The translations under genes and the position numbers were made by a program. A DNA stretch of 27,882 nucleotides from positions 1 through 27,882 of the IMG/VR virus record IMGVR_UViG_3300044643_001041; one strand, given 5' to 3'. The notes under the pieces were generated by a model. The model made no database searches. It was given only the letters and a program-made list of their open reading frames with translations, and had not been told where the DNA came from. Shown in pieces: positions 1-27,882 of the stretch. The stretch comes from a virus. Numbering within the stretch: position 1 is the first letter of the stretch; every line of letters begins with the position of its first letter.

Positions 1-2119
1 GTCTCTTAGTGCTCTTTTTGTCGCTAACCTCGACTCGCTCGAGCACCTTGCACTCAATCCATGCCTTGATGATTTCCTTAATCTTTTGATTACCTTCTGG
101 GCTCTTGGTGTTGATGTCTATCACCTCACCTATTAGGTTTCCGATCCAGCCTGCTGACTGAGAATCCACTCGGCAGTTCTTGAGCAGGAATGCATCGTCT
201 GCACCGATCATGCGTGCTGTGATCTTCAGGACATCCTCTCCTGTGACCCCATCAAGGGCGCCAGGTGGCTCAAAGCGCTCAACAACGCCCAGAACATCTT
301 CTTCCCAAAGGTCGGTCTCGTTTCCAAGGTGGCAGCTGGCCATGTGATACCAGCTGCGGCGCTCGGCAGGCGGTGTGATGTTCGACTTAGCTGTCGGGTT
401 TACCCAGAAGTAGAAGCGGGCGCGACCAGGATCAATGCCGTAGTTTGCGGCCTCTGTTTGGGTCATTGGAGACAGCACGCGCACCAAGCGAGCCGCGCTA
501 ATGAGCGAGACCGCACCGCGCAAGTCATCAGCGGTTACTTCTCCACCACCACCAACCTTTCTGATGTGATGGGTCAAGCTGATCGCCACCTCGTTGCGCT
601 GGGCAAGGCTGCGCCAGATGTCTGCAACCTTGTTCATGACCACGTTGTCATTCTCTGGGCATGCGTGAGTGTTAACAAACGGGTCTACATTGATGATGTC
701 GATGCCCTTCTCTTTGATCATCAGTTGGATGATCTCGACCTGGGGAGAAACGACAAAGCTGCCCATCTTGTTGATTGAAGCTACGCTCACCGGGCTGTCA
801 TTCTTGTAAGTGACGAAGTACCAGCCATCAATCTGCTCGGGTGATATGTTGTAGTGGCGCATAGCCGAAATGACGCGCCTGCGATGCTCGGCCTCGTCAT
901 CCTCCAAGCTCATGCTCCATACGCGCTGCCGGCCACAGCGCAGAGGCTTCTTCTCTTTATCAAACAAGTCCACGCCCATCGCCAAGCTCAGTTCTTCAAT
1001 GATCGATAGCGAGCTCTTGCCTGTACCACCAGCCGCACCTGTGACCGAAAGAAACCCTTTGGCGTAGGACTTTGAGCCGTTGATGGTGATGAGCTTGCGT
1101 GGATAAATATCCGAATCAAAGTCAAAGGGCTTGATCACCAAGTCCATTGCGCCGATGGACTCGCCTTGCTCGGCATTGCTTTCTTGTTTCTCTTTGCTGT
1201 TCTTAATCAGCTCGCTGTGATCAACGTCTGGGATCTTGGACTGCTCCCCTCTGACTTGGGCATGCTCAAGGCCAAGAGCACTCAGAAACATGTGCTGTGG
1301 CCGCTCCCTGCAATGGTCATGCAGGCAAGTGAAGTTGCCAAAGTCAAAGCCGTTGAACTTGGGCAGCGTGTAAACGGTGGCCGTCTCTGATTCGGACGGT
1401 CCACTGTGCTCATCTGCACATGGGCAGTGAACGGCATACCGCCCGCTGCCGAGCTCGCGCTTAACCATACTGCGAGCGAATAGCTCTCTGAGCACAGGAT
1501 CAGTGCTCGAGATTTGTGCCAGGTTCTTTGAAGTGCTCGCGCCGTTGGTCTTGATCTCTGGCGCATCTGTAAGCATGGCGTCAACATCGATCGGCTCGCC
1601 CAAGAACTCAAAATCAATCGAGCTGATCATTGGCGTGAAGACCGGCTGCTCGCCCCTGTACACGCTCTGGTCGAACTTAATGCCTGAAATCTTGCGCTCA
1701 ATGACCTGCTGCACGGCCATGCACACGCGAATGCGCTCCTCTCTGGTCATCAACCTATTGGCCTCGAGGATTGCACGCGCCCTGGGCGCTTCTGGTGTGT
1801 GGCTCGAGGTCGTATAGCCAAAGCCTGACCAGGCCATGAGCTCGGTTCTGAGCTGGGTGAAGTGCTCCTCGCTTGGGATGCCGTCAAAGTCAAACGGCAG
1901 AAAGCGTGAAAGCTCGACTGTGTCTTTGGTGCGGTGGCCGTCGCTGAACGCGGCCGAAATGTAGGTAAAACCTTTGACTGCGGAGCGGTGCTCCTGCACT
2001 ACCTGCTTAAAAGCCTCGAAGTCTTGCGCCTCGAGCTGCTTGGGACGGGCGTCGAAACGATTTACGCCCAATGAAAACTTGATTGCTGACGATGTGTCGT
2101 TCTGAGGTAGTGCAGACAT
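1..2119 (-). CDS. Primase-helicase: PrimPol plus RepA-like ATPase (partial)
   Basis: Open reading frame that begins with ATG at 2119 and stays open to the window edge, so its C-terminus is missing (706 codons seen). The start follows a good ribosome site (AGAGAGG). The N-terminus carries the three motifs of archaeo-eukaryotic primases: DFD near residues 77-79, SSH at 105-107 and FD at about 149-150. A Cys/His cluster near residues 226-275 (CPC...H...C..H..C) looks like a zinc finger. A RecA-fold ATPase follows, with Walker A GAAGGTGKSS around residue 361-370 and Walker B IDIINVD around 472-478, as in RepA-like (AAA_25) hexameric helicases. By family it should prime and unwind phage DNA at the origin. 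It is the leftward early gene behind the small HTH regulator, with a 155-bp gap holding a large inverted repeat. The domain order is clear; the exact priming activity is inferred. Confidence 0.85.
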   Translation of the reverse strand, partial: MSALPQNDTSSAIKFSLGVNRFDARPKQLEAQDFEAFKQVVQEHRSAVKGFTYISAAFSDGHRTKDTVELSRFLPFDFDGIPSEEHFTQLRTELMAWSGFGYTTSSHTPEAPRARAILEANRLMTREERIRVCMAVQQVIERKISGIKFDQSVYRGEQPVFTPMISSIDFEFLGEPIDVDAMLTDAPEIKTNGASTSKNLAQISSTDPVLRELFARSMVKRELGSGRYAVHCPCADEHSGPSESETATVYTLPKFNGFDFGNFTCLHDHCRERPQHMFLSALGLEHAQVRGEQSKIPDVDHSELIKNSKEKQESNAEQGESIGAMDLVIKPFDFDSDIYPRKLITINGSKSYAKGFLSVTGAAGGTGKSSLSIIEELSLAMGVDLFDKEKKPLRCGRQRVWSMSLEDDEAEHRRRVISAMRHYNISPEQIDGWYFVTYKNDSPVSVASINKMGSFVVSPQVEIIQLMIKEKGIDIINVDPFVNTHACPENDNVVMNKVADIWRSLAQRNEVAISLTHHIRKVGGGGEVTADDLRGAVSLISAARLVRVLSPMTQTEAANYGIDPGRARFYFWVNPTAKSNITPPAERRSWYHMASCHLGNETDLWEEDVLGVVERFEPPGALDGVTGEDVLKITARMIGADDAFLLKNCRVDSQSAGWIGNLIGEVIDINTKSPEGNQKIKEIIKAWIECKVLERVEVSDKKSTKR

Positions 2120-2160
2120 GAATCCTCTCTCGATGATCTTTTCTCTCCTGACTTGTAAGG

Positions 2161-2227
2161 TGGCGGTCAGCAGGGGGAGAGGGAACCCAACTCGATTGCA
2201 TGATCAGTGCGCGAGCGCTGACCGCCA
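2161..2227. repeat. 11-bp perfect inverted repeat upstream of the primase-helicase
   Basis: TGGCGGTCAGC at 2161-2171 is the exact inverse of GCTGACCGCCA at 2217-2227, separated by 45 bases. It fills most of the gap between the small HTH gene and the primase-helicase start at 2119. It could form a long stem-loop in the leader of the replication gene, hold two operator copies in opposite orientation, or belong to an origin. Nothing in the sequence decides between these. Confidence 0.6.
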
Positions 2228-2274
2228 TTGACTTTGTAACCTACCGTTGCTAGATTCGCAACACGACAGGAATA

Positions 2275-2511
2275 TCAAAGACCAGCGAGCTCGCGAATGC
2301 TCAACTTGATCTTGCGTTTCTTTGCTTCAGAGAGGAGCTTGTCCCAGTGCCACTGCGGGATGCGGCCAGAGGTGCCCTTCTTCTCGGCACCTACCTGCCA
2401 CCTGGACACGGTGGACTTGTCCACATTCAGGACCCTGCCCAATTCGCACACGCCGCCGAAGCGCTCGATCACGATTTGCGCCGGTGTTCCGGTCTTATTC
2501 ATTTGTTCCAT
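2275..2511 (-). CDS. Small HTH regulator (Cro/CII-position protein)
   Basis: 78-residue protein with a helix-turn-helix: GGVCELGRVLNVDKSTVSRW at about residues 19-38 fits the recognition-helix pattern. The tail has the IPQWHWDKLL...ELAGL pattern seen in many small phage DNA-binding proteins. It is transcribed divergently from the CI-like repressor and lies directly upstream of the replication gene, the place of Cro or CII in lambdoid phages. The segment VDKSTVSRW is close to the CII helix (VDKSQISRW, recalled), but the protein lacks the rest of CII. The start at 2511 shares the palindromic TTATATG with the repressor; an in-frame ATG at 2502 has a slightly better GGA site and is a real alternative. 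The regulatory role is inferred from fold and place. Confidence 0.75.
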   Translation of the reverse strand: MEQMNKTGTPAQIVIERFGGVCELGRVLNVDKSTVSRWQVGAEKKGTSGRIPQWHWDKLLSEAKKRKIKLSIRELAGL

Positions 2512-2561
2512 ATAACTTGCTCAAAATGGTTGGGATAGACTCAAGGGATAGTACTTATATG
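2509..2561. promoter_or_regulatory. Divergent switch region with candidate operators
   Basis: The 47-bp gap between the divergent regulators is bounded by a perfect inverted repeat, CATATAA at 2509-2515 and TTATATG at 2555-2561, so both genes begin within TTAT-ATG. Inside lie two direct copies of GGGATAG (2532-2538 and 2545-2551), 13 bp apart. These are candidate half-sites for the repressor or the small HTH protein. No binding evidence exists beyond symmetry and location. Confidence 0.5.
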
Positions 2562-2576
2562 ACTGAGAGATGCCAA
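2548..2576 (-). promoter_or_regulatory. Candidate leftward early promoter
   Basis: On the minus strand TTGGCA (complement of 2571-2576) and TACTAT (complement of 2548-2553) are separated by 17 bases, matching sigma-70 at 5/6 and 4/6. It would start RNA near 2541 and drive the small HTH gene and the primase-helicase. It overlaps the start of the repressor gene and one GGGATAG copy, so a bound repressor could block it. Confidence 0.45.
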
Positions 2577-3188
2577 GAGATGGGAAAACCTCGACAGCCC
2601 GGCATCGACCGCGATTGGTTCCTCGATCGCCTCCGAGGCAGGAAGATTTCACAGCGCAAGCTCGCGCAGCACCTGGGCTTGGATCCTGCGGCCATCACGC
2701 TAATCCTGCAAGACCGCAGGAAGATCACCAGCAAAGAAGCCCATGAGGTAGCAGGCCTCTTGGGTGTAAGCGTGGCCGAGGTGCTGCGCCGTGCGGGTGT
2801 GCCCGTCTCTGATGATGTCAGACGCGTTCCCATTTCGGGCACCGTAGGCAGCAAGGGCGTAATCACCCACCTGCCGGCCAAGACCCACGACATGGTCGTG
2901 TGCCCAGCTGATGTGCCCAACACAGGCTTTGCCCTCCAGGTGCGCGTGCCAAGCAGCCATAAGGACGGCTGGCTCTACTTTGTCTCTGGCGAGCAGGTCG
3001 CACCTGAGACCATGCTCGACAAGTACGTCATCGCTGTCACCGACGATGGCCGCACTCACTCATGCGTAATCAAGCGCGGCTACAAGAGCGGAACCTTCAA
3101 TCTCCTGCTCAACAGCAACACCACCGACATCCTCGAGAACGAGCACATTGCCTGGGTCTCCCCCGTGATCTGGGTGCGCCCCCTATAA
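2559..3188 (+). CDS. CI-like repressor, HTH plus S24-like C-terminal domain
   Basis: 209 residues if started at ATG 2559, which has AAGGGA ten bases upstream; ATG 2580 is possible with GAGAGA. The N-terminal third is an XRE-type helix-turn-helix (SQRKLAQHLGLDPAAITLIL, about residues 33-52, then EAHEVAGLLGVSVAEVL). The C-terminal half has the outline of the LexA/CI S24 fold: VPISGTVGSKG, GFALQVRV..., DGWLYFV, VIAVTDDG, then CVIKRGYKSG with a Lys in the place of the catalytic Lys. The usual serine context (GDSM.P) is replaced by VPSSHKDG and no Ala-Gly cleavage pair is seen in the linker, so RecA-driven self-cleavage is doubtful. It probably maintains lysogeny by repressing the leftward early promoter, and may also act on the promoter at 3258. 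The repressor call is strong; the fate of its protease domain is inference. Confidence 0.85.
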   Translation: MTERCQEMGKPRQPGIDRDWFLDRLRGRKISQRKLAQHLGLDPAAITLILQDRRKITSKEAHEVAGLLGVSVAEVLRRAGVPVSDDVRRVPISGTVGSKGVITHLPAKTHDMVVCPADVPNTGFALQVRVPSSHKDGWLYFVSGEQVAPETMLDKYVIAVTDDGRTHSCVIKRGYKSGTFNLLLNSNTTDILENEHIAWVSPVIWVRPL

Positions 3189-3213
3189 CAGCACCCCCTG
3201 CGATAGTTGAACT

Positions 3214-3236
3214 CTATGGATTCGTGACTTCCATAG
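3214..3236. repeat. Small inverted repeat after the repressor gene
   Basis: CTATGGA (3214-3220) and TCCATAG (3230-3236) form a 7-bp stem with a 9-base loop, 25 bases after the repressor stop. The following bases are AT-rich (aaataattatt) but not a T-run, so it is a poor terminator. It could be an operator for the promoter at 3258-3286. Confidence 0.35.
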
Positions 3237-3257
3237 AAATAATTATTCCTCTGTGTG

Positions 3258-3286
3258 TTGTGATTACCTCAATTCCATGTTGTAAT
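3258..3286 (+). promoter_or_regulatory. Candidate rightward early promoter
   Basis: TTGTGA (3258-3263) and TGTAAT (3281-3286) with exactly 17 bases between, matching sigma-70 at 4/6 and 5/6. It lies in an AT-rich gap of 136 bases between the repressor and the first gene of the rightward operon, with RNA expected to start near 3293 and a GGAG site before the ATG at 3325. Confidence 0.5.
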
Positions 3287-3324
3287 GACTTCACTGCAAC
3301 ACAAACACAAACGGAGAAATACAA

Positions 3325-3579
3325 ATGAAAGAAGCACTGATCGCAATAGCCATCCTGATGTTTATCTACGGGATCCTAGCCGAGCTCTACCGCAGTTTTC
3401 CCAAATTCAAAAAGTTCATGAATTTCTGCATGCACACCTTGGTGGTCATTGTCTCGATCGTAGGTGCTGCGATTGGCATCTCCAGCTATGGCTTGCTTGG
3501 AATGCTTCTAGGTTTTGGCTGCGCCTGGTTGGCCATCAATGTTTCTTATCACTTCTTTTTTCAAAACCACAACGCCTAA
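3325..3579 (+). CDS. Small inner-membrane protein, unknown function
   Basis: 84 residues, started by GGAG nine bases before ATG. Two or three hydrophobic segments are visible: residues about 4-20 (LIAIAILMFIYGILAEL), 36-54 (MHTLVVIVSIVGAAIGISS) and 56-76. Between the first and second is a basic stretch, RSFPKFKKF, typical of a cytoplasmic loop. No family is recognised. It is the first gene after the candidate promoter at 3258 and has a lower GC content than the genes that follow, like morons that change the lysogen's surface or exclude other phages. That role is only a guess from size and place. Confidence 0.65.
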   Translation: MKEALIAIAILMFIYGILAELYRSFPKFKKFMNFCMHTLVVIVSIVGAAIGISSYGLLGMLLGFGCAWLAINVSYHFFFQNHNA

Positions 3580-3598
3580 CTCTTTGGAGAACACAAAC

Positions 3599-3799
3599 AT
3601 GGCACGCAACGACAACTGGGGCTACCTGCCCGACTACTCCCACCAGAACCACACCCTCAAGTTTGTGCGCAAAGCCAAGGGCTTTGACACCTACCACGCG
3701 GCCGGCGACCGCATCCCCCCAAGCGCATGGTTTGGCGCAGCAGCTTTCGTGATCGCCCTGGTCGCCGTCCTGTGGCTTGGCCACATCGCGGGGTTCTGA
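3599..3799 (+). CDS. Small protein with one C-terminal membrane segment
   Basis: 66 residues from ATG 3599, preceded by TTTGGAGAACAC, a good ribosome site. A longer in-frame extension upstream lacks one. The first 45 residues are polar and rich in aromatic and basic residues (NDNWGYLPDYSHQNH...). Residues about 47-63 (SAWFGAAAFVIALVAVLWLG) form a single membrane helix, so it would be tail-anchored in the inner membrane with its N-terminus most likely in the cytoplasm. No family is recognised. Its stop overlaps the next start by one base (TGATG), suggesting coupled translation. Confidence 0.6.
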   Translation: MARNDNWGYLPDYSHQNHTLKFVRKAKGFDTYHAAGDRIPPSAWFGAAAFVIALVAVLWLGHIAGF

Positions 3800-4050
3800 T
3801 GAAGTACGAACACATCATTGAGCTCGATACCCGCGACTCGCAGGACATGATCGAAGTTTTCGACCAGGAAGGCCGCGAGGAGTTTTTCAACCACATGCGC
3901 CTTTGTCACCTGGCTGGATGGCACGACGTCATGGATGACCATGAGCTGGTCGACTCCATCTCTGGCTTGATGATGATTGACGGCCCCTACGTTGCATGGC
4001 TCGACCGAGACAAGCTTGTCGTCGGCCTGGCCTGCGCAATTCTCCATTGA
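3799..4050 (+). CDS. Small acidic hypothetical protein
   Basis: 83 residues, started in TGATG overlap with the previous stop, so a longer frame reaching upstream is unlikely. The protein is acidic and soluble, with many His and Asp residues (NHMRLCHLAGWHDVMDDHEL), and ends in a short hydrophobic stretch (DKLVVGLACAILH). No motif or family is recognised. It belongs to the small-gene cluster between the repressor and the recombination genes. Confidence 0.6.
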   Translation: MKYEHIIELDTRDSQDMIEVFDQEGREEFFNHMRLCHLAGWHDVMDDHELVDSISGLMMIDGPYVAWLDRDKLVVGLACAILH

Positions 4051-4058
4051 GGAAAACT

Positions 4059-4238
4059 ATGAAAACACTCGTTCGATACCTGATGCGTGCGCTGCTTGCC
4101 ATCGCCATTGCCGTTGGCTGCTTGCTGGCCGTGGACGCCATCGCTCAGTCCTGCACCACTTTCTATGACCAAAACACCGGCCGCTTTTGCTCAGTTTGCG
4201 TGGCTCCTGGTGGAACCCCCGTTGTTAATTGCTACTAA
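4059..4238 (+). CDS. Small secreted cysteine-rich protein
   Basis: 59 residues from ATG 4059, just after TGAGGAAAACT; the longer in-frame start at 3996 has no comparable site. It begins with a basic end (KTLVRYLMR), a hydrophobic core (ALLAIAIAVGCLLAV) and a likely signal-peptidase site after DAIA (about residue 29). The mature part would be about 30 residues with four Cys (32, 44, 47, 58) in an FCSVC...NCY arrangement, able to form two disulfides in the periplasm. A lipoprotein reading through Cys21 is possible, but the lipobox (AVGC) is weak. Similar tiny secreted proteins are common in phages of Gram-negatives; the function is unknown. Confidence 0.65.
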   Translation: MKTLVRYLMRALLAIAIAVGCLLAVDAIAQSCTTFYDQNTGRFCSVCVAPGGTPVVNCY

Positions 4239-4252
4239 GGAGCATTGAGAAA

Positions 4253-4636
4253 ATGCCTACACTGCAAGAACTTACCAAGGAATGGCTCGCGGCAAAAGCT
4301 GATGAGCGCTTTGCCAACCTTCGCCGCGTGACGATCGAGGACGCCCTGCTCCAGATGGTCGAGCACAAGGAAGAAGGCTCGATCACGACTGATGCTGGCG
4401 ACGGCATCAAGATCACCACGACCGGCAGGCTCTCCTACAAGGTCGACGTCCAGATGCTCGACAAGCTCACGATGGACTGGGAGCAGACGGCCAAGCCGCT
4501 GAAGGTCAAGGTCGAAGCCGACGAGACCAAGCTCAAGAAGCTTCGCTCAGAGCAGCCAAAGCTTTGGGCTCAGATCGCACGCGCAGTCGAGGTCAAGCCT
4601 CAGAAGACTGGCGTCTCAATTTCAATCGAGGAATAG
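4253..4636 (+). CDS. Conserved phage protein upstream of Sak4-like ATPase
   Basis: 127 residues from ATG 4253, with AAGGAG ten bases before; the upstream in-frame ATG at 4229 lies inside the previous gene and has no site. The protein is charged and soluble. It shows a helical N-terminus (LQELTKEWLAAKADERFANL), a strand-rich middle (KITTTGRLSYKVDVQMLDKL) and a Lys/Glu-rich C-terminus (ADETKLKKLRSEQPKLW). Its stop is five bases before the Sak4-like gene, and such proteins usually travel with it, so a role in recombination or replication is plausible. No catalytic motif is seen. Confidence 0.65.
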   Translation: MPTLQELTKEWLAAKADERFANLRRVTIEDALLQMVEHKEEGSITTDAGDGIKITTTGRLSYKVDVQMLDKLTMDWEQTAKPLKVKVEADETKLKKLRSEQPKLWAQIARAVEVKPQKTGVSISIEE

Positions 4637-4640
4637 CAGC

Positions 4641-5381
4641 ATGGCTTTCAACCTTCAATCAATCAGCAAGAACAACGCGCTTAAGGCACCGCGCGTCATG
4701 GTCTACGGCGTCGAGGGCGTGGGCAAGACAACCTTCGCAGCCGGCGCCCCCAGCCCCATCGTGCTGCCTACCGAGGATGGCCTGGGCTCACTTGAGGTCG
4801 CGCACTTCCCGCTTGTCACCAGCACCGACCAGGTACGCGAGGCGATAGGTTCTCTCTATGAGGGCGAGCATGAGTTCGGCACCCTCGTGGTCGATTCTCT
4901 TGACTGGCTCGAGAACATCATCTGGCAAGAGATCGAGAAGAAGTACGACGCCAAGGACCTGGCCTACGGCAAGGGCGCAATCATCGCCGCTGAGGTCTGG
5001 CGCGAGCTCCTCGAGGGATTCAATGCACTACGCAACGAAAAGGGCATGGCGATTGTTCTGATCGCTCACAGCACCATCAAGCGGTTCGACTCACCTGAGA
5101 CCGAGCCCTACGACCGCTACCAGCCCAAGTTACAAGACCGCTCAAGCGCCCTGGTGCGTGAGTGGTGCGACGCCGTCCTGTTTGCAAATTACAGGACCAT
5201 CGTCAAGAAGTCCGATGTCGGGTTCAACAAAGAAATTGCTCGCGGCATCTCGACTGGCGAACGCTTGCTCTACACAAGCGAGCGCCCGGCCTTCATGGCC
5301 AAAAACCGATATGCACTGCCAGACAGCATCCCGCTGTCCTGGGACGCATTCGTTTCTGCAATCACAAACACAAAGGAATAA
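4641..5381 (+). CDS. Sak4-like RecA-family ATPase (single-strand annealing)
   Basis: 246 residues. A P-loop is visible at residues 23-31 (GVEGVGKTT) and a Walker B strand at about 81-86 (TLVVDS). Further features are VLIAHS near residue 140-145 and a C-terminal core of the AAA_24 RecA superfamily. Length and motifs fit phage Sak4 proteins, which bind single-stranded DNA and help recombination together with a DUF669 ssDNA-binding protein. That partner is the next gene, two bases downstream, which strengthens the call. It acts in the cytoplasm on phage DNA during replication. It could also be named a generic phage nucleotide-binding protein. Confidence 0.85.
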   Translation: MAFNLQSISKNNALKAPRVMVYGVEGVGKTTFAAGAPSPIVLPTEDGLGSLEVAHFPLVTSTDQVREAIGSLYEGEHEFGTLVVDSLDWLENIIWQEIEKKYDAKDLAYGKGAIIAAEVWRELLEGFNALRNEKGMAIVLIAHSTIKRFDSPETEPYDRYQPKLQDRSSALVREWCDAVLFANYRTIVKKSDVGFNKEIARGISTGERLLYTSERPAFMAKNRYALPDSIPLSWDAFVSAITNTKE

Positions 5382-5383
5382 AC

Positions 5384-5866
5384 ATGGCAAAACTAGACTT
5401 TCAATTCGCAGGCGCAACCGAAGAGCTCAACAAGAACGACTTTGATCGCACCCCCCTGCCCGATGGCAAATACTTTGTCGAGATCACCGACAGCGACTAC
5501 CGCGACGCCAAGAACGGAAACGGTTCTTACGTCATGGTGGAGTTCCGCGTCATCGATGGCGAGTTTGCTGATCGCAAGCTCTGGGCTAACTACAACATCA
5601 TTAACGCCAACGAGCAGGCCCAGGAGATCGGCCAGCAGCAATTCGCCAAGCTCTGCCTGGCCACGCTTGGCAAGCCCAGCTGCGCTGACACCGATGAGCT
5701 GATCGCCCGTCAGCTGGCCGTGGGCGTAGGCCTGGACAAGAAGGATCCGAGCCGCAACCGCGTGAAGTGGACCGAGAGCGTTCAGCAAACGACGTCAGCA
5801 CCGGCCGCACGCCCCGCTCCTGCTGCCGCACGCGTTGAGAAAGCAGCTAACCCTTGGAAAAAATAA
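5384..5866 (+). CDS. DUF669-type single-stranded DNA-binding protein
   Basis: 160 residues from ATG 5384, with AAAGGAAT just upstream and the previous stop two bases before. The N-terminal two thirds form a beta-rich OB-like domain (LPDGKYFVEITDSDYRDAKN..., VMVEFRVIDGEFADRKLW, YNIINANEQAQEIGQQQFAK). The C-terminus is an Ala/Pro-rich linker ending in NPWKK. This pattern matches DUF669 proteins, which coat single-stranded DNA and work with Sak4-like ATPases in phage recombination. The usual acidic bacterial SSB tail is absent; the short NPWKK end may serve for contact instead, which is inference. Confidence 0.82.
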   Translation: MAKLDFQFAGATEELNKNDFDRTPLPDGKYFVEITDSDYRDAKNGNGSYVMVEFRVIDGEFADRKLWANYNIINANEQAQEIGQQQFAKLCLATLGKPSCADTDELIARQLAVGVGLDKKDPSRNRVKWTESVQQTTSAPAARPAPAAARVEKAANPWKK

Positions 5867-5914
5867 AAACGAATTGGGGAAAGCTCGCGCAGTGAGTACC
5901 CAGGAGACACACAA

Positions 5915-6085
5915 ATGAAGCCCACTGAAATGAACCTGGTCGATCGAATGAATCGACCTCCACTCAAGCCGATGCAGCTGGTCGTGCGCCCTGGCGCGAC
6001 CAACATGCTCAAGCACCCGTCAAAGATGGGCAACACCTTGTACTACTCCGAGGTGATCTTTGACCGCATTAAGCCGCAGAAATGA
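5915..6085 (+). CDS. Very small hypothetical protein
   Basis: 56 residues from ATG 5915 with CAGGAGACACACAA just before it, an excellent ribosome site. The stop TGA (6083-6085) overlaps the next start as ATGA, so the frame looks genuinely translated. The protein is basic and Met/Pro-rich (PPLKPMQLVVRPGATNMLKH) and ends in a short strand-like segment (TLYYSEVIFDRIKP). No family is recognised. It sits between the ssDNA-binding protein and the exonuclease. Confidence 0.55.
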   Translation: MKPTEMNLVDRMNRPPLKPMQLVVRPGATNMLKHPSKMGNTLYYSEVIFDRIKPQK

Positions 6086-6291
6086 GAGCGCAAGTCAAAG
6101 CCGCGCTGATTTTGCTTCAGACCGGCCAGTCCTTGAACGTGCCAGCTGCAATCAAGCTCTTGCAGGACGCGTTAAAGGCCGAGCCCGTTGCCTGGCGATA
6201 CCGGCACCGTAATGAATGGCACTACCTCGACAAGAATGATCCGTTCCCCACTGAGGGATGGGACCCGTTGTATGCGGAGAAAGAGAAATGA
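6082..6291 (+). CDS. Small protein with EPVAWRYR...WDPLY motif
   Basis: 69 residues, starting in ATGA overlap with the previous gene. The first half is a helix (AALILLQTGQSLNVPAAIKLLQDAL). The second half carries EPVAWRYRHRNEWHYL...GWDPLYA, a pattern recurrent in small phage proteins, where an aromatic-rich strand domain ends in a W.PLY signature. The function of that family is unknown to me. It overlaps the next gene by ATGA and so is part of one tightly coupled operon. Confidence 0.65.
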   Translation: MRAQVKAALILLQTGQSLNVPAAIKLLQDALKAEPVAWRYRHRNEWHYLDKNDPFPTEGWDPLYAEKEK

Positions 6292-6491
6292 CAGAAGACG
6301 AAGCCTTTGAAGAGCTCGAGCAGCGCCTCAAGCTCCAGCGCTCCACCGAATACCTGCAACGCGCACACATAGAAGCCACCAAGTTCATCAGCGAGCACGC
6401 AAGTGACCTCGGAATCATGACCTTGCGAAAGGCGTTTGAACTTGGATACAGATATGGATACACAGATGCCAAAGATCCCGGAACCAACTAA
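6288..6491 (+). CDS. Small helical hypothetical protein
   Basis: 67 residues, starting in ATGA overlap with the preceding stop; the longer frame from 6258 lacks support. It is acidic and predicted helical throughout (EDEAFEELEQRLKLQRSTEYLQRAHIEA...), with an aromatic segment FELGYRYGYTDA near the end. The C-terminal codons overlap the start of the exonuclease gene in another frame by about 38 bases. No family is recognised. Confidence 0.55.
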   Translation: MTEDEAFEELEQRLKLQRSTEYLQRAHIEATKFISEHASDLGIMTLRKAFELGYRYGYTDAKDPGTN

Positions 6492-7632
6492 GAGCACGGC
6501 TCGCCAGATCCACTGGATGTACGAGCAAAAGAAGGACTCGCCGCGCCCCCACCTCGGATGCTCAATCATTGGGCACAGCTGCGACAAGTACCTGTGGCTC
6601 ACTTGGCGATGGGCTTTGGCATCTAAGCATCCTGGCAGGCTCAAGCGCTTATTTGAGACGGGGCATAGAGAGGAAGGCAGGCTTGTCGAGAATCTTCGCG
6701 CCCTAGATATTGAGCTTTACACAATGGATGAAACAAGTGGCAAGCAGATTTCAGTGTCTGCCGTGCGCGGCCACTTTGCTGGCTCTGTCGACGGTGTTGG
6801 CCGTGGGTTTGAGGAAGGTCCAAAGACTTGGGCGGTGCTTGAGTGCAAGACGCACAACGCCAAGAGCTTTGCTGATCTTCAAAAGAAGGGTGTCAAGGGC
6901 GCCAAGCCCCAGCACTTTGTCCAGATGCAGATGTACATGGGGCTGCTTGAGCTCGAGCGTGCGATGTACCTGGCACAAAACAAGGACGACGACGACCTGT
7001 ATAGCGAGTGGGTTCACTTCGACAAGAGCGTCTTTGAGACGTACTTGCGCCGTGCTGAGGACTGCATCGCTTCGGTCACGCCCCCAGAGGGGATCTCAAA
7101 GGATCCGAGCTGGTACGAGTGCAAGTGGTGTGACTTCTACGACCACTGCCATGGCCAGCAGATCGCCCAGGTGAACTGCCGCACATGCGCACACGCCACA
7201 CCTGGAGAAAACACGGCCTGGATCTGCGAGCAGCAAGCCAAGGAGCTCACGCACCAGGATCAGATCTTTGCCTGTGATCACCACCTCTACATCCCCCAAT
7301 TGATCCCGTATGCAGAAGCGGTCGACGGGGGCGAGAACTTTATTGAGTACAAGGTCAAAGACACCGATCGGACGTTCACCAACGGCTCAACGCCTGGTCA
7401 GTACAAGAGCCGTGAGCTCGCACTGCTTGACCCCGCGATGGTGGGTGACAAGACGATCAACGAGATGAAGGACATCTTTGGCGCTGAAGTCAAAAGCAGC
7501 CATTCCATTGCCGACATGCCAGACGACCTGGAGCCCGTGTACAGCGACGACAAGTCGCCCGAGGGCCTGAAGTTCAAGGCTCAGATCGAAAAGAACAAGG
7601 CAACCCTCAAAGCACTCAAGGCAATGAAGTGA
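6454..7632 (+). CDS. Cas4/RecB-like PD-(D/E)XK exonuclease with Cys clusters
   Basis: 392 residues from ATG 6454; 6466 is an alternative start and the choice is not firm. The nuclease core is seen as GSVDGV (Asp113), LECKT (Glu130, Lys132) and QMQMYMG, the classic D...ExK...QxxxY layout of RecB/Cas4 nucleases. A single Cys near the N-terminus (HSCDKYLW, Cys43) and a later CKWCDFYDHC (Cys223, 226, 232) match the four-Cys iron-sulfur arrangement of Cas4 and AddB. A second cluster (NCRTC...WIC...FACDHH) may bind zinc. By family it resects double-stranded DNA to give tails for annealing, fitting its place with the Sak4-like ATPase and ssDNA-binding protein. The long C-terminal part (about 150 residues) is unassigned. 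Confidence 0.8.
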   Translation: MDTQMPKIPEPTKSTARQIHWMYEQKKDSPRPHLGCSIIGHSCDKYLWLTWRWALASKHPGRLKRLFETGHREEGRLVENLRALDIELYTMDETSGKQISVSAVRGHFAGSVDGVGRGFEEGPKTWAVLECKTHNAKSFADLQKKGVKGAKPQHFVQMQMYMGLLELERAMYLAQNKDDDDLYSEWVHFDKSVFETYLRRAEDCIASVTPPEGISKDPSWYECKWCDFYDHCHGQQIAQVNCRTCAHATPGENTAWICEQQAKELTHQDQIFACDHHLYIPQLIPYAEAVDGGENFIEYKVKDTDRTFTNGSTPGQYKSRELALLDPAMVGDKTINEMKDIFGAEVKSSHSIADMPDDLEPVYSDDKSPEGLKFKAQIEKNKATLKALKAMK

Positions 7633-7973
7633 TGGAGAACGCGATGGCATTAGCTCCAATTGAGCACTGGCTCCAGTGCATGCTCGGCGAAATAAAAGTA
7701 CCAAACGTGCGCGGCCACCGTCGCTACGTCGATGGCATGTATGTGCCAGCCGATGAAGCTTCACGCAAGGTCGTCTTTGAAATAGTCCAGGCGCATGGGG
7801 ATCTGTGCGCCCAGGACATCCTGAAGCTGTCTGGGTTTCAAAAGACGACGATCTATCGAGCGCTTGATCAACTCGTCAATGAGGGCGTTCTCGACACAGT
7901 CAAAGCGACAACGCCGACAAAGAACGGCCGCTACCTCAAGATCTACATCATCAAAAAGAGAACATCGTTATGA
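7632..7973 (+). CDS. Winged helix-turn-helix protein
   Basis: 113 residues from ATG 7632, in TGATG overlap with the exonuclease stop. ATG 7644 has a better-spaced GGAG and could be the true start. The C-terminal half is a clear winged helix: VFEIVQAHGDLCAQDILKLS, FQKTTIYRALDQLVNEGVLD, then a basic wing (TVKATTPTKNGRYLKIYIIKK). The N-terminal part has Trp, Cys and Arg-rich segments (APIEHWLQCMLGEI...RGHRRYVDG). It may regulate the operon or act as an accessory DNA-binding factor beside the resolvase; the sequence does not decide. Confidence 0.7.
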   Translation: MENAMALAPIEHWLQCMLGEIKVPNVRGHRRYVDGMYVPADEASRKVVFEIVQAHGDLCAQDILKLSGFQKTTIYRALDQLVNEGVLDTVKATTPTKNGRYLKIYIIKKRTSL

Positions 7974-8449
7974 GCTACACAATCGGATTTGACCCAGGTC
8001 TGGACGGCGCCTTCACCGTCCTAGACGACAATTCACAGATCGTCCAGACCTTTGACATGCCTACCGTCGAGGTGAAGGTGGGCTCGAGCATGAAGCGCAA
8101 GGTCGCCCCCCAGGCGATTGTCGCGGAGCTCCAGCTGTTCACCCGCGAGCCCTGCTTTGCCGTGGTCGAGAGCGTGGCCGCAAGGCCTGGGCAGGGTGTG
8201 ACCTCCATGTTCGGCTTTGGTCGCTCCCTAGGCGTCCTAGAGGGGCTCCTAGCGGGTCTGATGATCCCCTACCAGCTGGTGCCTCCTCAGACCTGGTCTA
8301 AGGCTATGAAGCTTGCGCCTGGCAAAGGAGCCAGCCGGCAGCGGGCAATGGAGCTCTGGCCCGCCCACGCCGGTGAGTTCAAGCGCGTCAAAGACGACGG
8401 GAGAGCGGATTCAGCCCTGCTTGCCCTTTATGCGATATTGCACCGTTGA
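7970..8449 (+). CDS. RuvC-like Holliday junction resolvase
   Basis: 159 residues, close to RuvC length (about 170). It starts in ATGA overlap with the previous gene. The RNase H-fold acidic residues are in place: Asp8 in GFDPGLDGAF, Glu67 in CFAVVES, and Asp143/Asp147 in KDDGRADSALLA. The segment PPQTWSKAMKL is typical of phage RuvC relatives. It should cut four-way junctions arising from phage recombination and replication before packaging. It closes the recombination operon; the excisionase gene begins 14 bases later. Confidence 0.85.
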   Translation: MSYTIGFDPGLDGAFTVLDDNSQIVQTFDMPTVEVKVGSSMKRKVAPQAIVAELQLFTREPCFAVVESVAARPGQGVTSMFGFGRSLGVLEGLLAGLMIPYQLVPPQTWSKAMKLAPGKGASRQRAMELWPAHAGEFKRVKDDGRADSALLALYAILHR

Positions 8450-8453
8450 TAAT

Positions 8454-8483
8454 TTGACAACACATGACACTTAAAACTATATT
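8454..8483 (+). promoter_or_regulatory. Strong candidate promoter overlapping the xis start
   Basis: A perfect -35 TTGACA (8454-8459) and TATATT (8478-8483, 5/6) are 18 bases apart. RNA would begin near 8490, downstream of the excisionase ATG at 8464, so this transcript could express integrase but not a full excisionase. TGACA is repeated at 8455-8459 and 8465-8469, one helical turn apart, a possible activator or repressor site. Confidence 0.6.
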
Positions 8484-8766
8484 TGAGACTGCGGGTGAGT
8501 TAAGCGTCTCTCCCCGTACTGTGAGACGTCTGATCGACAAGGGCGCCATCCCTGCATACCGGGTGGCAGGCCTCTGGAGGTTGGACGTTGATGAAGTCAA
8601 ACGAGCGATGCAACACCAACGAAAGGAACCAGGATGCGAAAACCCAAGCTATCGAAATGCCTCCAATGGCGAGGCGGTCTCATTCACACTGACATCACGA
8701 TCGGCGGTCAGAGAATTAGAGTCTCTACTGAAACGGCCGACCCGGAAAAAGCGAAAGCCTTCTTAA
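8464..8766 (+). CDS. xis: Excisionase-like HTH protein
   Basis: 100 residues. The first 50 are a MerR/excisionase-type helix-turn-helix (TAGELSVSPRTVRRLIDKG, AIPAYRVAGLWRLDVDEVKRAM), as in HTH_17 excisionases that bind beside the att site and turn integrase toward excision. The remaining half is basic and low in pattern (LLKRPTRKKRKPS), and its last 133 bases overlap the integrase gene in another frame. No ribosome site is visible before the ATG, so translation is probably weak or coupled to the resolvase stop 14 bases upstream. A consensus-like promoter lies across its first codons. It could instead be an operon regulator, but position favours excisionase. Confidence 0.72.
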   Translation: MTLKTIFETAGELSVSPRTVRRLIDKGAIPAYRVAGLWRLDVDEVKRAMQHQRKEPGCENPSYRNASNGEAVSFTLTSRSAVRELESLLKRPTRKKRKPS

Positions 8767-9656
8767 AGCGCGTCGAGGAAGACGCCTACAACCGCATCAA
8801 GCTGGGCGAGAAGCCTCGCCGCACTTTCGAGGAAGCGTGCGTGCGTTGGCTGCAAGAAAAGGCCGACAAGAAGAGCCTGCACAGCGATGAGGAGAAGATT
8901 CGCTTCTGGAAGCAGCACCTGGCCGGCAAGTTCATCGACCAGATCGATCGGGACATGATCGCGGATCTGCTGTCAGCCCATCGTGGTGAAGCTGCACCGG
9001 CCACCAAGAACCGCCACGTTGCATTCATTCGCGCCCTGCTTTGCATGGCTCGCGATGAGTGGAAGTGGATCGCCGGCGTGCCCAAGTTCCAGACCTACAA
9101 CGAGCCAAAGGTGCGCGTGATGTTCGCCACCGCCGAGCAATTCCAGGTACTACTCGACAACCTCAAGTCACCGTACCGCGAAGCAGCGATTGTTGCCGTA
9201 GCCACCGGCCTGCGCCGTGCCAACGTCTTTGGCCTGCGCTGGGATCACGTTGACCTCGAGCGTGGCGTGGCTTGGATCGATGCCGACGACGCCAAAGCCG
9301 GCCAAGCGATCGGGGTGCCGTTGAACACCGATGCCCAGGCGGCGATTCGCAAGCAGTTGGACAAGCACAGCGAGCTCGTATTTGAGGGTAAGTGGCGGGT
9401 ACTACCAGACGCCTGGAAACGTGCTGTGAAGGCCGCAGGCCTGCCTGAGAGCTTCCGCTGGCACGACCTGCGTCATACCTTCGCCAGCTGGCATGCGATG
9501 GCTGGAACGCCGTTGAACGTCATCCAGGAGCTCGGTGGTTGGGCGACTCCAGGCATGGTGCAGAAGTACGCGCACCTGTCCAAGTCGCACCTGATCGAGC
9601 AAGCGCAGAGGATTTCGATTAGCCCGAAGCCGGCCCTTCAGGTCGTCAACGGTTAA
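8634..9656 (+). CDS. int: Tyrosine integrase
   Basis: 340 residues from ATG 8634, preceded by AAAGGAACCAGG. All catalytic residues of the tyrosine recombinases are visible: Arg194 (TGLRRAN), Lys221 (DDAKAGQ), His277 and Arg280 (HDLRHTF), Trp303 (LGGWATPGMVQ) and the nucleophile Tyr312 (KYAHLS). An N-terminal arm-binding region and a core-binding SAM-like domain (about residues 63-150) precede them. It integrates the phage at the host tRNA-Cys gene, whose 3' half lies 64 bases downstream as attP. Its reading frame overlaps the excisionase gene by 133 bases. It should be expressed both by the upstream operon and from the promoter at 8454-8483. Confidence 0.93.
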   Translation: MRKPKLSKCLQWRGGLIHTDITIGGQRIRVSTETADPEKAKAFLKRVEEDAYNRIKLGEKPRRTFEEACVRWLQEKADKKSLHSDEEKIRFWKQHLAGKFIDQIDRDMIADLLSAHRGEAAPATKNRHVAFIRALLCMARDEWKWIAGVPKFQTYNEPKVRVMFATAEQFQVLLDNLKSPYREAAIVAVATGLRRANVFGLRWDHVDLERGVAWIDADDAKAGQAIGVPLNTDAQAAIRKQLDKHSELVFEGKWRVLPDAWKRAVKAAGLPESFRWHDLRHTFASWHAMAGTPLNVIQELGGWATPGMVQKYAHLSKSHLIEQAQRISISPKPALQVVNG

Positions 9657-9670
9657 TCCAAGTCACAAAC

Positions 9671-9679
9671 ACGCCACAG
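9671..9679 (+). repeat. Candidate integrase arm site 1
   Basis: ACGCCACAG, 41 bases before the tRNA-Cys core on the integrase side. The same nine bases recur at 9860-9868 on the other side, and ACGCCAC occurs inverted at 9783-9789. Repeats flanking a core are how integrase arm sites look; binding is inferred. Confidence 0.4.
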
Positions 9680-9720
9680 TGGGCTTTTCGTGTACTCGTC
9701 AAAACTCGTGATTATGAGAG

Positions 9721-9766
9721 TGGAGGCGGGGGTCGGAATCGAACCGGCGTACACGGATTTGCAGTC
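9721..9766 (-). other. attP: attP core: 3' half of tRNA-Cys(GCA)
   Basis: On the minus strand these 46 bases read from the anticodon arm (ACTGCAAATCC, anticodon GCA) through the T arm (GGTTCGATTCC) to GCCTCCA, including CCA. Upstream of the anticodon loop the sequence stops resembling a tRNA: no D arm or 5' acceptor strand follows. This is therefore not a working tRNA gene but the shared core that restores the host tRNA-Cys after integration. It lies directly after the integrase gene and has phage genes on both sides, so it is attP rather than attL or attR. The T stem as written has one C-A mismatch, which may be natural to the host tRNA. Confidence 0.85.
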
Positions 9767-9782
9767 GGATTGAGTAGAACCC

Positions 9783-9789
9783 GTGGCGT
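9783..9789 (-). repeat. Candidate integrase arm site 2 (inverted)
   Basis: GTGGCGT on the plus strand, the inverse of ACGCCAC, 17 bases beyond the tRNA-like core. It is one of three copies around attP. Confidence 0.35.
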
Positions 9790-9816
9790 GACAAATCAAT
9801 AACTTAGAAAACTTCG

Positions 9817-9840
9817 ACGGGGCAGAAATGCCCCGTTTTT
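9817..9840 (+). terminator. Rho-independent terminator beyond attP
   Basis: ACGGGGCA (9817-9824), a GAAA loop, TGCCCCGT (9829-9836) and then further T to 9840 make an 8-bp GC-rich stem with a T-run for rightward transcripts. It would end the integrase message in the free phage. Because it lies on the far side of the attP core, it becomes separated from int after integration. It might also stop leftward late RNA, but on that strand the T-rich stretch is four bases away and weak. Confidence 0.85.
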
Positions 9841-9859
9841 GTCTGGTTGTGACACAGAT

Positions 9860-9868
9860 ACGCCACAG
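9860..9868 (+). repeat. Candidate integrase arm site 3
   Basis: ACGCCACAG, identical to 9671-9679, on the opposite side of the core and 19 bases after the terminator. A partial copy, ACGCCGCA, follows at 9871. Confidence 0.4.
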
Positions 9869-9923
9869 CCACGCCGCATGCACGCATTGACGTACTCTGC
9901 ATGCGTAGCCGTTTTCTCAATGC

Positions 9924-10439
9924 TTATGCCAGCATTGTTTCGGCCTTGACCTTTACCGCTGCGACCCGGTTGAGCCAGCCATTTCCGAAGGTGTCGAAGG
10001 TGTTCAGGCTGCGGTAGAACTCTTCCTTTGCCTGGCTGAACTTCTCGATCAGGTCGTCTGGCTCCTGGGCGTTGACCGCAGCCAAGGTCATCGGACCGAT
10101 CCCACCGTCAGGTGTGACGCCGACAGCCGTTTGCAGGATCTTGGCCGAGCGCCCACAGCCCGCATTGACCGCGAAATCGAAGACCAGGTAGTCAATCCCC
10201 GATGGCATGTCGTCGCAGCGGCAGGCGTCCCAGAACCGCTTCTTGTACAAGGGCTCAACCATCTCTGGCGTGAGCGAGCGCATCTCTGCCTCGTTGGACT
10301 CATGCCCTGTCCACTCCTCCCAGACCCGCTTGGTCACGCCCAGGTTTGTCATGCCGCCTGGATCTGATGGGTGGTTAACATAGCCGCCCTCGCTTGCCAG
10401 CATCAGCTTGAATGCGTTGTCCCAGTTACTTGCTGCCAT
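9924..10439 (-). CDS. Endolysin, GH108 N-acetylmuramidase
   Basis: 171 residues from ATG 10439, with AAGGAAAGGAAA just before it. The N-terminus has the glycoside hydrolase 108 signature, SEGGYVNHPSDPGGMTNLGVT, with catalytic Glu17. The second half matches the family's C-terminal peptidoglycan domain (DYLVFDFAVNAGCGRSAKILQ, VTPDGGIGPMTL). It cuts the glycan chains of the host wall at the end of infection. No signal peptide is present, so it should reach the periplasm through the holin, whose gene overlaps by 14 bases immediately upstream. Length is typical for the family. Confidence 0.93.
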   Translation of the reverse strand: MAASNWDNAFKLMLASEGGYVNHPSDPGGMTNLGVTKRVWEEWTGHESNEAEMRSLTPEMVEPLYKKRFWDACRCDDMPSGIDYLVFDFAVNAGCGRSAKILQTAVGVTPDGGIGPMTLAAVNAQEPDDLIEKFSQAKEEFYRSLNTFDTFGNGWLNRVAAVKVKAETMLA

Positions 10440-10848
10440 TTTCCTTTCCTTGTGAGTTGGACTTCATGTCGATGATTTTCTCCAGCGTGCGACCGCCGAA
10501 GTAGAAGGACATGATCAACATGCCCCACTGGCCAAGGAGCTCGACGTAGGCCTTGTTTGTATCGATGTCGAAGGCCGACATCATTGCGAAGGTGAAATAG
10601 CCGCCCAGGATCGCGATTAGTGTCATTGGGCGAATGTTCTTGCTCAACCAGGAGTCCGACTTCATGTCGTTCTCTTGGCGCTTAGTGAGCTCACCCTGCT
10701 CCTGCATGTCGGCCTGCATCTTGGCCAGCTCGCCGTTTTGTTGCAGCTCGAGGAGCTTGAGCTTGGCCGCTTCTGCGGCGTTGGCGTCCGGGAAGACCTT
10801 GTCGATGATCTTCGAGCCAATGTTTAGGATGTCTAGGATTGGAAACAT
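10426..10848 (-). CDS. Holin (3TM family)
   Basis: 140 residues with GAGG before the ATG. An amphipathic N-terminus (MFPILDILNIGSKIIDKVFPD) is followed by a charged Gln/Glu-rich helix (EAAKLKLLELQQNGELAKMQ). Then comes SWLSKNIRPMTLIAILGGYF, and hydrophobic segments at about residues 74-92 and 104-120. This order, especially the WL..NIRP motif, fits the holin family named for gene-transfer-agent release. It would form the membrane lesion that lets out the endolysin encoded next in the same operon. Its last codons overlap the endolysin start. Confidence 0.85.
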   Translation of the reverse strand: MFPILDILNIGSKIIDKVFPDANAAEAAKLKLLELQQNGELAKMQADMQEQGELTKRQENDMKSDSWLSKNIRPMTLIAILGGYFTFAMMSAFDIDTNKAYVELLGQWGMLIMSFYFGGRTLEKIIDMKSNSQGKENGSK

Positions 10849-10855
10849 GCTTGCC

Positions 10856-11431
10856 TCACTTGATTAAAGCCCTGGCCGCAACGGTCAGGATGTCGTGGAC
10901 AAAGTCGATGTCGTCTGGTTTTGACTTCCAGCCGACTGTGATTTGCCCGATGAACTGGTTGATCTCTGGTGGCACGCTGATGCGGCAGGTGAAGGTGATG
11001 CCCTTGTACATGTACCAAAGCCCGATCTCGGACTGAGGCCGCTTGTACTCACTGCATGGAATCTTGCTGGCGATCAGGTCGATGACATCGATGTTGTTCG
11101 CACTATTCGAGGTGAACAGTCCAACATCGATGCCCTCCACCTTTGCTTCCCTGCCACCCTCGCGCTGATACGCACGCACGCTCACGCGCTTGTTGAGCAT
11201 TGCATCGACAGAGAAAATTCCGACGACTTCAGCCTTGAGCTCTTTCATCAAGAGCGCTGAGACATCGTCGAAGCGTGACTCGTTGAGCTTGGGAAGCTCG
11301 CGCTGCTTCATGTAGACGCTCAGGAATACGCCCTGGTTGACGTATATGAAGTAGCCAACGAATCCGAGCACACCAAGCAGCAATACAACGATCAGCTTGA
11401 ATGGGCTGTCGATGTACGTCAGGACACTCAT
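10856..11431 (-). CDS. Membrane-anchored protein of the lysis region, unknown
   Basis: 191 residues from ATG 11431, chosen because AAAGGA lies eight bases before it; a GTG at 11470 would add 13 residues without a site. One membrane helix (about residues 11-32, KLIVVLLLGVLGFVGYFIYV) is followed by a soluble domain, presumably periplasmic. That domain holds strand-rich segments and two Cys (IPCSEY and FTCRISVPPEI) that could form a disulfide. It lies seven bases upstream of the holin gene. It might help lysis, for example replacing a spanin, but it has no coiled coil or lipoprotein partner. No family is recognised. Confidence 0.65.
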   Translation of the reverse strand: MSVLTYIDSPFKLIVVLLLGVLGFVGYFIYVNQGVFLSVYMKQRELPKLNESRFDDVSALLMKELKAEVVGIFSVDAMLNKRVSVRAYQREGGREAKVEGIDVGLFTSNSANNIDVIDLIASKIPCSEYKRPQSEIGLWYMYKGITFTCRISVPPEINQFIGQITVGWKSKPDDIDFVHDILTVAARALIK

Positions 11432-11495
11432 GAGAGTGTCCTTTGTGCTGTCTGGTTTGACTCGTTTCACTTATCTGCTCGCATTGTTTATTTAT

Positions 11496-11834
11496 CTACG
11501 CTGCGGGCAAATCAGCAACCGCGACCCATGAAACGGTTGGTTCATCCCATGTGTATAGCTTGCCGTCTTGAGGTATCGGAACAGGCGCCTGCCATCTAAA
11601 TTTGTCACTTAGCACCCATGACGGATATGGCGTCGGAGAAATGAACACCTTGTTTTGAGCGTCGAACCTATAACCTATTCCCGCATAGTTGTAGAACTTT
11701 GCAGCATCACCATTTGCGTCCTCGAATGTCTCGACGTATGACCCTGCATCGGGTCTACTTTTGATGAAAGCAGCGTCTGCCACGATCACATTTTCGACTT
11801 CGCCATATGCGTTAACTCTTGCGTACGTTCCCAT
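11496..11834 (-). CDS. Small conserved protein downstream of the tail fibre
   Basis: 112 residues from ATG 11834, with AAGGA about ten bases upstream. It has a pattern common in small phage proteins encoded beside fibres: an N-terminal ARVNAYGEVENVIVADAAFI, a central YNYAGIGYRFDAQNKVFI, and PYPSW...FRWQAPVPIPQDGK and YTWDEPTVSWV. The Trp/Pro-rich repeats suggest a small beta fold. Family members are usually labelled hypothetical; a fibre-assembly or accessory role is inferred only from constant placement next to receptor-binding genes. Confidence 0.7.
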   Translation of the reverse strand: MGTYARVNAYGEVENVIVADAAFIKSRPDAGSYVETFEDANGDAAKFYNYAGIGYRFDAQNKVFISPTPYPSWVLSDKFRWQAPVPIPQDGKLYTWDEPTVSWVAVADLPAA

Positions 11835-11855
11835 TGTCTAATGATCCTTAAATAT

Positions 11856-12728
11856 CTATCCTGGAGGAACAAAATCCCCTGATGTTGTAAACGTGTGCAC
11901 GTTCCACTCACCGTATTTCGTGATCGTGCCGCCTGTGCCGACTTTTGCGCCTTTGTAGCGGAGAACAATGATCCCAGAGCCACCACTACCGCCTTGCGCA
12001 CCACCGCCTCCTCCAGTGTTCGGGGCTCCAGGACTGCCGTCACCCCTTCCACCACCACCTGTGCCACCATTTCCATCTAAAGCGCTATCTCCACCCTTAC
12101 CCCCGCCGCCACCACCTAAAATAACTGGTGACCCAGTGATAGAAGAACTAGCGCCGCTACCTCCGGCCCCTGCGGTATACCCACCCGAGCCATTACCTGC
12201 GGCTCCTGTGCCTCCACCGCCACCGCCTGCCAATCCATTGCCTGGACCTCCTGAATATCCTTGCCCTGATGTGCCAGACCCTCCACCACCGTCTTGACCA
12301 CCACCACCGCATCCACCGTTGCCGACACTGCCTCCACTAATCCCGCCCCTGCCCCCTCCAATTGTTGTCACAGAGCCAGCAAACACGCTATTTGAACCGT
12401 TAGCATTCCCACCACCGCCTGCACCAATTACCACTGAGTATGTGGTGCCAGGGGTAAAGGTCATGGTGCCAGTTAAGCGGCCACCAGCTCCACCGCCTCC
12501 CGGGTTGTATGGACTTGATCCACCGCCACCACCACCAGCGTGAACCAAGTAGGTCGCGCTGTATGTGTTGCTCTTTCCGTGCAGGTTATCTAGCGATATT
12601 GCTCCACTAGGCACACCAGCTAAGGAGCGAACCGCTGCCTCACCTAACGAGATTGTCGCTGTCGCAGAGCGGGCAAGCTCCACGTTCACCTGCGACATCG
12701 ATATTTGACCGCTTGCAGGTAGAGTCAT
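11856..12728 (-). CDS. Glycine-rich tail fibre / adhesin-like protein
   Basis: 290 residues with a GGGAG site before ATG 12728. The N-terminus (LPASGQISMSQVNVELA...GAISLDNLHGK) is the connector module common to phage fibres. Residues about 65-265 are dominated by GGGGG blocks separated by short variable loops (for example GGGGGGTGAAGNGSGGY). The end, VHTFTTSGDFVPPG, is a typical cap for glycine-rich domains. Such runs can pack as polyglycine II helices, as in the gp38-type adhesins of T-even phages, where the loops between them choose the receptor. A receptor-binding role is thus likely. Codons for Gly are mixed, so this is selected protein sequence rather than simple DNA repeat slippage. Confidence 0.8.
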   Translation of the reverse strand: MTLPASGQISMSQVNVELARSATATISLGEAAVRSLAGVPSGAISLDNLHGKSNTYSATYLVHAGGGGGGSSPYNPGGGGAGGRLTGTMTFTPGTTYSVVIGAGGGGNANGSNSVFAGSVTTIGGGRGGISGGSVGNGGCGGGGQDGGGGSGTSGQGYSGGPGNGLAGGGGGGTGAAGNGSGGYTAGAGGSGASSSITGSPVILGGGGGGKGGDSALDGNGGTGGGGRGDGSPGAPNTGGGGGAQGGSGGSGIIVLRYKGAKVGTGGTITKYGEWNVHTFTTSGDFVPPG

Positions 12729-12729
12729 T

Positions 12730-13725
12730 TCACTCTCCCTTCAATGCGTTCACTTCTGCGCGTAGCTCTTTGATCGCTTCGATAATCGGTGCCACCAGGC
12801 GCTCGTAGCGCACTGTAAGGTACTGCTCATCGATTGGAGCTGGGGCCACAAGCTCTGGGAATACAGCCTGAACCGACTGAGCCGACACACCGACTTCACG
12901 CTCTGCCTTGTAACCGAGGGCTTGAGCAGTCTCATTGGCCTCGTAGTAGAACGTGTCGATCGCGCATATCTTGTCTAGGGCGCCCTCGAGGTTGCCAAGC
13001 TTAGTCTTTAGGCGCTCGTCAGAGTAGTAGGCCGTGATGTTGCCGGTGGCGTATATCGCGCCTGCGCCGGGGTCTGCCGTTGTGCCAACGGAGAAGCCAC
13101 CTGTGGCTGATACGCGAGCCTTTTCGTTTCCGTTTGTTCTCAAAGCGATGGCGCCGTCCGTTGTCGAACCGCCGCGCAAGAACCCGATGCTGGCCGCTTC
13201 ACCTGTGCCCAAGTAGTACAAACCTACGTTTCCTTGTAGGGCTCCAGTTGATCCTGCAACACCATTTAAAAATCCAATGCGGAAATTGAGATCGTCCACG
13301 CCAGTAGTGAAGAGCGCCTGAACGTTTTGAGCAGCGTTACCTCCTACGTCGATTGGACAATAGGGAGATGCAGCGTTTACACCTATGTAACCAGTAACTC
13401 CAAGCGCACCGGTTACATCAACACCGGTCGAACGGCAGCGAATCTTCTGCGAACCAAGCACAGCAAACGAATAATCGCCAGCCGCAGAGCGATACATGCC
13501 GCTGCCGGTCTCATTTGCGAATGAAAGGCCGGGGGCTCCGACTGTGCCGTCAACAACGCGAAGCGCTGCTGTCATACCGCCCTGGCCCGAGCGGGACAGG
13601 GAATCCGTCATCGCTGATGCTAGGTCGCTGAGGGTCGTATTCGCCCAAGATGATTCAATGAGGGTGCCGGTTACTACCGGGTTCCCAGCTGGCAGCGTGT
13701 AGGTGCCTGATGCGTTGCGTGACAT
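12730..13725 (-). CDS. Tail fibre with C-terminal S74 chaperone domain
   Basis: 331 residues from ATG 13725, preceded by AAGGAGATACGAA. The N-terminus (MSRNASGTYTLPAGNPVV...SSWANTTLSDLASAMTDS) is the virion-attachment module found in many podophage fibres. A repetitive beta-rich shaft follows (NETGSGMYRSAAGDYSFAV, GVTGYIGVNAASPY). The last 97 residues are an intramolecular chaperone of the S74 peptidase family. Ser235 and Lys240 in SDERLK form the self-cleaving pair, and YKAEREVGVSAQSVQAVFPE and YERLVAPIIEAIKEL complete the signature. The chaperone should trimerise the fibre and then be cut off. It lies one base upstream of the glycine-rich gene. Confidence 0.9.
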   Translation of the reverse strand: MSRNASGTYTLPAGNPVVTGTLIESSWANTTLSDLASAMTDSLSRSGQGGMTAALRVVDGTVGAPGLSFANETGSGMYRSAAGDYSFAVLGSQKIRCRSTGVDVTGALGVTGYIGVNAASPYCPIDVGGNAAQNVQALFTTGVDDLNFRIGFLNGVAGSTGALQGNVGLYYLGTGEAASIGFLRGGSTTDGAIALRTNGNEKARVSATGGFSVGTTADPGAGAIYATGNITAYYSDERLKTKLGNLEGALDKICAIDTFYYEANETAQALGYKAEREVGVSAQSVQAVFPELVAPAPIDEQYLTVRYERLVAPIIEAIKELRAEVNALKGE

Positions 13726-13740
13726 TTCGTATCTCCTTAA

Positions 13741-15432
13741 TTACCAATCTAGTTGAGGCGCTGTGGCAGCACCGATTTGGCCGGTCATCGGCGAGAAGTT
13801 TCTAAGTGCATCAACCAGACGAGGCTGAATTCCGTAACCGCCAACCATGTACTGACGCATGGGGTTGCTGTTAACCAGGTAGCTAAGAGCGCCCCCACCG
13901 GTTAATCCCACAGCGGCAGGAATGCTCGCGACCGACGTTGGTGCGAGAACGCCAAGGTTCAAAGCTGCTCGATATGCCGTGCCAGAGTCCTGATAGCGAC
14001 TGCCAAGCACATCAACCATGTCGTCAGCAAGTTGCTGCTGCGGCAAGGTCCCCTCACGCAAGCGAGCGGTATCACCCATGCGCTTGGCGTTATTAGCCAG
14101 CGAGCTTTGATATTGCTCGGGCGTAAACACGCCCTTATTGCGAACGACTGTATTGAGCTCGCCAGCCTTTAAGGCAGGTGCGACTTGCGCGTATTGGCGA
14201 CGCACTTCTCGGAAGGCATCGATAGCGCCTGGCTGAACCAATCCCTGTGTAGACAAAGAGTTGTCAGCCAGGTTGTAGATGTCTCGGTACGCCTCGCCCA
14301 AACGGCGCTGGAATGGATCCTGAGCCTTGCGGAAGGACGCCCCCTCGGTTCTGAGGTTCTGCAACATCCCGTGGAAGTCTTCGCCGCCCATCAATTGACG
14401 CGTAGGTGCCTGGCCTGGCAGCGTGACTGCGGATCCGGGAGCACCTGGTGCCGGCATGTTTGTGTTTGTGCGCAAGTTCCCAAAGAACTGGTTAATGTCA
14501 TCAACACCAGCCGCATTGAGGCCGCGATTGCGCATGACGTTTTGAACGCCAGCCTGGAATGCTGGGTCGTTCAGATCAAATGCCAGATTGCTTGTTGCGT
14601 TGTTAAACGCGTTGTCAAAGTGCTGCGAAAGCTGCTGATAGCCTGCGCGTCCAGGTGCTACTTGAAAGCCTCCCCGGCTCATCGCAGCTCCAGCGCCCTG
14701 CTCGGCCGCTAACCGCTGACCGCGCATGATTCCGTCACCGACTAGAGGTACGGACGTCAGGCCGTCTTCAATCCTCTTGAAGACACCACCAGCTGCCGCG
14801 CCAGGTGTCGGATACACACCCTCGTTAATTAAGCGTTGCGCGGCCGCTGTGGGGTTAATCGGCTGGGCCAGGCGAGATACTGCAAGTGGCAGCGCTCTGC
14901 CCACACCTTCGCCAGCGGCAGCTAGAGCGCCTGATGCTGAACGGTCGCCAATGCCGCCAGGCGTCGTCATGTAGCTAGTCAAAGCTTGTGTCGCCGCCGC
15001 AGGCATTACGGACATGCCACCCGTCGCGACACCGGCTGCGATGTTGGGGATGGCATTACCAATTGCGTCACCAATCATCCCAGCGGTTGACGAGTCGGCA
15101 ACCTGTCGGCTCTTGTCAATCGCAGCTTGGCGCTCCTCGCGGGAGGGAGCTGTTACGCCGAGGAACTGAACAACCGGGTTGCTGTTGTATGCGTCGCGCG
15201 TTTCCTTTGAGATTGGCAGGTCAGGGATCCCGTCGGTTAACTGAGCCAAACCGTATGCCGCACGGTCAAATCCACCTTTCAAGCCTTTTGCAGCTTCCAC
15301 AAGTGGGTTGCCGCTCTGCTGCGGCTGGCTGCGCATCGAGCGAATTTCATTGGCAAGCTGCGTCGCAGCCGCTGTGTCACCTGCCGCATGTGCCTTGCGA
15401 AAAGCGTTCTCAAGTTGTTGCATTCTGTCCAT
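13741..15432 (-). CDS. Internal virion / DNA-ejection protein candidate
   Basis: 563 residues with AGGAG before ATG 15432. It starts with a charged helix (MDRMQQLENAFRKAHAAGDT) that recurs in podophage ejection proteins. Next come Ala/Gly-rich, weakly hydrophobic stretches (MIGDAIGNAIPNIAAGVATG, AATQALTSYMTTPGGIG) and a helical C-terminal region (DINQFFGNLRTN, PFQRRLGEAYRDIYNL). A second hydrophobic stretch lies near the end (PTSVASIPAAVGLTGGGAL). Proteins of this size and composition next to a transglycosylase-bearing protein are ejected with the DNA to build a channel across the cell envelope in P22 and T7. This role is inferred from composition and order; no catalytic motif is seen. Confidence 0.6.
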   Translation of the reverse strand: MDRMQQLENAFRKAHAAGDTAAATQLANEIRSMRSQPQQSGNPLVEAAKGLKGGFDRAAYGLAQLTDGIPDLPISKETRDAYNSNPVVQFLGVTAPSREERQAAIDKSRQVADSSTAGMIGDAIGNAIPNIAAGVATGGMSVMPAAATQALTSYMTTPGGIGDRSASGALAAAGEGVGRALPLAVSRLAQPINPTAAAQRLINEGVYPTPGAAAGGVFKRIEDGLTSVPLVGDGIMRGQRLAAEQGAGAAMSRGGFQVAPGRAGYQQLSQHFDNAFNNATSNLAFDLNDPAFQAGVQNVMRNRGLNAAGVDDINQFFGNLRTNTNMPAPGAPGSAVTLPGQAPTRQLMGGEDFHGMLQNLRTEGASFRKAQDPFQRRLGEAYRDIYNLADNSLSTQGLVQPGAIDAFREVRRQYAQVAPALKAGELNTVVRNKGVFTPEQYQSSLANNAKRMGDTARLREGTLPQQQLADDMVDVLGSRYQDSGTAYRAALNLGVLAPTSVASIPAAVGLTGGGALSYLVNSNPMRQYMVGGYGIQPRLVDALRNFSPMTGQIGAATAPQLDW

Positions 15433-15440
15433 GTGCTCTC

Positions 15441-17060
15441 CTATTTGTACTGCTCTAAGAGAGCATCAATGGACGAACTAGGCTGCTGTGAAGTGCCGTT
15501 TGCCTGCGCAGTCGCGCGGGGCAATGCTGACTTTCTAGCCTTGGAAATCGCGTTGATTTGAGACTGATACTTCTTCTCGATTTCACCGATCAGTGGTGCA
15601 AACGAACTTTCAACGCCGTTCAAGTGACCGTACTTTGCGAGATACTCTTCGTAATGCTTCAGACGAGCGGAGCGAACCTCGGTAAGCGCAGCATTAGCCA
15701 TGCGCGTCTGCTGGTTCACACTGAAGTCGTTGGAAATGTTCGGAATCCCCAGGGCGTACATCTTTTGCTCAAAGTCTGAGGTCGCGCCTGAGCCTGGAGG
15801 ACGCTGCAATGGCGTCATCTTTTTCTGAAGCGCAAGCATTGCGGCTGTGTCACCAAACTTAAGGCTCTCGGGGCCAAACTTGTCGATCAGGCCACCCGTG
15901 CTCTCGCGTGAGTTCAGGTTCAGGAATTGATCCATCATCTGCATCGATGCCGCATCTCCCTGGGTCGCCTCACGCATTTCAGCAAGCTGCTTTTGTGCGT
16001 TTGTGAGAGTCGACGCGCGAAGTGGGCCGGCTTGCTTGTTGGTCAAATTGCTCCACGGCGCGTTGACGTCTAGCGTCGAAGTGCCATTGACACCGGGCAC
16101 CGCATTGGCGGGGGCGTTATCCGTTTGCGCAGCCGTTATCTGTTGAGCTCGCAGCATGTTCATGAGCTCGCGATCCTGTGCGGATCTGGCCGACGTCACT
16201 GCGAGGTTCAACATCCGATCGCCGCGCTGTTCTGTGCGCTGGGCGTCGGTGAACGGGTTCTGAATGAATTGCCCGTCTGCTGTGAGCCAACCCTCGTTGC
16301 CGAGCTGCATCGCTCCCTGAGCACCCATTGAATCCTTGTACAGCTGCTGGCCCATGCCGCTGACTCTCTTGTCACCAGCAAGGGACGCTGCAATCGCTAG
16401 GGGAAGCGCTCCAGCTCGTTGCTGGCGTCCCTCGAGCAAAGCTTCTTTCTGTTGAGGAGTCAGCTGCTGAACCGGCACGTTTGTCTGCTGACTCATCAGA
16501 TATTGATAAACGCTCGCAGGATCCTGCGGGTTGTATGCCGTCGCTGAGGCTGATGTCTGGTTTGGATTCATTGCTGTGTTTCCTTGCGAATAGGAGGCCG
16601 ACACTGCATTGGGCAGTGCTGTTCCCATCTTTTTGCTGAATAACTCCATGATCTGCGCTTGCGTCTTGCCCTGGAGATGAGGGTTGGCTGCAATCGCTAT
16701 CGGATCAAGGATGTCTTCCATCCGGGTGTTAGGCGCAGACTTCAAGAACTTCGGACCGCCGCCCTCACCGAAGTGCCAATTGGCGTACAAGCTGACCGGG
16801 TTCACATCGATGCCCTGGCCGGCCAGTATTCTTTCGTGACGCTGCTTTAACCGATCGGCAAACGTGCGCTGCAATTGCGGGTCGACTGCCCATTGCTCTT
16901 TGGTCACAGACCTCAGATCTGGGTGATCCTGCTGAACTTGCTTGAACGCCGCAGTCGTAAAGCCAAACAAGCCCTGCGCATCTGACAAGGGCGTGTTTGA
17001 TCTGGCGTTAATGTTGCCGCCAGACTCTGCGTTTGCGATTACGTCAAGCAAGTCACGCAT
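15441..17060 (-). CDS. Ejection protein with N-terminal lytic transglycosylase domain
   Basis: 539 residues. The first 110 resemble a transglycosylase/lysozyme-like domain: IANAESGGNINARS with a likely catalytic Glu12, SDAQGLFGFTTAAFKQVQQD, and YANWHFGEGGGPKFL. Such domains open a local hole in peptidoglycan during DNA injection. The remaining 430 residues are low in pattern, Gln/Ala-rich and helical, typical of an internal virion protein. The start at 17060 directly follows the stop of the previous gene with no strong ribosome site, so translation is probably coupled. It is encoded between two other ejection-type genes, which supports an injection role rather than host lysis. Confidence 0.75.
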   Translation of the reverse strand: MRDLLDVIANAESGGNINARSNTPLSDAQGLFGFTTAAFKQVQQDHPDLRSVTKEQWAVDPQLQRTFADRLKQRHERILAGQGIDVNPVSLYANWHFGEGGGPKFLKSAPNTRMEDILDPIAIAANPHLQGKTQAQIMELFSKKMGTALPNAVSASYSQGNTAMNPNQTSASATAYNPQDPASVYQYLMSQQTNVPVQQLTPQQKEALLEGRQQRAGALPLAIAASLAGDKRVSGMGQQLYKDSMGAQGAMQLGNEGWLTADGQFIQNPFTDAQRTEQRGDRMLNLAVTSARSAQDRELMNMLRAQQITAAQTDNAPANAVPGVNGTSTLDVNAPWSNLTNKQAGPLRASTLTNAQKQLAEMREATQGDAASMQMMDQFLNLNSRESTGGLIDKFGPESLKFGDTAAMLALQKKMTPLQRPPGSGATSDFEQKMYALGIPNISNDFSVNQQTRMANAALTEVRSARLKHYEEYLAKYGHLNGVESSFAPLIGEIEKKYQSQINAISKARKSALPRATAQANGTSQQPSSSIDALLEQYK

Positions 17061-17450
17061 TTAGTAACCCATATCCACTGGGAAAGACTGAGCAGAGCCA
17101 GGAACCTCACCAGCCTTCGGAGCCTTACGCAGTGCGTCTGCAATCATCACAGCCGCGTCCATTCGCTGCTTGTTGTTCTTGTTCATGATTTCGCCGTACT
17201 CAGTCATGAGGTCTTTGTTCATGTACGCACCAGCGAGCTGTGAGCCCATCTGAGCGAGACCTTCCATTGGGCTAGTGCGACCCACGACGCGGCCATTGCT
17301 GCGCTCTTTGATCTGGTTCATCTGGGGCAGCATGTTCGCCATGCGCTGAACGCCGCCCATCGTGTTCATGCGCTCGTTGGGATCCTCGATGCCAGCCAAC
17401 ATTGCGGCCTGCTCGGGTGTTAAGTAAGAATTCATTGGTACACCAGCCAT
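17061..17450 (-). CDS. Small virion-region protein, possible ejection protein
   Basis: 129 residues, Met- and Asn-rich (PMNSYLTPEQAAMLAGIEDPNERMN, MLPQMNQIKERSNG, MNKNNKQRMDAAVMIADAL), helical and without membrane segment. It is packed between two larger virion genes with gaps of zero and one base. P22-type phages carry three ejection proteins, the smallest of this size class, so it may be a partner of the two downstream proteins. No family is recognised. An in-frame Met six codons in (MNSYL) is an alternative start. Confidence 0.55.
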   Translation of the reverse strand: MAGVPMNSYLTPEQAAMLAGIEDPNERMNTMGGVQRMANMLPQMNQIKERSNGRVVGRTSPMEGLAQMGSQLAGAYMNKDLMTEYGEIMNKNNKQRMDAAVMIADALRKAPKAGEVPGSAQSFPVDMGY

Positions 17451-17451
17451 A

Positions 17452-18969
17452 TCAAGCCTCCATCAGTAATTTGTAATTGACCATCAGGTAACCGTTCTGA
17501 TGGCGCTTGACCAGGTCAGGACGGACCTTTTGAACTTCCTGGGCGATAGGCCCGATGTGCTCGGTGCTGCTGCCAAGGTACTTAAACAAGTAAAGCGGGA
17601 TGCCTTGAGCTTCACCGACGCGCTTGATGATCGTCTTCAATCTCGAGTCAGAGAACTTGAAGATCGATGCCGCACCTAGTGAGCCACCAAGACCAAACAA
17701 TCCATTGGTGAAGCTGTTTGCACCCATTTGCTGCGCGTTGTAGGCGTCAAGCTGTGCCTGGCCTTGCAGCTGTGCCGCTGGCAGGTACTGTGTTGGCTGT
17801 GCAGCTGCCGCGCCGTTGAATTGCGGCATGTTTGGCATCTGCACCTGCTGCCCGCTTAAGAGCGCGTTCATCTCGTTAAGAGACATCTGGCGCTGCATCA
17901 TCTGCTCAGAGATGGCTTGCTGGCGCAGCTTGTTCTGATACTCGGAGATGGTCATATCTTGACCAAATCGATCCTTCGAGACGTTGTTATTGAACCCCGT
18001 CGTGTTGATGTCCATGCCCTGCTGATTCTGTTTGGCAGTGTTCTCAAACTGCCCCTCCTGAATCTGCATATTGAGCAGGCGCTGCATCTCATTGCCGCCC
18101 ATCTCCAGCGCGTTGAAGCGCTCGCGTGACTGCTGATCACCTTGGCGCTGGAATGCGCGGTTGTAAGCCTCAGAGCCAGGCGTCAGACCCTGGTTGATGA
18201 GCTTTGTCTCAAGCGCAGAGTTTTGCTGCTCATGGATTGGACGCATACGGTCAAACAATGCGTTCTCAATGCGCATGCGCTCCGCAGGATTCGCTGACAT
18301 ATCGAGGTCAGTTTGCAGGCGTGGAGCGGCGCCAACGCGATCAAACTGCGTGGCTTCTAGCGATTTCCCCTTGTCTGGTAGTCCTGACCAATCAAACGGC
18401 TTGGACATGTCACCACTGACACGATCCATAAAGCTGCGTGCAAGCTCGCTTCTGTCGCCCTGGAGTGCGATCTGAGAATCAAGCGCTCGTTGCGCTTCGG
18501 GATTCAGAGTCGTGGTCTGTGTCCAATTGTCCTGGCCCTCAAATTTGCTGCGATCGGGCATTGCCATGCCGTAGGAGCCCTCGGTGCCCGGTCTCCAGAT
18601 CGATGTAGCACCGGCATCCCCACCGCCGCCATACTCCCAGTTGCCATCCGTTGCTGGCTTGTAGGACGCGTTGTAGTCAGCAAGCGCCTTGTCATATCCA
18701 GCCTGGTCGAACGTCTTGTTGTTCGTCCAGGTCTGGCTTCCCCAGGGCGTGTACTGATTGGGTCGGTTGGCCGCTGTCTGAGCTCGAATGGCCTCAAGCG
18801 AGGACTGCCCTTGCTTCTCAGCTGCAGCCGTATAGTCAGGAGCTGGGGGCGCTGAACCTTTGCCACCACCGCCGCAGATGTAGCCGCCGCCGAGCTTTCG
18901 CTGGGTAGCGCAGTCACCAAAGGGTTCGCCGTGAGCGTAGAGCTCTCTACGCGACCATTCTTTCTTCAT
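17452..18969 (-). CDS. Virion protein with C-terminal S74-like domain
   Basis: 505 residues from ATG 18969, eight bases after AGGAG; a TTG two codons earlier is too close to that site. The N-terminus has a Gly/Cys patch (GGGYICGGGGKGSAPPAPDYT) and ANRPNQYTPWGSQTWT, a motif seen in podophage virion proteins. The middle is long, Gln/Asn-rich and helical, like an ejection or tail-needle-like protein. The last 66 residues carry an S74-like signature: SDSRLK with Ser440 and Lys445, IPLYLFKYLGSSTEHIGPIAQEV and GYLMVNYKLL. A chaperone domain on such a non-fibre-like protein is unusual. It starts inside the end of the GNAT gene (23-base overlap). Confidence 0.7.
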   Translation of the reverse strand: MKKEWSRRELYAHGEPFGDCATQRKLGGGYICGGGGKGSAPPAPDYTAAAEKQGQSSLEAIRAQTAANRPNQYTPWGSQTWTNNKTFDQAGYDKALADYNASYKPATDGNWEYGGGGDAGATSIWRPGTEGSYGMAMPDRSKFEGQDNWTQTTTLNPEAQRALDSQIALQGDRSELARSFMDRVSGDMSKPFDWSGLPDKGKSLEATQFDRVGAAPRLQTDLDMSANPAERMRIENALFDRMRPIHEQQNSALETKLINQGLTPGSEAYNRAFQRQGDQQSRERFNALEMGGNEMQRLLNMQIQEGQFENTAKQNQQGMDINTTGFNNNVSKDRFGQDMTISEYQNKLRQQAISEQMMQRQMSLNEMNALLSGQQVQMPNMPQFNGAAAAQPTQYLPAAQLQGQAQLDAYNAQQMGANSFTNGLFGLGGSLGAASIFKFSDSRLKTIIKRVGEAQGIPLYLFKYLGSSTEHIGPIAQEVQKVRPDLVKRHQNGYLMVNYKLLMEA

Positions 18970-19396
18970 GCTCAATCTCCTGTATCCAACGGCACTCGTC
19001 TTTGTCCATTGCGAAGACGACTAGATCGCCGCCGTTTTCATGCTGCCCTTCGAGTCGCAAAAGCTCTTTAAAACCCAAATGGCGATCAAACTTCATCGCC
19101 TGTTCGTTCTTGCTGTTAACGATGCCAAGCACCGTTTGCAGATCAAGCTGGTTGAATGGATAGTCGAACGCAGCCCACAAAAGCTTGCGAGGAGTTCTGC
19201 GCGTTACTAAATTCACAACGTGCATCTGACAAGTTTTGCCAACAAAGCCCGTGTAACCGACAACCCATTCAACCTGCTGATCATCATTGACCCACACCAG
19301 CGACTGCATATCCGCACATGGCTGCACGCCGGCCTTCTCGAACAAGATGCCGGCCGCTGTCCTTCGTTCTGCGTCGGTGCGTGCGCCAACCAGCAT
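18947..19396 (-). CDS. GNAT-like acetyltransferase in the virion operon
   Basis: 149 residues from ATG 19396, in TGATG overlap with the previous gene's stop; the longer frame from 19513 runs inside that gene and has no support. The fold is outlined by VEWVVGYTGFVGKTCQMHVVN, KLLWAAFDYPFNQLDLQTVLGIV, and NSKNEQAMKFDRHLGFKELLRL, the last being the N...A...F...GF pattern of GNAT C-termini. The usual RxxGxG/A acetyl-CoA loop is replaced by TRRTPRKLL, so activity is uncertain. T7 gp13 is annotated as a similar acyltransferase-fold virion-assembly protein, and this gene occupies a comparable position before the ejection proteins. Confidence 0.7.
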   Translation of the reverse strand: MLVGARTDAERRTAAGILFEKAGVQPCADMQSLVWVNDDQQVEWVVGYTGFVGKTCQMHVVNLVTRRTPRKLLWAAFDYPFNQLDLQTVLGIVNSKNEQAMKFDRHLGFKELLRLEGQHENGGDLVVFAMDKDECRWIQEIEHEERMVA

Positions 19397-20988
19397 CACA
19401 TCACCCCGCCGATCTGGTACATCACATTGCTCGACACATAGGTCGTCCCTGGGTCGCCTTTCACCGACAGACGCAGGGAGCCGTAGTAGCCCATGTTCTG
19501 CACGCCAACCCAAGCGGCATAGGTGTTCATTGAACCAGACCAGGAAGCTTCATCCCATACACCCTCGTCCCAATTTGCCCCGACAGTGGCGTTAAAACTT
19601 GGTGAGGAATAGATCGGATTGAAGTTGTACTCGACGTTCATTTGTGCTTGAACGGCCGGCGGGTTTGCTCCGATCAGAACCGGGCGAACCATGCCGAAGA
19701 TCTTCAGGTTTGCCGGTGCGCCAAACGCGTTGAAACCGCCCTGGCACTGGCCGACAACATACGATCCACCGGTGCCATCAATGGCCATACCGTCGCGCTT
19801 GACACTCATGCCAAGCTGGACGTTGCCGTCCTCGTCTCCGAAGTACAGCTGACCGTTAAATGTCTTGCCGCAGTTGATCGGTATGCCTGTGAATGTGCTC
19901 CAGGCGCCGGTCTGGATGAACATGACGTACTGCGTGTAATTGCTCGAGTCACGCGGCACTTTGACCATCAGGACGTCGTTGTCCTCGATGAGGTTAAGCT
20001 CCCAAATCGGCTGATTGATCAATCGCGAAACAAGAGGCGAAAGCACTGGAGCGATAGGAGCCGACAGCACGTTGTAAGTGTTGGCGACCTGGCCGTTCAC
20101 CATCTTTGACAGTGGCAATAGACCCAGCTCGGTCAGAATGAATAGTTCGCCACCGTATTCTGTGTAGAAGCGATCACCTACGGGAGGGCGTCCGACGTAC
20201 CAAATGCCTTTGAGAGCGAAGGTAGCAGGATCATCAGGATCGGTGCCCTGGTAAACGATGACGTCGCCCTGCGAGCCAAAGAAGACCAAGTAGTCATCGA
20301 TGTCGAGGCCAGCGTTCATCGTCCAATTGACCATCGCGACAATTGAGCCGCCACGCTGCATCAAAGGGCCAAGATCAAGCTCGGTGGCCGCACCTTGTAG
20401 CGCATTGGGCTCCAGGTAGTAAACCTTGGCAGTGCCGTTGGCGCCAAACCAGAGACGACGCTTCCACGCAGCAATAGCTCCGAATGTGCCGGTAAGCCCG
20501 GTGACTGCCGCAGCTCGGTCAGTCCAACCGCTCGCTGCGTCGTATGTCCAATAGCCGCCAGACGGGCTGGTAATGCACAGATAGTTCTGTGTAGCGCCAG
20601 AAAACATCAACGAGCTCCAGACGCCGTCGATCGATGTCGTCGTTTCATCAGGCGAGGGAGACGCTGCCGAGCTGGTGACATCAAAGATGTCAGCGCCGAC
20701 AGCGGCAAAGAGCTTGTTGTCGAGTGGGTTCTGAGCCAAGTACGGCATCAAAGAGTTCACCGCACCACCAAGCCCCGTCACATGCTTTTGATAGCCACCT
20801 CGCAGCTGCACGCCAGTAGGCCGCGCAACGAAGTTGTTCAGTACGACAGCATCTTTCGGATCTAGCGTGACAAACGAGTCGCGGTAGTTCAGCCCTTTTG
20901 TAGGGGCGAGCAATGCACCAACCTGATGGTTGCGAGATTGCGCCGCACGACGCGGCGTCCTGTACATGGCGAGAGGTACAAGAGGCAT
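19396..20988 (-). CDS. Tail hub / nozzle-like structural protein
   Basis: 530 residues starting in TGATG overlap with the adaptor gene. The sequence is beta-rich with propeller-like repeats around Trp and Gly: SIDGVWSSLMFSGATQNYLC, GGYWTYDAASGWTDRAAA, WKRRLWFGANGTAKVYYL, DYLVFFGSQGDVIVYQG, ELFILTELGLLPLS. The C-terminus (VGANWDEGVWDEASWSGSMN) is a frequent end of this podophage family. Proteins of this kind follow the gp4/gp11-like adaptor and form the lower tail tube or hub in P22- and T7-like virions. The family assignment comes from size, pattern and gene order, not from a search. Confidence 0.72.
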   Translation of the reverse strand: MPLVPLAMYRTPRRAAQSRNHQVGALLAPTKGLNYRDSFVTLDPKDAVVLNNFVARPTGVQLRGGYQKHVTGLGGAVNSLMPYLAQNPLDNKLFAAVGADIFDVTSSAASPSPDETTTSIDGVWSSLMFSGATQNYLCITSPSGGYWTYDAASGWTDRAAAVTGLTGTFGAIAAWKRRLWFGANGTAKVYYLEPNALQGAATELDLGPLMQRGGSIVAMVNWTMNAGLDIDDYLVFFGSQGDVIVYQGTDPDDPATFALKGIWYVGRPPVGDRFYTEYGGELFILTELGLLPLSKMVNGQVANTYNVLSAPIAPVLSPLVSRLINQPIWELNLIEDNDVLMVKVPRDSSNYTQYVMFIQTGAWSTFTGIPINCGKTFNGQLYFGDEDGNVQLGMSVKRDGMAIDGTGGSYVVGQCQGGFNAFGAPANLKIFGMVRPVLIGANPPAVQAQMNVEYNFNPIYSSPSFNATVGANWDEGVWDEASWSGSMNTYAAWVGVQNMGYYGSLRLSVKGDPGTTYVSSNVMYQIGGVM

Positions 20989-21749
20989 CAGTAACCCACT
21001 CCACCGTAGCCCGTGTCAGGGGCGTTTGTTGCGACGTTCAGATACGGGAATGCCAGCGTCTGGGCCATGTTCAGCACCTGAGCGCCAACGTCATTGCCCT
21101 TGCGGTTCTCGTAATTGACCTGGAAGTCACGCATAGCCACCGCAGAGTCAAAGCCCTTCATCTCGAGCCATTTCACTCGCGTGAGAAGCTTCATCAAGTA
21201 GCCATCCATCAAGATCGTGTCGCCGTTCTTGTTGGCGTAGTTCTTGAACTCGGTGGGATCGTCAGCGTCCTGGCACCAGCCGTTGGACTGGTAATAGAAC
21301 GAGAGCTTTTGCGAGCTTTCTGGGGGAGCCTGAATCCAGAGCTTGCTGTCGCGGATCTGCCAGAGAAAGGTCAGTACGACCTTTGGCATACGAATGCGCA
21401 GCTGCTGCCAGGCTTGAGGAGAGATCGGACCGATCGCTGGGAGGCGTGTGTCGACGTTCCATTGTGTCTGATCGACAAACTGCCAAAAGTCCTGCGGCAG
21501 CTCGAATGCACGCTCCAATTGACCTGGGTACTCGGCCGCGATGTCGATCTCGTAGAGCTTGGACAGACGCTGCCAACCGTAGAGATTGAGCATGTCTTCT
21601 GCGGCCATGTTCAGACCTTCGACCATTTGTTGAATGGCCGGGTCCGTGCTTCCAGCAGGGTCAACCGGAACTGGATAGCCAACCATCTTGCAGACAGACT
21701 GAATGATCGTCTGAAGCGTCAGGTAGTTTTGCGTTTGATAAGTTGGCAT
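20988..21749 (-). CDS. Head-tail adaptor (gp4/gp11-like)
   Basis: 253 residues with AAAGGAA before ATG 21749. The helical N-terminus (LTLQTIIQSVCKMVGYPVP, DPAIQQMVEGLNMAAEDMLNLYGWQRL) and the strand-rich middle fit the adaptor that docks 12 copies under the portal in P22 and T7. That middle region includes ERAFELPQDFWQFVDQTQW, WQIRDSKLWIQAPPE and KLSFYYQSNGWC. A helical part follows (MDGYLMKLLTRVKWLEMKG). It is placed between the capsid genes and the tail hub, in the expected order, and its stop overlaps the next start by one base. Confidence 0.8.
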   Translation of the reverse strand: MPTYQTQNYLTLQTIIQSVCKMVGYPVPVDPAGSTDPAIQQMVEGLNMAAEDMLNLYGWQRLSKLYEIDIAAEYPGQLERAFELPQDFWQFVDQTQWNVDTRLPAIGPISPQAWQQLRIRMPKVVLTFLWQIRDSKLWIQAPPESSQKLSFYYQSNGWCQDADDPTEFKNYANKNGDTILMDGYLMKLLTRVKWLEMKGFDSAVAMRDFQVNYENRKGNDVGAQVLNMAQTLAFPYLNVATNAPDTGYGGVGY

Positions 21750-21760
21750 CCAAATTTCCT

Positions 21761-22426
21761 TTACTCAGCTGTCACAGCTTTCTTGCTGGACTTTTGTGAA
21801 AGCTCCATCAAGCGCTCATTCATTTGATTCATCTGTTCCATCATGGCGTTGATCTGGTTGTCCTTCTCCTCGATCGCCTGCTGCATCTGCAAGATCGGAG
21901 CATTACCAGCTGCCATTTGCAGATAGGCGTTTGCCTTCTGCTTGTCGCCGTTGAAACCCATGATCGCCTGAGCTGCGCCTGAGCCATCTGCGGCTCCCGC
22001 AAGCTGCTCTGCTGTGACGATGTGGAAAAAGCGATATTCCTCGGCCTTGGCAGGCGACATGAAGGGCAACGCTGTCAAAGGCGTGCCAGATTGCTGATCT
22101 TCCTTGCCGGCGATATACGCTGCCCATTGACGGGAGAATCGGCGCTTGTCTAGTTCGCGCACGCGGCGAGACACGATGCTGTGCTTGTCGCCTGGCACCA
22201 TGATTTCAACGAAGTCTAATTGCTCATGAATCGGGCGACCCGCATCGCGTGACTTCGCCGCGTTCATTGATGGCTTCGAGTAGAAGCGCACATGCAATTT
22301 GTTGTCGCTCTGGAATCGACTGTCGTCTTCAGAGCGAACGCCGCCAAAGCTCGCGTTGCCGCGCTGCTTGAACGGATCATTTAAAAGGTCATCTAACTTT
22401 ACTTCTCGCTGGGTGGTATTCATCAT
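21761..22426 (-). CDS. Conserved podophage protein with C-terminal coiled coil
   Basis: 221 residues; two adjacent ATGs (22426, 22423) follow AAAAAGGAAAATCC. The N-terminal 110 residues are charged, with LHVRFYSKPSMNAAKSRDAG, LDFVEIMVPGDKHSIVSRRV and RFSRQWAAYIAGKED. The last 60 form a heptad-patterned coiled coil (QQAIEEKDNQINAMMEQMNQ MNERLMEL). It lies between the small decoration candidate and the adaptor gene. Similar proteins are found beside capsid genes in podophages without known function; a head completion or assembly role is possible. Confidence 0.6.
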   Translation of the reverse strand: MMNTTQREVKLDDLLNDPFKQRGNASFGGVRSEDDSRFQSDNKLHVRFYSKPSMNAAKSRDAGRPIHEQLDFVEIMVPGDKHSIVSRRVRELDKRRFSRQWAAYIAGKEDQQSGTPLTALPFMSPAKAEEYRFFHIVTAEQLAGAADGSGAAQAIMGFNGDKQKANAYLQMAAGNAPILQMQQAIEEKDNQINAMMEQMNQMNERLMELSQKSSKKAVTAE

Positions 22427-22451
22427 GGATTTTCCTTTTTATGAGAGAGAG

Positions 22452-22473
22452 AAGGGGGTATCGAGACCCCCTT
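22452..22473 (-). terminator. Hairpin directly after the small capsid-associated gene
   Basis: AAGGGGGT (22452-22459) pairs with ACCCCCTT (22466-22473) around a 6-base loop. On the minus strand it directly follows TAA-GCAAAG, the same arrangement as the hairpin after the scaffold gene. No T-run follows (only a CT-rich stretch), so it may slow or protect RNA rather than terminate strongly. Confidence 0.45.
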
Positions 22474-22476
22474 TGC

Positions 22477-22668
22477 TTACAGAGGTACTACTGGTTTGTT
22501 TACAGTTAAGTTGAATGCAGTGCCACCAATGCGTTGGTCTGCAATCGTGTTACCCGTCACTGCTGTGGGCGCTGGATAACCAATGCCCGTAGATACCGCG
22601 CCAGTTGCCTGCGATGCTGTCGCGTCGTAGACCTTGGCCGCTGGTGCTGCTGAGAATGTTGCTGCCAT
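22477..22668 (-). CDS. Small capsid-associated protein (decoration candidate)
   Basis: 63 residues with GGAGATACGAA before the ATG. It is Ala/Thr/Gly-rich with alternating short strands (FSAAPAAKVYDATASQATGA, GYPAPTAVTGNTIADQRIGG, TAFNLTVNKPVVPL) and no charged clusters. It lies just downstream of the major capsid gene, past a terminator, and is followed by another hairpin. Capsid neighbours of this size and composition are often head decoration or fibre proteins; the sequence alone cannot prove it. Confidence 0.6.
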   Translation of the reverse strand: MAATFSAAPAAKVYDATASQATGAVSTGIGYPAPTAVTGNTIADQRIGGTAFNLTVNKPVVPL

Positions 22669-22679
22669 TTCGTATCTCC

Positions 22680-22721
22680 AAAAAGCGCACAGCCCCTACG
22701 AATGAACGGAGCGGGCTGTGC
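22680..22721 (-). terminator. Rho-independent-like terminator after the capsid gene
   Basis: GCACAGCCC (22687-22695) and GGGCTGTGC (22713-22721) form a perfect 9-bp stem with a 17-base loop. On the minus strand, GC and then five T (complement of 22680-22684) follow. It starts 32 bases after the capsid stop and would define the end of a capsid message. The large loop makes it moderate in strength. Confidence 0.65.
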
Positions 22722-22753
22722 TAAGGATGCTCACCACCTCGGAGAGCTATTTA

Positions 22754-23743
22754 TTAAGCCGATGTGTCAAACAAGCGACCCTGGAACTGCGCTCCAGAAC
22801 AACAGAGATTGCCCGCCCACGCTAAAATTTGAACCTCGGCGTCCTGGTTGATGGAGTAGCGGCGATCAGGTGACAGCGGAACCATGTTGCGGTCACGGTG
22901 AGGACGCCAAGAGATGTACTTGGTGTTCAGGAAGAACGCCGTCTTTGTCGGACATGCGCCGCCGATACCGCCGTCGAGCACAACGTCAGCGTCCATGAAC
23001 TTAATCGAGGGGAAGCCAAGGTTTGCCTGAGCAGGATCAGTGAAGCGCTGCTGTGGCTGCAAGGAGCCCATGTAGTAGGCCCACATTGCGTTGTCCATAA
23101 CGATCAGGTCAGGACGATCGCTGCCACGGACCAGGTTGGCCCAGACTGCGTTCATGTATGTCTGAATGTTGGACGACGAGATTGCTGCGCCGCCATCGAC
23201 GTTTGCGTCGAAAGCGTAGTTGCGCCAGAAGGCCCAAGTAGCGCGATCGATTCCACCGTATGTGCCACTCGAAGGATCGGTGGCCACAGCAGCGTCGAGT
23301 CCGGTCACTTCCTTGCCACCGTCGCCAGTGCCGTCGGAGTAGATCGAGGTCGATAGCTGGTTAGCCATCGTGCTTTCAGCGACGTTGATGCGTGCTTCCA
23401 TCAAGTCGATCATCTGCTCGCGGCCAGCGTTTTGCAGCTGCTCGAGGCCGCTGATTACGACAGGCACTGCGAACTGCTTGATCTGGTACTCGGCTGCGCT
23501 GATAACGTCAGCAGCAGCAACGGGCAGCAGGTCGTATCCGCTGTAAAAGCCAGCGTTTGGGTTCTCAGCAAATGAGAGTTCTTCGAGGATGACGTTACCG
23601 CCAGAGAACGTGCGAACCTTGCCGCGCTGATTCAGGCGCTGAAGGATGGCGTTGTTCTTGGTGACGTTGTCAGCGATTTGACGCGAACGGGACTGAATGG
23701 TGGTTGCGACGATGTCGCTAACCGAAGGATTGGCAAATGCCAT
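22754..23743 (-). CDS. Major capsid protein
   Basis: 329 residues from ATG 23743 with AGGAG eight bases before it. The sequence has the layout of podophage coat proteins: a helical N-arm (NPSVSDIVATTIQSRSRQIA, NVTKNNAILQRLNQRGKVRT), GGNVILEELSFAENPNAGFY and YQIKQFAVPVVISGLEQLQN. It then has a long spine helix (REQMIDLMEARINVAESTMA) and RPDLIVMDNAMWAYYMGSLQ, which recur in HK97-fold capsids. It is preceded by the scaffold gene and followed by a small decoration candidate. It has its own candidate promoter and terminator, fitting its need for high expression. Confidence 0.88.
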   Translation of the reverse strand: MAFANPSVSDIVATTIQSRSRQIADNVTKNNAILQRLNQRGKVRTFSGGNVILEELSFAENPNAGFYSGYDLLPVAAADVISAAEYQIKQFAVPVVISGLEQLQNAGREQMIDLMEARINVAESTMANQLSTSIYSDGTGDGGKEVTGLDAAVATDPSSGTYGGIDRATWAFWRNYAFDANVDGGAAISSSNIQTYMNAVWANLVRGSDRPDLIVMDNAMWAYYMGSLQPQQRFTDPAQANLGFPSIKFMDADVVLDGGIGGACPTKTAFFLNTKYISWRPHRDRNMVPLSPDRRYSINQDAEVQILAWAGNLCCSGAQFQGRLFDTSA

Positions 23744-23934
23744 GATTGGAACTCCTAATGAAAATTAGACAAAAAGGTGTGGGCAAACGCCCGGTCTCTT
23801 TGGCTGTCTTTCTCTGGAGTCCGTCGCTGGTGGCTCTATGGAGTCCTGCGTTGCGGTGGCTCACTGCCGACAACCGCTTACTACTCACTGCATCACTGTG
23901 GATGGCCCGTAGGTTCGCATCAGTGCTTATTGAC

Positions 23935-23963
23935 GTTTTAACATCACGCTCAGACAGTGACAA
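23935..23963 (-). promoter_or_regulatory. Candidate capsid promoter
   Basis: On the minus strand TTGTCA (complement of 23958-23963, 5/6) and TAAAAC (complement of 23935-23940, 4/6) are exactly 17 bases apart. It lies directly after the scaffold hairpin and about 190 bases upstream of the capsid ATG, giving a long leader. That leader holds a small GGGC/GCCC hairpin near the start and two copies of GGACTCCA. Confidence 0.45.
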
Positions 23964-23964
23964 C

Positions 23965-23985
23965 GCGAGGGAATTACTCCCTCGC
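23965..23985 (-). terminator. Hairpin directly after the scaffold gene
   Basis: GCGAGGGA (23965-23972) and TCCCTCGC (23978-23985) pair around a 5-base loop, five bases after the scaffold stop codon, within TAA-GCAAA-stem. No T-run follows on the minus strand, so termination would be partial; an RNA-processing or stability role is possible. It abuts the candidate capsid promoter. Confidence 0.5.
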
Positions 23986-23990
23986 TTTGC

Positions 23991-25103
23991 TTAACGTCCT
24001 GCTTGTGACCAGGCGCTCTCTAACGCCGTCCGAAGATCTGCCGCGCTATTTCCAGAAGCCCCACCAGACGGAGCTCCTGAGACGCTGACTGAAGCGGCTC
24101 GGGCTCGTTGTGCAACCTGGTTGGTGCTCTGAACTTGACTGGCTTTGTCTCGGTTGGCGAGGATCTTGCCGATTGAGGGGTGCGATCTACAAGCCTTCTC
24201 ATAAGCTTCATCCAAAGAGATTTCTCGGCCACGTTTGTGAGCCATTTCGATCAAGTCGGCCATGTCGTCTTTGACGTCCATGCCAAATTCATGATTTGCC
24301 AAAAAGCTCTGGACATCATTGCCGGCCTTGCTTTGCATCTGCTCTTGCTGCATTTGCTGCATTTGCTGGAACTGGTTCATGAACTGCTTAACCGGAGCAA
24401 TCTCTTGCTCAAGCTTCTGTCGCAGCATCGTCTCGCGGGGATCTTCCTGGGGAGCCTGGCCAACAAGCGCCTGGTCCAGCGTCTCGATGAAGCCTTTGCC
24501 AAAGCGGCCAACGCCGTATTGGTTGATCAGCTGGCTCACTAGCGTGGCAAGCTCAGGCGCTGTGCCCGTGCGCAGCCTGGCCGCTGTGGCCATCAGGTTG
24601 TCGATGGCCTGAAAGGCGTTGCTGTTTTCTGCCTTGATGAAATGCTCGTAGGGGGCGACAGTGCGCTGAAAGGCTTCGGCCAGTTTGCGTGACTCTGCCG
24701 TCTCTTGCATCACACGGGTGAACTCACCCTCGCGTCGAGCAATCTCGCTGCGCACCTCTGCCGGCAACGTCTGCCAGTGCTGGCGCGTCTCAGGCTTCCA
24801 GGACTGAGGAGCACGCTCCTCGCGTTGAACTTTGGGCTCGGACTTCGGACCAGGCTGGACGCCCTCCTCTTCCTTTTTGGCGAACTTCCCTGTGGCGTCG
24901 CGTTCGCGACCTTCCCGAGGAGCTTCCCCCTCGGGCGCCGCTGTCTCGCTCTCCTGGGCCGCTGCCGGCTCAGGATCACTGCTCACCGTTTGGGACGGTT
25001 CGGGTGCAGCGGAGGCTTCTTGCTGCGAGTCTGTTTGCGTGGGCTCTTCTGCCGTGCCCATCGCTTCTTCTAAGCTCTCGCGTAATGAGGTGGTGTTTTC
25101 CAT
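23991..25103 (-). CDS. Scaffolding protein
   Basis: 370 residues from ATG 25103 after AAAAAGGAAAATCC. The first 110 residues are disordered and rich in Glu, Pro, Ala and Ser (ESETAAPEGEAPREGRERDA). The middle is strongly helical with coiled-coil stretches (SEIARREGEFTRVMQETAES, MLRQKLEQEIAPVKQFMNQF, QQMQQMQQEQMQSK). The C-terminus is basic and Ala/Ser-rich. This composition, with the position directly before the capsid gene, is typical of head scaffolds that guide coat assembly and then leave. No protease gene is seen nearby, so it probably leaves intact as in P22. That last point is inference. Confidence 0.8.
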   Translation of the reverse strand: MENTTSLRESLEEAMGTAEEPTQTDSQQEASAAPEPSQTVSSDPEPAAAQESETAAPEGEAPREGRERDATGKFAKKEEEGVQPGPKSEPKVQREERAPQSWKPETRQHWQTLPAEVRSEIARREGEFTRVMQETAESRKLAEAFQRTVAPYEHFIKAENSNAFQAIDNLMATAARLRTGTAPELATLVSQLINQYGVGRFGKGFIETLDQALVGQAPQEDPRETMLRQKLEQEIAPVKQFMNQFQQMQQMQQEQMQSKAGNDVQSFLANHEFGMDVKDDMADLIEMAHKRGREISLDEAYEKACRSHPSIGKILANRDKASQVQSTNQVAQRARAASVSVSGAPSGGASGNSAADLRTALESAWSQAGR

Positions 25104-25130
25104 AGGATTTTCCTTTTTGTAGTTGACTGC

Positions 25131-25451
25131 TTAATAACCTTTCAATCTCGCAATAGCTCGCTGCACATCGTCTCGAGACACCGTGCCGCCACTGCGGTGA
25201 TAGTTCTCGCGTGCTTCTTTGGCTCGAGCCCAATCGCCTTTGAAGTCATCTGTGGTCGCCAAGCCCGTGGCCTTTAAATAGGCTCTGTGCTTGGCTCGGC
25301 TCGAGAGGTCTTCACCGTTCGGGCCGGTCGTGTTGGCATAGTGAGAATCGCCCCACAATGCTGAATCACCAACACGACTGTCAGGCACAAAGTCGTCGGT
25401 CACTTCGATGAGCTCCAACGTGTTTTTGTCCTGGATGTAGCGGCGCTTCAT
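25131..25451 (-). CDS. Conserved small protein between portal and scaffold genes
   Basis: 106 residues from ATG 25451, overlapping the previous stop as ATGA. It begins MKRRYIQDKNTLELIEVTDD and contains SRAKHRAYLKATGLATTDDF and WARAKEARENYHRSGGT, ending in DVQRAIARLKGY. This layout, with a start like MKRRYIQ and a KHR.YLK.TGL..DDF motif, recurs in podophages next to the scaffold gene, where its function is unknown to me. It is probably an early head-assembly or regulatory protein given its constant place. Confidence 0.65.
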   Translation of the reverse strand: MKRRYIQDKNTLELIEVTDDFVPDSRVGDSALWGDSHYANTTGPNGEDLSSRAKHRAYLKATGLATTDDFKGDWARAKEARENYHRSGGTVSRDDVQRAIARLKGY

Positions 25452-25669
25452 TTCTTCTTGCCTTCCATCTTCTCTTCTTTGGCTTCGGGCGGGCCTTTCT
25501 TGCTCATGGCCTTGGGCATGACACCAGGGTGGTACTCACCCATCTCACCGCCCTCTTCCTCAATCTCTTGCTGAACGAAGCGCCCAAGCTTGGCCGGGTC
25601 GCGCAAGGCCTTGATGAGAGCCGCTTGCATTGCGTTCTGTGTTGCCGGTAATTCCATTTCTTTTTTCAA
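25448..25669 (-). CDS. Small charged head-region protein, TTG start
   Basis: 73 residues. The start is likely TTG at 25669 because AGGAG lies six bases before it; the ATG at 25657 would have only AAAAAAGAA. The N-terminal half is helical (ATQNAMQAALIKALRDPAKL GRFVQQEIEEEGG) and the end is Lys/Glu-rich (KKGPPEAKEEKMEGKKK). No family is recognised. Overlap with the following gene as ATGA suggests coupled translation. Confidence 0.5.
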   Translation of the reverse strand: MKKEMELPATQNAMQAALIKALRDPAKLGRFVQQEIEEEGGEMGEYHPGVMPKAMSKKGPPEAKEEKMEGKKK

Positions 25670-25682
25670 AGCGTTCTCCTGC

Positions 25683-26168
25683 TTATAGGTTCATGAGGAT
25701 TGACTCGAGGTCATCATCGTCGGTCGAGATCACTTGTGGGCCGCGCATCATGATTTCGATCATCCTGGCCACCGTCGGATCGATCGGCAAAGGCTGCGGG
25801 ATGAACTCAGGCTCAAGCTCGACTTCAATTTTGAGCTCCTCGGCTGGGGCTTCTGGCTCTGGCTCCCATTCGCGTCGGTAGTGGAATTGAGGAGCCCACC
25901 CACCACGGTAGGCGTACTTAACCTGCACCCGTCCATACACGACATCTGGGTTTTCTGTGATGTCGCCGTAGACGGCGCCAGGCACTTCTAGGTAGCCAAT
26001 CGCAGTATCTGGTAACTCGGTGATTGCGCCGCTCGCAGAAATGACCTGGACCACTAGGCCATTAGCATTGTCTGGCGCCTCAGTGATTGCACCGGAGACT
26101 TGCTCGACAATAGTGTCCCAGCGGCTGTCGCCAAAGACACCAGTGTCCCAGCGAGCCGTTGTGGTCAT
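25683..26168 (-). CDS. Head-region protein with three 21-residue repeats
   Basis: 161 residues; the start overlaps the preceding gene's stop as ATGA. The first 90 residues hold three repeats of exactly 21 residues, each with G(A/D)ITE.PD: GAITEAPD near residue 26, GAITELPD near 47 and GDITENPD near 68. They probably form a beta-strand stack. The C-terminal half is acidic and Pro/Glu-rich (EPEPEAPAEELKIEVELEPE), then helical, ending in DDDDLESILMNL. No family is recognised. As a gene between portal and scaffold it may be a head-surface or connector protein. Confidence 0.6.
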   Translation of the reverse strand: MTTTARWDTGVFGDSRWDTIVEQVSGAITEAPDNANGLVVQVISASGAITELPDTAIGYLEVPGAVYGDITENPDVVYGRVQVKYAYRGGWAPQFHYRREWEPEPEAPAEELKIEVELEPEFIPQPLPIDPTVARMIEIMMRGPQVISTDDDDLESILMNL

Positions 26169-26551
26169 GGGTTGCCTTCTGTAATCGTCAGGGAGGTCAG
26201 GTCAAGCACCATGCCAACCAGGAGGTTGACATCGGTGACCTTGATCTCGCCAGAGCCAGATAGGTTTGAGACCGTAAAGTCGGCAACAAACGCGCCACCG
26301 CTGCCAGTGATACGCGCCCACTGCACAGCACCGTCTGCAATTGCATTGGTGTCAGTCGGATCGGTAAACGTCCACTCTGCATTGGCCACGACACCTGCGG
26401 GACTCGCCAAGCTGAACTCTGCAAGTTTTGTCGTGACAGCACCGCCTGGCGCTGGTTTTGGCCCGGTATAAAAGGCGAGCTTGCCGCCAGATGCGGCAGT
26501 GTTTACGACCTCCATCCGTGCGTTGCGAATTGTGGTTGAGTAATCGGGCAT
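26165..26551 (-). CDS. Conserved beta-rich phage structural protein
   Basis: 128 residues with AGGAG before ATG 26551. It has the outline of a known phage family: IRNARMEVVNTAASGGKLAFYTG, KPAPGGAVTTKLAEFSLASP, then a strand-rich rest (VQWARITGSGGAFVADFTVS, EIKVTDVNLLVGMVLDLTSL). Related proteins are seen beside head genes and are usually hypothetical; a decoration or connector role is plausible. It follows the portal gene after 17 bases and is coupled to the repeat protein downstream. Confidence 0.7.
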   Translation of the reverse strand: MPDYSTTIRNARMEVVNTAASGGKLAFYTGPKPAPGGAVTTKLAEFSLASPAGVVANAEWTFTDPTDTNAIADGAVQWARITGSGGAFVADFTVSNLSGSGEIKVTDVNLLVGMVLDLTSLTITEGNP

Positions 26552-26568
26552 TAGGAACTCCTATCGGT

Positions 26569-27882
26569 TTATTGGGTTTGTGGCATCGGCGCCTGGGGCG
26601 GCATGCCCTGGGCGGGCATCTGATTCAATGCCGGTGCTACACCCACCACCTTGCCTTGTTGATCTCGTACTACTTTCTTGGGCGCAGACATCATCGCGGC
26701 CAGCTGATCAATCCTCTGGGACAGCTGGTTAACGGGTGAAGGCTGTTGAATCGGTGCCGCTGGCTGCATAGGAGCGCCTTGGGGAGGCGTTTGACCCTGC
26801 ACTGGCTCCACACCTATGACCTTGCCAATTTGATCGCGCACGACGCGTTTTGGCGCGGCGACACCCATCGCAAGCTGCTCGAGCTTGCCCATGAGCTGCT
26901 GAACGGTCTCGCCACCGGCGCCCATGAGGCCTCCGTCGACGATTGTCTCGAGCGGGATTGGCAATGGCATACCGACCATTGCCATCTTCTCCATCGCATC
27001 GGCCAGGTCCTTGACGGCACCTGCGCGTTTTTCCATTGCGGCAGAGCGCGTCTCTTCGACCTCGGCCATCTGCTCGGGGCTTGGCGGCGGGGGCGGCTCT
27101 TTGCTCTTTTGCTCGAGCGCCATGATTGCCTGATCCAAGATCCCCTCGATCTGCTGGCTTCCCTTGAAGGACGACATGCCCCACTGGATCATGCGCAAGA
27201 GGAAGGGCGCGGATCCGGGCATTGCCTGAGCCATTGGCATGGACGCATTGATAAAGGCGCCTAAGCCGTTCAAGAATTCCATGCGGGTTTCGCGCTCGGC
27301 TTGCCAATCGATTGCCGCCATCGAGTCAGACTGGACGACAACGCGGTAGCGGTTGGCGATCGGCTCCTTCAGGAGCTGAACGGCCTGCGGTGCAAGCGCT
27401 TTATCGGGGCTGAACTGCACATTCGAGCGCATGAGAATCGTCTCAGGCGTGAAGTGCTTCATGATGATTTCAGCTTTGATCTGCAACGCCGTCTGGATGA
27501 ACTGCGCAACGAAGAACTGCTTCAGTTGCAAGCGCGTTGAGCCAAACGAGGCCTTGATCTGCTGGGCAGCGGCGGTCTCACTTGCTTTTGAGGCGCCGCG
27601 CATGATGTCGGAGATGCCAAGCACCTCGTAGATCTGCTGGACCTTGTCCTGGCGGTAGACGCGCAGGTGCTCGATCGCCTTGGTGATCTGATCCAGAGGC
27701 ACCCAGTCGACTTTGCCCTTCACACCACCCGACTCAGCAAACATAGCCCAGTTATCGACCGGGATGAGCTGGTTTTCAGCGGCCTGCTGGAACATGCGAC
27801 CCACAGAGTCGCCGGCCGCTTTGTCGTAGACGCCCACAACCTTGGCTGCACGCGTTAAGTACTTGATGCGGGTGTTGATCTC
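26569..27882 (-). CDS. Portal protein (partial, N-terminus outside window)
   Basis: The frame is open to the right edge (437 codons seen); GTG 27837 is not the true start because 15 more codons upstream read in frame (EINTRIKYLTRAAKV). The visible part fits a podophage portal. It has QQAAENQLIPVDNWAMFAES, IYEVLGISDIMRGASKASET and AAQQIKASFGSTRLQLKQFF, a common portal core, then VRDQ.GKV.GV motifs in the C-terminal barrel region. Two such motifs (residues APKRVVRDQIGKV and APKKVVRDQQGKV) lie about 60 residues apart in a Pro/Gln-rich tail, as an internal duplication. It forms the DNA-entry ring of the head. Terminase genes would be expected just beyond this edge. Confidence 0.85.
   Translation of the reverse strand, partial: EINTRIKYLTRAAKVVGVYDKAAGDSVGRMFQQAAENQLIPVDNWAMFAESGGVKGKVDWVPLDQITKAIEHLRVYRQDKVQQIYEVLGISDIMRGASKASETAAAQQIKASFGSTRLQLKQFFVAQFIQTALQIKAEIIMKHFTPETILMRSNVQFSPDKALAPQAVQLLKEPIANRYRVVVQSDSMAAIDWQAERETRMEFLNGLGAFINASMPMAQAMPGSAPFLLRMIQWGMSSFKGSQQIEGILDQAIMALEQKSKEPPPPPSPEQMAEVEETRSAAMEKRAGAVKDLADAMEKMAMVGMPLPIPLETIVDGGLMGAGGETVQQLMGKLEQLAMGVAAPKRVVRDQIGKVIGVEPVQGQTPPQGAPMQPAAPIQQPSPVNQLSQRIDQLAAMMSAPKKVVRDQQGKVVGVAPALNQMPAQGMPPQAPMPQTQ

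Follow-up and report, generated by a model that had tools for sequence, protein, structure and literature searches.

An integrase promoter predicted across the start of the excisionase gene in an uncultured temperate phage

Results

The segment at positions 8454-8490 is, in all likelihood, a sigma-70-type promoter dedicated to the integrase, from which an RNA beginning at about 8490 would give Int without Xis. The window analysed here, 27,882 bp long, comes from IMG/VR as a virus record, and the most likely reading of its sequence at this place is that of a dedicated integrase promoter inside which the excisionase gene xis begins. The assignment is based on hexamers and spacing kept across diverged xis genes, on the recurrence of such a promoter over the xis ATG, and on the presence of the same type of promoter before int in relatives that lack xis. 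A promoter giving integrase without excisionase had been proposed in a preliminary description of this DNA, and comparison with relatives, both those with diverged xis and those without xis, now supports the proposal.

Gene context

Genes in this part of the window read rightward in the order exonuclease, small winged-helix-like protein, RuvC, HTH_17 excisionase-like gene and tyrosine integrase (Table 1). The ruvC, xis and int genes are co-directional, with a gap of 14 nt between ruvC and xis and an overlap of 133 nt, in different frames, between xis and int. The xis product scores 36.8 bits against PF12728 (cutoff 27), the HTH_17 domain comprising residues 5-52, and it matches the excisionase family PHROG 1840/66 at E ~4e-8; as a small HTH_17 protein adjoining a tyrosine integrase it has the character of an HTH_17 excisionase, with a presumed role in excision. 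Elsewhere in the window (2275-3188), a Cro-like gene (minus strand) and a repressor gene (plus strand) point away from each other, the latter being oriented like xis, int and the recombination genes. The major capsid protein (22754-23743) is 69% identical to that of Stenotrophomonas phage BUCT555 and 63% to that of Myxococcus phage Mx8; no such int module was found in the stretch of BUCT555 examined.

Table 1. Positions of the integrase module features in the window
Feature	Position	Strand	Basis or remark
RuvC-like resolvase gene (ruvC)	7970..8449	+	PHROG 1770, E=1e-32
-35 hexamer TTGACA	8454..8459	+	sits where the xis Shine-Dalgarno would be
xis, excisionase-like HTH_17 protein, 100 aa	8464..8766	+	PF12728, E=4.6e-9; PHROG 1840/66
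-10 hexamer TATATT	8478..8483	+	encoded by xis codons 5-7 (ACT ATA TTT)
Predicted RNA start	8488..8492	+	5-9 nt past the -10, from hexamer positions
int Shine-Dalgarno AAGGA	8623..8627	+	sequence
int, tyrosine integrase, 340 aa	8634..9656	+	PF00589, E=1e-29; PHROG 1, E=6e-63
Arm-type repeat CACAAACACGCCACAG	9664..9679	+	putative arm site
attP core, 43-nt 3' end of tRNA-Cys gene	9721..9763	-	1 mismatch to bacterial tRNA-Cys 3' end
Rho-independent terminator stem, then T run	9816..9837 (to ~9840)	+	fold z=-4.0; past int and attP

The predicted promoter element

TTGACA at 8454-8459 and TATATT at 8478-8483, separated by 18 bp, agree with the consensus at 11 of 12 positions and, as the preliminary description had it, constitute the best sigma-70 match on either strand of the window, with a score of 13.8 compared to 10.5 for the runner-up under an E. 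coli weight scheme that may not suit the actual host. An equal score was reached in 4 of 60 random windows having the dinucleotide content of the original (0.07 matches per window, ~7%); the top rank, taken alone, is modestly significant and weak evidence for a promoter. For the 120-nt stretch after RuvC, the match has p ~0.002, whether it is compared with the remainder of the window or with shuffles of the stretch itself. The -35 is located in the gap between ruvC and xis and the -10 within the first xis codons, one of which, ATA, is rare here (~4 of 150 Ile codons). When xis was recoded synonymously with the upstream DNA held fixed, an equal promoter arose seldom (P 0.0035, 0.003, 0.002, 0.024 and 0.024 in five lineages), a result that is inflated by the tendency of gene starts to be AT-rich. 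The fold of the predicted 5' leader is unremarkable (z=-0.8). An antisense candidate, TTAACT-16-TATAGT (8503-8476, minus strand), ranks fourth in the window and has its TATA in common with the integrase promoter; its -35 is not seen in the related locus L004, and the candidate was set aside.

The xis ATG (8464) lies inside the promoter spacer and no Shine-Dalgarno precedes it. An in-frame TGA (8455-8457), itself part of the -35 hexamer, bounds the open reading frame upstream, leaving the ATG as the sole possible xis start between that stop and the HTH. Further in-frame starts are GTG 8521 (codon 20) and then ATG 8608 (codon 49); the former is the first start-type codon and is located inside the HTH, in agreement with the earlier statement that no in-frame ATG follows before this domain. 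The RNA start proposed at ~8490, past the excisionase ATG, likewise fits the hexamer positions, and the predicted RNA would be devoid of the xis start with int intact. Because the -35 takes the place of the xis Shine-Dalgarno, translation of Xis is probably low.

Relatives carrying xis

Relatives were gathered with a RuvC query, which gave 70 loci. No relatives were found with xis as single query, and int as single query returned one in viral contigs (L002, 42% identical) and one in genomes (L153, 33% identical). A wide search with an xis profile, itself short, in the class of G001 yielded many matches to proteins of very different size.

In the loci L003-L010, ruvC is 88-94% identical to that of the window at the DNA level and xis only 66%. 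TTGACA is identical in these loci, the 18-bp spacing is the same and the -10 reads TATACT, which together with the TATATT of the window gives TATA(T/C)T; the xis ATG is placed one codon further downstream, yet the hexamers and their spacing are kept. Two loci with diverged xis genes, L011 (TTGATA-17-TATTAT) and L013 (TTGACA-17-GACAAT), have the best sigma-70 match of the whole locus across the xis ATG, and that of L013 has the promoter form of the relatives without xis (GTTGCGACAATCTCAAC), with the xis ATG inside it. A weaker match across the xis ATG, second in rank, is present in L016, where a Shine-Dalgarno (GGAGG) stands before xis, unlike in the other lineages. Between the window and L004, ruvC (7970-8449) forms an island of ~94% DNA identity with flanks of 66-73%, a pattern of mosaic exchange in which one break falls close to the promoter and xis start.

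Relatives without xis

Most other relatives lack such a xis gene, and int there usually follows directly after RuvC. Their typical promoter is TTGAC(A/G)-17-GA(T/C)AAT, with the -10 mostly ~35-47 nt before the int ATG (distances cover the loci up to L040). In L014 and L017, int is 661 and 1416 nt from RuvC, respectively, and the promoter still adjoins int. Across 17 sequence clusters having int at ≤400 nt from RuvC, promoter matches are enriched after RuvC, with a combined p of 5e-16 against the rest of the locus and of 8e-17 for the same place against shuffles, values that overstate independence, given the common ancestry of clusters and lineages, and that serve as guides only. There is no promoter enrichment after RuvC in the 9 clusters where no int was detected close by (p=0.14). 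When all viral contigs were scanned blindly for TTGACR-N17-GAYAATCTCAYCA, the pattern was found in 28, and 23 of these have this integrase family directly downstream and co-directional. A good promoter match is missing from L018 and L036, where int is nearby, and from L022, where it is further off.

In L039, L040, L042 and L047, unrelated small ORFs (62-90 aa) are situated ~70-410 nt after RuvC, between the int promoter and int; one of them matches PHROG 1273 (unknown function), and for the rest there are no matches or marginal ones. Different accessory genes seem to have been swapped in under the integrase promoter of these loci.

Attachment site and terminator

Further copies similar to CACAAACACGCCACAG are present at 9853-9868 and 9864-9879, so that the repeats occur on both sides of the attP core. 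The exact 43-nt core was not found in 369 genomes from the class to which G001 belongs, and Rfam gave nothing above its cut-offs at 9600-9900. As attP has int on one side and the lysis genes on the other, within DNA of the phage, the record probably represents the free and not the integrated form. Upon integration, int would be parted from the terminator beyond attP, as in the geometry of lambda sib. L006, which is closely related but encodes another integrase, appears to have a tRNA-Asn-like attP just past int and a terminator (~7654-7900, read by eye), so that related phages would use different tRNA genes.

Discussion

Control of the promoter and alternative readings

Lambda pI is activated by CII. 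A real integrase promoter under control of the lambda pI type, hence silent until a CII analogue acts or shut by bound repressor, Xis or Int, has the lambda precedent in its favour, together with the HTH repressor and small Cro-like protein encoded at ~2.3-3.2 kb; we nevertheless consider it rather unlikely. The hexamers are near consensus, which suggests a promoter active without an activator, and no cII-type protein is found among the scanned products; since a promoter so close to consensus would hardly need an activator of the CII type, regulation is probably unlike that in lambda. Repression by bound repressor, Xis or Int may still occur, but no operator was recognised: no inverted or direct repeats occur in 8400-8560, and no word is common to the promoter and the attP arm region, which argues against autorepression of the KplE1 type. 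The two TGACA copies, 10 bp apart (8455 and 8465), had been considered a possible control site. The pair is real, but the second copy is absent in L003-L010, and with neither other repeats nor attP-arm words nearby, we reject it as an operator.

It is improbable that the hexamers are a chance product of the AT-rich ruvC-xis junction and the xis codons, with int expressed only from read-through RNA that contains xis. Equally good matches in 4 of 60 random windows, the common AT-richness of gene starts, and a junction that the closest relatives share by recent descent would allow it; against it, several xis lineages with different sequences have the best match of their locus in the corresponding position, and such matches stand directly before int in relatives without xis, as they do ahead of int in 23 of the 28 contigs of the blind scan. 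Very improbable is a site driving the excisionase itself, from a start upstream of the ATG (e.g., a leaderless xis from GATAAT, 8448-8453) or through an alternative start downstream: xis has no Shine-Dalgarno and the -10-like GATAAT is ~11 nt ahead of its ATG, but GATAAT lacks a -35 at normal spacing and is not conserved (GAGAAT in L003-L010), for which the leaderless start was discarded, and an RNA beginning at 8490 would offer no in-frame start-type codon ahead of the one inside the HTH.

Comparison with known integrase promoters

In phage lambda, PI is located within xis and int is transcribed independently of xis; transcripts from another promoter, further upstream, carry xis and int together (PMC2951348). 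The module described here is arranged alike: the -10 (8478-8483) lies between the xis ATG (8464) and the int ATG (8634, with Shine-Dalgarno), upstream of a predicted RNA start, and xis and int are adjoining, co-directional and, judged from the gene order, also readable from the upstream operon, whose RNA would carry both. The analogy with lambda pI drawn in the preliminary description thus stands for the layout, a promoter over the xis start that serves int without xis (PMC2951348), and probably not for CII-type activation, given that both hexamers here are near consensus and such an activator seems unneeded. The terminator beyond attP is a further likeness, to the sib/tI geometry. Unlike in lambda, ruvC is a neighbour, Xis is of the HTH_17 type and a tRNA-Cys sequence serves as attP core; no sequence relation is shown. 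As a prediction, the idea of the preliminary description has good support. It amounts to a lambda-like layout in a phage group for which the papers searched do not describe it, and not to a novel type of system.

Other known arrangements provide instructive comparison. The PintS promoters of the KplE1/HK620 type overlap attL and are repressed by Int and the RDF. A dedicated int promoter and the uncoupling of int from RDF expression are common to that type and to the present module; here, however, the int promoter does not overlap att, the attP core (9721-9763) being past int and 1.2 kb from the promoter, and the arm-type word is absent from the promoter. In the P2/186 type, int is on the lysogenic transcript. 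Expression of int is separable from that of the RDF gene there as well, whereas in the window xis adjoins int, overlaps it and points the same way, and a separate promoter is predicted for int.

Proposed mechanism and significance

With the dedicated integrase promoter as the preferred reading, RNA would start at ~8490, past the xis ATG, and continue through int, which is preceded by a good Shine-Dalgarno, and across attP as far as the terminator (9816-9840). Such RNA would yield Int without Xis, thus favouring integration, and would not permit excision. Xis would come only from RNA entering from upstream via ruvC, presumably from the early or lytic operon, and this read-through RNA would supply Xis and Int together, with excision as the result. 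Transcription from the promoter, its start point and timing, and the upstream RNA as the supply of Xis are what we infer from the arrangement of genes and signals. Tentatively, and with somewhat less than even confidence, we suggest that the integrase promoter is the older element and that the excisionase gene was later placed over it, with the first residues of Xis encoded by promoter DNA and the -35 replacing the ribosome site of Xis. If true, a single 30-bp element would both drive Int alone and keep translation of Xis low, and the Int:Xis ratio would be set without any activator.

A short search of the open-access literature found no description of this layout in the phage group. The lambda trick of an integrase promoter hidden in the start of the excisionase gene would be found in an uncultured temperate phage group far from lambda, with a promoter that has persisted through several diverged versions of xis and seems to require no activator. 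The natural variants, with or without xis or with other small genes inserted, may constitute a test set for how the integrase:excisionase ratio is set.
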